From NCBI GenBank assembly GCA_036227345.1, contig CP109468.1, forward strand, positions 5,332,001 through 5,396,000: a stretch of 64,000 nt of DNA, given 5' to 3'. This DNA is from Streptomyces sp. NBC_01463. GTDB lineage: Bacteria > Actinomycetota > Actinomycetes > Streptomycetales > Streptomycetaceae. Positions 1 to 64,000 of the stretch are shown one piece after another. Both the position numbers and the translations under genes were made by a program. The notes under the pieces were generated by a model that was not told the origin of the DNA, searched no databases, and saw only the letters and a list, made by a program, of their open reading frames with translations. Numbering within the stretch: the first letter of the stretch is position 1; every line of letters begins with the position of its first letter.

Positions 1-1
1 C

Positions 2-895
2 GTACCGGCCGCCGCCAAGGGGCAGCGCTTCGACGTGCCCGGCGCACTCGGTCTGGCCGCCGGCCTGGTCTGCCTGCTCCTCGCCGTCTCCAAGGGCGCC
101 GAGTGGGGCTGGGGCTCCACGACGACCGTCGGCCTGTTCGCGGCCTCCGTCGTCGTGCTCGTCGCCTGGGGGTTCTGGGAGCTGCGGACCAGGGACCCGC
201 TGGTCGACCTGCGCACCACGGCCCGCCCCCGTGTGCTCATCACCAACCTCGCGTCGCTCTTCGTCGGCTTCGGCATGTACGCCGGCATGCTGATCGCGCC
301 GCAGCTGCTGCAGTTCCCCGAGGCCACCGGCTACGGCCTGGGCCAGTCGATGCTCCAGGCGGGCCTGTGGATGGCTCCCGGCGGCATCATGATGATGATC
401 GTCTCCCCGTTCGGCGGGAAGCTCACCGACGCCCGCGGCCCGAAGTTCACGCTGATCTGCGGTGTGCTGGTCATCGCCGCCGCCTACGGCCTCGGCATCG
501 TCCTCATGGGCTCCGCCTGGGGGCTGATGCTGTTCCTCATGGTCAGCAGCAGCGGTGTCGGCCTCGCCTACGGGGCGATGCCCGCCCTGATCATGAGCTC
601 GGTCCCGGTGTCCGAGACGGCCGCCGCCAACGGGTTCAACACCCTCATGCGCGCGCTCGGCACGTCGATCGGCGCCGCCGTCATCGGCGCGATCCTCGCC
701 CAGATGACCTCGGAGTCGGGCGGCTTCACCTTCACCTCCGAGGCCGGGTTCCGTACCGGCCTGATGTTCGGCTGCGGTGTCGCCCTCATCGCCGTGATGA
801 TCTCGGCGTTCATCCCGGCCGTGCGCGGGTCCACCGCCGGCGGCGAGAAGGCCGACGCGGCCGCATCGCCGGAGGTGGCCGCGGCCAAGGGCTGA
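2..895 (+). CDS. MFS drug exporter, DHA2/EmrB type, C-terminal part (5' end outside window)
   Basis: The reading frame is open from the first bases, so the start lies upstream of the window. About 297 residues remain, with roughly seven or eight hydrophobic segments, matching the C-terminal half of a 14-helix proton-driven exporter of the EmrB/QacA (DHA2) group. The short charged stretch KLTDARGPKF between helices fits the conserved cytoplasmic loop of MFS proteins. The protein ends in an Ala/Glu/Lys-rich hydrophilic tail. Substrate cannot be inferred. A strong hairpin follows directly and separates it from the convergent symporter gene. A second full-length DHA2-type exporter lies 2.3 kb away, but the two are not obviously a recent duplication. 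Confidence 0.85.
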   Translation, partial: VPAAAKGQRFDVPGALGLAAGLVCLLLAVSKGAEWGWGSTTTVGLFAASVVVLVAWGFWELRTRDPLVDLRTTARPRVLITNLASLFVGFGMYAGMLIAPQLLQFPEATGYGLGQSMLQAGLWMAPGGIMMMIVSPFGGKLTDARGPKFTLICGVLVIAAAYGLGIVLMGSAWGLMLFLMVSSSGVGLAYGAMPALIMSSVPVSETAAANGFNTLMRALGTSIGAAVIGAILAQMTSESGGFTFTSEAGFRTGLMFGCGVALIAVMISAFIPAVRGSTAGGEKADAAASPEVAAAKG

Positions 896-914
896 GCAGG
901 ACCACGGACGGGCA

Positions 915-954
915 CTGCCCGGTTCCGGCCCTTGCGGGGGCCGGAACCGGGCAG
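915..954. terminator. Bidirectional hairpin terminator
   Basis: A perfect 17-bp stem (915-931 with 938-954) and 6-nt loop lie between two convergent genes. There is no long T-run, as is usual for Streptomyces terminators. Confidence 0.8.
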
Positions 955-968
955 TTCCGCGTCCGGGC

Positions 969-2588
969 TCAGCCGCGCCGCGCCGGGGGCGCGCCCGCCA
1001 GGATCCACGGCTCCTGCGCCTCGTACATCCGGCGTTCCTCGGCGGCGGTGCGGCGGCCGAGCACCGTGCCCAGCCACCCGGCCAGGAAGCCGGCCGGGAT
1101 GGAGACGAGGCCGGTGGTGGTGAGCGGGAACCAGTTGAAGTCGTGGGCGGGGAAGACGGCGGCGGGCGTTCCGGAGACCAGATCGGTGCCGGTGATCAGG
1201 ACCAGGACCGACACGGTGCCGCCGATGAGGGTGCAGAGCAGTCCGGTACGGGTGAAGCGCCGCCAGAACATGCTGTAGACGAGCGCCGGGGCCAGGGCCG
1301 AGGCGCCGATGCAGAACGAGAGCGCGACCAGGGCCTGGAGGTTCCAGTGCCGGGCCGGTACGGCGAGCGCGATGGTGAGCAGCCCCACCCCGACGGCCCC
1401 GGCCTGAGCGGTGCCGATCTCGGTGCGGGCGCTGACGGGAGCCTTGCCGGGGTCGCGCATGCCGTGCAGTCCATGGGCGAACAGGTCGTGGGCCAGGGAG
1501 TTGGCGCAGGCCAGGATCATGCCGGCGACGGAGGCGAGCAGGGTCAGGAAGATCGCGGTGGTCATGGCCGTGACGACGAGCGCCCCGGCCTCGCCGCCGC
1601 CGGCGACCGCCCCGGTGGCCTGGAGGATCGCGCTGTTGCCCTGGGGGCCCGCGGCGGTGATGAGTTCACGGCCGACGAGTGCGGCCGCGCCGACCCCGAT
1701 GACGGTGAGCAGCAGGCACAGCGTGACGACGACCGAGACGGCCCAGGACATCGAGCGGCGGACGTCCGGTGCGCTGCGCGCGCTGGACATGCGCATGGTT
1801 ATGTGGGGCAGGCAGGCGCCGCCGAGTACGACGGTGAGTTCGGAGCTGACCATGTCGGCGCCGTTGCCCCCGAACTGGAGCCCGGAGCGCAGATAGGCGC
1901 TCCCGGCGCCGCTGCCGCGCCGGGCCGCGGCCAGCAGGGCGCCGGTGTCCCAGTCGAACCGGTTCATGACCAGCACGGCGACCGTGAGGCAGGCGCCGAG
2001 GAGGACCACGGTCTTGACGATGTGGATGAGGGCGGTGCCCTTCATCCCGCCGATCGCGGCGTAACCGATCATCACGATGCCGAGCGTGACGATGCATCCG
2101 GTACGGAACCCCGAGCCGTCGAAGCCCAGGATAAACGCGAGCAGGTCGCCGCTGCCGGCGAGCTGGACGACCATGAGCGGGACGAGTGCGGCGAGGGTCA
2201 CCGCGCCGGCGGCGATCCGGACCGCGCGGCCGGGGGCGCGGCGGGTGAGCATGTCGCCCATGGTGAACCGGCCCGCGTTGCGCAGCGGTTCGGCCAGCAG
2301 GAACATCAGCAGGACGAGCGAGAGCGCGGTGCTCAGGGCGAGCACGAGGCCGTCGTAGCCGGTGAGGGCGATGACTCCGGTGGTGCCGAGGACGGTGGCG
2401 GCGGAGAGGTAGTCACCGGCGATGGCGAGGCCGCCACGGCCCGGTGAGAGCGAGCGGTAGCCGGTGTAGAACTCGTCGAGGTCGTCGCGGTCGGGCCCGG
2501 TCATGACGCAGAGCAGCAGCGTCACGGTGGCCACCGCGATGAAGGCGACGAGGGACATCGTCTGGGCCGACTCGTCGAATCCGTTCAT
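969..2588 (-). CDS. Sodium:solute symporter (SSS family, ActP/MctP-like cation/carboxylate symporter)
   Basis: This 539-aa integral membrane protein has about 13 hydrophobic segments. It starts MNGFDESAQT, followed by a helix and the conserved loop DEFYTGYRSLSPGRGGLAIAG, typical of acetate/pyruvate-type members of the SSS family. It probably takes up a small monocarboxylate with Na+; the exact substrate is inference. The frame stays open upstream, but the real start is at 2588: it overlaps the upstream DUF485 stop by 4 bp (ATGA), and the upstream extension has no membrane-protein character. DUF485-symporter pairs are common for acetate permeases (yjcH-actP in E. coli). Confidence 0.9.
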   Translation of the reverse strand: MNGFDESAQTMSLVAFIAVATVTLLLCVMTGPDRDDLDEFYTGYRSLSPGRGGLAIAGDYLSAATVLGTTGVIALTGYDGLVLALSTALSLVLLMFLLAEPLRNAGRFTMGDMLTRRAPGRAVRIAAGAVTLAALVPLMVVQLAGSGDLLAFILGFDGSGFRTGCIVTLGIVMIGYAAIGGMKGTALIHIVKTVVLLGACLTVAVLVMNRFDWDTGALLAAARRGSGAGSAYLRSGLQFGGNGADMVSSELTVVLGGACLPHITMRMSSARSAPDVRRSMSWAVSVVVTLCLLLTVIGVGAAALVGRELITAAGPQGNSAILQATGAVAGGGEAGALVVTAMTTAIFLTLLASVAGMILACANSLAHDLFAHGLHGMRDPGKAPVSARTEIGTAQAGAVGVGLLTIALAVPARHWNLQALVALSFCIGASALAPALVYSMFWRRFTRTGLLCTLIGGTVSVLVLITGTDLVSGTPAAVFPAHDFNWFPLTTTGLVSIPAGFLAGWLGTVLGRRTAAEERRMYEAQEPWILAGAPPARRG

Positions 2589-3019
2589 CGGCGGGCTCCC
2601 GTCCGGCGCAGTTCCGCGGCGATCGGGTCGACGGTCCGCCGCGCGATCCGCTCGTACAGGGCGATCGCGAGGAAGGTCACCGGGAGCTGGCACAGGCCCA
2701 GCGCGAGCCCGGTGGTGAGGCCGCCGCCGATGGTGCGGCCCATGAGCTCCGGGGCGAAGCCGGACAGCAGCAGGAAGAGGGTGAAGTAGCCGAGGGCGGT
2801 GAGGGCGGCGGTGCGCCGCAGCAGGCGGTACGCGGTGCGCAGCCGGCGCAGATCGCTGTGGTGCCCGGGAGCGGGTACGGGCGTGGTGGGCGGGGCGGTC
2901 CTGCGGGGCGGTGGCGCGGGCGCCGAACTCTGCCAGGGCAGCAGGTAGTCGGGCTGCTGCGGGGGTGCGTAGGAAGGCCGGTGGAAGTGGGTCGGTGGGT
3001 GCGGGGGGTCGTACGACAT
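2585..3019 (-). CDS. DUF485-domain small membrane protein, partner of the symporter
   Basis: This 144-aa protein has a Pro/His-rich N-terminal half (residues 1-50) and two hydrophobic segments at roughly 72-92 and 105-128, the arrangement of DUF485 (YjcH-like) proteins. It sits upstream of, and is translationally coupled to, the sodium:solute symporter, which is the standard context of this family. An accessory role for the transporter is inferred; no catalytic motif is visible. The Pro-rich leader is longer than in enteric YjcH and is typical of actinobacterial versions. Confidence 0.85.
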   Translation of the reverse strand: MSYDPPHPPTHFHRPSYAPPQQPDYLLPWQSSAPAPPPRRTAPPTTPVPAPGHHSDLRRLRTAYRLLRRTAALTALGYFTLFLLLSGFAPELMGRTIGGGLTTGLALGLCQLPVTFLAIALYERIARRTVDPIAAELRRTGARR

Positions 3020-3165
3020 GGCGGTGCCGCTCCTTGCATGGCTCGGGCCCGGGGACGGGCTGCAAGGCAGAAGCGCGGGTGCGCTGTAGGAGCGTGAACG
3101 TTACTCGCGGGTATGGCGGTTGAGGAGAGTGCGTACCGAACTACCGCGGGTAACGCGCCAGTTGT

Positions 3166-4797
3166 CTAGTCGAGTGGCGGTACGGGAGCGCTCTCGGGCT
3201 CCTCGGTGAGGATCGGGAAGCGGCGCGGGGCCACGAAGACCAGGACCAGGAGGGCGACGGCGGCGGCCGCGGCGGCCCCGATGTAGACCTGGTCGACAGC
3301 GGCGTCGACGGCCCGCCGCAGGTAGTCCGTCGCCGCGTCCGTCAGCGCGCCCGGGTCCGCCAGCGCGTGCGAGACCGCGTCCACGTCGGCCGGCAGCCCC
3401 GCCACCGGGGCGTCGGCGAGGCGGGACGCCAGCACCCCGTTGGCGACGGCGCCGAACAGCGCGGCGCCGATGCTCTGGCCCAGCTGACGGCAGAAGAGCA
3501 CGGAGGCCGTCGTCGTACCGCGCTCGGACCAGCCGACCGTCGACTGGACGCCCACGATCAGCGGCAGCTGGAACAGCCCGAGCGCGGCGCCGAGCAGCAG
3601 CATGATCAGGGCGGGCTGCCAGGCCTCGCCCGGATACGGCAGCAGCGGGAAGGCGAGCAGCACCAGCAGGGCGCCGCTCATGCCGGTGATCGCCGTGCGG
3701 CGGAAGCCGATGCGGTTGTAGACCCGGTTGGAGAACGCCGCCGACACCGGCCAGCTCAGCGTCATCACCGAGAGCACGAACCCGGCGGCGATCGGCCCGA
3801 GACCCAGCACCGACTGCGCGTACGTCGGCAGGAAGACGGTCGGCGCGACCATCAGCAGCCCCATCGCCCCCAGGGCCAGATTGACCGAGACGATCGTGCG
3901 GCGCCGCCACACCCAGCCGGGGATGACCGGTTCGGCGGCCCGCCGTTCGATGAACACGGTCAGCGCGGCCAGCACGGCGGTCGCGCCCAGCAGCCCGAGC
4001 GAGGGCGCCGACAGCCACGGCCAGGCCACCCCGCCCTGCACCAGCGCGGTCAGCAGCAGGGCGCCGGTCGCGAAGACGGCGAGGGAGCCCGCCCAGTCGA
4101 TACGGGGACGGGGTGCGCCGGCCGCGCGGCGGGTGCGGGACGGCTCGTGGAGATGGCGGACGACGAGCAGGAGGGCGAGCGCCCCGACCGGCAGGTTGAC
4201 CAGGAAGATCCAGCGCCAGTCCGCGTACACCGCGAACAGCCCGCCGACCACCGGCCCCGCGACCGCCGAGGTGGCCCAGACGGTGGACAGCCTGGCCTGG
4301 ATCCTGGGCCGTTCCTTCAGCGGGTAGAGGTCCGCCGCGATGGTCTGCACCGTGCCCTGGAGGGCGCCGCCGCCGATGCCCTGGACGACCCGGAAGGCGA
4401 TCAGCGCCGCCATGTTCCACGCGGCGGCGCACAGCACCGAACCGATCAGGAAGAAGATCACGCCGGCGATCAGGACCGGCTTGCGGCCGAAGGTGTCGGA
4501 AAGCTTCCCGTACACCGGCAGGGTCACGGTCACGGCCAGCAGATAGCCGGAGAAGAGCCAGGAGAAGACCGAGAGCCCGCCCAGATCGCCGACGATCTGC
4601 GGGACCGCGGTGGACACGATGGTGCCGTCGATGGCCGACAGGGCCATGCACAGCATCAGCGCCGCGACGACGGGACCGCGCCGGCGGGGCGCCGCGGGGG
4701 AGAGGGCGGGGCCCGCCCCGGCCCCCGATATCGCTTCCGTGCCGCCGCCCGCGCCGCCCACCAGGATTCCTTCCCTATGCATGTATGTGCCGGACAC
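3166..4797 (-). CDS. MFS multidrug exporter, DHA2/EmrB type (14 helices)
   Basis: The first helix carries the DHA2 signature LSAIDGTIVSTAVPQIVGDL. It is followed by the MFS motif GKLSDTFGRKPVL and the antiporter motif C region (VVGGLFAVYADWRWIFLVNLPVG). At up to 543 aa it is full length. It is predicted to export toxic compounds using the proton gradient. Start choice is uncertain: GTG 4797 has AGGTGAG just upstream, ATG 4782 is in frame, and GTG 4761 has a good AAGGGAAGGAA site. The gene is divergent from the ABC exporter at 5163 with about 365 bp between; no dedicated regulator is adjacent. Confidence 0.88.
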   Translation of the reverse strand: MSGTYMHREGILVGGAGGGTEAISGAGAGPALSPAAPRRRGPVVAALMLCMALSAIDGTIVSTAVPQIVGDLGGLSVFSWLFSGYLLAVTVTLPVYGKLSDTFGRKPVLIAGVIFFLIGSVLCAAAWNMAALIAFRVVQGIGGGALQGTVQTIAADLYPLKERPRIQARLSTVWATSAVAGPVVGGLFAVYADWRWIFLVNLPVGALALLLVVRHLHEPSRTRRAAGAPRPRIDWAGSLAVFATGALLLTALVQGGVAWPWLSAPSLGLLGATAVLAALTVFIERRAAEPVIPGWVWRRRTIVSVNLALGAMGLLMVAPTVFLPTYAQSVLGLGPIAAGFVLSVMTLSWPVSAAFSNRVYNRIGFRRTAITGMSGALLVLLAFPLLPYPGEAWQPALIMLLLGAALGLFQLPLIVGVQSTVGWSERGTTTASVLFCRQLGQSIGAALFGAVANGVLASRLADAPVAGLPADVDAVSHALADPGALTDAATDYLRRAVDAAVDQVYIGAAAAAAVALLVLVFVAPRRFPILTEEPESAPVPPLD

Positions 4798-5162
4798 TGT
4801 CTCACCTGCGGCTCCCGGTGGGCAGCCGCCGCGGACGCCGGATGTGCCGGAACCGGTCCTCCACCCCCGGGTGTGGACCCTTGGGCGCAGCCCCCGAGAA
4901 GACCCTCCACCCGGGGGACCAGACCCCTAGGGGGCGCTCCCTACTTGTGGCCAGGGGCCGTTCCTCCCGGCGGAGGACGTGCCCGGCCCCGCCCGCTCCG
5001 TAGCGTTGTCATGCACCGCGATTGCGGCGGACCACAGGGGGAGGGGTGGGGAAAACCCCACCCGAAGACTGCGCTGGGCACCAGCGCGCCGGACCCCCTC
5101 CACCGACCAGACTTCACAGCAGACGGCGACTACCCGTCGCCGACCGACATAGGAGAAAAACC
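4798..5162. promoter_or_regulatory. Divergent intergenic region with inverted repeats
   Basis: This 365-bp region separates the MFS gene (-) from the ABC exporter operon (+). It holds a 10-bp inverted repeat CCCCCGGGTG (4864-4873) / CACCCGGGGG (4908-4917) and a perfect palindrome CCCCTAGGGG (4924-4933). These could be operator or terminator structures. The ribosome site AGGAGAAAAA lies at 5151-5160. No small gene is supported here. Confidence 0.4.
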
Positions 5163-5951
5163 GTGACAACGGCTGTAACCATTCCCAGGCACGGGGGCAC
5201 TGGAGGGCGTACGGCCGTGGCTGCGCGGGCGCGGCAGGTCGTCAAGGCGTACGGGGTCGGCGAGACCCGCGTCGTCGCTCTCGACCACGTCGACGTCGAC
5301 ATCGCACGCGGCCAGTTCACGGCGATCATGGGCCCGTCCGGCTCCGGCAAGTCGACGCTGATGCACTGCCTCGCCGGCCTGGACACCGTGACCTCCGGTC
5401 AGATCCACCTGGCCGAGACCGAGATCACCGGCCTCAAGGACAAGAAGCTCACCCAGCTGCGCCGCGACCGCATCGGCTTCATCTTCCAGGCGTTCAACCT
5501 GCTGCCGACGCTCAACGCCCTGGAGAACATCACGCTGCCGATGGACATCGCGGGCCGCAAGCCCGACGCCGCCTGGCTGCGGCAGGTCGTGGAGACCGTC
5601 GGTCTCGCCGAGCGCCTCAAGCACCGGCCGACCGAGCTCTCCGGCGGCCAGCAGCAGCGCGTCGCCGTCGCCCGGGCGCTCGCCGCCCAGCCGGAGATCA
5701 TCTTCGGTGACGAGCCGACCGGGAACCTGGACTCGCGGGCCGGCGCCGAGGTGCTGAACTTCCTGCGCAAGTCCGTCGACGAGCTCGGCCAGACCATCGT
5801 CATGGTCACCCACGACCCGGTCGCCGCGTCCTACGCCGACCGTGTGCTGTACCTCGCGGACGGGCGGATCGTCGACGAGATGCTCAACCCGACCGCCGAC
5901 CAGGTGCTGGACCGCATGAAGGACTTCGACGCGCGCGGGCGGACGTCATGA
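5163..5951 (+). CDS. ABC exporter ATPase subunit (MacB/LolD type)
   Basis: This 262-aa ATPase has Walker A GPSGSGKST (about residues 57-65), a Q-loop in FIFQAFNLLPTL, signature LSGGQQQR (about 159), Walker B IIFGDEPTG and H-loop VMVTHD. The FIFQAFNLLPTL and LSGGQQQR forms are typical of the LolD/MacB/FtsE class that pairs with FtsX-like permeases. GTG 5163 follows AGGAGAAAAA at ideal spacing. The stop overlaps the permease ATG by 4 bp. The exported substrate is unknown; in Streptomyces such exporters often serve antimicrobial resistance or envelope homeostasis. Its closest relative in this window is the ATPase at 46549-47319, down to the shared C-terminal GRTS. Confidence 0.93.
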   Translation: MTTAVTIPRHGGTGGRTAVAARARQVVKAYGVGETRVVALDHVDVDIARGQFTAIMGPSGSGKSTLMHCLAGLDTVTSGQIHLAETEITGLKDKKLTQLRRDRIGFIFQAFNLLPTLNALENITLPMDIAGRKPDAAWLRQVVETVGLAERLKHRPTELSGGQQQRVAVARALAAQPEIIFGDEPTGNLDSRAGAEVLNFLRKSVDELGQTIVMVTHDPVAASYADRVLYLADGRIVDEMLNPTADQVLDRMKDFDARGRTS

Positions 5952-8527
5952 CCGTCTGGAAGACCTCGATGCGCAACTTCTTCGCGCACAAGGGACGCAT
6001 GGCGCTCTCCGCGGTCGCCGTCCTGCTGTCGGTGGCGTTCGTGTGCGGCACGCTCGTCTTCACCGACACGATGAACACCACGTTCGACAAGCTCTTCGCC
6101 GCGACGTCGGCCGATGTCACCGTCAGCCCGAAGACGGCCAAGGCCGACGACACCCCCGAGAACGGCAAGCCCGAATCGCTGCCCGCCTCCGTCGTCGCCC
6201 GGGTCGAGAAGGCCGCCGGGGTGAAGAAGGCCGAGGGCGCCGTCTCCAGCATGGCGGTCACGGTCGTCGACAGCCACAACAAGAACATGGGCTCCGAGAC
6301 CGGAGCCCCCACGATCGCGGGCAACTGGACGCAGAACGACCTGCGTTCCATGGAGATCACCTCCGGCCACGCCCCGCGCGGCCCGACCGAGGTGATGGTC
6401 GACGCCGACACCGCGGACAAGCACCACCTGAAGATCGGTGACGAACTGCGCACCATCGCCGTCACCGGCGACATCAGGGCGAGGATCAGCGGCATCGCCG
6501 CCTTCAAGGTCACCAACCCGGGCGCGGCCATCGTCTACCTCGACACGGCCACCGCCCAGCAGAAGCTGCTCGGCAGCCCCGGCGTCTTCACCCAGATCTC
6601 CGTCACCGCCGAAACCGGCGTCAGCGACACCCAGTTGAAGCAGAACGTGACCACGGCCCTGGACGGCCCGGCCGCGTACAAGGTGCAGACCCAGAAGGAG
6701 GCGGCGGCGTCCAACAAGGACTCCATGGGCTCCTTCCTCGACGTGATGAAGTACGCCATGCTCGGCTTCGCCGGCATCGCCTTCCTCGTCGGCATCTTCC
6801 TGATCGTCAACACCTTCTCGATGCTGGTCGCCCAGCGGACCCGCGAGATCGGCCTGATGCGGGCCATCGGCTCCAGCCGCAAGCAGGTCAACCGGTCGGT
6901 GCTGCTCGAAGCGGTACTCCTCGGCATCGTCGGATCGATCCTCGGCGTCGCCGCCGGCGTCGGCCTGGCCGTCGGGCTGATGAAGATCATGGGCGCCATC
7001 GGCATGGAGCTGTCCACCGACGACCTCACCATCGCCTGGACCACCCCCGCCATCGGCCTCGCGCTCGGCATCATCGTCACCGTCCTGGCCGCCTACATCC
7101 CGGCCCGCCGGGCCGGCAAGGTCTCCCCGATGGCCGCCCTGCGCGACGCCGGAACCCCGGCGGACACCAAGTCCGGCTGGATCCGGGCCGGCATCGGCCT
7201 GGTCCTCACCGGCGGCGGCGCGGTGGCCCTGTGGGCGACGACGCGGGTGGACGAGGCGAGCGACGGTTCGCTCTTCCTCGGCCTGGGCGTGGTCCTCAGC
7301 CTCGTCGGATTCATCGTGATCGGCCCGCTGCTCGCCGGCGTCGTCGTCCGGGCGCTCAGCGTCGTCGTCCTCAGGTTCTTCGGCCCCGTCGGCCGGCTCG
7401 CCGAGCGCAACGCCCTGCGCAACCCGCGCCGCACCGGCGCGACCGGCGCGGCCCTGATGATCGGCCTGGCCCTGGTGGCCTGCCTGTCGGTGGTCGGCTC
7501 CTCCATGGTCGCCTCGGCCACCGACGAGCTCGACAAGTCGGTGGGCGCGGACTTCATCGTCCAGTCGTCGACCGGCCAGCTGATCGTGCCGCAGGCCGCG
7601 AAGGCGCTGACGACGGCACCCGGCATCGAGCACGTCACGAACTACAAGGTCCTCGGCGCGAAGCTCACCAACCCCGACGGCTCGACGACGGACGAGGACG
7701 TCACCGCCGCCGACCCGACCTACCCGCAGGACCTGCGGCGCAAGACGGTCGCCGGCGACCTGCCCGCGGCCTACGGCAAGGACGCCATGTCGGTCGGCGG
7801 CGACTACGCCACCGCGCACGGCATCAAGGTCGGTGACACGATCACCGTCGCGTTCAAGGCGGGCGAGACCGCGAAGCTGAAGGTCGCCGCGATCACCTCG
7901 GACGACACGAGCGTGGACCAGGGCGCGATGTACCTGAACACCTCGACCGCCGAGCGGTACGTCCCCGCCGACAAGATGCCCAAGAACATGATCATGTTCG
8001 CCAAGGCGCAGGACGGCAAGGAGAAGGAGGCCTACGCCGCCCTCAAGAGCTCGCTCGACGCGTACCCGCAGTACAAGGTGCAGAATCAGGCCGACTTCAA
8101 GCAGGAGCTGAAGGACCAGATCGGCCAGCTGCTGAACATCGTCTACGGCCTGCTCGCGCTGGCGATCATCGTCGCCGTCCTCGGCGTCGTGAACACCCTG
8201 GCTCTCTCGGTCGTCGAGCGGACCCGCGAGATCGGCCTGATGCGCGCCATCGGCCTCTCCCGCCGCCAGCTGCGCCGGATGATCCGGCTGGAGTCCGTGG
8301 TCATCGCCCTGTTCGGCGCTTTGCTCGGCCTCGGCCTGGGCATGGGCTGGGGCACCTCGGCCCAGAAGCTGCTGGCCCTGGAGGGTCTCGGCGTCCTGGA
8401 GATCCCGTGGCCGACGATCATCACGGTGTTCGTCGCCTCGGCCTTCGTCGGACTCTTCGCGGCCCTGGTCCCGGCCTTCCGGGCAGGACGGATGAACGTC
8501 CTGAACGCCATCGCCACGGACGGGTGA
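5948..8527 (+). CDS. ABC exporter permease, two FtsX domains (MacB-like)
   Basis: This 859-aa permease starts MTVWKTSMRNFFAHKGRMALS, the usual MacB/FtsX opening before helix 1. It has an extracytoplasmic domain (about 45-250), an FtsX transmembrane block (about 265-400) containing RTREIGLMRAIGSSRKQV, a second helix and extracytoplasmic region (about 470-720), and a second FtsX block (about 730-855) with the near-repeat RTREIGLMRAIGLSRRQL. It is therefore an internally duplicated single-chain permease, presumably working as a mechanotransmitter or exporter with the upstream ATPase. A strong hairpin follows the stop. Confidence 0.93.
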   Translation: MTVWKTSMRNFFAHKGRMALSAVAVLLSVAFVCGTLVFTDTMNTTFDKLFAATSADVTVSPKTAKADDTPENGKPESLPASVVARVEKAAGVKKAEGAVSSMAVTVVDSHNKNMGSETGAPTIAGNWTQNDLRSMEITSGHAPRGPTEVMVDADTADKHHLKIGDELRTIAVTGDIRARISGIAAFKVTNPGAAIVYLDTATAQQKLLGSPGVFTQISVTAETGVSDTQLKQNVTTALDGPAAYKVQTQKEAAASNKDSMGSFLDVMKYAMLGFAGIAFLVGIFLIVNTFSMLVAQRTREIGLMRAIGSSRKQVNRSVLLEAVLLGIVGSILGVAAGVGLAVGLMKIMGAIGMELSTDDLTIAWTTPAIGLALGIIVTVLAAYIPARRAGKVSPMAALRDAGTPADTKSGWIRAGIGLVLTGGGAVALWATTRVDEASDGSLFLGLGVVLSLVGFIVIGPLLAGVVVRALSVVVLRFFGPVGRLAERNALRNPRRTGATGAALMIGLALVACLSVVGSSMVASATDELDKSVGADFIVQSSTGQLIVPQAAKALTTAPGIEHVTNYKVLGAKLTNPDGSTTDEDVTAADPTYPQDLRRKTVAGDLPAAYGKDAMSVGGDYATAHGIKVGDTITVAFKAGETAKLKVAAITSDDTSVDQGAMYLNTSTAERYVPADKMPKNMIMFAKAQDGKEKEAYAALKSSLDAYPQYKVQNQADFKQELKDQIGQLLNIVYGLLALAIIVAVLGVVNTLALSVVERTREIGLMRAIGLSRRQLRRMIRLESVVIALFGALLGLGLGMGWGTSAQKLLALEGLGVLEIPWPTIITVFVASAFVGLFAALVPAFRAGRMNVLNAIATDG

Positions 8528-8554
8528 GACGGGCGGTCCGCATAGAATGACGGT

Positions 8555-8594
8555 TCCGGCTCCGGGGCGTTCCTCCAAACGCCCCGGAGCCGGA
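8555..8594. terminator. Hairpin terminator after the ABC exporter operon
   Basis: A 17-bp stem (8555-8571 with 8578-8594) with a 6-nt loop is followed by TTTCGTT. It closes the ABC operon ahead of mfd. Confidence 0.8.
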
Positions 8595-8770
8595 TTTCGT
8601 TCGTGCGCCCGCCGCGGCGCGGCGCGCGCCCCGGTTGCGGGCGCGGCCGCCTCCTCGGAGTCGTACGCTGGAGACACCCCCGGCCCGTCTGACGTGTCGG
8701 GCCCTTCGCGTTGCCCCTGGCAGCAGCCGGCTGTCAGCCCTCGCCCTCCTTACCCGGACGGAAGCCCTTC

Positions 8771-11700
8771 ATGAGCCTGCACGGTCTGCTGGATGTCGTC
8801 GTACATGACCCGGCGCTGTCCGAAGCGGTGAAGGCCGCCGGGGACGGCCACCGGATGCACATCGACCTGGTGGGTCCGCCCGCCGCCCGGCCCTTCGCCG
8901 TGGCCGCGCTCGCCCGGGACGCCGGCCGGACCGTGCTCGCCGTCACCGCGACCGGGCGCGAGGCCGAGGACCTGGCCGCCGCGCTGCGCACCCTGCTGCC
9001 ACCGGACACGATCGCGGAGTTCCCGTCCTGGGAGACGCTGCCGCACGAGCGGCTCTCGCCCCGCTCCGACACCGTGGGCCGCCGGCTGGCCGTGCTGCGG
9101 CGCCTGGCGCACCCGCGGCAGGACGACCCCGAGACCGGGCCGGTCTCCGTCGTCGTCGCGCCGATCCGTTCCGTGCTTCAGCCGCAGGTCAAGGGGCTCG
9201 GCGACCTGGAGCCCGTGGCGCTGCGGATCGGGCAGAGCGCGGACCTCGGCAGGACCGTCGAGGCGCTCGCGGCAGCCGCGTACTCCCGGGTCGAACTGGT
9301 CGAGAAGCGCGGCGAGTTCGCCGTCCGCGGCGGCATCCTGGACGTCTTCCCGCCGACCGAGGAGCACCCGCTGCGGGTGGAGTTCTGGGGCGACGACGTC
9401 GAGGAGATCCGCTACTTCAAGATCGCCGACCAGCGGTCGCTGGAGATCGCCGAGCACGGGCTGTGGGCGCCGCCCTGCCGCGAGCTGCTGCTGACCGACG
9501 ACGTCCGCGAGCGGGCCGCCGCACTCGCCGAGGCCCACCCCGAGCTGGGCGAACTCCTCAACAAGATCGCCGAGGGCATCGCGGTCGAGGGCATGGAGTC
9601 CCTCGCCCCGGTCCTCGTCGACGACATGGAACTGCTGATCGACGTCCTGCCCAAGGGGTCCATGGCCGTGGTCTGCGACCCCGAGCGGGTCCGTACCCGG
9701 GCCGCCGACCTGGTCGCCACCAGCCAGGAGTTCCTGGAGGCGTCCTGGGCGGCCACCGCAGGCGGCGGCGAGGCCCCGATCGACGTCGGCGCGGCCTCGC
9801 TGCGCGGCATCGCGGACGTCCGCGACCACGCGCGCGAGCTGGAGATGATGTGGTGGTCGGTATCCCCGTTCGCCGCGGACGAGGAGCTCGACGACGACAC
9901 CCTCAAGCTCCGGATGCACGCCCCGGAGGCGTACCGCGGCGACACCGCCCGCGCGCTCGCCGACACCAAGGGCTGGCTGTCCGACGGCTGGCGCACGGTG
10001 TACGTCACCGAGGGCCAGGGGCTCGCCTCCCGCACCGTCGAGGTGCTGAGCGGTGAAGGCATCCCGGCCCGGCTCGACGCGGACCTCGGCGAGATCTCCC
10101 CGTCCCTCGTCCACGTCTCCTGCGGCGCCATCGACCACGGCTTCGTCGACGCGGAGCTGAAGCTCGCCGTCCTCACCGAGACCGACCTCACCGGCCAGCG
10201 CACCGCCACCAAGGACCTGGGCCGGATGCCGGCCCGCCGCAGGAAGACCATCGACCCGCTGACGCTGGAGACGGGCGACTACATCGTCCACGAGCAGCAC
10301 GGCGTGGGCCGCTACATCGAGATGGTGCAGCGCACGGTGCAGGGCGCCACCCGCGAGTACCTCCTCGTCGAGTACGCCCCCGCCAAGCGCGGCCAGCCCG
10401 GCGACCGGCTGTACATCCCGACCGACCAGCTGGAACAGGTCACCAAGTACGTCGGCGGCGAGGCCCCCACCCTGCACCGGCTCGGCGGCGCCGACTGGAC
10501 GAAGACGAAGGCGCGCGCCAAGAAGGCCGTCAAGGAGATCGCCGCCGACCTGATCAAGCTCTACTCGGCCCGGATGGCGGCCCCCGGCCACGTCTTCGGC
10601 CCGGACACCCCCTGGCAGCGCGAACTGGAGGACGCCTTCCCGTACGCGGAGACGCCCGACCAGCTCACCACCATCGCCGAGGTCAAGGAGGACATGGAGA
10701 AGTCCGTCCCCATGGACCGGCTGATCTGCGGCGACGTCGGCTACGGCAAGACGGAGATCGCGGTCCGGGCGGCCTTCAAGGCGGTCCAGGACGGCAAGCA
10801 GGTCGCCGTCCTGGTCCCCACGACGCTCCTCGTCCAGCAGCACTTCGGCACGTTCACCGAGCGCTACTCCCAGTTCCCCGTCAACGTACGGGCGCTGAGC
10901 CGCTTCCAGTCCGAGTCCGAGTCGAAGGCGACGATCGAGGGCCTGCGCGAGGGCTCCGTCGACCTGGTCATCGGCACCCACCGCCTCTTCTCCTCCGAGA
11001 CGAAGTTCAAGGACCTGGGCCTGGTCATCGTCGACGAGGAACAGCGCTTCGGCGTCGAGCACAAGGAGCAGCTGAAGAAGCTCCGCGCCAACGTGGACGT
11101 CCTCACCATGTCCGCGACGCCCATCCCCCGTACGCTCGAAATGGCGGTCACCGGCATCCGCGAGATGTCGACCATCACCACCCCGCCCGAGGAGCGCCAC
11201 CCGGTCCTCACCTTCGTCGGACCGTACGAGGAGAAGCAGATCGGCGCGGCCATCCGCCGCGAACTGCTCCGCGAGGGCCAGGCGTTCTACATCCACAACC
11301 GCGTCGAGTCGATCGACCGCGCCGCCGCCCGCCTGCGCGAGATCGTCCCGGAGGCCCGGATCGCGACCGCCCACGGCCAGATGTCCGAACAGGCCCTGGA
11401 ACAGGTCGTGGTGGACTTCTGGGAGAAGAAGTTCGACGTGCTGGTCTCCACCACGATCGTCGAGTCCGGCATCGACATCTCCAACGCCAACACCCTGATC
11501 GTGGAGCGCGGCGACAACTTCGGCCTCTCCCAGCTCCACCAGCTGCGCGGCCGCGTCGGCCGCGGCCGCGACCGCGGCTACGCCTACTTCCTCTACCCGC
11601 CGGAGAAGCCGCTCACCGAGACCGCGCACGAACGCCTCGCCACGATCGCCCAGCACACCGAGATGGGCGCCGGCATGTACGTCGCCATGAAGGACCTGGA

Positions 11701-12301
11701 GATCCGCGGCGCGGGCAACCTCCTGGGCGGCGAGCAGTCCGGTCACATCGCGGGCGTCGGCTTCGACCTCTACGTGCGCATGGTCGGCGAGGCGGTCGCG
11801 GACTACCGGGCCTCCCTCGAAGGCGGCGTCGAGGAGGAGCCGCCGCTGGAGGTCAAGATCGAGCTCCCGGTCGACGCGCACGTCCCGCACGACTACGCCC
11901 CCGGCGAGCGGCTGCGCCTCCAGGCCTACCGCTCCATCGCCTCGGCCTCGTCGGAGGAGGACATCAGGGCGGTCCGCGAGGAGCTCACCGACCGCTACGG
12001 CAAGCTTCCGGAGCCGGTCGAGAACCTCCTCCTGGTGGCCGGTCTGCGCATGCTGGCCCGCGCCTGCGGCGTCGGCGACATCGTGCTCCAGGGGTCGAAC
12101 ATCCGCTTCGCGCCGGTGGAGCTGCGCGAGTCGCAGGAGCTGCGTCTGAAGCGCCTGTACCCGAAGACGATCATCAAGCCCGCTCTGCACCAGATCCTGG
12201 TGCCCCGGCCCACCGGCGGCAGGATCGGCGGAAAGCCGGTCGTGGGACGCGAACTGCTGTCCTGGACGGGGGAGTTCCTGACGACGATCCTCGGGTCGTG
12301 A
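8771..12301 (+). CDS. mfd: Transcription-repair coupling factor Mfd
   Basis: This 1176-aa ATPase removes RNA polymerase stalled at DNA lesions and recruits UvrA. An N-terminal UvrB-homologous region comes first. The RNAP-interaction (CarD-like) domain begins near DYIVHEQHGVGRY. The RecG-like helicase core carries Walker A GDVGYGKTEIA (about 655), DEEQRFG (about 755), motif III TMSATPIPRT, motif V TTIVESGIDISNANTLI and motif VI QLRGRVGRGRDRGYAYF. The TRCF domain follows. ATG 8771 opens MSLHGLLDVVVHDPALS, the family's usual N terminus; the frame is open further upstream without homology. Confidence 0.98.
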   Translation: MSLHGLLDVVVHDPALSEAVKAAGDGHRMHIDLVGPPAARPFAVAALARDAGRTVLAVTATGREAEDLAAALRTLLPPDTIAEFPSWETLPHERLSPRSDTVGRRLAVLRRLAHPRQDDPETGPVSVVVAPIRSVLQPQVKGLGDLEPVALRIGQSADLGRTVEALAAAAYSRVELVEKRGEFAVRGGILDVFPPTEEHPLRVEFWGDDVEEIRYFKIADQRSLEIAEHGLWAPPCRELLLTDDVRERAAALAEAHPELGELLNKIAEGIAVEGMESLAPVLVDDMELLIDVLPKGSMAVVCDPERVRTRAADLVATSQEFLEASWAATAGGGEAPIDVGAASLRGIADVRDHARELEMMWWSVSPFAADEELDDDTLKLRMHAPEAYRGDTARALADTKGWLSDGWRTVYVTEGQGLASRTVEVLSGEGIPARLDADLGEISPSLVHVSCGAIDHGFVDAELKLAVLTETDLTGQRTATKDLGRMPARRRKTIDPLTLETGDYIVHEQHGVGRYIEMVQRTVQGATREYLLVEYAPAKRGQPGDRLYIPTDQLEQVTKYVGGEAPTLHRLGGADWTKTKARAKKAVKEIAADLIKLYSARMAAPGHVFGPDTPWQRELEDAFPYAETPDQLTTIAEVKEDMEKSVPMDRLICGDVGYGKTEIAVRAAFKAVQDGKQVAVLVPTTLLVQQHFGTFTERYSQFPVNVRALSRFQSESESKATIEGLREGSVDLVIGTHRLFSSETKFKDLGLVIVDEEQRFGVEHKEQLKKLRANVDVLTMSATPIPRTLEMAVTGIREMSTITTPPEERHPVLTFVGPYEEKQIGAAIRRELLREGQAFYIHNRVESIDRAAARLREIVPEARIATAHGQMSEQALEQVVVDFWEKKFDVLVSTTIVESGIDISNANTLIVERGDNFGLSQLHQLRGRVGRGRDRGYAYFLYPPEKPLTETAHERLATIAQHTEMGAGMYVAMKDLEIRGAGNLLGGEQSGHIAGVGFDLYVRMVGEAVADYRASLEGGVEEEPPLEVKIELPVDAHVPHDYAPGERLRLQAYRSIASASSEEDIRAVREELTDRYGKLPEPVENLLLVAGLRMLARACGVGDIVLQGSNIRFAPVELRESQELRLKRLYPKTIIKPALHQILVPRPTGGRIGGKPVVGRELLSWTGEFLTTILGS

Positions 12302-12329
12302 GCGGACGGCCGCCGCGGAGTCCAGGAAC

Positions 12330-12370
12330 GTGAGAGTTGACTCTCACGAATTGTGAGAGCATGCTCTCAC
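12330..12370. promoter_or_regulatory. Paired operator dyads overlapping the promoter of the ArsR-like/MFS operon
   Basis: Two near-identical dyads occur in tandem: GTGAGAGTTGACTCTCAC (12330-12347) and the perfect palindrome GTGAGAGCATGCTCTCAC (12353-12370). The first contains a -35-like TTGACT (12337-12342). The second ends 3 bp before the ATG at 12374, so transcription may be leaderless and self-repressed. Such AT-poor 8-bp-arm dyads fit a winged-helix dimer. Confidence 0.7.
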
Positions 12371-12373
12371 GTC

Positions 12374-13024
12374 ATGGACTCCAGTAATCGCCTGGGCGAT
12401 ATCGAGATCACCGATCCGCAGGCGATGCGCGCCCTGGCGCATCCCGTACGGCTGGCGATCCTCGACCACCTGCGCCGGAACGGGCCGGCGACCGCGACCG
12501 AGCTCGCCCCGGACGTGGGGGCGACGCCCTCGGTGACCAGCTGGCACCTGCGCCATCTGGCGGGCTTCGGCCTGGTCCGGGACAGCGAGCCCGGACCGGA
12601 CCGCCGCCGCAGGCGGTGGGAGGCGGTGGCGCGCGGCTTCCGGTTCGAGGAGCCGCGGGACCCGGCGGACGAGGAGGGCCGGACGGCCGCGCGGGAGCTC
12701 TCGCGGCAGATGTTCCTGCGCTACGCGGACGCCCCGGCCCACTGGGCCGCCGAGGTCGAACCCGGGCTCGACCCGGCCTGGCGCAGGTCCGCCGGGCTGG
12801 CCCACACCCGCGTCATGGTCTCCGCCGAGGAACTCGCGGCCATCGAGGACGGGATCGAGCGCGTCCTCGCGCCGTACGTCACCCGGGACCCGGCCGACCG
12901 CCCCGCCGGCAGCCGCGGCGTCCGGCTGATGCGCTACGTCCTGCCGGAGGGCGACGGGGGGCAGCGGGACGGACGGGACGAGGAGCCGGGCGGGGAGCGG
13001 GAGCGGGCGGGGCGGTCCTCGTGA
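12374..13024 (+). CDS. ArsR-like winged-helix transcriptional repressor
   Basis: This 216-aa protein has an N-terminal winged-helix domain (residues about 14-90): MRALAHPVRLAILDHLRRNGPATATELA, then the recognition helix SVTSWHLRHLAGFGLV. The rest is a helical, charged region with no visible metal-binding cysteines, so it resembles the non-metal HTH_20 group of ArsR-like regulators. ATG 12374 is preferred because the promoter dyads end just before it; GTG 12353 lies inside the operator. The stop overlaps the MFS start (GTGA), so it probably controls its own operon and the exporter. The effector is unknown. Confidence 0.85.
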   Translation: MDSSNRLGDIEITDPQAMRALAHPVRLAILDHLRRNGPATATELAPDVGATPSVTSWHLRHLAGFGLVRDSEPGPDRRRRRWEAVARGFRFEEPRDPADEEGRTAARELSRQMFLRYADAPAHWAAEVEPGLDPAWRRSAGLAHTRVMVSAEELAAIEDGIERVLAPYVTRDPADRPAGSRGVRLMRYVLPEGDGGQRDGRDEEPGGERERAGRSS

Positions 13025-14352
13025 CCGGCCGGGAGGGCGACATACCCCCTGCCGCATCGCTGTGGCGGGACGGGCGCTTCTCCCGCTTCTGGGCGGGCCA
13101 TTCGGTCTCGCAGTTCGGCGACCGGATCACCGAGCTGGCCCTGCCCCTGATCGCGGTCGGCGCGCTGAACGCCTCGGCCAACCAAGTCGCCTGGCTGACC
13201 GCACTGGTCTGGACGCCCAACCTGCTCGCGATCCTGCTGGGAGCCTGGGTCGACCAGCGGCCCCGCAAGCGTCGGCTGATGATCATCGCCGACCTCGTGC
13301 GCGCCGCCGTGCTGCTGAGCCTGCCGGCGGCCTACGCGCTGGGCACGGTGACGCTCACGCATCTGTACGCCGTGGCGATCCTGACGGGCGCCGCCGGAGT
13401 GCTGTTCAACACCGCCTATCCGCCGTTCTTCGTGCGCCTGGTGCCGCGCGCCTCCTTCGTGGACGCGAACAGCAAGCTCAGCGCCAGCCGTTCGGTCTCC
13501 CAGGTGGCGGGCCCCGCGATCGGCGGCGCGCTGATCCAGGCCCTCACCGCACCGGTGGCCGTCGTGGTGGACGCCCTGACCTTCCTGGTGTCAGCGGTCC
13601 TGATCGGCCGGGTCGGGGTCGACGAACCGACGGCTGCCACGGCCGACCCGGCCGCGCCGTCCCTGGCCCGACGTGCCCGGGAGGGCCTGGTCTTCGTCGT
13701 ACGCCACCCGGTGCTGCGGGCCACGCTCGGCTGCGCGGCCACCGTCAACTTCTTCACCTTCGTCGCGGGCAGCGGGCTGATCGTGCTCTTCGCCAGCCGG
13801 GGCCTCGGGCTGTCCGCGGGGGTGATCGGCGCCGCGCTGGGGGCCGGTGCTACCGGCGCCCTGCTCGGCGCGGTGTGCGCACCCGCGCTCTCGCGGCGGC
13901 TCGGTGTCGGGCGGAGCATCGTGGCGGGCGCCGTGCTGTTCCCCGCCCCGATCGCGCTCGCCGCCGCCGCGGGCGGTCCGCTCTGGCTCCGCGCCGGGGC
14001 GCTGGCCGCGGCCGAGTTCCTCTCCGGCTTCGGCGTCATGCTGTTCGACGTCAACCTCAACTCGCTCCAGGCGTCGGTCATCCCGGACGGCATGCGCAGC
14101 CGCGTCGCGGGCGCGTACAGCACGGTCAACTACGGGATGCGGCCCGCCGGCGCCGTCGTCGGAGGCCTGCTCGCCACGTTCCTCGGACTGCGCGGGACCC
14201 TGCTCATCGCCGCGGTCGGCGGAGCGCTGTCCGTGCTGTGGCTCCTGCCGTCACCGGTGCCCCGCATCCGCTCCCTGGCCCCGGCCGGCACCGCGGACAG
14301 GGCGGGAGGCGCGGAGGATGCGGACGACGGCAAGCGGCCGGTACGCGGATGA
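13021..14352 (+). CDS. MFS transporter (MFS_3, EntS-like exporter)
   Basis: This 443-aa protein has about 12 hydrophobic segments. The opening SLWRDGRFSRFWAGHSVSQFGDRITELALPLIA is the hallmark of the EntS/MFS_3 group of exporters for siderophores and macrolide-like compounds. Other family features are VDQRPRKRRLMIIADLVRA (loop 2-3) and ANSKLSASRSVSQVAGPAIGG. GTG 13021 overlaps the repressor stop, so the two are translationally coupled and probably form a self-regulated efflux unit. The C-terminal tail is hydrophilic. The substrate is not predictable from sequence. Confidence 0.88.
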   Translation: MTGREGDIPPAASLWRDGRFSRFWAGHSVSQFGDRITELALPLIAVGALNASANQVAWLTALVWTPNLLAILLGAWVDQRPRKRRLMIIADLVRAAVLLSLPAAYALGTVTLTHLYAVAILTGAAGVLFNTAYPPFFVRLVPRASFVDANSKLSASRSVSQVAGPAIGGALIQALTAPVAVVVDALTFLVSAVLIGRVGVDEPTAATADPAAPSLARRAREGLVFVVRHPVLRATLGCAATVNFFTFVAGSGLIVLFASRGLGLSAGVIGAALGAGATGALLGAVCAPALSRRLGVGRSIVAGAVLFPAPIALAAAAGGPLWLRAGALAAAEFLSGFGVMLFDVNLNSLQASVIPDGMRSRVAGAYSTVNYGMRPAGAVVGGLLATFLGLRGTLLIAAVGGALSVLWLLPSPVPRIRSLAPAGTADRAGGAEDADDGKRPVRG

Positions 14353-14358
14353 GCGGAC

Positions 14359-14402
14359 GGGTGCCCCGGACGGGCGGCCGCGGGCCGCTGTCCGGGGCAC
14401 CC
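14359..14402. terminator. Bidirectional hairpin terminator
   Basis: GGGTGCCCCGGAC (14359-14371) pairs perfectly with GTCCGGGGCACCC (14390-14402). It separates the MFS gene (+) from the convergent hydrolase gene (-). Confidence 0.75.
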
Positions 14403-14409
14403 GCGCGGA

Positions 14410-15711
14410 TCAGAGAATGCGCAGATCCAGCGCCCGGGCCATCGCCCGGTAGCCCGCGTCGTTCGGGTGCAGACGGTCGCCCGAGTCGTAGGCCGGGGCG
14501 ATGCTGTCCGGGTCGCCCGGGTCGGCCACCGCACGGTCCAGGTCGACCACCGCGTCGTACGCGCCGGAGGTGCGGATCCAGTCGTTGACCGCGTCGCGCT
14601 TCGCCTCGTTGACGGCGCTGTCGTAGAACGAGCCCTTGATGGGTGTCAGCGTCGCACCTACCGCCTTGATGCCCCGTGCGTGGGCCTGACGGATCAACGA
14701 CCGGTGCCCGGCGATCAGTTGAGCGACGGACACCTCCGGGGTGGGGGTGCCGACGCCGCCCGCGCCGCTCGCCCCGATGTCGTTGATGCCTTCCAGCACG
14801 ATGACCGTGCCCACGCCCGGCTCGTCGAGCACGTCCTTCGCGAACCGGGTCACGCCCTTCTCCCCGGCCCAGTCCGTGTCGTTGGTGACCTGGTTGCCGC
14901 CGATCCCGTGGTTGAGGACGCTGCGCGGATGCCCGGTGGCCGCGAAGCGCTCCGCCAGTTCGTCGGGATAGCGGCTGTCGGTGTCCGGGGTGGATCCGAC
15001 GCCGTCGGTGATGGAGTCGCCGAAGGCCACCACCCCGTTCCGGCGCGGGGCGCCGCCGCCGACCTCGACGCCGGTGAGGTAGTACCAGGACTCGCTGGTC
15101 TCCGTGAACGCGGCGCCGCCGCGGTCGGCCCGGTGATCGCCCCGGGCCCGGTAGCTCGTGGCCGACGACATCATGTGGAAGGTGGCGGGACCGGTCGGCG
15201 CGGCGAGATACAGCGTGACGGTCAGCGACTCCAGGGCCCCGGTCCGGTACGCCAGCGCGTCACTGGTCGCGTCGGCGCCCGCCGGGACGGTCGTCGAGCG
15301 GCTGCCGCCGAAGGACAGCTGCCGCACCGAACCCTTCTCGACCGACGCCCCGGCGTCCGTGCGGGCCACCGTCGCTCCGGTGATCCGCAGCGGGCCGGTG
15401 CCGTAGCGGTTGGACAGTTCGACACGGGCCCGGGTGCCGCCGGTGCTGACCCGGATCACCTGGCGGACCGTCTGGTCCGCGAAGCCCTGTCGCGACCAGT
15501 TCGGCGTGAAGATCTCGGTCGGTGCCTGCGGCGAGGCCGCCCAGCCGCCCTGCCAGCCCCCGTGGCCGGTCCCGGGCGCGGTGCCGTGCCCGGCCGAGGC
15601 GGCGTGCGCGGGCGTGCCGGTGACGTCTGCGCCGACGACCGGCAGCGCCACCAGTGTCAGTGCCGATAACAGTGCGACACCCGCACGCCGGGTCGCGTTC
15701 GTGGTTCTCAT
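14410..15711 (-). CDS. Secreted SGNH/GDSL-family hydrolase (esterase/lipase)
   Basis: This 433-aa protein has an N-terminal Sec signal peptide (MRTTNATRR, then a hydrophobic core, cleavage probably near AHA-ASA at about 40). After a beta-rich N-terminal region, the catalytic SGNH blocks appear in order: block I AFGDSITDGVGS with the Ser nucleophile, block II NHGIGGN, block III EGINDIG, and block V DRLHPNDAGY with Asp and His. It should hydrolyse extracellular esters, perhaps acetylated carbohydrate or lipid. ATG 15711 follows GAGGGTGG at normal spacing. It is a single-gene unit. Confidence 0.9.
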   Translation of the reverse strand: MRTTNATRRAGVALLSALTLVALPVVGADVTGTPAHAASAGHGTAPGTGHGGWQGGWAASPQAPTEIFTPNWSRQGFADQTVRQVIRVSTGGTRARVELSNRYGTGPLRITGATVARTDAGASVEKGSVRQLSFGGSRSTTVPAGADATSDALAYRTGALESLTVTLYLAAPTGPATFHMMSSATSYRARGDHRADRGGAAFTETSESWYYLTGVEVGGGAPRRNGVVAFGDSITDGVGSTPDTDSRYPDELAERFAATGHPRSVLNHGIGGNQVTNDTDWAGEKGVTRFAKDVLDEPGVGTVIVLEGINDIGASGAGGVGTPTPEVSVAQLIAGHRSLIRQAHARGIKAVGATLTPIKGSFYDSAVNEAKRDAVNDWIRTSGAYDAVVDLDRAVADPGDPDSIAPAYDSGDRLHPNDAGYRAMARALDLRIL

Positions 15712-15810
15712 GGTTCCCACCCTCGTTGTCCTGGATGCCTGTTCCGTGGATCACGTGCGCACGACATGGCCAATCACGCGGATGCCCCGGCTATTCCCGC
15801 CGGGTGGGCG

Positions 15811-16386
15811 TCAGTTGGGCCCGGTCGCTGTGAAGATCAGCGCGGCGAGGGCCCGGAACACCTCCTCCGGATCCCGGCCCCCCACCGCCTCGTTGAGGTT
15901 GCCGCTGAGCAGCAGACCGGCGAAGCCGTGGGCCAGGGACCAGGCGGCCACGCCCGCGAGCCGGGGGTCGTCGCCGCGTCCGGCGTCGGGGAGCCGGGCG
16001 ACTCCCGCGCGCAGTTCCCCCGACGCCCGGTCCTTCGCTGCGAGCAGCTCCGGGTCGTCGGCGCGGTACAGGTCCGGCTGGAACATCACCTGGAAGTGGG
16101 CGGGGTGCTCGGTGGCGAACCGTACGTACCGCACGCCCCGCTCCCGCAGGTCCGGCGCGTCGGCGAGAGCGTCGGCGAAGAGCCCGTAGCCCTCGGTGGC
16201 GATGGCGGTGAGCAGACCCGTGCGGTCCTTGAAGTGGTGGGCGGGCGCGGCGTGGGAGACGCCGGCCCGGCGGGCCAGATCGCGCAGGCTGAGCGCGGCG
16301 GGGCCCTCGGTGCGGATGACGTCGAGCGCGGCGGAGAGGACGGCCCGCCGCAGATCGCCGTGGTGGTAGGTGCGGTCGCTGCTCAT
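15811..16386 (-). CDS. TetR-family transcriptional regulator
   Basis: This 191-aa protein has an N-terminal TetR HTH (residues about 7-55): DLRRAVLSAALDVIRTEGPAALSLRDLARRAGVSHAAPAHHFKDRTGLLTAIATEGY. The C-terminal region is the all-helical ligand and dimerisation domain (WHG-like; HFQVMFQPDLY is typical). It is divergent from the SCO6745-family gene at 16502 and likely represses it, because a 21-bp perfect palindrome lies between them. The ligand is unknown. ATG 16386 is chosen because AGGGTG precedes it; GTG 16395 is an alternative. Confidence 0.9.
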   Translation of the reverse strand: MSSDRTYHHGDLRRAVLSAALDVIRTEGPAALSLRDLARRAGVSHAAPAHHFKDRTGLLTAIATEGYGLFADALADAPDLRERGVRYVRFATEHPAHFQVMFQPDLYRADDPELLAAKDRASGELRAGVARLPDAGRGDDPRLAGVAAWSLAHGFAGLLLSGNLNEAVGGRDPEEVFRALAALIFTATGPN

Positions 16387-16457
16387 GAACAGCACCCTAC
16401 GCAGAATCTAGTCATTGACAAGTTCGCGGGGTGGGGTGCACTCTGGCGGCCGAGGGA

Positions 16458-16478
16458 TATCTAGTCAGTGACTAGATA
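16458..16478. promoter_or_regulatory. Palindromic TetR operator
   Basis: A perfect 21-bp palindrome has the core CTAGTCAGTGACTAG (16461-16475), flanked by TAT/ATA. A degenerate second copy, TCTAGTCATTGAC, starts at 16407 next to the TetR gene. The pair is placed to control both divergent genes. Confidence 0.75.
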
Positions 16479-16501
16479 GAGGCGCTGCGGAAGGCGGAGA
16501 C

Positions 16502-17368
16502 ATGTCCGAAGAGCTGGGTCGCGTACGGCAGATGTGGCACCTGCTGGAGCCCCTGCACGCTGTTCTCTACTACGCGCCGGAGGCCTTCGAGGAGGCGGCG
16601 GCGCTCGGATACGAGGTCGGCGAGCGGTGGCCGAGCTACTTCGCCTGGCGGGCGGCGCCGCTCGGGGAGGCCGGGGCCGACCGGGTCGCGGAGACGTTCT
16701 ACAGCTTCAGCCCGCGGATGGTGGGTGCGTACGTCCCCGCCGGCTGGGCCGTCGCCTCGCCGGGGGCGGTCCTGGCCGCCCGGACGCGAGCGGTCGACCG
16801 GGCGTACCGGACCGTGCTGGGGGAGGCGGTCGCCGCTCCGGGGACGGCCGAGGCGGCCGCGCTCCTGCGGCGCGTCGCGGAGGCGGCCGACACGACGGGC
16901 CGTCGGCTCGCCGCGGCCAACGCCGCACTGCCCTGGCCGGACGCGCCGCACCTCGCGCTCTGGCAGGCGGCGACCGTCCTGCGGGAACACCGGGGCGACG
17001 GCCATCTCGCGGCGCTCGCCCGCGCGGAGCTCGACCCGGTCGAGGCGCTGGTCTCGTTCGCCGCCGTCGGCGCGGCGCGCCCTGAGGTGTTCGCGAGCCG
17101 GGGATGGGGCGACGAGGAATGGTCGAACGCCCGCGAACGGCTGCTGAAGCGCGGGCTGTTGGCGGACGACGGTACGGCGACGGACGCGGGCCGGGCGCTG
17201 CGCGCCGAGGTCGAGCGCGGGACCGACGAGGCGGCGGCCGCCCCGTGGCGGGTGCTCGGCGACGCGGAGCGGGAGCGGCTCGTGGAACTGCTCGGCCCGT
17301 TGTGGGTGGCGGCGATCGGCTCCGGGCTGCTGCCGTCGGAGACGACGCTGGGCATCGGGAAGGTGTGA
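16502..17368 (+). CDS. SCO6745-family protein (helical, HTH-like)
   Basis: This 288-aa soluble protein is recognised as a member of the actinobacterial SCO6745 family: the N terminus MWHLLEPLHAVLYYAPEAFEEAAALGY and the middle FYSFSPRMVGAYVPAGWAVASP are family hallmarks. Its C-terminal third (about 195-280) reads like a winged-helix fold. The function of this family is not established. It is driven from the divergent TetR promoter, and a 21-bp palindrome ends 24 bp before the ATG. The natural inference is a small TetR-controlled response unit. Confidence 0.75.
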   Translation: MSEELGRVRQMWHLLEPLHAVLYYAPEAFEEAAALGYEVGERWPSYFAWRAAPLGEAGADRVAETFYSFSPRMVGAYVPAGWAVASPGAVLAARTRAVDRAYRTVLGEAVAAPGTAEAAALLRRVAEAADTTGRRLAAANAALPWPDAPHLALWQAATVLREHRGDGHLAALARAELDPVEALVSFAAVGAARPEVFASRGWGDEEWSNARERLLKRGLLADDGTATDAGRALRAEVERGTDEAAAAPWRVLGDAERERLVELLGPLWVAAIGSGLLPSETTLGIGKV

Positions 17369-17475
17369 TTCGAGCCGCATCGGGGTGAAGGCGGGCCATG
17401 AACGCGTCCTGACGGGGAACACGTCCGTAGGATTCCCGGGTTGGTTCGGCTTTCTCCCCGTCAGGACGGCTTCGA

Positions 17476-18258
17476 GTGATATCTCCCCGCGATTGTCGAA
17501 TGATCGTGCCCGCGCTGGGCGTGGTGGCCGTACTGGCCCTGACCGGCTGCGACCCCGAACAGGTGACCTCCGGTACGGACCGCTCCGGCGGCAGTTCGAA
17601 CGGCGGCGGCCAGTCCGCCACCGGTTTCGGCGCCAGCCCGCTGGACAACGCCGACGGTACGAAGCCGGGCCTGGCGCCCCTCACGTCCGATGCGGACCGG
17701 GCGGCGGCCCGGAAGGTCATCGAGAAGGTGGCGACCAAGGGCCGCGGCCCCAAGACCGGCTACGAACGGGACAAGTTCGGCTACGCGTGGAAGGACTCCG
17801 TCGACAGCGTCCCGCTCTCGCACAACGGCTGCGACACCCGCAACGACCTGCTGGCCCGCGACGGCAAGGACGTCGCACTGCGCTCCGGGTCGGACTGCGT
17901 GGTCGTCTCCATGACGCTCAAGGACCCCTACACCGGCGAGACCATCGAGTGGCGCAAGCAGCAGGCCACCAAGGTCCAGATCGACCACGTCATGCCGCTG
18001 TCGTACGACTGGCAGATGGGCGCGGCCCGCTGGAACGAGGCCAAGCGGCAGCAGATCGCGAACGACCCCCTCAACCTCATCCCGGTCGACGGCCCGGCCA
18101 ACAACGCCAAGCGCGACTCGGGTCCCGCGTCCTGGCTGCCGCCGTACAAGCCGGTGCGCTGCTCGTACGCGCTGCGGTTCGCGCAGGTCTCGCTGAAGTA
18201 CGAACTCCCGGTCACCACCGCGGACAAGAAGGTCATGCTGGAGCTGTGCGGCGGCTGA
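17476..18258 (+). CDS. Exported lipoprotein-type HNH nuclease (DUF1524/GmrSD C-terminal type)
   Basis: This 260-aa protein starts with a short basic region, a hydrophobic core and a lipobox-like VLALTGC (Cys about 25), so it is predicted to be a membrane-anchored lipoprotein. A Gly/Ser-rich linker follows. The C-terminal domain carries an HNH-type core: QIDHVMPLSYDWQMGA (about 170-185), then NDPLNLIPVDGPANNAKRDSGPASWLPP with the conserved Asn and Lys. This places it with the secreted HNH/DUF1524 nucleases common in Streptomyces. GTG 17476 follows TCAGGACGG; ATG 17500 is a possible internal start but would remove the basic residues of the signal. Confidence 0.85.
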   Translation: MISPRDCRMIVPALGVVAVLALTGCDPEQVTSGTDRSGGSSNGGGQSATGFGASPLDNADGTKPGLAPLTSDADRAAARKVIEKVATKGRGPKTGYERDKFGYAWKDSVDSVPLSHNGCDTRNDLLARDGKDVALRSGSDCVVVSMTLKDPYTGETIEWRKQQATKVQIDHVMPLSYDWQMGAARWNEAKRQQIANDPLNLIPVDGPANNAKRDSGPASWLPPYKPVRCSYALRFAQVSLKYELPVTTADKKVMLELCGG

Positions 18259-18273
18259 CCGGCGGACCGGACG

Positions 18274-18311
18274 CGCGAAGGGGACCCGCCTCCAGGCGGG
18301 TCCCCTTCGCG
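18274..18311. terminator. Bidirectional hairpin terminator
   Basis: A perfect 18-bp stem with a 2-nt loop (18274-18291 with 18294-18311) lies between the HNH nuclease (+) and the convergent DUF4352 gene (-). Confidence 0.85.
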
Positions 18312-18346
18312 TCGGCGGGTCACTTCCGCGGCCGCTTGCGCGCGGG

Positions 18347-19219
18347 TCAGAGCTTCAGGTCCCACAGTGTCGCGTCGTACGTGAAGCCGGGGCCGACCTC
18401 GACGGTCAGGTCCTTGGCGCCCGCGGGGGCGTCGAAGGCGTAGAGGACGGTGACCTTCCTGCCCGGCAGGACCGTGCCGCTGAAGCCCTCGCCGACCTTG
18501 CCGTCGAAGATCTGCTCGGCGTCGACACCGTCCTTGCCGGCCCGGGCGCCGACGGTGACGAGCGCGGCGTCGAACTTGGCCTTGCCCGCGTTCTCGATGA
18601 CGACGGCGACGCGGTAGGCCTTGTTGCCCTTGGTGTGCCCGGCGGCGTACGGGTCGGGGGTGTACGCACTCGCTTCGCCGACCGTGATCGTGAGGTCGTC
18701 GTCGTAGACCGCCGAGTCCCCGGCCTCCAGGGCCTTGTCGGTGGCCTTCTCGTTGTTCTTGCCGGCGTTCTTGCCGGTGCTTCCGTCCCCGCCCGCCTTC
18801 GGCTTCGCGGAGGCCGTCGTGTCCGACACCGCCTTGTTGAGGTCGCTCACCGCGTCGTCGACCGCCTTGAACGTGATCACGGCGCCGACCACCGAGAGGA
18901 TCAGCGCGATCAGGCCGAGCACGGCGCCGAACGTGGCCATGCTCTTGTTCGTCGCCTCGCCCCGCTTGGCACGCCCCCGGCCGACCAGACCCAGGATCAG
19001 CGCGATCAGGCCGAGGACACCCGCCAGCCAGAAGAGGAACGGGACCAGACCGGACACCGCGCCGATGAGACCCAGGATCAGGGCCGCGACACCGAGCCCG
19101 TTGCGCGCGGGCCGCAGTCCCGGCGTCTGGGCGGGGGCGTACGGCTGCTGGGGCTGGTGCTGCGACGGGTGCTGCGGCTGGTGCTGAGGGGACTGGGGCG
19201 GCTGCGTGAACTGGGACAT
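18347..19219 (-). CDS. Membrane protein with DUF4190-like helices and DUF4352-like extracellular domain
   Basis: This 290-aa protein has a Gln/Pro/His-rich N-terminal region (1-40). Three helices follow, the first two forming the repeated GLGVAALILGLIGAVSGL / VLGLIALILGLVGRGRAKRGEATNK pattern of DUF4190. A charged linker (about 130-165) leads to a C-terminal beta-rich domain (about 170-290; AYRVAVVIENAGKAKFDAALVTVGA), an Ig-like DUF4352 fold. It is predicted to be surface exposed; its role is unknown. ATG 19219 starts MSQFTQPPQSPQ; longer in-frame starts enter the shared promoter region. It is divergent from the methylase-like gene. Confidence 0.8.
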   Translation of the reverse strand: MSQFTQPPQSPQHQPQHPSQHQPQQPYAPAQTPGLRPARNGLGVAALILGLIGAVSGLVPFLFWLAGVLGLIALILGLVGRGRAKRGEATNKSMATFGAVLGLIALILSVVGAVITFKAVDDAVSDLNKAVSDTTASAKPKAGGDGSTGKNAGKNNEKATDKALEAGDSAVYDDDLTITVGEASAYTPDPYAAGHTKGNKAYRVAVVIENAGKAKFDAALVTVGARAGKDGVDAEQIFDGKVGEGFSGTVLPGRKVTVLYAFDAPAGAKDLTVEVGPGFTYDATLWDLKL

Positions 19220-19306
19220 GGCTGTGCCCTTCGGCAAGTGCGGAGAGGAGTGGTGAGCGGTTCCACATGTCGCCTCTTGCAGCGACAGGTCAATCACACC
19301 ATCTCC

Positions 19307-19430
19307 TGTGAACCGAGTCAACACTGTTCACGATTGATTGGGTGGTGCACGCTGTGAATCGTGTGCTGTGAACAGGTCGGTATGCTCGCCGGCACAGCAG
19401 TGAACACGGACGCAGCAGTGAACACGGACG
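19307..19430. promoter_or_regulatory. Cluster of GTGAAC-type boxes and an 18-bp tandem repeat
   Basis: Copies of TGTGAAC or its near variants occur at 19307, 19325 (reverse), 19353 (GTGAAT), 19367, 19399 and 19417. The last two sit in a perfect tandem 18-mer CAGCAGTGAACACGGACG (19395-19412, 19413-19430). They lie in the divergent promoter region between the DUF4352 gene and the methylase-like gene and look like multiple binding sites for one regulator. Confidence 0.6.
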
Positions 19431-19465
19431 CGCCAGCAGCGGTACGAGCACCAGGGAGACAGCAA

Positions 19466-21631
19466 GTGCCGGAGAACGCGACAGAGGTGACCGCCGCGGG
19501 GATCGCCCGGCTGGCCGGGGTGGGGCGCGCCGCCGTCAGCAACTGGCGCCGCCGGCACGCCGACTTCCCCAAGCCCGTCGGCGGTACCGAGACAAGCCCG
19601 TCCTTCGCCCTGCCCGAAGTCGAGCAGTGGCTGCGCGACCAGGGGAAGCTCGCCGAGGTCCCCCTCCGCGAGCGCGTCTGGCAGCAGCTGGCCGGACACC
19701 CCGCAGGCGCCGTCCCCGCACTGTTCCACGTCGGATGCGCGCTGCTCCTCGTGCGGGAGCGGCCCTCCGCCTGGCGGGAGATCACGGGGGTGTCCGACGA
19801 GCGGATGGCGGGCGTGCTCTCCCTCGCGCTGAACGAGGTGCTCACCGCCCGGTTCGGACCGGCCGACGGGACCGGGCGCGCGGTTCACAGCCCCGACCGC
19901 TCCGAACTCCTGCCGTCCGTCCCCCTGCTGCGCGGCGCCGCCGAACTCGCAGCCGAGGCCGGGGTGCGGGAGACCTTCGAGTTCCTGCTCGGCCGTCAGT
20001 TCGACGCCAACCCCCGCCAGTACACCCTCACCCCGCCCGGCCTCGCCGGGCTGATGGCCGCACTGGCGGGCACCGCCGGCCGCTCCCCGCGCACGGTCCT
20101 CGACCCGGCGTCCGGCACCGGAGCGCTGCTCGGCGCGGTCACCCGCCCCGCCGCGCTGTACGCGCAGGAGAGCGACCCGGACCTCGCCGCTCTCACCGCC
20201 CTCCGCCTCGCCCTGCACACCGACCCCGCCGAGTGCACCCTCGCGGCCCGGACCGGCGACACCCTGCGCGCCGACGCCTTCCCCGGCCTCACCGTCGACG
20301 CGGTGCTCTGCCACCCGCCGTTCAACGAGCGCAACTGGGGCCACGACGAGCTCGCCTACGACCCGCGCTGGGAGTACGGCTTCCCCGCCCGCACCGAGTC
20401 CGAACTCGCCTGGGTGCAGCACGCGCTGGCCCGGCTGCGCGAGGGCGGCACCGCCGTCCTGCTGATGCCGCCCGCCGCCGCGTCCCGCCGCTCAGGCCGC
20501 CGTATCCGCGCCGACCTGCTGCGCCGCGGCGCCCTGCGGGCCGTCATCGCGCTCCCGGCGGGCGCCGCGCCCCCGTACGGCATCCCCCTCCACCTCTGGG
20601 TCCTGCGCAAGCCGGGCACCGCACCGCATCCCTCGCCCGAACTGCTCCTGGTCGACACCGCCGAGCCCGCCGAACCCGCCTCCGACCGGAGCGGCCGCGA
20701 CCGCCTCGACTGGCCGGCCCTGCACGCCGCGGTGCTCGACGCCTGGCAACGGTTCGGCGACGAGAGCGATCAGGGCCGCGCGGACGGCGGAACGGGCACG
20801 AATACGCGTACGTCCAAGGACACGGCCGCGGGTACCGGAACGGGCGCAGGCGCGGGTACGGGCACGGACGCCCGGCCCGGCGTCAGCCGCGTCGTGCCCG
20901 TCATCGAACTCCTCGACGACGACGTCGATCTGGCCCCCGCCCGCCACCTGCCGTCCCCGGCCGCCGCGGGCGGATCGGCCGAGCTGATCCGCGTACGGGA
21001 ACGGCTGACGCAGACCCTGGAGCTCGCAGGCGGCCTCATCCCGCCGCCCGTGGACGTCTCCGCCCCCGCCCACTGGCCGCTCACCACCGTCGGCGAACTC
21101 GCCAGGGCCGGCGCCCTCCTGCTCCGCACCGGCGGCACCGGCACCGGCACGGGCCCCGTGCTCACCGAGCACGACGTCCTCGGCGCCGCCGCCCCGTCGG
21201 GGAACCTGCCCGCCGCCGGGCCGCACGAGGAGCCGGTGCTCGTCGAACCGGGCGACGTCGTCGTCCCCGTGCTCGGCGGCGGCTCCGTCGCCCGTGTCAT
21301 CGACGACGCCACCGCGGGAGCCGCGCTCGGCCGCAACCTCCAGCTGCTGCGCCCCGATCCGGCCGCGCTCGACCCCTGGTTCCTCGCCGGGTTCCTGCGC
21401 GGCACCGCCAACAACCGCCAGGCCAGCAGCCACGCCTCCACCGCCACCCGGCTCGACGCCCGCCGCCTCCAACTGCCCCGGCTGCCACTGGCCGAGCAGC
21501 AGCGGTACGGCGAACGCTTCCGCGCCCTGGCCGCGTTCGAGGACGCGCTGCGCCTCACCGGACGCCTCGGCGGCCGGCTCGTCCAGGGGATGTACGACGG
21601 GCTGACGGACGGTACGGTCACGCCGGAGTGA
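19466..21631 (+). CDS. HTH-containing N6-adenine DNA-methylase-like protein (HsdM/HsdS-like fusion), altered catalytic motif
   Basis: This is a 721-aa protein from GTG 19466, which follows AGGGAGAC. An in-frame ATG at 19382 would add 28 residues encoded by the tandem 18-mers. Residues 1-60 form an HTH (TAAGIARLAGVGRAAVSNWRRRHADFPKP). A gamma-type methyltransferase fold follows, with SAM motif I DPASGTGALL (about 212). Motif IV reads AVLCHPPFNER (about 281), where active enzymes have (N/D)PP(F/Y). The C terminus (about 520-710) resembles an HsdS target-recognition half, with LGRNLQLLRPDPAALDPWFLAGFLRG and LPRLPLAEQQRYGERF. No restriction subunit is nearby. It may be a DNA-binding regulator or orphan methylase rather than a restriction component. 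Confidence 0.8.
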   Translation: MPENATEVTAAGIARLAGVGRAAVSNWRRRHADFPKPVGGTETSPSFALPEVEQWLRDQGKLAEVPLRERVWQQLAGHPAGAVPALFHVGCALLLVRERPSAWREITGVSDERMAGVLSLALNEVLTARFGPADGTGRAVHSPDRSELLPSVPLLRGAAELAAEAGVRETFEFLLGRQFDANPRQYTLTPPGLAGLMAALAGTAGRSPRTVLDPASGTGALLGAVTRPAALYAQESDPDLAALTALRLALHTDPAECTLAARTGDTLRADAFPGLTVDAVLCHPPFNERNWGHDELAYDPRWEYGFPARTESELAWVQHALARLREGGTAVLLMPPAAASRRSGRRIRADLLRRGALRAVIALPAGAAPPYGIPLHLWVLRKPGTAPHPSPELLLVDTAEPAEPASDRSGRDRLDWPALHAAVLDAWQRFGDESDQGRADGGTGTNTRTSKDTAAGTGTGAGAGTGTDARPGVSRVVPVIELLDDDVDLAPARHLPSPAAAGGSAELIRVRERLTQTLELAGGLIPPPVDVSAPAHWPLTTVGELARAGALLLRTGGTGTGTGPVLTEHDVLGAAAPSGNLPAAGPHEEPVLVEPGDVVVPVLGGGSVARVIDDATAGAALGRNLQLLRPDPAALDPWFLAGFLRGTANNRQASSHASTATRLDARRLQLPRLPLAEQQRYGERFRALAAFEDALRLTGRLGGRLVQGMYDGLTDGTVTPE

Positions 21632-21752
21632 GCGGAACCACAACAGTTCCGTACAACCCGGGGGCCCTTGTCGGTGTCGCCCTTTACGCTCGGTCCAGCG
21701 CGTACGCCCATGTGCGCGCGGACGCCCCCCGACCAGGTATCCAGGAGCAGCC

Positions 21753-22367
21753 ATGAACGCCCCGGGCTATCCGCCGACGGCGCCGCGCAGGATCCCCACG
21801 AGGGCCTGGATCGTGTCGATGCGCGTGCTGTTCACCGTGCTCTCGGTGTTCTCCTGCGGCCTGCTCCTGTGGGCTCCGCTGCTGCGTCTGGCGATCGTGC
21901 GGCGCAGGACGTCCGACTGGTGGCTGACCGGGGCCGGGTTCGTGCTCATCTGCGTCCTGCTGCCGGTCATCGGCAGGGACGGCAGTGACACCGACGCCCA
22001 CGGCGTCGACTACGTCCTCATCCCGCTGCTGCTGCTGGCGATGGTGGCGGCCCCCACGCACTACCTGGTCGCCGACATCCGCCACTACGCGGAACTGACC
22101 CGGCAGCACACCATGGGCGGGCCCGGCATGCCCGGCGGACCCGTGCCGCCGGTCCCCGGTTACGGATACGCCCCCACCGTGCCGATCCAGACGCCCGGCC
22201 CGGCCCCGGCGCCGCAGCCCTACCCGCCGCACCCGTACCCCGGGCCGAACCCCACACCGCCCCCGGACCGGCAGCCGCACACCGCACCCCAGCCCCAGCG
22301 CCTCGACCAGGTCCGCGCCGAGCTCGACGAACTGAGCGACTACCTCCGCAAGGAGGAGGGCCGGTGA
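21753..22367 (+). CDS. Integral membrane protein with Pro-rich cytoplasmic tail, coupled to a Ser/Thr kinase
   Basis: This 204-aa protein has three hydrophobic segments (about 25-50, 57-75, 88-107). A Pro/Gly/Tyr-rich tail (about 125-180) and a short charged end, LDQVRAELDELSDYLRKEEGR, follow. The stop overlaps the GTG of the kinase gene, so the two proteins are made together. The tail could be a kinase partner or substrate, but that is inference. No family is recognised. ATG 21753 follows CCAGGAGCAGCC. Confidence 0.75.
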   Translation: MNAPGYPPTAPRRIPTRAWIVSMRVLFTVLSVFSCGLLLWAPLLRLAIVRRRTSDWWLTGAGFVLICVLLPVIGRDGSDTDAHGVDYVLIPLLLLAMVAAPTHYLVADIRHYAELTRQHTMGGPGMPGGPVPPVPGYGYAPTVPIQTPGPAPAPQPYPPHPYPGPNPTPPPDRQPHTAPQPQRLDQVRAELDELSDYLRKEEGR

Positions 22368-23896
22368 GCGGTCGCCTCGTCGGCGGGCGGTACGAACTGG
22401 CGACGATCCTCGGCCAGGGCGGCATGGGCCAGGTCTGGACGGCCTACGACCAGCGCCTGGACCGCCGCGTCGCGGTCAAGCTGCTGCGCCCCGACCGGGT
22501 CACCGGCCCCATCGGCAGTGACGCCGCGGGCGAGCTGCGCCGCCGCTTCGTCCGCGAGTGCCGGGTCACCGCCCAGGTCGACCACCCCGGCCTCGTCACC
22601 GTCCACGACGCGGGCAGCGACGGCGACGAACTGTTCCTCGTCATGCAGTACGTCGAGGGCGCCGACCTAGGCGACCACCTCGCCGAACACGACCCGTACC
22701 CGTGGCAGTGGTCCGTCTCCGTCGCCGCCCAGCTCTGCGCCGTCCTGAGCGCCGTGCACGCCGTGCCGATCGTCCACCGCGACCTCAAGCCCCGCAACCT
22801 GATGGTGCGCCCGGACGGCACGGTCGTCGTCCTCGACCTCGGTGTCGCCTCCGTCCTGGACACCGACACCACCCGCCTCACCCACACCGGCTCACCGATC
22901 GGCTCCCCGGCCTACATGGCCCCCGAACAGGCCATGGGCGGCGCCGTCGGCCCGTACACCGACCTGTACGCCCTCGGCGTCCTCCTGCACGAACTCCTCA
23001 GCGGCGACGTGCCGTTCGCCGGCTCCACCGCCCTCGGCGTCCTGCACCGCCACCTCTACGAACCACCGGTGCCCGTCCGGCAGATCCGCCCCGACATCCC
23101 CGAACCCCTCGAAGCACTCGTCCTGCGGCTGCTCGCCAAGGACCCGCAGCACCGCCCCTCCAGCGCCCAGGAGGTGTACGAACACCTCGCCCCGCTGCTG
23201 CCCACCCGCAACTCCGGCCTGCCCTCGGGCCCCCTCGACCCGACCCGCCCCTTCCTGCGCCCGCACGCCCCGTGGCCCGACCGGGCCACGACCCCGCCCC
23301 CCGCCCAGCCCGCGCCGATGCCCGCCCGGCCGGACGTCGCGGCCGCCGTCGACGAGGTGAAGAGGCTGCTGGGCGAGGGCCGGATCACCCAGGCCGTCGA
23401 CATGCTCGGCGGCATCCTCCCGGCCGCCGCCGAACAGCACGGCGAGGGCTCCCCGGTCGTCCGCATCCTGCGCAAGCAGTACGCCGCGACGCTGATGGAC
23501 GACGGCCAGTACCGCCGCGCCCTGCCCGAACTGCGCCGGCTGGCCGACGACCGTGCCGCGGAGACCGGACCGGCCGACCCGCAGACCCTCCAGTACCGCT
23601 ACGACGCCGCACAGTGCCTGGAACAGCTCGGCGAACCCGCCGCCGCACTCGCCGAGTACCGGGCCGTCCTCCCGTACTACGAGAACCAGTACGCGACGAA
23701 CAACGATCCGGCACGCTCCTACGAGATCCGCCACCGCATCAGCCACCTGCTGATGGCACTCGGCGACCACGCCGGAGCCCTCGGCCAGCTCCGCGCACTG
23801 CTGTACGACACCGAGCGCATGTACGGCCCGCACCACCCCCTGCCCGTCGAGCTGCGCGGCCAGCTGGAGCGCAGGCTGAAGGTCAGGGGCGGCTGA
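22364..23896 (+). CDS. Ser/Thr protein kinase with C-terminal TPR-like region
   Basis: This 510-aa Hanks-type kinase has a P-loop LGQGGMGQVW (about 17-25), catalytic Lys in RRVAVKLL, catalytic loop IVHRDLKPRNLMV (about 137-148), metal motif DLG in place of DFG (VLDLGVAS), activation segment GSPIGSPAYMAPEQA, and an intact C-lobe to about 275. A Pro-rich linker follows. The C-terminal helical repeats (about 325-505: LRKQYAATLMDDGQYRRALPELRRLADDRAAETGP and similar) resemble TPRs. No transmembrane helix is seen, unlike PknB-type sensors, so it is probably cytosolic and targeted through its membrane-protein neighbour. DLG is a common functional variant. Confidence 0.92.
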   Translation: MSGRLVGGRYELATILGQGGMGQVWTAYDQRLDRRVAVKLLRPDRVTGPIGSDAAGELRRRFVRECRVTAQVDHPGLVTVHDAGSDGDELFLVMQYVEGADLGDHLAEHDPYPWQWSVSVAAQLCAVLSAVHAVPIVHRDLKPRNLMVRPDGTVVVLDLGVASVLDTDTTRLTHTGSPIGSPAYMAPEQAMGGAVGPYTDLYALGVLLHELLSGDVPFAGSTALGVLHRHLYEPPVPVRQIRPDIPEPLEALVLRLLAKDPQHRPSSAQEVYEHLAPLLPTRNSGLPSGPLDPTRPFLRPHAPWPDRATTPPPAQPAPMPARPDVAAAVDEVKRLLGEGRITQAVDMLGGILPAAAEQHGEGSPVVRILRKQYAATLMDDGQYRRALPELRRLADDRAAETGPADPQTLQYRYDAAQCLEQLGEPAAALAEYRAVLPYYENQYATNNDPARSYEIRHRISHLLMALGDHAGALGQLRALLYDTERMYGPHHPLPVELRGQLERRLKVRGG

Positions 23897-23947
23897 GAAC
23901 CGGGACAACGCCGCGGTGACGGTCCTCCCGGTCCCGCCGCCACCGGC

Positions 23948-25150
23948 TCACGACGGCTGAACGAGCCCCGCCTTGCCGTAGACCGTCGCCACCCGCGCGC
24001 CCGCCACGCCCGAGGCGAAGCCCATGCCGATGCGGAAGTCGCCGGGCCGGTCCGGGTCCGGGACGAGGACGCCCAGGCCCTCCGGCTCCCGGTAGTCCAG
24101 CGAGTACGCGGCCGCCGTGTGAGCGGGGTTGACGGTCTCCTTGAAGGGCGACGGCGGAGCCGGGTCGAGGGCGCCGGTGGCGAGGTTCACCGAGGTGATG
24201 AACGTGTTGCCGACACCGGGCGGCGAGACCACCAGGTCCTGGCCGCCGATGTTCTGCGTGGAGCCGTAGCTGTTGCCGTGCAGCAGGTAGAGATACCGGC
24301 CCACGACCGCGTACCCCTGGAGGAACGGCCGGCCGTAGGTGGTGAGCGGCCAGCCGGGCACCGCCGTGATGTCCGGTTCCCGGACGTTCGCCAGCGGCTG
24401 GCTCCAGATGCCGAGGCGGGCCAGGTCCAGGTCGTGGACCTGGAAGACCATCGCCCCGTCAGTGTCCCGGAAGCGGATGGCGAGCCGGCCGTAGACCGGG
24501 TCGACGGACGCGGTGTACGTCGAGGTGCCCGGGACCGGCTGATACGTGGTGAGCCCGGCCGATCCGTAGTCGAGCACCTGCGCGTCGACGAACGGGAAAC
24601 GGGCCAGCCGCCGGCCGCGGCTGGTCACCTTCGTCGGGTCCGACGGGTGCACCGGGTCCTGCACTTCCTGCCCGTCGGTCTCCGTCCACAGATAGGCCTT
24701 GGAGCCGACCGGCTCGACCCCGATGCTCATGCCGTGCCCGAAGCCGCGCAGATACATGTAGCCCAGGGTGTTGCCGGACATGTCCCACTTGGTGATCGTC
24801 AGGTCGCCGTGCCGGTTGCGGTCGGCACTGCTCACCGGGGCCGGTTCGCCCGGGAGCTTCAGGCCGCTCTGCGTCACCTGGGCCAGGTAGATGTGACCGT
24901 TGGCGTTGTCGTAGCCGAAGGACTGGATGATCGTCGTGTCACGGGTCGGCTTCTGACGTATCCAGTTGTCCGAAGCACTGTTCAGATCGAGCCGCGGCGA
25001 GGGCACCAGAAGCGCCGAACCCGGCGTGGGGTGGACGGCGGCGGAAGCCGTCCCGGTGCCTGCGGACACGCCTGCCGCCGTCAGCGCACCGGCGCCGCTC
25101 CACGCGAGCAGGGAACGGCGGCTGGGGCGCGAGAGTCTGTCGTGGGTCAT
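23948..25150 (-). CDS. Tat-exported protein of the Streptomyces 'teichoic acid biosynthesis protein C' type
   Basis: This 400-aa protein has a clear twin-arginine signal, SRPSRRSLLAWSGAGALTAAG (cleavage near ASA-AVHP). The mature part is beta-rich with repeated aromatic/Gly strand motifs (HIYLAQVTQSG, YMYLRGFGHGMSIGVEP, YLYLLHGNSYGSTQNIGG), as in phage tail/receptor-binding or beta-propeller proteins. Streptomyces homologues are often labelled 'teichoic acid biosynthesis protein C', but I see no catalytic motif, so a role in cell-wall polymers is unproven. It is divergent from the GtrB/GtrA pair. Confidence 0.75.
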   Translation of the reverse strand: MTHDRLSRPSRRSLLAWSGAGALTAAGVSAGTGTASAAVHPTPGSALLVPSPRLDLNSASDNWIRQKPTRDTTIIQSFGYDNANGHIYLAQVTQSGLKLPGEPAPVSSADRNRHGDLTITKWDMSGNTLGYMYLRGFGHGMSIGVEPVGSKAYLWTETDGQEVQDPVHPSDPTKVTSRGRRLARFPFVDAQVLDYGSAGLTTYQPVPGTSTYTASVDPVYGRLAIRFRDTDGAMVFQVHDLDLARLGIWSQPLANVREPDITAVPGWPLTTYGRPFLQGYAVVGRYLYLLHGNSYGSTQNIGGQDLVVSPPGVGNTFITSVNLATGALDPAPPSPFKETVNPAHTAAAYSLDYREPEGLGVLVPDPDRPGDFRIGMGFASGVAGARVATVYGKAGLVQPS

Positions 25151-25343
25151 GGGGCCTCATCCAATCGGCAGGCCAGGCCGCGATCAACCCCGCCCCATCG
25201 CCCGCACACCACCGCACGACCGCACCGCCATGGGGTGGCCACACGCACGGAGACCGCGGCGCCCGGAGCCAGTTCACCCAATCGTCGCCCCCAGGCCACA
25301 CCCGCCATCCGCCCCCGACACATTGACCGGCTGATGTACTTTC

Positions 25344-26312
25344 GTGCTGATCTCGCTGGTGGTGCCCTGCTACAACGAGGAAGACATCCTCGAACGCTTC
25401 CATGAACGCGTGACGGATGAGATGACCCGCCTGGGCCATGCCTTCCAGCTCGTGTACGTGGACGACGGAAGCGCGGACCGGACCCTGCCGATCCTCCAGG
25501 AACTGGCCGCCGCCGACCCCCGCGCCCACTACGTCTCCTTCAGCCGCAACTTCGGCAAGGAAGCCGCCATGCTCGCCGGCCTCCAGCACGCCGAGGGCGA
25601 CGCCGTCGTCATCATGGACGCCGACCTCCAGCACCCGCCCGAGCTCGTCGGCCGCATGCTCCAGGAACACGCCCGCGGCTACGACCAGGTCATCGCCCGC
25701 CGCACCCGCAAGGGCGACCGCGTCACCCGCACCCTCACCGCCCGCGCCTACTACTGGCTCATCAACCGCCTCGTCGACGTGGAACTCGTCGACGGAGTCG
25801 GCGACTTCCGCCTGCTCTCCCGCCGGGCCGCCGACGCCGTACTCGAACTCACCGAGTACAACCGCTTCTCCAAGGGCCTCTTCGCCTGGGTCGGCTTCCC
25901 CACCACCACGTTCAGCTACGAGAACGCCGTCCGGGAACAGGGCCGCTCCGCCTGGACCTTCGGCAAACTGCTGAACTACGGCCTCGACGGACTCCTCTCC
26001 TTCAACAACAAACCGCTGCGCGCCGCGCTCTACCTCGGCATGCTCCTGATGTCCGTGGCCTTCGTCTACGCCGCCTGGATCGTCGGCGTCGCCCTGGTGA
26101 AGGGCGTCGACACCCCCGGATACGTCACCCTCCTCGTGGTGCTCACCGCCCTCGCCGGAGTCCAGATGGTGATGGTCGGAGTGGTGGGGGAGTACGTCGG
26201 CCGTATCTACTACGAGGTGAAGCGCCGCCCCCACTTCCTGGTGAAGGCCACCAACACCCGGATCCACCGGCCCGCCCAGGAGCCGGAACCCCTGGAGTTC
26301 GTACGCCGATGA
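25344..26312 (+). CDS. GT2 glycosyltransferase, polyprenyl-phosphate sugar transferase (GtrB/DPM-like)
   Basis: This 322-aa protein has an N-terminal GT-A domain: ISLVVPCYNEEDIL, VYVDDGSADRT, and the DxD-type metal site IMDADLQHPPE (about 93). SFSRNFGKEAAMLAGLQHA is diagnostic of the GtrB/DPM1-like group. Two C-terminal hydrophobic helices (about 230-255, 268-290) match the bactoprenol-phosphate glucosyltransferase topology. It should transfer a hexose from a nucleotide sugar to polyprenyl phosphate on the inner membrane face. The stop overlaps the gtrA-like ATG. GTG 25344 is used. Confidence 0.9.
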   Translation: MLISLVVPCYNEEDILERFHERVTDEMTRLGHAFQLVYVDDGSADRTLPILQELAAADPRAHYVSFSRNFGKEAAMLAGLQHAEGDAVVIMDADLQHPPELVGRMLQEHARGYDQVIARRTRKGDRVTRTLTARAYYWLINRLVDVELVDGVGDFRLLSRRAADAVLELTEYNRFSKGLFAWVGFPTTTFSYENAVREQGRSAWTFGKLLNYGLDGLLSFNNKPLRAALYLGMLLMSVAFVYAAWIVGVALVKGVDTPGYVTLLVVLTALAGVQMVMVGVVGEYVGRIYYEVKRRPHFLVKATNTRIHRPAQEPEPLEFVRR

Positions 26313-26710
26313 CGGTCAAGGCACAGATGGCCCGGTTCGCCCTCGTGGGCGCCGTGAACACCGGCACGTACTACGGCTGCTACCTCGTCCTGCTGCACCG
26401 GCTGCCGTACATCGCCGCGCACGTACTGGCCTTCGCCCTCAGCATGACCGGATCGTTCTTCCTCAACTCCTACTTCACGTACCGCACCCGGCCCACCTGG
26501 CGGAAGTTCCTCCTCTTCCCGCTCACCAACGCGGCCAACTTCGTCATCACCACCGGCGGCGTCTACCTCCTGGTCGACCTGGCCGGATTCAGCAGCAGGT
26601 ACGCCCCGCTCGTCGCCGCCGCGGCCGCCATCCCCATCACCTTCGCCGTCTCGCGCACGATCATGCTGCGCCCGGACACCCCGCCGAAAACAGCCGAACG
26701 CGTCGGCTGA
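26309..26710 (+). CDS. GtrA-family membrane protein (putative lipid-linked sugar flippase)
   Basis: This 133-aa protein has four hydrophobic segments. The N terminus QMARFALVGAVNTGTYYGCYLVLLH and FALSMTGSFFLNSYFTYR are GtrA signatures. It pairs with the upstream GtrB-like transferase through a 4-bp overlap; such pairs flip polyprenyl-phosphate-linked sugar for decoration of envelope polymers. The final acceptor here is unknown. Confidence 0.9.
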   Translation: MTVKAQMARFALVGAVNTGTYYGCYLVLLHRLPYIAAHVLAFALSMTGSFFLNSYFTYRTRPTWRKFLLFPLTNAANFVITTGGVYLLVDLAGFSSRYAPLVAAAAAIPITFAVSRTIMLRPDTPPKTAERVG

Positions 26711-26790
26711 GCCGCGCCGACGGACGACCGCATCCCCAACTCCACCCGAATCGTTGGTCGAATCAGTGGCCCGCACCAGCTCCACTGTCC

Positions 26791-26872
26791 CTAGAGCATC
26801 CGGCACTTGGGAGGCGGCGTCGCGGGTCCGGGCCCGCTCCTTTACCCGCCTCCCAAGTGCCGGATGCTCTAG
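26791..26872. repeat. Perfect 27-bp inverted repeat (MITE-like palindromic element)
   Basis: The arms at 26791-26817 and 26846-26872 are perfect reverse complements over 27 bp, with a 28-bp spacer containing a short GCGGG/CCCGC stem. Each outer end reads CTAG. The element lies between gtrA and the SurA-like gene, 55 bp before the latter's TTG. It may be a miniature transposon, a terminator or an mRNA hairpin. Confidence 0.85.
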
Positions 26873-26927
26873 CATCGATCACCGCAAGGCCTTGTGCACC
26901 GCCGCACAATCTCCTCGGGAGGCTCCT

Positions 26928-27584
26928 TTGCACCGCCGCCGTCGCACCACGCTCGCCGTCTCCGCCGCCCTGCTCACCGCAGCGCCGCTCCTCGCCGCCT
27001 GCGGCAGCCAGGCCCACCCGGGCGCCGCGGCCGTCGTGGGCGGGGACCGGATCACGGTGGCCACCGTGCAGGGCCAGGTCGCGGACGTGCGCCAGGCGCA
27101 GGACACCTCCAAGCAGGCCGCCCAGATCACCAACCAGTCCGGCCAGCTCGTTCGCGCCAAGCTGCACGGGCTGATCCTGGACCGGGTCCTGGACAAGGCG
27201 TCCGCGGACGCGGGGGTCACCGTCACCCGCGCCGAGATCCAGCAGATGCGGCAGTCGGCCGTCGCCCAGTACAAGGGGGAGGCCGGACTGCGCGCCGCCG
27301 TCCTCCAGGAGCGCTGGATCGCCCCCGACCAGATCGACGCCTTCCTCCGCGAGCAGATCCAGCTGACCAAGCTCGGCCAGGCACTCGGCGCCGACCCGAC
27401 GACCCCGGCCGGCACGAAGATCCTCGGCGACGCGCTCACCAAGGCGTCCAAGTCGCTGAAGGTCGACGTCAACCCGCGCTTCGGCACCTGGAACAACCAG
27501 CAGATCCAGCTCGGTGAGTTCAAGGCCCCCTGGATCACCCAGGTCACCAAGCCGGCCCAGGCGGCGGCGGAGGCCGGGGCCTGA
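26928..27584 (+). CDS. SurA N-terminal domain lipoprotein (extracytoplasmic chaperone-like)
   Basis: This is a 218-aa lipoprotein: basic start HRRRRTT, hydrophobic core, lipobox LLAAC (Cys about 26). The rest is helical, with VVGGDRITVATVQGQVADVRQ and EIQQMRQSAVAQYKGEAGLRAAVLQERWIAPDQIDAFLREQIQLTKLG, the SurA N-terminal substrate-binding fold. No PPIase (parvulin) domain follows. It should help fold exported proteins at the membrane surface. TTG 26928 is chosen because GGGAGG precedes it and it gives an ideal signal peptide; the frame extends upstream through the inverted repeat, which is unlikely to be translated. Confidence 0.85.
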   Translation: MHRRRRTTLAVSAALLTAAPLLAACGSQAHPGAAAVVGGDRITVATVQGQVADVRQAQDTSKQAAQITNQSGQLVRAKLHGLILDRVLDKASADAGVTVTRAEIQQMRQSAVAQYKGEAGLRAAVLQERWIAPDQIDAFLREQIQLTKLGQALGADPTTPAGTKILGDALTKASKSLKVDVNPRFGTWNNQQIQLGEFKAPWITQVTKPAQAAAEAGA

Positions 27585-27776
27585 GGACTGTCCGACGGCC
27601 GGGGTCGTGAGCCGTTGCCTTTGAAGTGTGTATGAGTGAGTTTTAGTGCCTGCGAGTGAGTCGGGTGGTTCGGCGGGTGAGGCTGGGAACGGACGTTTCA
27701 GGGCCGAATGGGTGACCTTAGTGGTGGTAGTTCGTTGCATGGGTGACGGGTTGCTCGGCGGTTCCGGGGCGGGGGT

Positions 27777-29414
27777 GTGGCGGTGCGCGCTGTACGGGAG
27801 TTGGCAGCGGTGTTCGTGGCCCCGGGCCCGTCGGGGGTGGCGGTCCGGGACCGTCTCAAGCACCTCACCGCGCAGGACGAACAGGTTCTGCGGGCGGTCG
27901 GTGCTCATCAGGGCATGCTGGCTTCCCGGGATCTGAAGGCACGGTGTGCGGATGGCCCCGGTCACAGTGCGGAGTCCTGGGCGGGGCGTAAGCGGGAGCT
28001 GACGAAGGAGTCGTCGTCCAGGATCGCCGGGGCTGTCACGAAAGCGACGCATGATCAGTGGGCGCTCGCCCGGCGCTGCCAGGCCGCACACATTCGGAGC
28101 CTCGATGCGGGGATCAAGACGCTGAGGCACCGGTTGTCGCTCCCGGTCGGGGCGAAGGGTACGAAACGTGCCCCGGGTGGCTACCGGTCCAGGAGCGAGT
28201 GGTTCCGCAAGTCCCGCCGCCTTAAGGCTCTGGAGGCTCGGCACGCTGCCGCGGTGGCGGACTGGCAGACAGGGCGGGTCCGGGTCGTGCGGGGCGGGAA
28301 ACGGCTGTTCAACACCCGCCATCATCTCGCCGAGGCCGGGTTGACCGAGGGTGAGTGGCGTCAGCGGTGGGAGGCTGAGCGGTGGTTCCTGGCGGCGGAC
28401 GGTGAGTCGGGCAAGCGGTACGGGAACGAGACGATCCGCGTCACCCCGACCGGCCTGGTGTCCATCAAACTGCCCGCGCCCTTGGCGCATCTGGCCAACA
28501 CCAAGCACGGCCGCTACGCCCTCACGTCCACCACCGTGACGTTCGCGCACCGGGGCGCGGAGTGGGCCGACCGCGTCGTAGACAACCGTGCGGTTGCCTA
28601 CCGCATCCACTACGACACCACCCGGGACCGCTGGTACCTGACCGCGTCCTGGCAGCGCCCGAATGTGCCAACCCTCCCGCTGGAAGCAGCCCTGGCCAGG
28701 GGTGTGATCGGTGTCGACACGAACGCCGACCACTTCGCCGCCTACCACCTCGACCCCCACGGCAACCCCGTCGGCGAACCTCACCGCTTCACCTACGACC
28801 TGACCGGCACCACCCACCACCGCGACGCGCAACTCCGCCACGCCCTCACCCAACTCCTGCACTGGGCCCGACAGACCGGCGCCACCGCGATCGCGATCGA
28901 GGACCTCGACTTCGGCGCGGAGAAGACGCGGGAGAAGCACGGCCGCAGGAAGCGGTTCCGGCAGCTGATCTCCGGCATCCCGACCGGAAAGCTCAAGGCC
29001 CGGCTCGTCTCCATGGCCGCCGAGCAAGGATTGGCCGTTGTCGCGGTCGATCCGGCCTATACCTCGATGTGGGGTGGTCAGCACTGGCAGAAACCGTTGA
29101 CGACCCCGCAGCGGAAGATGTCCCGTCACGATGCCGCCGGTATCGCGATCGGGCGACGCGCCCTCGGACACCCGATCCGGCGACGGACGGCACCGCCCCC
29201 ACACGACCGGAGTGATCGTGTGGGGCATCGGACCGCCCAGGCCGATCACGGTGCACGAGAGCGTGAGGGACCCCGCCCCCGCATCCCCGGACCACGGACA
29301 CGATCCGTGCCGCCGGGCGCGGCGAGAACGCGGGCGACCAGGACACCCAAAACCGTTCGGGATGTCCGCAGCGACCAGGCATGGGTCCAAGACTCACTCC
29401 TGCTCACTGAATAG
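27777..29414 (+). CDS. tnpB: TnpB-like RNA-guided nuclease (IS605 OrfB family), zinc finger apparently absent
   Basis: This is a 545-aa protein from GTG 27777. The RuvC catalytic residues can be read: RuvC-I GVIGVDTNADHFAAYHLD (about 310), RuvC-II AIAIEDLDF (about 374), RuvC-III SRHDAAGIAIGRRALG (about 449). In canonical TnpB a CxxC...CxxC zinc ribbon lies between II and III; here that segment is VDPAYTSMWGGQHWQKPL without cysteines. The N-terminal half carries basic helices (WFRKSRRLKALEARH). The last ~80 residues are Arg/Pro-rich and low-complexity; they overlap a strong hairpin and may be an omega-RNA region that happens to be open. TnpB proteins are RNA-guided DNA nucleases that maintain their element. 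Confidence 0.85.
   Translation: MAVRAVRELAAVFVAPGPSGVAVRDRLKHLTAQDEQVLRAVGAHQGMLASRDLKARCADGPGHSAESWAGRKRELTKESSSRIAGAVTKATHDQWALARRCQAAHIRSLDAGIKTLRHRLSLPVGAKGTKRAPGGYRSRSEWFRKSRRLKALEARHAAAVADWQTGRVRVVRGGKRLFNTRHHLAEAGLTEGEWRQRWEAERWFLAADGESGKRYGNETIRVTPTGLVSIKLPAPLAHLANTKHGRYALTSTTVTFAHRGAEWADRVVDNRAVAYRIHYDTTRDRWYLTASWQRPNVPTLPLEAALARGVIGVDTNADHFAAYHLDPHGNPVGEPHRFTYDLTGTTHHRDAQLRHALTQLLHWARQTGATAIAIEDLDFGAEKTREKHGRRKRFRQLISGIPTGKLKARLVSMAAEQGLAVVAVDPAYTSMWGGQHWQKPLTTPQRKMSRHDAAGIAIGRRALGHPIRRRTAPPPHDRSDRVGHRTAQADHGAREREGPRPRIPGPRTRSVPPGAARTRATRTPKTVRDVRSDQAWVQDSLLLTE
29197..29225 (+). ncRNA. Candidate omega-RNA (reRNA) hairpin at the 3' end of tnpB
   Basis: CCCCACACGA (29197-29206) pairs perfectly with TCGTGTGGGG (29216-29225). 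It lies just after the RuvC-III codons, where TnpB omega-RNAs normally overlap the 3' end of the gene. The rest of the RNA and its guide would run toward about 29420. Only the hairpin is seen directly. Confidence 0.4.
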
Positions 29415-29432
29415 GAACGGTAGATTCGCATC

Positions 29433-30401
29433 GTGAACGCTGAAGACCCCGGCCGCATCGTCCTGCTCACCGCCAGCCACCGCGTCGCGCCCGGACTGCT
29501 GTCCTGGCCCGCCTGGCAGACCCTGCACGCCGCCGAGCGGGTGCACTGCGGGGAGCAGGACCAGCCGCAGCTGCCGTATCTGCGCGAGGCCGGCATCACC
29601 GTCACACCCGGCGTCCCCGACGCGCAGGACCTCGTGGACGCCTGCGCCGGCGGCCGGACCGTCGTGATCCTCACCGGCGGCGAGGGCAACCAGCCGCTGA
29701 CCGACGGACTGGCCAGGCTGGCCGGTTCGGGCCGGGTCCGGATGCCGAACCTTGAGCTGCTGCCCGGTTCGTACGACCTCCCCGGCGCCCGGCTCCTCGA
29801 CCTCGTCCAGGTCATGGACCGGATCCGCCTCGAATGCCCCTGGACCTCGCAGAAGACCCACGAGGGCCTCGCCAAGTACGCCATCGAGGAGGCGTACGAA
29901 CTCGTCGAGGCGATCGAGGACGGCAACCGCGAGGAACTCCGCGAGGAGCTCGGGGACGTACTGCTCCAGGTCGTCTTCCACGCGCGCATCGCCGAGGAGG
30001 ACGAGACCGAGCCGTTCTCCGTCGACGACGTCGCGGCCACGCTCGTCGAGAAGCTGATCCACCGCCACCCGCACGTCTTCGGCGACGAGACCGCCGAGAC
30101 GCCTGAGGACGTCCATGCGCACTGGCTGCGCACCAAGGCCATCGAGAAGCAGCGCGAGTCCGTCACCGACGGGGTGCCGCTCGGCCAGCCCGGCCTGGCA
30201 CTCGCCGCGAAGCTCGCGAGCCGGGTCCGTACCGCCGGACTCGACGTCCCCCTCCCGCAGGGAGACGACGGCGACATCGGCTACCGCCTTCTCGCCCTCG
30301 CCGTCCGCGCCCAGGAGGACGGCATCGACCCGGAAGCGGCACTGAGGGCCGCGGGGCGGGCGTACCGGGACGCCATCAGGGCGGCGGAGGGCGTCGGGTA
30401 G
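29433..30401 (+). CDS. mazG: MazG nucleoside triphosphate pyrophosphohydrolase
   Basis: This 322-aa protein has a C-terminal MazG domain with the metal-binding pattern EEAYELVEAIEDGNREELREELGDVLLQVVFHARIAEE (about residues 152-190) and CPWTSQKTHEGLAKY just before it. It hydrolyses NTPs to NMP and PPi, a housecleaning function that in other bacteria also affects ppGpp and oxidised nucleotides. The N-terminal ~110 residues (RIVLLTASHRVAPGLLSWPAWQTL) are typical of actinobacterial MazG. GTG 29433 lies 18 bp after the tnpB stop, so the insertion may have replaced its native promoter. Confidence 0.93.
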   Translation: MNAEDPGRIVLLTASHRVAPGLLSWPAWQTLHAAERVHCGEQDQPQLPYLREAGITVTPGVPDAQDLVDACAGGRTVVILTGGEGNQPLTDGLARLAGSGRVRMPNLELLPGSYDLPGARLLDLVQVMDRIRLECPWTSQKTHEGLAKYAIEEAYELVEAIEDGNREELREELGDVLLQVVFHARIAEEDETEPFSVDDVAATLVEKLIHRHPHVFGDETAETPEDVHAHWLRTKAIEKQRESVTDGVPLGQPGLALAAKLASRVRTAGLDVPLPQGDDGDIGYRLLALAVRAQEDGIDPEAALRAAGRAYRDAIRAAEGVG

Positions 30402-30464
30402 CGGCGGACAGGCTCGGGTGAGGAACCGTCCGGCTCACGCTGTCGTCGTCACGAGCGGTCGGCC

Positions 30465-31700
30465 TCACCGCGGTGTGAACTCGACCGGGAGTGTGCGCAG
30501 ACCGCGCATGATGAGTCCGCCCCGCCACCGCAGGTCGGAGGGGTCCACCGCGAGCTGAAGGTCCGGCAGGCGGCGGAACAGGGTCTCCAGGGCGGTGCGG
30601 CCCTCCAGGCGCGCCAGGGGGGCACCCAGGCAGTAGTGGATGCCGTGCCCGTACCCCAGATGCTGGTTGTCCCGGCGGGACAGATCGAGTGTGTCGGGCT
30701 CCGCGAATCGGTCCGGATCACGGTCGGCCGCTGCGAGTACGACGAGTACGGGATCGCCTTCGCGGATCAGCTTTCCCCCGATCTCGAGAGGTTCCGTGGC
30801 GTAGCGCCAGGTGGCCAGTTCCACCGGGCCGTCGAAGCGCAGCAGCTCCTCGATGGCCGTGTCCAGGAGACGGTTGTCGCCTCGCTGGACGGCACTCTGG
30901 AACACGGCACGCTGCGGGGGGTTGCGGAAGAACGCGTGGGCGCTGTTGCCGATCAGGTTGATGGTCGTCTCGAAACCCGCGAAGAGGATCACGAAGCACA
31001 TCGCGGCGGCCTCGTTCTCGGTGAGGTGCTCGCCGTGGTCGCTCGCCCGGATCAGGCCGGAGATCAGGTCGTCGCCGGGGTTCTCCCGCTTCCTGTGAAT
31101 CAGCTCGGCGAGGTAGGCGCGGATCTTCTTCACGGACCGTGCGACCCCGCCGCGCGGACCGCCGCCGTGCCGGATCATCATGCCCGCCCAGTCGCGGAAG
31201 TCGTTCTGGTCCTCCTCGGGTACGCCGAGCAGATCACAGATGGCGTAGATGGGCAGCGGGAAGGCGAATTCATGGATGAGGTCGGCCTCCCCCTTCTCCG
31301 CGAAATCGTCGATGAGCCGATCCGCCAGCTCCTGCACGCGGGGCCCGAACGCGGCGATCGTCCGGGGCGTGAACGCCTTGGACACCAGCCGGCGAAGCCG
31401 TGTGTGGTCGGGCGGGTCGATGTTCAGCAGGTGCGTCATGAGGTTGGCGCTGCGCTCCCCAGGGATGCCGGTCCTGCTCTTTCCCTGGGCGTCCTCGGCG
31501 TGGTGCGCCGGGTTCTTCGAAAGACGGCTGTCGGCGAGGGCCTGTCGTGCCTCCGCGTACCGGGTAACCAGCCATGCCTCGACGCCGCTGGGCAATGTCG
31601 TCCGGTGTACGGGGCTCTGTTCCCTCAGCCAGGCGTAGGCGGGGTACGGGTCGGTGGCGAACTCCCAGGTGAAGAGTTCGGGCGGCGGGGTGTCGTTCAC
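30465..31700 (-). CDS. Cytochrome P450 (CYP107-like)
   Basis: This 411-aa protein is a full-length bacterial P450. The I-helix reads FVILFAGFETTINLIGN (oxygen-activation A-G-x-E-T), the K-helix is EELLRFDGPVELATWR (E-x-x-R), and the heme loop is LGYGHGIHYCLGAPLARLE with the Cys ligand. It should be a heme monooxygenase needing ferredoxin and reductase partners, none of which is adjacent. GTG 31700 gives the usual N terminus (FTWEFATDPYPAYAWLREQSPV soon after). No good ribosome site precedes it, so it may be leaderless. The C-terminal remnant at 33969-34304 comes from a close paralogue. Confidence 0.92.
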   Translation of the reverse strand: MNDTPPPELFTWEFATDPYPAYAWLREQSPVHRTTLPSGVEAWLVTRYAEARQALADSRLSKNPAHHAEDAQGKSRTGIPGERSANLMTHLLNIDPPDHTRLRRLVSKAFTPRTIAAFGPRVQELADRLIDDFAEKGEADLIHEFAFPLPIYAICDLLGVPEEDQNDFRDWAGMMIRHGGGPRGGVARSVKKIRAYLAELIHRKRENPGDDLISGLIRASDHGEHLTENEAAAMCFVILFAGFETTINLIGNSAHAFFRNPPQRAVFQSAVQRGDNRLLDTAIEELLRFDGPVELATWRYATEPLEIGGKLIREGDPVLVVLAAADRDPDRFAEPDTLDLSRRDNQHLGYGHGIHYCLGAPLARLEGRTALETLFRRLPDLQLAVDPSDLRWRGGLIMRGLRTLPVEFTPR

Positions 31701-31958
31701 ATGACGACGGTATCGGGCGTCTGTCTGCGGGTGAGCCGCCGCTGCCGGTGTTCCACACTGTCCGTTCCGAAGTGCCCCGCGGGCTCGCTGTCGAACATCA
31801 GTGGCCCTGGTGACTCTGCTCCGCTGAGGCATCAGGCACGGGTAGGCTGCCCGAAAAACGGCACCGGCCCCAGAACGCTTGGTAGAGCGCTATGAGGCCG
31901 GAACCTTCCCGGCGGTGCGTCAACACCCCGGGGACGGAACAGTCTCGGAGGACTGAAC

Positions 31959-33941
31959 ATGCCCATTGTGGCACGCCCGCGCCGGCCTGAATCTGCCACG
32001 ATCGTGGTGGCGAAGTACACGCGCGTTTCCACCCGCGACCAGCTCGACGGATTCGGTCTCGAAGACCAGAACGCCATCTCCGATGGGTGGCTTGCCCGCC
32101 ATCCGGAGGCCGACGTCTATGACGCGTACGTGGACGAAGCGGTGTCCGGTGCGCTGGACAGCCGCCCGGAGAGGGACCGGCTCGTCCTCGACGCGCGTAA
32201 ACGACGCTTCAACCGCATCCTTGTCCCCAAGGTGGACCGCATCGGCCGGACGGCCCGTGCTGTGTACCAGTGGGCTTGGGACATGGCGGACCTCGGCGTC
32301 CACTTCATTTCGGTCAGCGAGAGCATCGACACCAGCACGGAGTCCGGCTGGTCCCGGTTCATGCAGCACGTCAGCTTCTCCGAGATGGAGTGGCGTCGCA
32401 TCAAGGAGCGGACCTTCGCGGGCCGCGAGCTGAAGATCAGTTACGGGGGCTGGCCCGGCGGCCCAGCCCCCTACGGCTACAAGATTGCGCAGGACACCTA
32501 CGTGGTGGGCGACCGCCGGAAGAAGTTCAGTGTGCTGGTCACCGATGAGTACGAATCCAAGGTGCTCTTCGTCGCTGTCGAACTCATCGTCGACCACGGT
32601 ATGAACATCTCCGAGGCCTGCGACGAGCTCAACCAGCGCAGGCTCTACACCCGAAGCGGTGTGCCGTGGGGGCCTGCGAACCTCCGCAGCCGCCTCCACG
32701 GCGAAACCATCCACAGTGGCTACGTCACCTACCGAAAGACCACCCGAGGCACCGGCAGGAGCACCACCCAGTGCCGTGAAGACGGCACCCCCGTCCACGG
32801 TGACCAGGCCAGAATCGGCGTGCCGCCCATCCTGCCCCAGGAACGTGCCGGACGTCTTATGGAGACGCTCAAGAAGATTGGCTTCAAGAACGGCCGCATC
32901 CACGCCCAGATCTACCCCTTGAGCGGACGGATCGACAGCCTGTGCGGTTCGGTCTACATCGGCGCCGGTCGGCGCGAGAAGGCGCGCGCCGACCGCTGCA
33001 AGGGTATGGCGAAGAAGGGGGAGCACTGCGGAGAGCCGTGCTTCAACGCGGCAGAGATCGAAGGTGTCGCCTGGGCCGAAATGGCCAAGCTCATCAAGGA
33101 AGAATCCCAACTCCAGGTGATGGCGGCCGAGTGGGTCAGCAGCTTCCCGGGGGACAAGGGGAAGTACGAGAAGCGTGTTACCGACTTCGGCGACAGAATC
33201 GCGAAGCAGGAGGACCTCATCCACCAGCAGGTCCCCGCGTACATGAAGGCTGGCATCGACCCCCTCGTGCTCAAGGCGGGGCTGAAAGAGATGCAGCGGG
33301 AGCTGGACGAGTACCGGAAGCAGAAGCGCATCGCTGAAGAGTGGTTGCAGACGTACGCGAAGTCCGAGCGTCAGGCACGCAACCTTGTCGACCTCGTGAA
33401 CAACCCCCGCGAGCGCTTCGACATCATGACGCCGGCGGAGCGCAAGGAAGTCTTCGACATGTTCAACATCCGTGTCACGCCCGGGACGATGGAGAACACG
33501 GCGAAGCCGGGCGTCAAGTGCGAGATCACCCAATGGCACCACGAAACGGCCACCCTCGTGCCTCCCGACCCGACGGACGAGGAGTGGGAGGCCGTCCTCA
33601 CGGTGCTTCACAGGCTCCTGTCCGGAAAGTCGAAGAAGCACTTCACATCGAAGTACGACATCCGCGCGCAGTTCTGCGGCATGCTCCACCGGCTCCGGCA
33701 AGGGCTGTCATGGGTCGACATGCCTCAGGCATGGGGGCCCATCGACCCCATGCGGGAACGTCAGCTCTTCTGGTGGAAGAGAGGTGCCTGGCCCGAGGTC
33801 ATGGCGGTTCTGGGTGCGGACCGCAGGGGCGTTGAGGCGTATCGGCGTCCGACTCTGCCCCAGCTCACGGTCACAGGAGAGCTCCGTGGCAGCCTGCTGT
33901 CGGCACGGAGTGAAGCCCCCAAGGGCAGGGGGGCGCCATGA
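31959..33941 (+). CDS. Large serine recombinase/integrase with an IS5-transposase-like (DUF4096-like) C-terminal domain
   Basis: This is a 660-aa protein from ATG 31959, after CGGAGGAC. The N-terminal catalytic domain has VVAKYTRVSTRDQ (nucleophile Ser24), GALDSRPERDRLV and VDRIGR. A recombinase domain (about 165-300) follows, then a Zn-ribbon region with CGSVY and CGEPC (about 328-365) and a coiled-coil insertion (about 400-470). This is the large serine integrase layout of phages and ICEs. Beyond it, residues about 536-620 read DPTDEEWEAVLTVL, AQFCGMLHRLRQGLSWVDMP and FWWKRGAWPEVMAVLG. This matches the N-terminal DNA-binding domain of IS5-group transposases (DUF4096), an unusual fusion. No other mobile genes are adjacent. 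Confidence 0.9.
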   Translation: MPIVARPRRPESATIVVAKYTRVSTRDQLDGFGLEDQNAISDGWLARHPEADVYDAYVDEAVSGALDSRPERDRLVLDARKRRFNRILVPKVDRIGRTARAVYQWAWDMADLGVHFISVSESIDTSTESGWSRFMQHVSFSEMEWRRIKERTFAGRELKISYGGWPGGPAPYGYKIAQDTYVVGDRRKKFSVLVTDEYESKVLFVAVELIVDHGMNISEACDELNQRRLYTRSGVPWGPANLRSRLHGETIHSGYVTYRKTTRGTGRSTTQCREDGTPVHGDQARIGVPPILPQERAGRLMETLKKIGFKNGRIHAQIYPLSGRIDSLCGSVYIGAGRREKARADRCKGMAKKGEHCGEPCFNAAEIEGVAWAEMAKLIKEESQLQVMAAEWVSSFPGDKGKYEKRVTDFGDRIAKQEDLIHQQVPAYMKAGIDPLVLKAGLKEMQRELDEYRKQKRIAEEWLQTYAKSERQARNLVDLVNNPRERFDIMTPAERKEVFDMFNIRVTPGTMENTAKPGVKCEITQWHHETATLVPPDPTDEEWEAVLTVLHRLLSGKSKKHFTSKYDIRAQFCGMLHRLRQGLSWVDMPQAWGPIDPMRERQLFWWKRGAWPEVMAVLGADRRGVEAYRRPTLPQLTVTGELRGSLLSARSEAPKGRGAP

Positions 33942-33968
33942 ACATTCCGGAGGCTTCAGTCCTAGCCG

Positions 33969-34304
33969 GTCGAGGGCGACCCCGTCCTCGTCGTGCTCGC
34001 CGCCGCCGACCGGGACCCCGGACGCTTCGACGGGCCGGACACGCTGGACCTTGCGCGGCGTGACAATCAGCACCTCGGTTACGGTCACGGAATCCACTAC
34101 TGCCTGGGAGCGCCGCTCGCCCGGCTGGAGGGGCAGGCCGCGCTCGCCACGCTTCTGAAGCGCCTTCCGGATCTGCGACTTGCGGGGGAACCTGCCGATT
34201 TGCGGTGGCGTGGCGGGCTCATCATGCGTGGACTGCGCACCTTGCCGGTGGAGTTCACCCCCGGCCCGGCGCGCGGGCAAGGTGACACTCTGTCAACTCT
34301 GTGA
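33969..34304 (+). pseudogene. C-terminal remnant of a second cytochrome P450
   Basis: Homology to the intact P450 begins abruptly at about 33972 (EGDPVLVVLAAADRDP), after an in-frame TAG at 33963-33965. It continues through the heme loop LGYGHGIHYCLGAPLARLEG to LIMRGLRTLPVEFTP. It lacks the N-terminal three quarters, including the I-helix and ExxR, so it cannot be active. It starts about 30 bp after the recombinase stop and resembles one arm of an interrupted attachment-site gene; the matching 5' part is not in the window. It is about three quarters identical to the intact P450, so it is a paralogue and not a fresh duplicate. Confidence 0.85.
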
Positions 34305-34409
34305 CTTTCACGTGATCTCTGCTGCATCGACTTGTGACACACGTTCGAGTCCCGCTAGGTTCACCGTTCGACTCACCAGTCACTTGTCAGTCACACGGAA
34401 GGCATTCCC

Positions 34410-35360
34410 ATGGGCTCCGCGAACGGCAGACACCGTCGCCCTCGGCAGGCACCCGCGATCATCGTCGCCGCAGGCGTGACCGGTTCCGCCATCGCCATCC
34501 CGCTGCTCGGCGCGGCGGGCGCGCACGCCGCAGACGCCTCGACCTGGGACCGGGTGGCCGAGTGCGAGAGCGGCGGCATGTGGAGCGCCGACCTCGGCAA
34601 CGGCTACTACGGCGGCCTGCAGTTCTCGCAGGAGGTCTGGAAGTCGTACGGCGGCGAGTCGTACGCCGAGCGTGCCGACCTCGCCAGCCGCTCGCAGCAG
34701 ATCGCCGTGGCGGAGAAGGTCCTGGAGGACCAGGGGCCGAAGGCGTGGCCCAGCTGTGCGGTCATCTCCGGTCTCGTCGCGGACAGCGGCCTGCCGGGTG
34801 TGGACCCGGGCACCACGCCCTCCCCGGAGCCGTCCGGCAGCACCGATCCGTCCGCGGACACGGACCCGTCCGCGGGGACCGGTGCGTCGGACGACGCGTC
34901 CGGTGACGCGGCGGGTGATGCGATGAACCCGTCGGACTCGGCGGACGACGCGACCGACGACGCGACGGACGGCGGCGGGAAGGCGGACGCCTCGGCGTCC
35001 CCGTCCGCCACGCCGTCCACCACGCCCTCGGACGACGCCTCGGACCCGGCGAAGGAGAAGAGCGGCAAGCATCGCGGCGCTCCGGCCCCCGAGGAGACGC
35101 GGCAGACCGGTGGCGGCAGTGACCGGGACTCGGGGCGGCATGCCTCGCGCGGCAGTGGTGATGCACGCGACACGGGCGCCCCGGCCGCCGACGGGACGTA
35201 CACCGTCCGCGCCGGCGACAACCTGTGGGCCATTGCTGATGCACAGAAGCTGTCCGGCGGCTGGGCCGCGCTGTACGAGGCCAACAAGGCCGAGGTGGGG
35301 TCCGATCCGGACCTCATCCTGCCTGGCCAGAGCCTCGATCTCGGCGTGAAGGCCGAATGA
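34410..35360 (+). CDS. Resuscitation-promoting factor (Rpf) with C-terminal LysM
   Basis: This 316-aa secreted muralytic enzyme has a signal peptide (basic start GSANGRHRRPRQAP, hydrophobic core, cleavage near AHA-ADAST, about 42). The Rpf domain (about 43-120) is [39 protein letters not shown], in which the Glu of AECESGG is the expected catalytic acid. A long Asp/Ser/Thr/Pro-rich linker (about 125-255) leads to a LysM domain (about 263-314: YTVRAGDNLWAIADAQKL). It should cleave peptidoglycan during spore germination and growth. The position matches rpfC of S. coelicolor as I remember it. A terminator separates it from the next rpf, so each gene has its own promoter. Confidence 0.9.
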   Translation: MGSANGRHRRPRQAPAIIVAAGVTGSAIAIPLLGAAGAHAADASTWDRVAECESGGMWSADLGNGYYGGLQFSQEVWKSYGGESYAERADLASRSQQIAVAEKVLEDQGPKAWPSCAVISGLVADSGLPGVDPGTTPSPEPSGSTDPSADTDPSAGTGASDDASGDAAGDAMNPSDSADDATDDATDGGGKADASASPSATPSTTPSDDASDPAKEKSGKHRGAPAPEETRQTGGGSDRDSGRHASRGSGDARDTGAPAADGTYTVRAGDNLWAIADAQKLSGGWAALYEANKAEVGSDPDLILPGQSLDLGVKAE

Positions 35361-35408
35361 GCGCAGTCTGATGATCAGCTGAAAACACCCTGAAAACTGG
35401 GGAAGTTA

Positions 35409-35454
35409 AGAGGCCTATGTCCCACTTTCGACTAAGTGAGACATGGGTCTCTTT
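35409..35454 (+). terminator. Hairpin terminator after the first rpf gene
   Basis: An imperfect stem built from AGAG...CTCT, ATGTC/GACAT and CACTT/AAGTG around a TCGACT loop is followed by CTTT. It isolates the first rpf gene from the riboswitch-controlled one. Confidence 0.7.
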
Positions 35455-35591
35455 GCGTGAACTGGCGTGTCTTGTCCGGGAGGTCCGCCCGCATCCGTTC
35501 CCACCTGCGGAAACAGCCGTTCTTCGGATGCAAGTAAGGGCTGTTTATCCGGTATGTCCATCTTTGAATGTGGGGGTTGCGTGTGTTTACG

Positions 35592-36595
<1,004 letters not shown>

Positions 36596-36620
36596 TCGCG
36601 ATCTCTCCTCGCTGAACACT

Positions 36621-36680
36621 CCGGCCGCCCCGGCCCGGCGCGCACCTTCCCCCCGTGCGTGCCGGGCCGGGGTCGGCCGG
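36621..36680 (+). terminator. Long hairpin terminator after rpfA
   Basis: A long GC-rich, slightly imperfect stem runs from CCGGCC at 36621 to GGCCGG ending at 36680, followed by TTTCGG. It separates rpfA from eno. Confidence 0.75.
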
Positions 36681-36692
36681 TTTCGGCGCTGA

Positions 36693-38162
<1,470 letters not shown>

Positions 38163-38278
38163 CCGCACAGCAGGCCCGGTAAAGCCCGGCGGGGTCAAGT
38201 GCCCCGGCCTCCGTCCGTCCCCGCACTCGGTCCCGTACCGTGTGCGGGGACGGACGTGCGTAATGGGGAGGCGGAGAC

Positions 38279-38749
38279 ATGGCCGCGAAGGACCGGGACC
38301 GGTTCTCCACCGCGACCCGGCTGCGGCTGCTCGGCGAGCAGACCGCGGCCCGCGTCTACCGGTCCCAGAACCGCCGCCAGGCACGCCGCTCCCGGCTCAC
38401 CGGCCGGGCGGCCTTCCTGGCCCTGGTGGTGTGCTCACTGGTCGTCGCGCTCGCGTACCCGATGCGTCAGTACGTGTCGCAGCGCGACGAGATCGCCGAC
38501 CAGGAGCGGCTGGCGCAGGAGGCCGAGGCCCGAACCGAGGAGCTGCGCGACGAGAAGGCGCGGCTCCAGGACGATGCCTACGTCAAGCGGCTGGCCCGCG
38601 AGCACCTGCACTACCTTCTTCCCGGGGAGACCGGCTACACCGTGGTCGACCCCGACTCGGTCAAGGAGCGCAACGGGAAGCCGGAGGAGACCGACCGGCC
38701 CTGGCACTCCAACCTCTGGGACGGCGTCGACAGCGCCGACCGCGGCTGA
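38279..38749 (+). CDS. FtsB/DivIC-family septum formation initiator
   Basis: This 156-aa bitopic membrane protein has a basic cytoplasmic N terminus (1-40, rich in Arg), one transmembrane helix (about 43-62: AFLALVVCSLVVALAYPMR), a coiled coil (about 65-95: RDEIADQERLAQEAEARTEELRDEKARLQD) and the conserved DivIC end DAYVKRLAREHLHYLLPGETGY. It is expected to act in the divisome with FtsL/DivIB-type proteins at sporulation septa. The eno-divIC-DUF501-ppx order is conserved in actinobacteria. A GGGGAGGCGGAG site precedes ATG 38279. Confidence 0.92.
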   Translation: MAAKDRDRFSTATRLRLLGEQTAARVYRSQNRRQARRSRLTGRAAFLALVVCSLVVALAYPMRQYVSQRDEIADQERLAQEAEARTEELRDEKARLQDDAYVKRLAREHLHYLLPGETGYTVVDPDSVKERNGKPEETDRPWHSNLWDGVDSADRG

Positions 38750-38815
38750 GCCGCGTCCCCTTCCGTACATCTGCAGAACCGCAGTTCGAGCAGTCCGATC
38801 AGACCCTAGGCAGGC

Positions 38816-39349
38816 ATGGAAACGCCCCCTCCCCAGACCGAGTCCACCGCGCCCACGGACGCGGACATCGCCGCGTTCCAGCAGCAGCTGGGGCGCCCGC
38901 CGCGCGGCCTGCGCGCGATCGCGCACCGCTGCCCGTGCGGCAATCCGGACGTGGTCGAGACGCAGCCCCGGCTGGAGGACGGCACGCCGTTCCCGACGAC
39001 GTTCTACCTGACGTGTCCGCGTGCGGCGTCCGCGATCGGCACGCTGGAGGCGAACGGGGTCATGAAGGAGATGACCGAGCGCCTCGGTACGGACCCCGAG
39101 CTGGCTGCGGCCTACCGGGTCGCGCACGAGGACTACATCGCGCGGCGTGACGCGATCGAGGTGCTGGAGGGCTTCCCGAGCGCGGGTGGCATGCCGGACC
39201 GGGTGAAGTGCCTGCACGTGCTCGTGGGGCACTCGCTGGCCGCCGGGCCGGGGGTGAACCCGCTCGGGGACGAGGCGATCGCGATGCTGCCGGAGTGGTG
39301 GCGCAAGGGGCCGTGCGTCTCGCCGTGCGGCGCGCCGGACGAGGGCTGA
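38816..39349 (+). CDS. DUF501 family protein
   Basis: This 177-aa protein matches DUF501: QQLGRPPRGLRAIAHRCPCGNPDVVETQPRLEDGTPFPTTFYLTCPRA at the N-terminal side and RVKCLHVLVGHSLAAGPGVNPLGDEA with conserved Cys and His toward the C terminus. The paired cysteines (HRCPCG, LTCP, VKCLH) suggest metal binding. Function is unknown, but the position between divIC and ppx is conserved, and the genes are probably co-transcribed. Confidence 0.9.
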   Translation: METPPPQTESTAPTDADIAAFQQQLGRPPRGLRAIAHRCPCGNPDVVETQPRLEDGTPFPTTFYLTCPRAASAIGTLEANGVMKEMTERLGTDPELAAAYRVAHEDYIARRDAIEVLEGFPSAGGMPDRVKCLHVLVGHSLAAGPGVNPLGDEAIAMLPEWWRKGPCVSPCGAPDEG

Positions 39350-39386
39350 CGGTCCGTACCCGGGGGCGCTGCCCCCGGACCCCCGC

Positions 39387-39459
39387 TCCTCAATCGCCGG
39401 AGGGGCTTGGATGGTGGCGCTGCCCCTGGCCCCTCCGTTCCTCAATCGCCGGAGGGGCC
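39387..39459. repeat. Pair of REP-like repeats
   Basis: TCCTCAATCGCCGGAGGGGC occurs at 39387 and again at 39439, each preceded by CGCTGCCCC-type sequence. CTCAATCGCCGGAGGGG is a common intergenic repeat in Streptomyces genomes. Here it fills the DUF501-ppx gap and forms CCTC/GAGG mini-hairpins. Confidence 0.75.
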
Positions 39460-39502
39460 TGGCTCCGCTCTCGGGCCCCGCTCGCTGGATTCTGGAGTTC
39501 TC

Positions 39503-40447
39503 ATGACGCGTGTAGCTGCCATCGACTGCGGTACCAACTCGATCCGTCTGCTGGTCGCGGACGCCGACCCCGGTACGGGGGAGCTCGTCGAGCTGGACCG
39601 GCGGATGGAGATCGTCCGGCTGGGCCAGGGCGTCGACCGGACCGGCCGGCTCGCCCCCGAGGCGCTGGAGCGGACCTTCGCCGCGTGCCGGCGGTACGCG
39701 GAGGTGATCAAGGAGCACGGTGCGGAGCGGATCCGTTTCGTCGCCACCTCCGCCTCCCGGGACGCCGAGAACAGGGACGACTTCGTCCGCGGGGTGCTGG
39801 ACATCCTGGGCGTCGAGCCCGAGGTGATCAGTGGTGACCAGGAGGCCGCGTTCTCGTTCGACGGGGCCACCAAGGAGCTCGCCGGGCGCGACGACCTCGC
39901 GAAGCCGTATCTCGTCGTGGACATCGGCGGCGGCTCCACCGAGTTCGTCGTCGGCGACGACCGGGTGCGGGCCGCGCGGTCCGTGGACATCGGCTGCGTC
40001 CGGATGACGGAGCGGCACCTCGTGCGGGACGGTGCGGTCGTCGACCCGCCCACGGCCGCGCAGGCCGACGCGATCCGGGCGGACGTCGAGGCCGCTCTGG
40101 ACCTGGCCGAGGAGACCGTTCCGCTCGGTTCGGCGGGCACGCTCGTCGGCCTCGCCGGGACGGTCACCACGGTGGCCGCCATCGCGCTGGGTCTCGACGC
40201 GTACGACTCCGGGGCGATCCACCACTCCCGGATCTCGCTGGAGCAGGTCCGGGAGATCACCGGGCGGCTCCTCGCCTCGACCCACGCCGAGCGTGCGGCG
40301 ATCGGCGCGATGCACCCGGGGCGGGTCGACGTGATCACCTCCGGGGCGCTGATCCTGCTGGCCCTGATGGAGCGGGCCGGGGCCCGTGAGGTCGTGGTCA
40401 GTGAGCACGACATTCTGGACGGCATCGCCTTCTACGCGGCCCGTTAG
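39503..40447 (+). CDS. ppx: Exopolyphosphatase / pppGpp phosphohydrolase (Ppx/GppA family)
   Basis: This 314-aa protein has the ASKHA ATPase fold: phosphate-1 motif AIDCGTNSIRLLVAD, RFVATSASRDAENRDDF, SGDQEAAFSF, phosphate-2 VVDIGGGSTEFVVG, and adenosine-like motif LVGLAGTVTTVAAIALG. It hydrolyses polyphosphate and/or pppGpp. It is the short actinobacterial form without C-terminal HD domain. ATG 39503 follows CTGGAG. Confidence 0.93.
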   Translation: MTRVAAIDCGTNSIRLLVADADPGTGELVELDRRMEIVRLGQGVDRTGRLAPEALERTFAACRRYAEVIKEHGAERIRFVATSASRDAENRDDFVRGVLDILGVEPEVISGDQEAAFSFDGATKELAGRDDLAKPYLVVDIGGGSTEFVVGDDRVRAARSVDIGCVRMTERHLVRDGAVVDPPTAAQADAIRADVEAALDLAEETVPLGSAGTLVGLAGTVTTVAAIALGLDAYDSGAIHHSRISLEQVREITGRLLASTHAERAAIGAMHPGRVDVITSGALILLALMERAGAREVVVSEHDILDGIAFYAAR

Positions 40448-40735
40448 GGGCCCTTCGGGGGCGTCGGGGGGCCTTGCTCATACGCACTCCGGCCTGCACT
40501 TTTGAGAGGCCCGGGGCCACCCGGGGGGTGCCTTCGGGGACGCGGCGCGACGAAGTTCGTGAACTTCTTCACAAGGAATTCGGTCCCTGGGGGCGGACTT
40601 CTGCTCCGAACGGGCCTGCGGGAGGGTGTGCGGGGTCCCGCGCCCCGGATGCGGGAGGGTTCCGGGCGCGTTGCGGGTATGTGAATCCGCGTGGTGGTCC
40701 ACCGTGCCCGGCGGCTCAAGGGCCAGCTCACAAGC

Positions 40736-40752
40736 GGTGAACAACGTTCGCC
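40736..40752. promoter_or_regulatory. Inverted repeat in the ndh upstream region
   Basis: GGTGAAC-AAC-GTTCGCC (40736-40752) is a dyad with one mismatch. Upstream, GAAGTTCGTGAACTTC (40552-40567) is another palindrome. The 434-bp gap 40448-40881 before ndh has no supported gene; it holds these dyads and the Rex-like site. Confidence 0.4.
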
Positions 40753-40829
40753 GGGGTGTCGTGGTTCCCCTGCTGGGTCATGACCTGGGTCACGTGGGCG
40801 GCGAAGTGTAGCAGAGGGTGGGCCATACC

Positions 40830-40847
40830 TTGTGAAGGGGCTCACGA
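40830..40847. promoter_or_regulatory. Candidate Rex operator upstream of ndh
   Basis: TTGTGAAGGGGCTCACGA resembles the Rex consensus TTGTGAANNNNTTCACAA over 18 bp, with two mismatches in the right arm. It lies 35 bp before the ndh start. Rex, the NADH/NAD+-sensing repressor, is known to control ndh in S. coelicolor. Confidence 0.65.
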
Positions 40848-40881
40848 GCGTGCCCCCCGAGGGGGGTGGATACTCGATGGC

Positions 40882-42267
40882 ATGAGCACCACGGAGCGTC
40901 CCAGGATCCTCGTAGTAGGCGGTGGGTACGTAGGCCTGTACGCAGCTCGGCGCATCCTGAAGAAGATGCGCTATGGAGAGGCGACCGTCACGGTCGTCGA
41001 CCCCCGGTCGTACATGACGTACCAGCCCTTCCTCCCCGAAGCTGCTGCCGGCAGCATCTCGCCTCGGCATGTCGTCGTCCCGCTGCGACGCGTGCTGCCC
41101 AAGGCTGAGGTCCTCACCGGCCGAGTCACGACCATCGACCAGGACCGCAAGGTCGCCACGGTTGCGCCGCTCGTCGGCGAGGCCTACGAGCTGCCCTTCG
41201 ACTACCTGGTCATCGCGATGGGCGCCGTCTCCCGTACCTTCCCGATCCCCGGCCTTGCCGAGCAGGGCATCGGCATGAAGGGCATCGAGGAGGCCATCGG
41301 TCTGCGCAACCACGTCCTGGAGCAGCTGGACAAGGCCGACTCCACGACCGACGAGGACGTCCGCCGCAGGGCGCTGACGTTCGTCTTCGTGGGCGGCGGC
41401 TTCGCCGGCGCGGAGACCATCGGCGAGGTCGAGGACATGGCCCGCGACGCGGCGAAGTACTACACGAACGTGAAGCGCGAGGACATGCGCTTCATCCTCG
41501 TCGACGCCGCCGACAAGATCCTTCCCGAGGTCGGCCCGAAGCTGGGCACCTGGGGCCGGGAGCACCTGGAGTCCCGCGGTGTCGAGGTCTTCCTCTCGAC
41601 CTCCATGGACTCCTGCGTCGACGGTCACGTGGTGCTGAAGAACGGTCTGGAGGTCGACTCCAACACCATCGTGTGGACGGCCGGTGTGAAGCCGAACCCG
41701 GCGCTGGCCCGCTTCGGCCTGCCGCTCGGTCCGCGTGGTCACGTCGACACCACCGAGAAGCTCCAGGTGCAGGGCACCGACTACATCTGGGCCGCGGGCG
41801 ACAACGCCCAGGTTCCGGACATGGTCGGCCGCAAGGCCGGCAACCCGAACGCCTGGTGCCCGCCGAACGCCCAGCACGCGCTGCGTCAGGCCAAGGTCCT
41901 CGGTGACAACGTCATCTCCGGGATGCGCGGCTTCCCGCAGGGCGACTACAGCCACGCCAACAAGGGTGCGGTCGCCGGTCTCGGCCTGCACAAGGGCGTC
42001 GCGATGATCGTCATGGGCAAGGTGAAGATCAAGCTCAAGGGCCGTCTCGCCTGGTACATGCACCGTGGCTACCACGGCATGGCGATGCCGACCTGGAACC
42101 GCAAGATCCGGATCTTCGCCGACTGGACCCTGGCGATGTTCCTCAAGCGCGAGGTCGTCTCGCTCGGCGCCATGGAGACTCCCCGCGAGGAGTTCTACGA
42201 GGCCGCCAAGCCCGCCCCGGCCCCCGCCGCCGCCAAGCCCGTGGGCGAGAAGGCCAAGGCCTCCTAG
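40882..42267 (+). CDS. ndh: Type II NADH dehydrogenase (NDH-2)
   Basis: This 461-aa flavoprotein passes electrons from NADH to quinone without proton pumping. The FAD site is RILVVGGGYVGLYAARRI, the NAD(P)H site FVFVGGGFAGAETIGEVED, and the second FAD contact YIWAAGDNAQVPD. The quinone-side motif AQHALRQAK follows. The C-terminal region (IRIFADWTLAMFLKREVVSL) gives the amphipathic membrane anchor, then an Ala/Pro/Lys tail. ATG 40882 is chosen because homology starts there. A strong hairpin follows the gene. Confidence 0.95.
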   Translation: MSTTERPRILVVGGGYVGLYAARRILKKMRYGEATVTVVDPRSYMTYQPFLPEAAAGSISPRHVVVPLRRVLPKAEVLTGRVTTIDQDRKVATVAPLVGEAYELPFDYLVIAMGAVSRTFPIPGLAEQGIGMKGIEEAIGLRNHVLEQLDKADSTTDEDVRRRALTFVFVGGGFAGAETIGEVEDMARDAAKYYTNVKREDMRFILVDAADKILPEVGPKLGTWGREHLESRGVEVFLSTSMDSCVDGHVVLKNGLEVDSNTIVWTAGVKPNPALARFGLPLGPRGHVDTTEKLQVQGTDYIWAAGDNAQVPDMVGRKAGNPNAWCPPNAQHALRQAKVLGDNVISGMRGFPQGDYSHANKGAVAGLGLHKGVAMIVMGKVKIKLKGRLAWYMHRGYHGMAMPTWNRKIRIFADWTLAMFLKREVVSLGAMETPREEFYEAAKPAPAPAAAKPVGEKAKAS

Positions 42268-42301
42268 CTCCCGGATTCGTTTCAGGTACGTCGCACAACG
42301 C

Positions 42302-42345
42302 CCGAAGGGGCCGTCCGCCATCCGTGGTGCGGACGGCCCCTTCGG
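42302..42345. terminator. Hairpin terminator after ndh
   Basis: A perfect 17-bp stem (42302-42318 with 42329-42345) and 10-nt loop lie 35 bp after the ndh stop. The remaining gap to cfa (to 42584) holds an AT-rich AAGTATTTTG at about 42422, a possible -10 region, and no gene. Confidence 0.8.
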
Positions 42346-42584
42346 CGTATCGGCGCAGGTCGGCACGGTGGTCGGCGGGAAGGGGCGCGGGCCGGACCCG
42401 CGGCGGATGCATGTGCCGTACAAGTATTTTGCCGTTCCATTGCGCGGTAGCGGGATGGCCCGGCCGCCGGAAACTGTTGTGGGGGGTGTACCTCGCCTTG
42501 GCGCCAAGGGTGCCGGGGCGTGGTCCGAGACATGTGTGGGCATGTCCGGGCACGTCGGGAAACACCATCACGGAGGTGTGCGCC

Positions 42585-43889
42585 ATGGCAGACGCCGCGT
42601 CGCGGCTGACCGCTCTCGCCCAGGAGTTGCTGGGAGAACCCCTACCGGTCCGCATCCGGGCCTGGGACGGCAGCGAATCCGGACCGCCCGGTGCCCCCGT
42701 CCTCGTCATCAGGAACCGCCGTGCCCTGCGCCGCCTGCTGTGGAAGCCGGGCGAACTGGGCCTGGCCCGCGCCTGGGTGGCCGGCGAGCTCGACATCGAA
42801 GGCGATCTGTACGCGGCCCTGGACCTGATGGCCGGGCTGATCTGGGACCGCGGGGCCGACGCCAAGGACAGCGTCCACCCCGTCCGCGACCCGAAGCTGC
42901 GGGCCGCCGCCAAGGGGCTGGTGCAACTGGCCGGCCCCTGGCCGCCGCCCCCGCCGCCGCCCGAGGAGGTACGGCGCCGCACCGGCACCCTGCACACCAA
43001 GCGCCGCGACAAGGAGGCCATCAGCCACCACTACGACGTGGGCAATGACTTCTACGCACTGGTCCTCGGCCCGTCCATGGTCTACTCCTGCGCCTACTGG
43101 GAGGACGGCGGGACCCTTGAGGACGCCCAGCGCGACAAGCTCGACCTGGTCTGCCGCAAGCTCGCCCTGAAGGAGGGTGACCGCCTCCTGGACGTCGGCT
43201 GCGGCTGGGGCTCCATGGCCATCCACGCCGCCCGCGAGTACGGCGCCCGGGTCACCGGAGTGACCCTCTCCGTGGAGCAGGCCGCCTTCGCCAGGAAGCG
43301 CATCGCGGAGGAAGGGCTCACCGACCGGATCGAGATCCGGGTCCAGGACTACCGGGACGTCAGGGACGGCCCGTACGACGCCATCTCCTCGATCGGCATG
43401 GCCGAGCACGTCGGCTCCGTCCGCTACCGCGAGTACGCCGACGACCTCTACGCACTCCTCAGGCCCGGCGGGCGGCTCCTCAACCACCAGATCGCCCGCC
43501 GCCCGGAGAGGGACGAGTCCGCTTACCACGTGGACGAGTTCATCGACGCCTACGTCTTCCCGGACGGCGAACTCGCCCCGGTGGGCCGCACCGTCGCCAC
43601 TCTGGAGGAAGCCGGTTTCGAGGCCCGCGACGTCGAGTCGCTCCGCGAGCACTACGCCCTGACCCTGCGCACCTGGGTCGCCAACCTGGAACGGGACTGG
43701 GACAGCGCGGTCCGGATGACCTCTCCCGGCCGGGCGAGAGTCTGGCGGCTCTACATGGCCGCCTCCGCACTCTCCTTCGAGCACAACAAGATCGGTGTGA
43801 ACCAGATCCTGGTGGTGCGCCCGGCGGACGGCGGGGGCGCGGGCATGCCGCTGCGCGCCCGGGACTGGAAGGCGTCCGCGACCGGCTGA
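42585..43889 (+). CDS. cfa: Cyclopropane-fatty-acyl-phospholipid synthase family methyltransferase
   Basis: This 434-aa SAM-dependent methyltransferase has an N-terminal SCP2-like region (about 20-120; ELGLARAWVAGELDIEGDLYAAL) and then the CFA core: KEAISHHYDVGNDFYALVLGPSMVYSCAYW, SAM motif LLDVGCGWGSMAIHAA, GVTLSVEQAAFARKR, and HVDEFIDAYVFPDGEL. A Pro8 stretch (about 124-131) marks the linker. It should methylate or cyclopropanate unsaturated acyl chains of membrane lipids. ATG 42585 follows CGGAGGTG. Confidence 0.92.
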   Translation: MADAASRLTALAQELLGEPLPVRIRAWDGSESGPPGAPVLVIRNRRALRRLLWKPGELGLARAWVAGELDIEGDLYAALDLMAGLIWDRGADAKDSVHPVRDPKLRAAAKGLVQLAGPWPPPPPPPEEVRRRTGTLHTKRRDKEAISHHYDVGNDFYALVLGPSMVYSCAYWEDGGTLEDAQRDKLDLVCRKLALKEGDRLLDVGCGWGSMAIHAAREYGARVTGVTLSVEQAAFARKRIAEEGLTDRIEIRVQDYRDVRDGPYDAISSIGMAEHVGSVRYREYADDLYALLRPGGRLLNHQIARRPERDESAYHVDEFIDAYVFPDGELAPVGRTVATLEEAGFEARDVESLREHYALTLRTWVANLERDWDSAVRMTSPGRARVWRLYMAASALSFEHNKIGVNQILVVRPADGGGAGMPLRARDWKASATG

Positions 43890-43910
43890 GCCCGGTACCC
43901 GGACATGACG

Positions 43911-43946
43911 GAGGGCCGGTACCCGCTGACGCGGGTACCGGCCCTC
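43911..43946. terminator. Bidirectional hairpin terminator
   Basis: A perfect 16-bp stem with a 4-nt loop (43911-43926 with 43931-43946) lies between cfa (+) and the convergent ABC permease gene (-). Confidence 0.85.
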
Positions 43947-43964
43947 GGCCGTCGTGGCGGCGTA

Positions 43965-46493
43965 CTACTCCGTCTTGATCGCCGTCAGCATGTTCAGCTT
44001 CGCGGCGCTGCGGGCCGGCCACAGCGCGGCCAGTACGCCCACCAGTCCGGCCAGCAGCAGGAAGACCGCGATCCGGCCCCACGGCACGACCAGGACGTAC
44101 TGCGGGATCTGGGACGCCACCGTCTGTCCGATCGCCCAGCCGAGGAACAGTCCGAGCCCGATGCCGACGACCGCGCCGAACAGCGAGATGACGACGGCCT
44201 CCAGCCGGATCATCCGCTTGACCTTGCGGCGGTCCAGGCCGATCGCCCGCAGCATGCCGATCTCCTGCTGCCGCTCGAAGACCGACATGGCCAGGGTGTT
44301 GACGACCCCGAGCACCGCGATGATCAGGGCCATCGCCAGCAGGCCGTACATGATGTTCATCGCGAGGTTGATGGAGCCGCCGAACATGTCACGGATGTCC
44401 TGGCGGTCCATGACGCTCATGCCGGGGTTGTCGCCCAGCGCGTCCACCAGCGCCTGCTCGTTGGCCTTGCTCGCACCACCGTCCGTCTTCACCCAGATCT
44501 CGCGGATGTCCGCACGGCCCTCGTGCGGGGCCACGACGTCGCGGGGGATCAGGACGGGCGACAGGAACTCGTTGTCCTTGTAGAGCGCGCCGACCTTCAG
44601 GCTGCCCTTCTTGTCGTCGTCGTACGTGACCGGGACGCTGTCCCCGGTCTTCCAGCCGTGCGACTTCGCGGTCTTGTCCGAGACGGCGATCTCGCCCTTC
44701 TCCAGGGCGTCCATCGAACCCGCGACGGTGTCGACGGTCAGGACCTTCTGCACAGCGCCGGGGGTGACACCGGAGGCCGAGAGCGAGGTGTTGCCGATGT
44801 CCAGCCAGACGGCCTGCTGGGGCGAGACGGCGGTCACGCCGTCGGCCTTCTCCAGGGCGGTGAGCGCCGACTCGTCGAGCGCGTCCCCGCTGGCCATCGA
44901 GACCATGTAGTCGGCCTTGATGTTGTCCGTCGTCATCTTGTCGACCGCCTGGCCGAGAGTGACGCCGAGCACCGAGATGCCGGTGACCAGGGTGAGGCCG
45001 ATCGCCAGTGCGGAGGCGGTCGCGCCGGTGCGCCGGGGGTTGCGGACCGCGTTCTGCGCGGCCAGCTTGCCGGAGACCCCGAACATCCTGCGCAGCATCG
45101 GGCGCACCAGGGCGATCGCCGGGCGGGACAGCAGCGGGATGAGGACGATGACGCCGATCAGCGCCAGGAAGGCGCCGCCCGCGATGAGGAGCTGGCCGTC
45201 CGAACCGGCCTGCGCCGCGCCGGACACGATGGCGGCCCCGCCGAGCAGGGTGATGACGGCGCCGACGGAGTTGCGCAGCACCAGGGACTTGACCGTGGCC
45301 ACCGCGTAGAGGCTGTTCATCGCCGCGACCGGCGGGATCTTCGCGGCCCGGCGGGCGGGCAGCCAGGCGGCGAGGACGGTGATCAGGACGCCGACGCCGA
45401 AGGCGGCGACGACGGTGAGCGGTGCGACCACGAGCGGTCCGGCCGGGATCTTCCCGCCGATCAGGCTCATCGCGGAACGCAGCCCGGTCGCGAGGCCGAG
45501 GCCCAGGGCGAAGCCGATGACGGACGCGATCAGGCCGACGACGGCCGCTTCGAGCAGGACCGAGCGCTTGACCTGGCGGCGCGAGGCGCCGACGGCGCGC
45601 AGCAGCGCCAGTTCCTTGGTGCGCTGGGCGACCAGCATGGTGAAGGTGTTGGCGATCAGGAAGATGCCGACGAACAGGGCGATGCCGGCGAAGGCGAGCA
45701 GCAGCTTGTTGAGGCTGCCGAGTCCGGACTCGATCTGCTCGGCCTGCTCGTCGGCGAGTGCCTTGCCGGTCCTGGCCTCGGCGTCCTCGGGGAGCAGCGG
45801 CTTCACCGCGGTCAGCAGCTGCTGGTCGGAGGCGCCGGACGCGGCGGTGACGGAGGCGTCCTTGAACTCGCCGGGGCGCAGGAAGAGCTGCTGGGCGACG
45901 GGGGTGTTGAAGAGGACCAGGCTGCCGCCCGCGTTGACCGCACCGTCCTCGGTGGTGAAGACCCCGGACAGGGTGTACTCCTTCACCGGCCCGTTGGTGG
46001 CGACCCGTACCGTGTCGCCGACCTCGTACTCACCCTTCTTCGCGGTGTCCTCGTCCAGGGCGACGGTGCCGGCCGCGGTGGGCCCGGTGCCGTCGGTGAA
46101 GGCGTACTGGGGGTCCTTGCCGTCCTTGCCGGGGGCGAAGTTGGCGCCGGTGTTGGACCAGCCGTTGCCGATCAGCTTGCCGTCGGGGTCGGCGACCCCG
46201 GCGAAGCCGTCGACCCGGCCGGTGGCGGTGCCGACGCCGTCCAGAGCCCGGATCTTCTTCAGGGTGGCGGCGTCGATGCCGTGCGACTTCGGGTCGCGCT
46301 GGTCGGCGTGCGTGGTGACGGCGACGGCGACGTCGTCGTAGTTCTTCGCCGACTGGTTGCGGAAGGCGTTGCCGAGGGTGTCGGTGAAGACCAGGGTGCC
46401 GGAGACGAAGGCCACGCCGAGCATCACGGCGAGGACGGTCATCAGCAGCCTGGCCTTGTGCGAGAGCACATTGCGCAGGGCGGTACGGAACAT
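43965..46493 (-). CDS. ABC exporter permease, two FtsX domains (MacB-like), second copy
   Basis: This 842-aa permease starts MFRTALRNVLSHKARLLMTVLAVMLGVAFVSGTLVFTDTLG. It shares layout and many motifs with the permease at 5948-8527 (AFVCGTLVFTDTMNTTFDKLF there). It has an extracytoplasmic domain (about 45-240), FtsX block 1 (about 260-385, RTKELALLRAVGASRRQV), a middle helix and second extracytoplasmic domain, and FtsX block 2 (about 715-840, ERQQEIGMLRAIGLDRRKVKRM). It works with the ATPase just upstream (gap 55 bp). The substrate is unknown. Confidence 0.93.
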   Translation of the reverse strand: MFRTALRNVLSHKARLLMTVLAVMLGVAFVSGTLVFTDTLGNAFRNQSAKNYDDVAVAVTTHADQRDPKSHGIDAATLKKIRALDGVGTATGRVDGFAGVADPDGKLIGNGWSNTGANFAPGKDGKDPQYAFTDGTGPTAAGTVALDEDTAKKGEYEVGDTVRVATNGPVKEYTLSGVFTTEDGAVNAGGSLVLFNTPVAQQLFLRPGEFKDASVTAASGASDQQLLTAVKPLLPEDAEARTGKALADEQAEQIESGLGSLNKLLLAFAGIALFVGIFLIANTFTMLVAQRTKELALLRAVGASRRQVKRSVLLEAAVVGLIASVIGFALGLGLATGLRSAMSLIGGKIPAGPLVVAPLTVVAAFGVGVLITVLAAWLPARRAAKIPPVAAMNSLYAVATVKSLVLRNSVGAVITLLGGAAIVSGAAQAGSDGQLLIAGGAFLALIGVIVLIPLLSRPAIALVRPMLRRMFGVSGKLAAQNAVRNPRRTGATASALAIGLTLVTGISVLGVTLGQAVDKMTTDNIKADYMVSMASGDALDESALTALEKADGVTAVSPQQAVWLDIGNTSLSASGVTPGAVQKVLTVDTVAGSMDALEKGEIAVSDKTAKSHGWKTGDSVPVTYDDDKKGSLKVGALYKDNEFLSPVLIPRDVVAPHEGRADIREIWVKTDGGASKANEQALVDALGDNPGMSVMDRQDIRDMFGGSINLAMNIMYGLLAMALIIAVLGVVNTLAMSVFERQQEIGMLRAIGLDRRKVKRMIRLEAVVISLFGAVVGIGLGLFLGWAIGQTVASQIPQYVLVVPWGRIAVFLLLAGLVGVLAALWPARSAAKLNMLTAIKTE

Positions 46494-46548
46494 GTCTGTC
46501 AGTCCTGGGGGAGGGGGTCCGGAAGGGGGGCGCGGGAGGAGCCGGGGC

Positions 46549-47319
46549 TCAGCTGGTGCGGCCCTTCGCGTCGAACGCCTTCATCCGGTCCAGCACCCCG
46601 TCCGCGGTGGGGTGCATCATCTGGTCCACGATCGCCCCGTCCGCGAGGAAGATCACCCGGTCCGCGTAGGAGGCGGCGGCCGGGTCGTGGGTCACCATCA
46701 CCACGGTCTGGCCCAGCTCGCGCACCGAGTTGCGGAGGAAGCCGAGGACCTCGGCGCCGGAGCGGGAGTCCAGGTTTCCGGTCGGCTCGTCACCGAAGAT
46801 GATCTCGGGCTGCGAGGCCAGGGCGCGGGCGACGGCGACGCGCTGCTGCTGGCCGCCGGAGAGCTCGGTGGGGCGGTGCTTCAGCCGGTCGGCGAGGCCC
46901 ACCATGTCGATGACCTTGCGCAGCCAGTCCTGGTCGGGCTTGCGGCCCGCGATGTCCATCGGCAGCGTGATGTTCTCCAGTGCCGACAGGGTCGGCAGCA
47001 GGTTGAACGCCTGGAAGATGAAGCCGATCTTGTCCCGGCGCAGCTGGGTGAGCTGCTTGTCCTTGAGGGACCCCAGCTCCGTCTCGCCGATGCGCACCGA
47101 GCCGGCGCTGAAACTGTCGAGGCCGGCCACGCAGTGCATCAGCGTGGACTTGCCGGATCCCGACGGGCCCATGATCGCGGTGAACTCGCCCTGCGGGAAG
47201 TCGACGGTGACCCGGTCCAGGGCGGTCACCTTGGTCTCGCCCTCCCCGTAGACCTTGGAGAGTTCCGTGGCGCGGGCGGCCACCGCGGTGGCGCGGTGAG
47301 CGGTGGACATGGTGGTCAC
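46549..47319 (-). CDS. ABC exporter ATPase subunit (MacB/LolD type), second copy
   Basis: This 256-aa ATPase has Walker A GPSGSGKST, FIFQAFNLLPTL, signature LSGGQQQR, Walker B IIFGDEPTGNLDSRSG and VMVTHD. It shares long identical stretches with the ATPase at 5163-5951, including the central LPTL(S/N)ALENITLPMDIAGRKPD and the ending GRTS. GTG 47319 follows CTGGAG; ATG 47310 is an alternative. The 230-bp upstream gap (to the LacI stop at 47550) is GC-rich and holds its promoter; no operator stands out. Confidence 0.92.
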   Translation of the reverse strand: MTTMSTAHRATAVAARATELSKVYGEGETKVTALDRVTVDFPQGEFTAIMGPSGSGKSTLMHCVAGLDSFSAGSVRIGETELGSLKDKQLTQLRRDKIGFIFQAFNLLPTLSALENITLPMDIAGRKPDQDWLRKVIDMVGLADRLKHRPTELSGGQQQRVAVARALASQPEIIFGDEPTGNLDSRSGAEVLGFLRNSVRELGQTVVMVTHDPAAASYADRVIFLADGAIVDQMMHPTADGVLDRMKAFDAKGRTS

Positions 47320-47549
47320 GGGAGACTCCAGGGTCGGGTTGGTGCGGGACGGGGGCCCGTTCCCCGCCGGCCCCGCCGGGGCGGCGGCCGGGGGATGGGC
47401 ACTGCTCCATCGTCTCCGCCGTTCCGCCGCCGGTCGTCACTCCCGGTGCCCGTTCCCGGGGCCCTCTTGAGTCGCACCGCGGGGGCCCCGGCGTCCTCCT
47501 GCGGTATGACATGGACCCTGAGCGGGGTGGACCCGAAGGCCCCGGTCCG

Positions 47550-48569
47550 CTACCGCGGCGGGGCCGTGGACCCGCGCGGGACCAGCCGGGCCGCCGCGTC
47601 CTCGAAGCCCGTCGCCGTACCGTCGGTGATCAGGGACAGCAGGGTGCGGGCGGCGTGGCTCCCGTACGCCGGGATGTCGCGGCTCAGCGCGGTCAGCGGC
47701 GGCCGGACCACCCGGGAGAGCTGGGAGTCGTCCCAGGCGATCAGGGAGAGGTCGCCCGGCACGTCGAGTCCCATCTCCTGGGCGACCGAGAGTCCGGCGA
47801 CGGCCATGATGTCGTTGTCGTAGATGACGGCGGTGGGCCGCTCGGGGGAGCTGATCAGCCGCCGGGTTGCGTGCGCCCCGTCCTCGCCGGAGTAGTCGGT
47901 GTGGACGATGACCGGTTCGCCGAGGCCGAGTCCGGCGCAGATCTCGCGCTGGGCCCGGTCGCGCAGCTCGGTGTGGTTGAGGCCGGGCAGGCCCGCGACC
48001 CGGGCGACCGACCGGTGGCCCAGCGCGGCCAGATACGTGAGGGTGTCGCGGATCGCCGCGTGGTCGTCGGACCACACGGCGGGCAGCGGGCCGGCCGCCG
48101 AGGGGTGGCCGATCACCACGGCGGGCAGGCCCAGTTCGGCGACGCCCTCGATCCGCGGGTCGGGGACGCGCAGATCGGCGAGGAACACGCCGTCCACCCG
48201 GCCCTCGCCCCACCAGCGGCGGTAGACCTCCAGCTCCTGCGCCGGATCGGTGACGACCTGGAGGAGCAGGGCGCAGCCGCGGGGCGAGAGTTCGCTCTCG
48301 ATGCCGCTGATCAGCTCCATGAAGAACGGCTCCATGCCGAGCAGCCGGGCGGGCCGGCACAGGGCGAGGCCGACCGCGTCGGCCCGGGCGCGGGTCAGGG
48401 CGCGGGCCGCGCTGTTGGGCCGCCAGCCGATCTCCTCGGCGATGGCCTTGATGGCGGCGCGGGTCGCGGGGGAGACGCCCGGCCGGTCGTTCAGCGCGTA
48501 GGACACCGCGACCTTGGAGACCCCGGCGCGGCGTGCGATGTCCGCGATCGTGGGGCGGTGTCTGGGCAT
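47550..48569 (-). CDS. LacI-family transcriptional repressor of the mannoside operon
   Basis: This 339-aa regulator has an N-terminal LacI HTH (TIADIARRAGVSKVAVSYALNDRPGVSPATRAAI, about 6-40) and hinge (GWRPNSAARALTRARADAVGL), then the periplasmic-binding-like sensor core (about 65-335) with VDGVFLADLR and AVIYDNDIMAVAGLSVAQEMGLDVPGDLSLIAWDDSQL. It is divergent from the transporter/beta-mannosidase operon and almost certainly represses it, releasing when a manno-oligosaccharide (inferred) binds. The start at ATG 48569 is fixed by the HTH position. Confidence 0.92.
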   Translation of the reverse strand: MPRHRPTIADIARRAGVSKVAVSYALNDRPGVSPATRAAIKAIAEEIGWRPNSAARALTRARADAVGLALCRPARLLGMEPFFMELISGIESELSPRGCALLLQVVTDPAQELEVYRRWWGEGRVDGVFLADLRVPDPRIEGVAELGLPAVVIGHPSAAGPLPAVWSDDHAAIRDTLTYLAALGHRSVARVAGLPGLNHTELRDRAQREICAGLGLGEPVIVHTDYSGEDGAHATRRLISSPERPTAVIYDNDIMAVAGLSVAQEMGLDVPGDLSLIAWDDSQLSRVVRPPLTALSRDIPAYGSHAARTLLSLITDGTATGFEDAAARLVPRGSTAPPR

Positions 48570-48581
48570 GTGACCTCGCTT

Positions 48582-48729
48582 AACCGGTTCCTGTTGCACG
48601 GGAATCCTAGCCGACACGTCCCTCGTACGCGGCCCCTCCCGAAGAAGCATGATCGCTCAACTCCGTTGGAAAGTAACGGAATGGGAGCGCTCCCGCACCC
48701 TTGACACGGTTTCCCGGCGGCCTTAACTT
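48582..48729 (+). promoter_or_regulatory. Operators and promoter of the mannoside operon
   Basis: TGGGAGCGCTCCCG (48682-48695) matches 13 of 14 bases of the CebR box TGGGAGCGCTCCCA. It abuts a near-consensus promoter: TTGACA (48701-48706), 17-bp spacer, TAACTT (48724-48729). A second motif, TAACCGGTTC, lies at 48581 with AACCGGTT palindromic, and TACCCGGTTC lies at about 48739. Either motif could serve the local LacI protein. Confidence 0.65.
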
Positions 48730-48790
48730 CACGGCACTTACCCGGTTCAGTAACTCCGCTCGGCAGGGACGGCGGGGAGAAGGAGGGACG

Positions 48791-50521
48791 ATGGGCACGG
48801 GATTCCGGGGACGACGGATCGCGGCCACGCTCGCCGTGATCGCACTCGCCGCCACCGCGTGCACGGGGGGCGGCTCCTCGGCAGGCGGTCCGGGCGGGAA
48901 GGGCGGCGGCGCGCTCCCGCGCAACGAGACGCTCTACACCACCGGCACGCAGTGGGGACCGCCGGCGAACTACAACCCGCTGCACAACTGGGACCACGCC
49001 ACCGGCACCAAGGGGCTGGTCTACGAGACGCTGTTCCACTTCGACCCCAACGAGGGCAAGCTGACGCCCTGGCTGGCGGAGTCGGGCAGCTGGACCGGCG
49101 ACAAGACGTACGAGCTGAAGCTCCGTCCGGGCATCACCTGGTCCGACGGCAAGCCGCTGACCGCCAAGGACGTCGCGTACTCCTACGGGCTCGGCAAGAT
49201 CGAGGCCTCGTCCTTCCACACCCTGTGGAGCTGGCTCTCGGACGCGAAGGCGGTGGACGCCACCACCGTCCGCTTCACCTTCGAGCAGGCCCGCTACCAG
49301 GAGTGGGACTACACCCTCTACGGGCAGCCGGTCGTCCCCGAGCACATCTGGAGCAAGCGCTCCGAGAAGGAGATCCTCGACGGCGTCAACGACAAGCCGG
49401 TCGGCTCCGGCGCGTACACGCTCAAGAGCCACACCCAGGACCGGGTCGTCTGGCAGCGCCGCGACGACTGGTGGGGCGTCAAGGCGCTCTCCATGAAGCC
49501 CGCACCGCGCTACATCGTCGACGTGTCCAACCCCAGCAACGAGGTCGTCATCGGCCAGCTGGGCCAGGGCCAGCTGGATCTCAGCAACAACTTCCTGCCC
49601 GGCGCCTCCTCGCTGATCAAGAGCAAGAAGGTCGTCTCGTACTACGACAAGCCGCCCTACATGCTCTCCGCCAACACCGCCTGGCTGGTGCCCAACACCA
49701 CGAGGAAGCCGATGAACGACGCGGCGTTCCGCAGGGCGCTCGCCGACTCCGTCGACGTCGGGAAGATCGTCAAGGGGGTGTACGGGGAGCTGGTCAAGCC
49801 CGCCGACCCGACCGGTCTGCTCCCGCAGTGGAACCAGTTCGTCGATCAGGACCTGGTGGCCCGTGAGGGCTTCGCCTTCGACACCGCGAAGGCCAAGCAG
49901 ACCCTCGCCGACGCCGGGTACAAGGACACCGACGGCGACGGACTGGTGGAGAACAAGGACGGCTCGAAGATCAGCCTGAAGCTGGCCGTGCCCACCGGCT
50001 GGACCGACTGGATGGAGGCCGCCAAGGTCATCGCCTCGTCCGCCAAGGCCGCGGGCATCGGCATCACCACCGAGTTCCCCGACGCGAACGCCCTCAACGA
50101 GCAGCGCAGCAAGGGCAACTTCGACCTCGTCGTCAACAACGAACGCCAGCTGTCCAACACCCCGTGGACGTACTACGAGTACATGTTCCAGCTGCCGGTC
50201 CAGAAGCAGCAGAACACGGTCAACTTCGGCCGCTACGAGAACAAGGAGGCCTGGAAACTCGTCCAGGAGCTCGGCGGGGTCAGGACGGACGACACCGAGG
50301 GCATGAAGAAGGTCATTTCGAGGATCCAGGAGATCCAGCTCAAGGAGATGCCCGTCATCCCCCTCTGGTACAACGGCCTGTGGGCCCAGTCCACCACCGG
50401 GAGCTGGACGAACTGGCCGTCGGACGCCGCGGGCGCGCCCAAGTACGCCCCCGCGCTGTGGCGCAACTGGCTGGAGATGGGCGGCTTCGAGGCCCTCACC
50501 CAGCTCAAGCCCGCCAAGTGA
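48791..50521 (+). CDS. Extracellular solute-binding lipoprotein, family 5 (peptide/oligosaccharide ABC transporter)
   Basis: This 576-aa lipoprotein has an N-terminal signal with lipobox LAATAC (Cys about 21) and a Gly/Ser linker. The SBP_bac_5 fold follows: HNWDHATGTKGLVYETLFHFDP, LKLRPGITWSDGKPLTAKDVAYSY and PVGSGAYTLKSHTQDRVVWQRRDDWWG. Family 5 proteins bind peptides, but some (for example in Thermotoga) bind cello- or manno-oligosaccharides. The adjacent beta-mannosidase favours a mannoside here. A calcium-loop-like DTDGDGLVENKDG occurs near 390. ATG 48791 follows AGGAGGGACG. Confidence 0.9.
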   Translation: MGTGFRGRRIAATLAVIALAATACTGGGSSAGGPGGKGGGALPRNETLYTTGTQWGPPANYNPLHNWDHATGTKGLVYETLFHFDPNEGKLTPWLAESGSWTGDKTYELKLRPGITWSDGKPLTAKDVAYSYGLGKIEASSFHTLWSWLSDAKAVDATTVRFTFEQARYQEWDYTLYGQPVVPEHIWSKRSEKEILDGVNDKPVGSGAYTLKSHTQDRVVWQRRDDWWGVKALSMKPAPRYIVDVSNPSNEVVIGQLGQGQLDLSNNFLPGASSLIKSKKVVSYYDKPPYMLSANTAWLVPNTTRKPMNDAAFRRALADSVDVGKIVKGVYGELVKPADPTGLLPQWNQFVDQDLVAREGFAFDTAKAKQTLADAGYKDTDGDGLVENKDGSKISLKLAVPTGWTDWMEAAKVIASSAKAAGIGITTEFPDANALNEQRSKGNFDLVVNNERQLSNTPWTYYEYMFQLPVQKQQNTVNFGRYENKEAWKLVQELGGVRTDDTEGMKKVISRIQEIQLKEMPVIPLWYNGLWAQSTTGSWTNWPSDAAGAPKYAPALWRNWLEMGGFEALTQLKPAK

Positions 50522-50638
50522 CACGGCCGTTCTGAGAAGGACCGGCCCCGCGCCGGCCCCTCTCCTTCCATGACCGCCCCGCCGTGCGTGGCGCCCTGAC
50601 CGCTGCCCGCACGGCGGGGCTCTCTCCGGGGAGCTCCC

Positions 50639-51634
50639 TTGCGCCGCTACTTCGCCCGCAAACTTCTGATCTACGCACTGACCTTCGTCGTCGCCGTCAC
50701 CGTGAACTGGATGATCCCGCGCTTCATGCCCGGCGACCCGGTCGCCGCGATGGTGGCCCGGGCCCGCGTCTCGCAGCCCGAGGCCGTCGACGCGATGCGC
50801 GCCTACTACAACAACCTCTTCGGCTTCGACGAACCCGTCTGGCAGCAGTACCTGCACTTCTGGGGCGCCCTGCTCCAGGGCGACTTCGGGCTGTCCATCT
50901 GGGTGTTCCCGAAGCCCGTCGCCGACGTCCTGCTCGACGCGCTCCCCTACACCCTGGGGCTGATGATCCCGGCGGTCCTGCTCAGCTGGTTCGTCGGCAA
51001 CTGGGCCGGGGCGCTGGCCGCCCGCCGCAAGGTGCTCGACAACACCGTGCTGCCCGCCGGCTACCTGCTCACCGCGATGCCGTACATGTGGATCGCCGTC
51101 ATCCTCGCCTGGGCGCTCGGCTCCAAGGCGGGCTGGTTCCCGATCTCCGGCGGCTACAGCCTCGACATCCAGCCGAACTGGTCCGTGGACTTCGCCGTGG
51201 ACCTGCTCCAGCACTGGGTGCTGCCGTTCCTCTCGCTGTTCCTGGTCGCACTCGGAGGCTGGGCCATCGGCATGCGCAACATGATCATCTACGAGCTGGA
51301 GTCCGACTACTCCTCCTACCTGTCGGCCCTCGGCGCACCGCAGCGGCTCATCCGCCGCTACGCCTTCCGCAACGCCGTCCTGCCCCAGATCACCGGACTC
51401 GCCCTGCAACTCGGCGTCCTGGTGGCCGGAGCCCTCGTCACCGAGATCGTCTTCGCCTACCCCGGGCTCGGCTCGCTGATCCTGGCCGCGATCCAGAACC
51501 AGGACTTCTTCCTGCTCCAGGGCGCGTTCCTGTTCATCGTCATCGGCGTACTCATCGCCAACTTCCTCATCGACATCGTGTACGTCGTCGTCGACCCCCG
51601 GACCCGTACCGGCATGGCAGGAGGCCAGTCATGA
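50639..51634 (+). CDS. ABC transporter permease (DppB-like)
   Basis: This 331-aa inner-membrane permease starts MRRYFARKLLIYALTFVVAVTVNWMIPRFMPGDP, the DppB/OppB opening. It has six helices and the EAA loop ALGAPQRLIRRYAFRNAVLPQITGLALQLG that contacts the ATPase. The TTG start at 50639 is supported by GGGGAG seven bases upstream. The stop overlaps the next permease start by 4 bp. Confidence 0.9.
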   Translation: MRRYFARKLLIYALTFVVAVTVNWMIPRFMPGDPVAAMVARARVSQPEAVDAMRAYYNNLFGFDEPVWQQYLHFWGALLQGDFGLSIWVFPKPVADVLLDALPYTLGLMIPAVLLSWFVGNWAGALAARRKVLDNTVLPAGYLLTAMPYMWIAVILAWALGSKAGWFPISGGYSLDIQPNWSVDFAVDLLQHWVLPFLSLFLVALGGWAIGMRNMIIYELESDYSSYLSALGAPQRLIRRYAFRNAVLPQITGLALQLGVLVAGALVTEIVFAYPGLGSLILAAIQNQDFFLLQGAFLFIVIGVLIANFLIDIVYVVVDPRTRTGMAGGQS

Positions 51635-52542
51635 GCACCGTGCCCGAACCGGCCACCGCCCCCACCGACACGACGGCACCGGCCGCCGCCGCCCGCCCCG
51701 GCCGGGAGACCCTCCACTACGCCGTGCGCAACCCGAAGCTCATCATCGGGTTCACCGTCGTCGTGCTGCTCCTGCTCGTCGGCATCGCGGGACCGCCGCT
51801 GCTCGACAACGCCGACCCGAACGAATACGTGGGCCCGCAGGCCGCGGCGCCCGACGGCACCTACTGGATGGGCACCACCACCTTCGGGCAGGACGTGTAC
51901 GCCCAGTTCGTGCACGGGCTGCGCGCCACCTTCCTGGTCGGCGTCGTCGGCGGGGCCATCGCCGCCGTCATCGCCATGCTCGTCGGATTCCTGGCCGGCT
52001 ACCGCGGCGGTGTCGTCGACGAGATCCTCAACATGCTCACCAACGTGGTCCTGGTGCTGCCCGCCCTGGCCGTCCTGCTGATCATCAACGCCTACCTCGG
52101 CGTCCGCTCGGTACCCGTGCAGGGCCTGTTCATCGGGCTCACCTCCTGGCCCTGGGCGGCGCGCGCCATCCGGGCCCAGACCTTCTCGCTGCGCACCCGG
52201 GAGTTCGTGGACCTGGCCCGGCTCAGCGGCAGCGGCACCTGGCGGATCGTCTTCCGCGAGATCGCGCCCAACATGAGCTCGTACCTCTTCATGATGTTCA
52301 TCCTGCTCTTCGGCGGCTCCGTCCTGATCGCCTCCTCGCTCGACTTCATCGGGCTCGGCCCCACCGAGGGCGTCTCGCTCGGGATGATGCTGCAGAGCGC
52401 CCAGCAGTGGAGCGCGCTCCAACTCGGCATGTGGTGGTGGTTCGTCCCGCCGGGCGCCGGGATCACCGCGATCGTCGGCGCGCTGTACGTCGCCAACGTC
52501 GGCCTCGACGAGGTCTTCAACCCGAAACTCCGGGAGGCCTGA
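51631..52542 (+). CDS. ABC transporter permease (DppC-like)
   Basis: This 303-aa partner permease has a long Thr/Ala/Pro-rich cytoplasmic N terminus (1-30), TM1 (about 38-58), the DppC motif GTTTFGQDVYAQFVHGLRATFLVGVVGG, and the EAA loop ARLSGSGTWRIVFREIAPNMSSYL. With the DppB-like subunit it forms the channel. Its 3' end lies in an imperfect tandem duplication that also covers the start of the next gene. Confidence 0.9.
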   Translation: MSTVPEPATAPTDTTAPAAAARPGRETLHYAVRNPKLIIGFTVVVLLLLVGIAGPPLLDNADPNEYVGPQAAAPDGTYWMGTTTFGQDVYAQFVHGLRATFLVGVVGGAIAAVIAMLVGFLAGYRGGVVDEILNMLTNVVLVLPALAVLLIINAYLGVRSVPVQGLFIGLTSWPWAARAIRAQTFSLRTREFVDLARLSGSGTWRIVFREIAPNMSSYLFMMFILLFGGSVLIASSLDFIGLGPTEGVSLGMMLQSAQQWSALQLGMWWWFVPPGAGITAIVGALYVANVGLDEVFNPKLREA

Positions 52543-52546
52543 GCAC

Positions 52547-52585
52547 ATGACCCCGACCGCTCTTCCCGGAGGCCCGCGCACATGA
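52547..52585 (+). CDS. Putative 12-codon leader/coupling ORF in a tandem duplication
   Basis: The sequence around the permease stop (52531-52559) is repeated imperfectly at 52567-52594, the true start of the ATPase gene. The first copy keeps ATG-ACC-CCG and opens a frame [12 protein letters not shown] whose TGA overlaps the real ATG (ATGA). It may translationally couple the two genes or be a neutral relic; expression is unproven. Confidence 0.35.
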   Translation: MTPTALPGGPRT

Positions 52586-53523
52586 CCCTGACCGTGACCG
52601 ACCTACGGGTCCACTACCGCACCCTGCGCGGCGAGGTCCGGGCCCTGGACGGCGTCTCCTTCGACCTGGCCGACGGGGAGATCCTGGGCCTGGCCGGCGA
52701 GTCCGGCTGCGGCAAGACGACGCTCGGCAAGTCGCTGATCCGCCTCGACGGCCGGATGCGGCACGCGGGCGGCACCGTCACCCTCGACGGCGACGACGTA
52801 CCCGTGGCCGACGACCGGGCGATGAACGCCTTCCGCTTCCACCGGATCTCGCTCGTCCCGCAGTACTCCATGAGCGCCCTCAACCCCACCCGGCGCATCG
52901 GACGCATGATCCGCGAACTGCTCGCCTCGCGCGGCGTCGGCGTGGACACCGCCGAACTGCACCGCAGGCTCGACCTGGTGGGCCTGGACCACGACGTCCT
53001 GAACCGCTACCCGATCGAGCTGTCCGGCGGCATGAAGCAGCGCACCGTCATGGTGATCTCCACCCTCCTCGACCCGTCCGTCCTCATCGCCGACGAGGTC
53101 ACCTCCGCCCTCGACGTCTCCACCCAGCGGGCCGTCGTCGGCGCGCTCACCGGGCTGCGCGACAAGGGCCTGGTCACCAGCATGATCTTCGTGACGCACG
53201 ACCTCGGCCTCACCTCGCACATCGCCGACTCGATCATGGTGATGTACGCGGGCAGGCTCGCCGAGAAAGCGCCCACGAAGGTCCTGACGACCGCGCCCCG
53301 CCACCCGTACACCAAGCTCCTGCTCGGCTCGCTCCCCGAGGTCGGCGCGCGGTACGCCGACAAGCCGCTCAAGGGCATCGCGGGCGCCCCACCCTCGCTC
53401 CTGGACCCGCCGGCCGGCTGCCGCTTCCGCGACCGCTGCCCGATCGCGGACGAGCGGTGCGCCGATGAGCCCCCGGTCGTGGAGATCGCCCCCCGTCACT
53501 CCGTCGCATGCTGGAAGGCCTGA
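52582..53523 (+). CDS. Oligopeptide/oligosaccharide ABC transporter ATPase (DppD-like)
   Basis: This 313-aa ATPase has Walker [14 protein letters not shown] (about 38-50), Q-loop [17 protein letters not shown], signature [12 protein letters not shown], Walker [13 protein letters not shown] and switch His FVTHDLG. The C-terminal oligopeptide-transport Cys motif [15 protein letters not shown]...ACW, which can hold an Fe-S cluster in this family, is intact. Its stop overlaps the following ATG by one base (TGATG). Confidence 0.92.
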
Positions 53524-54416
53524 TGCTGACCCTCGACCACGTCACCAAGACCTACCGCGCCGGAGCCTTCGGCGGCGGATCCGTCACCGCCGTCGACCGG
53601 GTGTCCTTCACCGCCGCACCCGGCGAGGTCGTCTCCCTCATCGGCGAGAGCGGCAGCGGGAAGTCCACCATCGGCCGGATGATCCTCGGCCTCACCGGGG
53701 TCAGCGCCGGCAGCCTCACCCTGGACGGCCGGCCGGTCCGCCCCGGAAAGGACTTCTACCGCCGCGTCCAGGGCGTCTTCCAGGACCCCTTCTCCTGCTA
53801 CAACCCGGTCTTCCGGGCCGACCGCGTCTTCGACCTGATCCGCCGCGCCTACCACCCGGGCGTGCCCGGCAGGGAGTGGGCCGACCGCGTCGAGAAGGCG
53901 GTACGGGACGTGCGCCTTGACCCCGGCCAGGTGCTCGGCCGCTACCCGCACCAGCTCAGCGGCGGCCAGCTGCAACGCCTCCTCATCGCCCGCGCCCTCC
54001 TGCTCGACCTGAGCTTCCTGGTCGCCGACGAGATCACCAGCATGCTCGACGCCTCCACCCGCATCGACGTCCTCAACCTCCTGGCCGGCCTCAAGGAACG
54101 CGGCCTCGGCGTCCTCTACATCACCCACGACCTGGCGCTCGGCACCTACCTCGCCGAGAAGACCGTGGTGCTGCGCCGCGGCAGAGTCGTCGAACGGGGC
54201 GACACCCAGAAGGTGTTCGGCAACCCGCTGCACCCCTACACCCGCACCCTGCTGGCCGCGGTGCCCCGGCTCAACACCCCGTGGGACCCGCCCGAGCCCC
54301 TGCGTGACTGCGCCTTCCACGAGGCGGGTCCCACGGACACCGACCTGTACGAGACCGAACCGGACCACTTCGTCGCCTGCGCACAGCTCCCCGACTGCGG
54401 AAGGACCCCCGCGTGA
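53523..54416 (+). CDS. Oligopeptide/oligosaccharide ABC transporter ATPase (DppF-like)
   Basis: This 297-aa ATPase has Walker A GESGSGKSTIGR, Q-loop GVFQDPFSCYNPVFR, signature QLSGGQLQRLLIARALLL, Walker B FLVADEITSMLD and VLYITHDLALGTYL. The C-terminal HPYTRTLLAAVPRL block is typical of DppF/OppF. The Cys motif is reduced to CAFHEAG...CAQLPDCG, fewer cysteines than its partner. ATG 53523 is used because it overlaps the preceding stop. Confidence 0.9.
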   Translation: MLTLDHVTKTYRAGAFGGGSVTAVDRVSFTAAPGEVVSLIGESGSGKSTIGRMILGLTGVSAGSLTLDGRPVRPGKDFYRRVQGVFQDPFSCYNPVFRADRVFDLIRRAYHPGVPGREWADRVEKAVRDVRLDPGQVLGRYPHQLSGGQLQRLLIARALLLDLSFLVADEITSMLDASTRIDVLNLLAGLKERGLGVLYITHDLALGTYLAEKTVVLRRGRVVERGDTQKVFGNPLHPYTRTLLAAVPRLNTPWDPPEPLRDCAFHEAGPTDTDLYETEPDHFVACAQLPDCGRTPA

Positions 54417-56824
54417 CCCTTCGCCACCTGCCCCTGCACGAAGGCTGGACGCTCACCGCGGACGGTGCCGTGCCCGTGGGGCTCCCCCCAGGGGGCGTCC
54501 CCGCCACCGTGCCCGGCTGCGTCCACACCGACCTCCTCGCGGCGGGCCTGATCGACGACCCGTACCTGGACGACAACGAGAACCGGCTGACCTGGATCGG
54601 CCGCACCGACTGGACGTACCGCACCACGTTCGACTGGACGCCGGACGGGCACGACCACGCCGCCCTGTGCTTCGACGGCCTCGACACCGTCGCCACCGTC
54701 CTGCTCAACGGCACCGAGGTGGGCCGGACCGCCAACCAGCACCGCAGCCACCGCTTCCCCGTCCGCCCGCTCCTCGTCGAGGGCACCAACACCCTCGCCG
54801 TACGCTTCACCGCCCCGTACACCTACGCCGAGGAGCTGCGCGAGCGGCTCGGCGACCGGCCCGGCGCCTATGCGGAGCCGTACGCCTTCATCCGCAAGAT
54901 GGCGTGCAACTTCGGCTGGGACTGGGGGCCGACGCTCGTCACGTCCGGCATCTGGCGGCCGGTGGCCCTGGAGACGTGGAGCGGTCCGCGGATCGCGTCC
55001 GTGAGACTGCTCCCGGACCTGGACGCGGACGGCGTACCGCGCCTGACCGCCGAGCTGGAGGTCGAACACGACGGTCTGAAGGCGCTGTCGGGCGAGGTCG
55101 GGGTGGTCGGGGCGGGCACCGTCTTCATCGCCACGCAGGACGAGCACCGCGTCTCGGTCACCCTCTCCGTCCCCGACGCCGAGCCCTGGTGGCCGCACAG
55201 CCACGGCGAACAGCCGCTGTACGACGTGACGGTCCGGGTGGGCGACGACGTCCGCAGGCTCAGGACCGGATTCCGCGCCGTCACCCTGGAACGCGAGGCG
55301 TTCCGCATCTCGGTGAACGGCGAACCCGTCTTCGTACGGGGCGTGAACTGGATCCCCGAGGACTGCTTCCCCGCCCGCCTCACCCGGCAGCGGATCTCCG
55401 ACCGCCTGGACCAGGCGGTCGCGGCCGGAGTGAACCTGATCAGGGTCTGGGGCGGCGGCCTCTACGAGAGCGACGACTTCTACGAACTGTGCGACGAGAA
55501 GGGACTGCTGGTCTGGCAGGACTTCCCCTTCGCCTGTGCCGCCTACCCGGAGGAGCAGCCGCTGTGGGACGAGGTCGCGGCCGAGGCCCGGGAGAACGTC
55601 ACCCGCCTCGCCCCGCACCCCTCCCTCGTCCTGTGGTGCGGCAACAACGAGAACCTGGAGGGCCACGCCGACTGGGGCTGGCAGAAGGAGCTGGGCGACC
55701 GCACCTGGGGCCACGGCTACTACCACGAGCTGCTCCCCGCCGTCGTCGCGGAGACGGACCCCACCCGCCCCTACTGGCCCGGCTCGCCCTACTCCGGCAC
55801 CGAGGACATCCACCCGCAGGACCCGGCCCACGGCACCATCCACATCTGGGACGTGTGGAACCGGGCCGACTACCGCGCCTACGCGGACCGGGTGCCGCGC
55901 TTCGTCGCCGAGTTCGGCTTCCAGGGCCCGCCCGCGTACGCCACCCTGCGCCGCGCCGTCAGCGGCCCGCTCACCCCCGGCGCCCCGCTCCTGGCCCACC
56001 ACCAGAAGGCCGAGGACGGCAACGCGAAACTGCTCCGCGGCCTGGGCGACCACCTGCCGCTGCCGGGCGCGGACTTCGACGACTGGCACTGGCTCACCCA
56101 GCTCAACCAGGCCCGGGCCGTCGCCTTCGGTATCCGCCACTTCCGCTCCCACACCCCGTACTGCATGGGCACGATCGTGTGGCAGCTCAACGACTGCTGG
56201 CCGGTCGTCTCCTGGGCGGCCGTCGACGGCGACGGCCGCCGCAAGCCCCTCTGGTACGCCCTGCGGGCCGTGTACGCCGACCATCTGATCGCCGTGCGCG
56301 ACGGGTCCGCGCACCTCGTCAACGACGCCCCCGCACCCTGGGCCGGCACGTTGCGGCTGACCCGGTACGGCCTGGACGGGGCGGTGCTGGCCGAGGAGGA
56401 GGTGGCGGTGAGCACGGCCGCGCGCTCGGTCACCCGGGTCCCGCTCCCGCGCTCGGTGGCCGAACCGGCCGACCCCACCCGTGAGGTCCTGGTCGCACGC
56501 CTCGGCGACAGCAGGGCGGTGGAGTTCTACGAGGAGGACACCCGTCTCGCGCTGCCGCCGGCCCGCTACGACGTCACGGTGACGGAGAGCGAGGGCGAGG
56601 CGCCCGGATACCGCGTCGAGGTGACCGCCCGCACGCTGCTGCGGGACCTCGCGCTCTTCCCCGACCGGCTGGACCCGGCGGCCGTGGCGGACGAGATGCT
56701 CGTCACGCTGCTGCCCGGCGAGAGCGCCGTGTTCATGATCACAGGGGCGGTGCTCCCGGACCCGGACGCGCTGGGCTCCCGGCCGGTGCTGCGGTGCGTC
56801 AACGACGGCGTCGCGACGCGGTAG
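54413..56824 (+). CDS. Beta-mannosidase, glycoside hydrolase family 2
   Basis: This 803-aa protein has the GH2 layout: sugar-binding domain (about 1-180, VPGCVHTDLLAAGLIDDPYLDDNENRLTWIG, a beta-mannosidase hallmark), Ig-like domain, then TIM barrel (about 290-620). The acid/base Glu is in VLWCGNNENLEG (about 410) and the nucleophile Glu in FVAEFGFQG (about 499). MACNFGWDWGP is also characteristic of mannosidases. No signal peptide is present, so it acts inside the cell on imported manno-oligosaccharides, releasing mannose. GTG 54413 overlaps the ATPase stop, placing it last in the transporter operon. Confidence 0.92.
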   Translation: MTLRHLPLHEGWTLTADGAVPVGLPPGGVPATVPGCVHTDLLAAGLIDDPYLDDNENRLTWIGRTDWTYRTTFDWTPDGHDHAALCFDGLDTVATVLLNGTEVGRTANQHRSHRFPVRPLLVEGTNTLAVRFTAPYTYAEELRERLGDRPGAYAEPYAFIRKMACNFGWDWGPTLVTSGIWRPVALETWSGPRIASVRLLPDLDADGVPRLTAELEVEHDGLKALSGEVGVVGAGTVFIATQDEHRVSVTLSVPDAEPWWPHSHGEQPLYDVTVRVGDDVRRLRTGFRAVTLEREAFRISVNGEPVFVRGVNWIPEDCFPARLTRQRISDRLDQAVAAGVNLIRVWGGGLYESDDFYELCDEKGLLVWQDFPFACAAYPEEQPLWDEVAAEARENVTRLAPHPSLVLWCGNNENLEGHADWGWQKELGDRTWGHGYYHELLPAVVAETDPTRPYWPGSPYSGTEDIHPQDPAHGTIHIWDVWNRADYRAYADRVPRFVAEFGFQGPPAYATLRRAVSGPLTPGAPLLAHHQKAEDGNAKLLRGLGDHLPLPGADFDDWHWLTQLNQARAVAFGIRHFRSHTPYCMGTIVWQLNDCWPVVSWAAVDGDGRRKPLWYALRAVYADHLIAVRDGSAHLVNDAPAPWAGTLRLTRYGLDGAVLAEEEVAVSTAARSVTRVPLPRSVAEPADPTREVLVARLGDSRAVEFYEEDTRLALPPARYDVTVTESEGEAPGYRVEVTARTLLRDLALFPDRLDPAAVADEMLVTLLPGESAVFMITGAVLPDPDALGSRPVLRCVNDGVATR

Positions 56825-56835
56825 TTGCGGCGGGG

Positions 56836-56877
56836 GTGGCGCGCCCCTGGCGATCAGTGGCGCGCGCCTGGCGGATC
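56836..56877. repeat. Tandem ~21-bp direct repeat downstream of the mannosidase
   Basis: GTGGCGCGCCCCTGGCGATC (56836-56855) is repeated with two changes at 56857-56877. It lies in the 255-bp gap before the tRNA gene. Its role is unknown. Confidence 0.5.
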
Positions 56878-56971
56878 GGCTGTGCGGGTGCGGCGACTTT
56901 CCGTCAATTCGGATACCCGGCCGCCGTGCCCGACACCCCGCCCAGGCATGTGACTATGCCTTCTGCGTGTG

Positions 56972-57000
56972 CTGACGGACCCTCAAGCGATCAATAAAAT
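56972..57000 (+). promoter_or_regulatory. Possible tRNA promoter
   Basis: CTGACG (56972-56977), a 17-bp gap and TAAAAT (56995-57000) lie in an unusually AT-rich patch (ATAAAATAAGACAA) about 80 bp before the mature tRNA. This is a candidate vegetative promoter for bldA. Confidence 0.4.
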
Positions 57001-57079
57001 AAGACAACATCGAGCCACTGTCCGTCTGCTCGGCGGGTGCCCCCGGATAGGGTCATGTGCCAACGCGGAGCCGCGCGAA

Positions 57080-57165
57080 GCCCGGATGGTGGAATGCAGA
57101 CACGGCGAGCTTAAACCTCGCTGCCCCTCGGGGGCGTACCGGTTCGAGTCCGGTTCCGGGCACCA
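57080..57165 (+). tRNA. bldA: tRNA-Leu, anticodon UAA (bldA)
   Basis: The 86-nt gene folds fully: acceptor GCCCGGA/TCCGGGC, anticodon stem GCGAG/CTCGC with loop CTTAAAC (anticodon TAA), long class II variable arm (GCCCC-TCG-GGGGC), T-arm ACCGG-TTCGAGT-CCGGT, discriminator A and encoded CCA. It reads the rare UUA codon. In Streptomyces the single tRNA of this type is bldA, the developmental and antibiotic switch. It stands alone, not in a tRNA cluster. Confidence 0.95.
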
Positions 57166-57349
57166 TCGCGCTCACCGGCCCGACCGGCCGAATCGACCGG
57201 TTCGCCCGGGTACCCCATTCGAGGACGAGCCCTCTGCCGAGGCCTTCGGGAACGCGGTGAACGGGGCCGACGGCCGGCGGTGACGGAGGGGCCGGGCGAA
57301 GGGCCACGGATGCGACGTCACGGACGGTAGTGGTGCGGCCCGGCAGGCC

Positions 57350-57389
57350 GGGCGTCGGCCGGGCGGCGCGGCGGTCCCGGCCGACGCCC
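57350..57389. terminator. Strong hairpin between bldA and the small immunity-like gene
   Basis: GGGCGTCGGCCGGG (57350-57363) pairs perfectly with CCCGGCCGACGCCC (57376-57389). It could terminate bldA transcription or structure the leader of the next gene. The rest of 57166-57452 shows no gene. Confidence 0.65.
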
Positions 57390-57452
57390 TGTGGACATCC
57401 ATTCATCCGCAGGGAGAATGGGCCTTCACAGCCAGGGGCTTGGGGGGATCTC

Positions 57453-57662
57453 GTGAGTGGTGGTGCTCTGCTCGGAGTGTTAGGGCTGATAGTTCTGCTG
57501 TTGGCCTATTTCGTGCCGGCCTTTGTCGCCTTTTCGCGAGGCGTGCCGAACAAGGGATCCGTGTTCGTGATCAATCTCTTCCTGGGCTGGACCGTGGTGG
57601 GCTGGATCGTCGCGCTGGCCATGGCGGCGCGCAGCAATCAGCAGCAACAGCCCCGTCTGTAG
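57453..57662 (+). CDS. Small superinfection-immunity-like membrane protein containing a TTA codon
   Basis: This 69-aa protein starts at GTG 57453, after GGGGGGATCTC. It has two hydrophobic segments (about 5-22 and 36-60) and the core VPAFVAFSRGVPNKGSVFVINLFLGWTVVGWIVALAMA. That core is the signature of the T4 Imm-like superinfection immunity family (NxxxxFxxNxxLGWT-type). In-frame codon 10 (57480-57482) is TTA, readable only by the bldA tRNA encoded 315 bp upstream. Codon use (TTA, ATA, GTT, TTT, TAT) is less GC-biased than in neighbours, suggesting acquisition. Members are widespread in bacteria, and their role outside phage T4 is unclear. Confidence 0.82.
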   Translation: MSGGALLGVLGLIVLLLAYFVPAFVAFSRGVPNKGSVFVINLFLGWTVVGWIVALAMAARSNQQQQPRL

Positions 57663-58033
57663 GCGTCCGGATCCGCCGGGGGCGGCCGGCCCTGCAGTGC
57701 ATGTCCGTGGCGGTTCGCCTGTCGTTTCCGGCCGGCCGTTCTCGCTGGGCCGCCTCCTCGCCGACGGGTCTCCCACGCGGCCTCACCGACTCCCGCCACA
57801 ACCCAGTCACGCAGACCATCACCCGCGCCTACGACGTGCGGTAACCGCACTGCCCGGTCTTCCGTGTGCGGACGCAGGAACGACCCGGGTGCCGTACTCG
57901 TACGGGCGCACTTCGGCGGGGTGGCGGCCAGCCTCCCTGCGGACCCCCGACGGGAGTGGATGATCGATGCCCCCGGTCCGCCACCACGGGCGGCACGCGC
58001 AGGCGCGACCACATCGCCGACGGAGGTGCCCGC
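57663..58033. other. 371-bp intergenic stretch without supported gene
   Basis: Several short frames are open here, but none shows a ribosome site with family similarity. No strong hairpin is seen. The end holds the CGGAGGTG ribosome site of the phosphatase gene. Confidence 0.5.
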
Positions 58034-59179
58034 ATGTTCCGTCCGCTGCGTGCGGCGATGTCCTCGGCACACGGTTCGACGGACCACGACGACATCACGG
58101 CCATCCGCACGCCCGCCACCCGCGACGTAGTCCTGGCCACCTTGGTGACGACGGCCGCGGTGGTCGTCCTCGGTCTGCTGACCGGGACCGCGGTGCTCCT
58201 TCTCGGGCTGCTGGTGTTCCTGCCGGCGTTCGCCGCCGCCCTGTGCAGCCCGCGCCAGACGGCGATGGTCTCCGCCTGGGTGAGCCTCGTCGTCATCGCG
58301 CCGGTCGTCCTCCAGTCCGGGGAGCGGATCCTCGACCGGGTGATCCTGGCGCTGTTCGCCGTCGGCTTCGGCACCCTGGCCGTCTACGGTGCCCGGATGC
58401 GCATCGCGCGCGAGGGCGCCCTGGTGCGGCTGCGGTCCACCGCCGCGGCGATGCAGAGGCAGATCCTGCGGCCGTTGCCGCTGCTCACCGACGATGTCCT
58501 GGTGGACGGTGTGTACGAGCCCCTGCAGGAGGACAAGCTCGTCGGGGGCGACATCTACGACGTGGTCGCCACTCCGTGGGGCACCCGGGTCCTGATCGGT
58601 GATGTCCAGGGGAAGGGGCTGGCCGCCATCGGGATGGCCATCGACGTGGTGGGGGCGTTCAGGGAAGCAGCCCACCGTGAGCCGACGGTGACCGCCCTCG
58701 TCGACGCGCTGGAGGCTGCGGTCGTCCGGCACAACGACTACGCCGGACAGCGCGGTGAGCCCGAACGGTTCGTCACCGCGCTCGTCCTGGTGGTGGACGC
58801 GGGGACCGACACCCAGGTCGTCGGCTGCGGCCACATCCCGCCCTACCTGCTGCACGACGGCGTCGCCACCGCCGTCGGCGCGGGGGAGGAGCACGTACCG
58901 CTGGGCCTGGCGAATCTGGTCGACGAACCACGCACGGTGTCATGGTTCGCCTTCCCCGCCGGGGCGACGCTGCTGCTGTGCACCGACGGCCTGACCGAGG
59001 CCCGTTCGCGCGACGGCGCCTTCTATCCGCTCGAGGAGCGCCTCGGTGGCCGCGTCGACATCACCGCCGGCCGGCTGATCGGTTCACTGGTCGACGACGT
59101 GAGGGACTTCACCGCCGGGGTGCAACAGGATGACCTGGCGGTCCTCGCGGTACGCCGTGCCCCGCACCGGGCACCGTAG
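58034..59179 (+). CDS. Membrane-anchored PP2C/SpoIIE-type protein phosphatase
   Basis: This 381-aa protein has three or four N-terminal membrane segments (about 30-120) and then a SpoIIE-like PP2C domain (about 150-375). Metal-binding and catalytic elements are visible: YEPLQEDKLVGGDIYDVV, VLIGDVQGKGLAAI, VVGCGHIPPYLLHDG, LLLCTDGLTEARSRDGAFYPLEE and QQDDLAVLAVRR. It should dephosphorylate anti-sigma-factor antagonists or similar proteins, as RsbU-type phosphatases do. No sensory PAS/GAF domain is present. ATG 58034 follows CGGAGGTG; the frame is open upstream without homology. Confidence 0.92.
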   Translation: MFRPLRAAMSSAHGSTDHDDITAIRTPATRDVVLATLVTTAAVVVLGLLTGTAVLLLGLLVFLPAFAAALCSPRQTAMVSAWVSLVVIAPVVLQSGERILDRVILALFAVGFGTLAVYGARMRIAREGALVRLRSTAAAMQRQILRPLPLLTDDVLVDGVYEPLQEDKLVGGDIYDVVATPWGTRVLIGDVQGKGLAAIGMAIDVVGAFREAAHREPTVTALVDALEAAVVRHNDYAGQRGEPERFVTALVLVVDAGTDTQVVGCGHIPPYLLHDGVATAVGAGEEHVPLGLANLVDEPRTVSWFAFPAGATLLLCTDGLTEARSRDGAFYPLEERLGGRVDITAGRLIGSLVDDVRDFTAGVQQDDLAVLAVRRAPHRAP

Positions 59180-59202
59180 GACCGGCCCCCGTCGGTGCGC
59201 CG

Positions 59203-59430
59203 TCAGTTGACGCGCTCGGTGGCGAAGAGTTCCAGATGCGAGCAGGTGGGGCAGCGGTAGGCGTCGATCTGCCAGTGCGGGCGGCCCATCCTTCGCGCGC
59301 CGCCGAACAGGCCGCGTTCGAGCGCGCCGGCGATCCACCGTGCGTAACCCCGGGACCCCTGCCCGGAGTCCTCGACGAAGCCGGGTTCCAGCCCCACCGC
59401 ACCGCACTGGGTGCACCGTATGTTGTTCAT
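59203..59430 (-). CDS. Small zinc-ribbon protein
   Basis: This 75-aa protein has two CxxC knuckles, IRCTQCGAVGLEPGF and YRCPTCSHLELFA, forming a zinc ribbon around a middle segment (GYARWIAGALERGLFGGARRMG). It ends in ATERVN. Function is not known. ATG 59430 follows CTCCCCCG-type sequence and gives a compact protein; longer in-frame starts add non-conserved sequence. It is convergent with the phosphatase gene. Confidence 0.75.
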   Translation of the reverse strand: MNNIRCTQCGAVGLEPGFVEDSGQGSRGYARWIAGALERGLFGGARRMGRPHWQIDAYRCPTCSHLELFATERVN

Positions 59431-59631
59431 CGGGGGAGTGTAGTGAGCGGCCGCCGGCGCGCGGCCCGGCTCCGCGAAATCTCCGCAGGCCCCGCCCGGA
59501 CCCACTGGGCCCACCGCCGTTCGCCCGTACGTCCGGAATGAGGCCCTGCATTTGGGCCCACGGGCCCGTGCCGGAACGTGCGCACCTCTCGTAACCTCCG
59601 ACCCCTAAGGCCATCGGGGAGGACGACAATC

Positions 59632-61215
59632 ATGCCGCGGACGAGGTATCGGGGGCCCATATCCTCGCGCAGTGGATGGGGTGACAGGGGCGGGACTGCC
59701 CTGGAGTACGTCGGCATGGTCATGGTCGCGGTGGCCATCGTGGGTGCCCTGCTGGTGACCGGTCTCGGCGGCAAGGTCAGCGAGAGGTTCTCGTGCGCGA
59801 TCTCGTCCGTCATGGGCGGCGGGGGCTGCACCGGCGGCGCCGGGAACGATGCGGGCGGCGACCCCAACGCCGAGTTCGAGCCGCTGACCTGCGCCACGGT
59901 GACGAAGTCCGGGACGCAGGGCGGGAAGTTCGGGGTCTCGTTCGAGACGCTCGGGATCGAGTTCGGTGGCGAGTTCGGTTTCGAGGAGACGACGTCCAAG
60001 GCCAAGACGGACGTCAACAAGGACGGCAAGATCGATGACAACGACGAGCAGGTCTCGCTGACCTTCACGGACGCCGGCTCGGTCAAGGGCACGGAGAAGC
60101 CCAAGGGCCGTATCAAGATCGGTGACGTGGGCAAGGACAAGGTGGAGATCGCCGCCGGTCTCACCGTCACCACGGGCGACACCTGGGTCTTCGACAGCCA
60201 GGAGGAGGCGGACCAGTTCCGCAAGGACCTCCAGGAGTACAAGAAGCTCAGCCGGCTGAACAAGCTCTCCAACCTGAGCCCGATCGTGGGCGGTTCCACC
60301 GAGGTGGCCAGCTGGTTCGGCAAGGGGCCCAAGGCCAAGGAGAGCCGCCTCAAGCAGAACATCGAGGACCGGCTCGGCAACAAGCACATCACCACCCAGA
60401 AGGTCAGCCTCGAAGTCGCCGCCCAGGCCGGTTTCCAGTTCGGCGCGGGGATGAACGCCCCGGACACCACCAACGCGGACGGCACGACCACCCCGGCCCC
60501 CAAGCCCGGCGCCACCGTCGAGGCCGGCCTCAAGATCTCCGAGGCCCAGGAAGTCACGCTCACGCAGAACCACATCAACAACACCGACGCGTACACCTAC
60601 CAGGCCAAGGCCACCGGCGGGGCGTACGCGAAGGGTGAGGCGGGACCGGCCAAGGCCGGTGCGGAGGCCTCCGGCTCGGCGGCGGGCGCCATCACCGTCA
60701 CGGTCGACAGCAAGACCGGCAAGGTGAAGAGCATCACGATGACGCGGACCCTGGAGGGCAAGGCGGAGGCCAGCGCCGGTCTCAAGGGCGATGTGAACGG
60801 CAACGAGAAGGGCGGCGGGACGACCACCCAGGTCATCACCACGACCGTCCCGCTGGACGACAAGAACATGTCCAAGGCCGAGTCCGATGCCATCAAGGCC
60901 CAGATGTTCTCCGGCCAGGGCATGAACAGTGCCTTCAACTACCTCTTCACCGGGACGCCGGTACCGACCGAGGACCCCGGCGCCGGCGACCCGTTCGGCC
61001 ACTACGCGTTCAACCACGGCCAGGTCAGCAAGCAGGAGTACGACGGCTCGTCCTCGTCCGAGGAGATCGGTCTCGACATCAACCTGGAGGTCGCCGGCAT
61101 CAACGGCGCCTACACCAGCTCGGAGTCGCAGAAGAGCCTGACGAAGGCCGAGTTCCTGGGGGCTCCCTCCGGCGGCCAGCGTTCGTTCTTCCCGTACAGC
61201 TACTGTGCCAAGTGA
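59632..61215 (+). CDS. Large extracellular protein with Flp-pilin-like N-terminal membrane segment
   Basis: This 527-aa protein has a basic start (MPRTRYRGPISSRSGWGDR) followed by GGTALEYVGMVMVAVAIVGALLVTGLGG, which matches a class III (Flp/TadE-type) prepilin segment with the G...EY pattern. Normal Flp pilins have 50-70 residues; here about 470 hydrophilic residues follow. They include an EF-hand/dockerin-like calcium loop DVNKDGKIDDNDEQ (about 125-138), repeated Ala/Gly/Lys/Glu strands, an Ala-rich region (GEAGPAKAGAEASGSAAG) and a terminal FFPYSYCAK. Cysteines are few (CAIS, GGCTGG, LTCAT, YCAK). No catalytic motif is seen. GGGGAGG precedes ATG 59632. It heads a unidirectional gene group. 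Confidence 0.8.
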   Translation: MPRTRYRGPISSRSGWGDRGGTALEYVGMVMVAVAIVGALLVTGLGGKVSERFSCAISSVMGGGGCTGGAGNDAGGDPNAEFEPLTCATVTKSGTQGGKFGVSFETLGIEFGGEFGFEETTSKAKTDVNKDGKIDDNDEQVSLTFTDAGSVKGTEKPKGRIKIGDVGKDKVEIAAGLTVTTGDTWVFDSQEEADQFRKDLQEYKKLSRLNKLSNLSPIVGGSTEVASWFGKGPKAKESRLKQNIEDRLGNKHITTQKVSLEVAAQAGFQFGAGMNAPDTTNADGTTTPAPKPGATVEAGLKISEAQEVTLTQNHINNTDAYTYQAKATGGAYAKGEAGPAKAGAEASGSAAGAITVTVDSKTGKVKSITMTRTLEGKAEASAGLKGDVNGNEKGGGTTTQVITTTVPLDDKNMSKAESDAIKAQMFSGQGMNSAFNYLFTGTPVPTEDPGAGDPFGHYAFNHGQVSKQEYDGSSSSEEIGLDINLEVAGINGAYTSSESQKSLTKAEFLGAPSGGQRSFFPYSYCAK

Positions 61216-61240
61216 TCCACAGGTACAAGGAGACGTGATC

Positions 61241-61831
61241 ATGACCAAGCTTTCCGTCCGGCGGACGGTGCGGACTGTCGCCGTCACGACCGCTGTTCTC
61301 ACCGCCGGTCTGATGCTCGCCGCGTGCGGTGGTGAGAAGGGCGCGGACAAGGCCGAGTCCGCCACGCCCAGCGGCTGGAAGAAGCTCACCGGGCCCACGG
61401 TGTCGCTGGCCTACCCGTCCGATCTCACGGAGCAGAGCGCGGCGGAGCGCGGCAAGCTCAACGACGCCTCGGCCCTGCGCAGCGAGGGCGGCCGGCCGAC
61501 CGTGAAGGTGTCGATCCAGAGCGGCTTCGCCGACGCCTCGACGGGCGACGACGCCGCCTCGGTCGGCCGGGCGCTCCTGATGGCGACCACCGAGGTCAAG
61601 GGCACGAAGAAGGCGGACATCAAGGGTGCGGAGGATGCCAGGCGCATCGACTTCACCTACACCGGTACGGGTGTGCCGCAGTCGCCCCCGAAGGGTGCGA
61701 CGGTCGACGGCGTGGTCATCACGGGCGTCGACTCCGAGGGAAAGATCTACTCCGTCCGCATCGACGCCCAGGAGGGCAAGCTCACCGAGGCGGACCGGAC
61801 GAAGATCGTCGACAGCATCCAGGTGAAGTAG
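61241..61831 (+). CDS. Lipoprotein of unknown function
   Basis: This 196-aa protein has a signal peptide with basic start MTKLSVRRTVR and lipobox LMLAAC (Cys about 30). The mature part is an alpha/beta domain of the type seen in LpqN/PsbP-like lipoproteins (TGPTVSLAYPSDLTEQ, RIDFTYTGTG, KIYSVRIDAQEGKLTEADRTKIVDSIQVK). That similarity is by eye only. It lies 25 bp after the pilin-like gene, with an AAGGAGA site, and is likely co-transcribed with it. Confidence 0.8.
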   Translation: MTKLSVRRTVRTVAVTTAVLTAGLMLAACGGEKGADKAESATPSGWKKLTGPTVSLAYPSDLTEQSAAERGKLNDASALRSEGGRPTVKVSIQSGFADASTGDDAASVGRALLMATTEVKGTKKADIKGAEDARRIDFTYTGTGVPQSPPKGATVDGVVITGVDSEGKIYSVRIDAQEGKLTEADRTKIVDSIQVK

Positions 61832-61867
61832 CTCCCGTACGCCGGGCGACGACGAAGAGGCAGCCCC

Positions 61868-62323
61868 ATGTCCCGATATGACGCACCCCGCGGGTACGCC
61901 CCCGCCCCCGCGCCCGGCCAGGACCGGCCGCGGCTGATGAACTTCATGCTGCCGTGGGCGGCGGGCATCGTCGTGATGCTGATGACGGAGCTGGCCCTGG
62001 CGATACTCGTCTGGGACGTGATCACCGGCGACGACGTGTCCACCATGGCCTCACCGGTCCGCACGATCCTGCTGCTGCACCTGCCGTCGGCCGCCTGTAT
62101 CGCCCTCGCCACCTGGGCGTCGGCGGCCGTGCACCAGGGCGCGTCGCGGGAGTCCCTGGTCCGGCACTGCATCGCCGCGTTCACCCCGGCCGTCGCCCTG
62201 CAGCTGCTGATCTTCTTCTCCCAGGGCAGCGACCTCACCGTGCTCACGTTCCTGGTGCAGCTGGTGGTCCTGGTGGTTGGCTGTGCGGTGGGCTTCCTCG
62301 TCGACAGGCTGCGCAACGGTTAG
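61868..62323 (+). CDS. Four-helix integral membrane protein
   Basis: This 151-aa protein has a short Pro/Ala-rich N terminus (1-24) and four hydrophobic segments (about 27-50, 66-86, 100-117, 124-146). No family is recognised. It follows the lipoprotein gene by 36 bp with GAAGAGGCAG before the ATG, and probably belongs to the same transcription unit. The loops are short and there are no obvious functional residues. Confidence 0.75.
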   Translation: MSRYDAPRGYAPAPAPGQDRPRLMNFMLPWAAGIVVMLMTELALAILVWDVITGDDVSTMASPVRTILLLHLPSAACIALATWASAAVHQGASRESLVRHCIAAFTPAVALQLLIFFSQGSDLTVLTFLVQLVVLVVGCAVGFLVDRLRNG

Positions 62324-62333
62324 AAGGTTCTCC

Positions 62334-62747
62334 ATGGACACGTCGCTCGTCATCACCGGTGTGGTCGGGCTGGTGGCGCTCAGATCCCTGGGCCGGACCG
62401 CCCAGCAGCTGCGCGGCACACGCTCCGGCGTCTCCGCTCCGGCGCGCTGCGTCCGGGTGCACGAGCGCGACACGGCCACGGGCTCCTCGGGCGACCGGCG
62501 GTCCTGGTACGTCTTCGCGTTCACCGCGCAGAGCGGGGAATGGGTCGAGTTCCGCAACGGCGGCAACAAGCGCTTCGTCGAGGGCGCGCGGGTCACGGTG
62601 CGCTACGACCCCGCGGACCCGCACCGGACGGCCACCCTGGCGGGCAGCCCGCGGGCCGCCCTGACCGAGGGGGCGGTCTCCCTGCTGCTGATGGGACTGG
62701 TGCTGCTGATGTTCCTCACGGACTTCCCGGAGAACCTGTTCCGCTGA
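62334..62747 (+). CDS. DUF3592-type membrane protein
   Basis: This 137-aa protein has an N-terminal helix (about 3-18), a beta-rich middle (SAPARCVRVHERDTATGSSGDRRSWYVFAFTAQSGEWVEFRNGGNKRFVEGARVTVRYDPADPHRTATL) and a C-terminal helix (about 113-130). YxxxFxFxxxxG...GxxVxVxYDPxDP is the DUF3592 pattern. Function is unknown. It starts 11 bp after the preceding stop and closes the four-gene group. Confidence 0.8.
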   Translation: MDTSLVITGVVGLVALRSLGRTAQQLRGTRSGVSAPARCVRVHERDTATGSSGDRRSWYVFAFTAQSGEWVEFRNGGNKRFVEGARVTVRYDPADPHRTATLAGSPRAALTEGAVSLLLMGLVLLMFLTDFPENLFR

Positions 62748-62842
62748 CGCCCGGATTCCCGGGCGGACCGGCCCGGTTGTCAGTGCCTCCTGCTGTGATG
62801 ACGCGGAGAAGCGACGACGACGCACAGCGCGGAGGCGGAACA

Positions 62843-63229
62843 GTGGGCACGTGGGGCGCGGGCAACTTCGACAGCGACACGGCGGCGGACCACCTCGGGG
62901 ACCTGGCCGCCCGGCTGGTCGCCGAGGTGACGGAGGCGATGGCCGGGGACCCGGTCGAGCTGGAACCGGACGAGTACTGGGGCGTGACCGTCCCCTGCAA
63001 CCTGGAACTGCTGCTCCTCCTGGACCGGCAGGGCTGGGTGGGCGTCACCCTCCCGCCGGCCGGGGTGATCCGGTCCTGGCAGGAGACGTTCCTGGCGGTG
63101 TGGGAGCGGACGATCGACGGCCTGGAGCCGGACGAGGCATACAAGGATGAGCGCCGGAAGGTGCTGAACGCGACGTTCGAGCGCCTGGCCGAGGCTTCGG
63201 AGACGGCGGCGTCGGCGGTGGTGGAGTAG
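62843..63229 (+). CDS. DUF4259 family protein
   Basis: This 128-aa protein opens with GTWGAGNFDSDTAADHLGDLA, the defining DUF4259 motif, and is mostly helical afterwards. GTG 62843 follows GGAGGCGGAA at good spacing; an upstream in-frame ATG at 62798 lacks conserved sequence. Function is unknown. These proteins are frequent near other small hypothetical genes in actinobacteria. Confidence 0.85.
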   Translation: MGTWGAGNFDSDTAADHLGDLAARLVAEVTEAMAGDPVELEPDEYWGVTVPCNLELLLLLDRQGWVGVTLPPAGVIRSWQETFLAVWERTIDGLEPDEAYKDERRKVLNATFERLAEASETAASAVVE

Positions 63230-63233
63230 CGCC

Positions 63234-64000
63234 TCACGGCTGCCGGAACACGACCTCTGGATACGCGGCCGCCGGCCCGTCGAGTACCGGCTGAGGCAGG
63301 CCCCGCAGGTGGAGGTCGAAGAAGGCGGCCACGTAGTCGCGGGTGAGGAACCAGCTGCGCTCCCCGGAGAGCGGTGCGGCGGGATCCTCCAGGCCCAGCC
63401 GGGCGGCGAGCCACGGCAGATCGGTGAACGAGAAGTGCTCGGCGCCGGTCACCGTCAGCCAGCGCTTCCAGCCGTCCAGATGCCGCCATGCCGCGGGCCA
63501 GTCGCTGTCCGCGCTGCCGGGGCCGTGCGTCGACTCGGCGCCGAGCATCATGAACGGGCGCCGGCCGAGCCCCGTGGCGGCGGGGTCCACGAAGAAGTCA
63601 CCGTCCAGGTCGGCCCCGGCCCGTACCCGGCGATCGGCGGCCATGGTCGCCGCGGCGCTCGCGCCCCCGATCGAATGCCCGGCGATTCCGATCCGGCCCG
63701 GGTCGATCGCGCGCGACAGCGCCCCCGCCCGCCGGCCCTTCGTCAGCTCGTCGATCACGAAGGACAGGTCCTTCGCCCGGCCGCGTACGACACCTGCCAG
63801 CTCCTCTTTCGTGCCGGCCTGCTCGCAGGCCACGCAGGGCAGCATGCGCCCTCCGGGGAACACCGTCCCGACGGACTCGTACGCGTGGTCCACGGCGGCG
63901 ACGACATAGCCGCGACCGGCGAGTTCGACGGCCAGCGACGTGAGGGTGGAGCGCGGCATCGAGAACCCCGGCGAGAGCAGCACCAGGGGGAACCGCCCCG
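63234..64000 (-). CDS. Alpha/beta hydrolase, PAF-acetylhydrolase/lipase-like (5' end outside window)
   Basis: About 255 residues of the C-terminal part are visible; the frame continues past the window edge. The nucleophile elbow is GIAGHSIGGASA, preceded by the oxyanion strand LLSPGFSMPRS. The acid is probably Asp in GADLDGDFFVDP and the base His in TVTGAEHFSFTDLP. This arrangement fits the PAF-acetylhydrolase/dienelactone-hydrolase-like esterases of Streptomyces. A CVACEQAG pair of cysteines is present in the cap region. The substrate is unknown. Confidence 0.85.
   Translation of the reverse strand, partial: GRFPLVLLSPGFSMPRSTLTSLAVELAGRGYVVAAVDHAYESVGTVFPGGRMLPCVACEQAGTKEELAGVVRGRAKDLSFVIDELTKGRRAGALSRAIDPGRIGIAGHSIGGASAAATMAADRRVRAGADLDGDFFVDPAATGLGRRPFMMLGAESTHGPGSADSDWPAAWRHLDGWKRWLTVTGAEHFSFTDLPWLAARLGLEDPAAPLSGERSWFLTRDYVAAFFDLHLRGLPQPVLDGPAAAYPEVVFRQP

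Follow-up and report, generated by a model that had tools for sequence, protein, structure and literature searches.

For the insertion of large DNA into genomes, large serine recombinases (LSRs) are among the leading tools; the determinants of their target choice are an open question. Integrases of the Bxb1 and phiC31 type consist of a catalytic serine domain, a recombinase domain, a zinc ribbon and long coiled-coil helices. Here we describe a gene that encodes all of these parts, REC, in a 64,000-nucleotide stretch of the genome of Streptomyces sp. NBC_01463 (hereafter, the window). Its product differs from the Bxb1 and phiC31 integrases in carrying a DUF4096 domain behind the coiled coil and in the degeneration of its zinc ribbon. 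The integrases of Hank144, phiHau3, Triumph and Diane, temperate Streptomyces phages of the Arquatrovirinae, belong to the same wider family as full-length relatives with a DUF4096 match at the same place; however, they serve phages, whereas REC sits with a cytochrome P450 gene in a 3.5 kb chromosomal cassette. The IS5-group DDE transposases (DUF4096, NF033580) have a homologous N-terminal domain, corresponding to REC residues 539-621, but REC has no DDE domain and its chemistry is that of a serine recombinase.

Another LSR group with an extra domain suspected to affect target choice is a multi-targeting clade in which DUF4368 is reported to occur in 63% of members and may have a role in loose targeting (PMC13137831). 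By contrast, REC carries DUF4096 rather than DUF4368, and the tailed lineages keep fixed loci (a P450 gene, dprA and a site upstream of ispG), the opposite of multi-targeting. Diverse serine integrases have been described in twelve phages, with attP unknown for most; the words 'transposase' and 'DUF' are both absent from the accessible part of that paper (PMC10276819). The architecture itself is already on record in the Pfam columns of protein databases, and serine integrase is the existing annotation of the phage proteins; our literature search found no paper that names DUF4096 together with 'serine recombinase'.

REC is a large serine integrase with a transposase-like tail

The ATG start codon of REC is preceded by a Shine-Dalgarno sequence, recognized by eye, and the N-terminus MPIVARP is conserved in alignment A1, which comprises 37 sequences chosen by hand from 120 protein-search hits (alignment A2 holds 82 of the same 120). 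Ser24, Arg69, Asp93, Arg94 and Arg97 are invariant across A1, and the Recombinase-domain and zinc-ribbon profiles each match 32 of its 37 members at 1e-3. The domains that define LSRs are all present: a catalytic domain with its active-site serine, a Recombinase domain plus zinc ribbon, and a coiled coil, the last from structure prediction. A fold search with the REC model returned Bxb1 (4.5e-19) and phiC31 (1.1e-17) as the best PDB matches; the full model had a mean pLDDT of 83.6 and a pTM of 0.42, so that the placement of the domains relative to each other is not fixed, and residues 645-660 scored under 50. REC is a bona fide large serine integrase; the genomic traces that attP × attB recombination would leave are, in this family, a dprA gene split by an intervening element and the P450 remnants. 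The LSR layout with Ser24 that a preliminary description of this DNA had assigned to residues 1-500 was borne out by the Pfam domains, the invariant serine, the coiled-coil helices and the Bxb1/phiC31 fold (Table 1).

In the model, a short linker joins the coiled coil to the C-terminal tail. Pfam matched DUF4096 to residues 539-614 (E = 7.5e-7) with 29.7 bits, below the gathering score of 34.3, and NCBIfam matched IS5_3 (NF033580) to residues 539-621 (E = 8.9e-9), below its curated cut-off. When the A1 sequences were scanned singly, Pfam found DUF4096 in 37 of 37 at E <= 1e-3, with a best value of 1.3e-15. We then compared profiles: a tail profile (A3, 25 sequences from the window and 24 of 25 loci, L115 being omitted) aligned by hhalign over 84 columns with the N-termini of IS5-type transposases (A4, 6 of 10 IS5-type reading frames in the same genome, repeats being omitted) at a probability of 98.1% and E = 8e-14. 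Pfam and NCBIfam scans found no DDE catalytic domain in REC, the NF033580 match spanning profile positions 6-84 of 258, and its Pfam list, which runs to E = 10 and has five entries, does not include DUF4368. By these comparisons the tail is a true homologue of the IS5-group transposase N-terminal domain, lacking the DDE catalytic part, and the assignment of residues 536-620 to DUF4096, made earlier by eye, holds.

Modelled alone, the tail reached a mean pLDDT of 85.7 and a pTM of 0.75; a fold search with this model found no clear match among solved structures. By eye, its helices 69-82 and 96-108, together with the conserved Trp-containing turn between them, resemble the helix-turn-helix of the transposase domain.

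Table 1 Features of the REC gene and the P450 locus, in window coordinates
Feature	Position	Strand	Basis
Left flanking gene, conserved beside the P450	29433..30401	+	Nucleotide comparison, 93-94% nt to L161-L163
Cassette of P450' and REC, at the place of 977 bp in the empty G179 locus	30427..33970		Collinear with L162 up to 30426 and again from 33971
P450', an intact cytochrome P450 from a different lineage, 411 aa with GTG at 31700 (ATG at 31832 possible), divergent from REC	30465..31700	-	AGFETT, ExxR and GYGHGIHYCLG present
REC leader, three predicted hairpins, the last enclosing the Shine-Dalgarno sequence	31870..31961	+	27 predicted pairs, 9 with compensatory change, 11 sequences
REC, an LSR of 660 aa with DUF4096 in its C-terminal part	31959..33941	+	ORF, Pfam, NCBIfam, protein search, model, fold search
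Catalytic resolvase domain, residues 18-163	32010..32447	+	PF00239, 5e-23
Ser24 codon	32028-32030	+	Inside the catalytic resolvase domain
Recombinase domain, residues 200-281	32556..32801	+	PF07508, 3.1e-4, 21.4 bits, cut-off 21.1
Degenerate zinc-ribbon region, residues 321-375	32919..33083	+	PF13408, 0.033, below cut-off
Long helices of coiled-coil type, residues 400-481	33156..33401	+	Predicted structure, helices 400-430 and 435-481
DUF4096 / IS5-transposase N-terminal domain, residues 536-622	33564..33824	+	Pfam, NCBIfam, hhalign, tail model, dN/dS
Remnant of the resident P450, 3' part beginning at residue 314 of 411	33971..34264	+	tblastn, 87% amino-acid identity with P450'
Right flanking gene, named rpf-like by eye; follows the P450 in native loci	34410..35360	+	Gene order in loci without REC

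The tail marks an LSR subfamily of Streptomyces and its phages

A protein search with REC gave 120 hits, with the window's own protein on top. PF13340 is listed for 68 of the first 74 in a precomputed database column, and a profile of the DUF4096 part detected the tail in 71 of these 74 closest hits (the window's protein included) and in none of the remaining 46; the three tailless proteins among the 74 are only 417-490 aa long. Relatives in the phages Hank144, phiHau3, Triumph and Diane showed 27.8-29% identity over 95-99% of the query. Pfam matched DUF4096 in all four phage integrases, each time below the gathering score (E = 5.6e-6, 0.0041, 4.4e-6 and 2.3e-4, respectively), and the tail alone, searched against phages by tblastn, hit six phage records at E = 7e-4 to 3e-3. 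Because these scores are weak and the family tail profile, positive in Hank144 and phiHau3, misses Triumph and Diane, the phage tails, though homologous, have diverged. The phiHau3 integrase as query produced 187 hits, and the same profile found the tail in at least 108 of the 120 matches listed; the true number is higher, as Triumph was one of the 12 that it missed. The organisms named among the matches listed were nearly all Streptomyces and its phages, with a single Streptodolium and a single Streptacidiphilus.

In a tree of residues 12-400, built from 118 of 127 sequences (proteins under 480 aa, P0069 and P0071 were left out), all 76 tailed proteins, counting two phage proteins labelled as tailed from Pfam though missed by the family profile, fell into one clade together with two truncated members at a support of 0.52; with the tailless P0075 included, the clade has a support of 0.96. 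The simplest reading is a single gain of the tail before the phage and chromosomal lines split. As the tail recurs in nearly all of the closest hits, in most of the phiHau3 matches listed and in every one of the four phage integrases, and as its carriers form one clade, it is an old, ordinary extension of one LSR subfamily that is found mainly in Streptomyces. The preliminary description had proposed a fusion of an LSR with an IS5-transposase domain. Its homology is real and the DUF4096 match stands, but the fusion is neither isolated nor recent, as the search for serine recombinases with the same tail recovered a whole family, Streptomyces phage integrases included. Of the two findings that the preliminary description had named as speaking against it, one, an ordinary extension of serine integrases, was obtained; the other, a lack of similarity to DUF4096, was not. 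Two otherwise diverged members, P0042 and P0060, have a common C-terminal extension (the last 20 residues) that ends in FTVIVK, which perhaps results from reading through an unsplit attP or a different target.

Tailed recombinases keep to particular target genes

Relatives of REC were sought in 392 Streptomyces genomes and in genome contigs, the latter contributing 36 loci. Translations inspected by eye placed the 3' half of dprA directly behind REC at L053, L055, L056, L024, L029 and L030, and REC just upstream of ispG at L057, L062, L110-L114, L116, L118, L119 and L121; an EF-Tu-like, a dihydropyrimidinase-like and a metallophosphatase-like gene each appeared, again by eye, as a single target. 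In four of the seven REC genomes searched (G027, G359, G391 and G178), the N-terminal half of dprA precedes REC on its own strand and contig at a distance of 10.4-11.1 kb. This half is on a different contig from REC in G050 and G127, and G131 has a dprA with a long open frame and REC elsewhere. Because the halves of dprA flank the element, the 5' half upstream and the 3' half behind REC, the tailed LSR forms the right end of elements of about 10-11 kb that split dprA. REC lineages are tied to fixed targets: dprA, the region upstream of ispG, and the P450 gene beside the rpf-like gene.

The REC cassette of the window holds a foreign P450

Of 37 Streptomyces genomes, 35 have an orthologue of this P450 at E = 1e-150; wherever REC is absent (28 of 28 loci), the gene precedes the rpf-like gene and shares its strand. 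In the window, a cassette of 3544 bp (3.54 kb) stands against 977 bp at L162, the stretch of the resident P450 that was displaced. Identity to L161-L163 is 91.5-97% in the flanks of the window's cassette and only 79-80% in the full P450. At the nucleotide level, the remnant behind REC shows 94% and 93% identity with the native P450 genes of G070 and G179, respectively, and 75% with P450'. In a P450 tree rooted with two own-genome paralogues, the native clade (support 0.913) holds only L051 and L102 among the REC loci; the P450 of L052 falls outside it, and the window's P450' clusters with those of L115, L095 and L100 (0.954). In a tree of the flanking gene, covering the 33 of 48 loci with a long enough match, the window clusters with the natives L162 and L161 (0.775 and 0.697). 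Because P450' lies outside the native clade while the flanking gene groups with natives, we infer that P450' is foreign to the native lineage and replaced the native P450 in the window. L115 shares a flank clade (0.98) with the window and L161-L163, so the replacement may be older than this group, native copies having been kept or regained in the others.

Sixteen REC loci were compared at this place (the window, L095-L102, L106, L109, L115, L117, L165, L051 and L052). The P450 is inverted and divergent from REC in 13 of them; in L051, L052 and L102, which do not fit a simple integration scheme, it lies on REC's strand directly upstream and no remnant was found. The search for remnants used E = 0.01 to 1e-4 at 15 loci and only 1e-8 at L165; a 3' remnant of a second P450 lies behind REC in eight of the 16, and a 5' remnant ahead of the inverted P450 in two (L097 and L106). 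No preserved attL was found at the REC cassettes of the P450 locus. REC itself seems broken in six of the 16 loci: the first 49 residues find no match in L095, the frame is interrupted in L052, L117 and L101, and L115 and L165 carry deletions. At L109 and L117, a REC of 30-37% identity stands next to a P450' of 83-86%.

Several further observations concern these loci. L109, L117 and L165 combine an inverted P450' with a diverged REC (27-43% identity to that of the window), as if the recombinase had been exchanged in place. At L096, a second fragment of the left flanking gene (8345-8476; residues 184-227, 61% identity) adjoins the 3' end of P450', about 2.2 kb from the full copy; this cassette seems to have carried along a piece of a former neighbourhood. 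The predicted leader hairpins are kept in 11 members of the P450 locus (the window, L096-L102, L106, L051 and L052). Some pairs are disrupted in up to three of these sequences; the last hairpin is invariant. They may control REC translation; no Rfam family was found for this leader.

The probable point of insertion is suggested by the longest traces, in which the REC frame runs on into the P450. A motif search of 240 proteins found two in which the REC frame enters the P450 I-helix (FETT..LIG), as FETTIDLIGN in P0009 and as FETTVNLIGG in P0013, and the REC frame of L100 ends in VNLIGGDAYPLP, also the I-helix, as seen in the reading frame. At this place L095 and L098 show short collinear matches, which at E = 3.6 and 0.29 carry no significance by themselves. 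Because the frames run into the I-helix and these short matches fall at the same place, the evidence points to the I-helix codons as the candidate attachment site.

The DUF4096 part is under strong purifying selection

We estimated dN/dS from eight coding sequences (the window, L096-L100, L102 and L106), the pairs of which are not independent; L101 was omitted for its early stop, and L051, L052, L095, L109, L115, L117 and L165 were not entered. The median was lowest in the catalytic domain (0.157) and DUF4096 (0.165), higher in the recombinase-domain region (0.226) and highest in the zinc ribbon plus coiled coil (0.40), the linker (0.40) and the segment behind DUF4096 (0.47). Purifying selection acts on the DUF4096 part with the same strength as on the catalytic domain. 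A tail that merely persists as a functionless, passive remnant of an old fusion is, accordingly, very improbable: the value for DUF4096 is close to the catalytic one and well below those of its two neighbours, and the tail is retained in 71 of the 74 closest hits. What such a remnant would explain is the far end of the protein, where residues 641-660 are the least conserved part of REC and where the low pLDDT of residues 645-660 also falls.

Discussion

We favour, with a probability of roughly 0.58, an explanation in which REC belongs to a family of tailed LSRs with a DNA-reading tail, and a REC cassette entered the resident P450 and brought a foreign P450'; integration by REC and the exact crossover are deduced from comparison of the loci. 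The C-terminus of the family ancestor would have gained an IS5-type transposase N-terminal helical (DUF4096) domain. The recombinase domain, zinc ribbon and coiled coil would do the usual work of an LSR, with the tail adding a DNA contact, helix-turn-helix-like as presumed for the transposase domain, as part of attachment-site recognition. In the window, a small cassette with REC as its integrase would have inserted into the resident P450, probably at the I-helix codons, and delivered an intact P450 of another lineage, after which the broken resident gene would have decayed to a 3' remnant.

It is conceivable, and not far-fetched, that the P450 was instead replaced by homologous recombination between cassette-bearing chromosomes, or that P450' is an old allele, with REC as a passenger. 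Both flanks are homologous between strains, REC seems broken in six of 16 loci, the window's remnant begins at residue 314 of 411 rather than at the I-helix, and L115, which sits in the window's flank clade, has P450' too. However, two lineages (L095 with L100, and L098) have traces of the resident gene behind REC that start from identical positions in the I-helix, as expected of attR, and other REC lineages split other genes. Homologous recombination between strains could also have spread the cassette after a single integration. An invertible switch, in which REC flips the P450 between two alternative 3' ends, might be suggested by the 291-nt inverted arms that P450' and the remnant form around REC, and by the varying orientation of the P450 between loci. 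We give it little credence: the remnant is the host's own native 3' end, as its 94% identity to natives against 75% to P450' indicates, it has decayed to different lengths in different strains, and 5' remnants are also present (L097 and L106).

As for the tail, the preliminary description had suggested that it could provide a new mode of target recognition, which is plausible because purifying selection on DUF4096 is strong. In DDE transposases the N-terminal position is the usual DNA-binding part, and large serine integrases are regulated through their C-terminal parts. The tail probably adds a DNA contact for attachment-site recognition, as its relationship to the transposase domain suggests. 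We consider it rather unlikely that it acts independently of DNA as a module for protein contacts, such as tetramer regulation or binding of a recombination directionality factor (RDF). Its position behind the coiled coil after a short linker would suit such a module, as would the C-terminal regulation of these integrases and the presence of phiC31-RDF complexes among the PDB matches, but its closest relatives are transposase N-terminal domains with their customary role in DNA binding.

A bolder reading goes further: DUF4096 might be a third DNA-reading module that sets or sharpens the site choice of the subfamily, and the P450 lineage might be a self-repairing integrative cassette, whose integrase would disrupt a P450 common across Streptomyces at the I-helix codons and supply an intact P450 from a different lineage in its stead, so that integration amounts to allele replacement between species. 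We regard this combination as doubtful. The tailed family offers a natural experiment on LSR targeting, in that a domain of separate origin was added, apparently once, and is under strong selection, with targets common within lineages. The P450 cassette, if our reading is true, would show an integrase replacing the very gene that it breaks.
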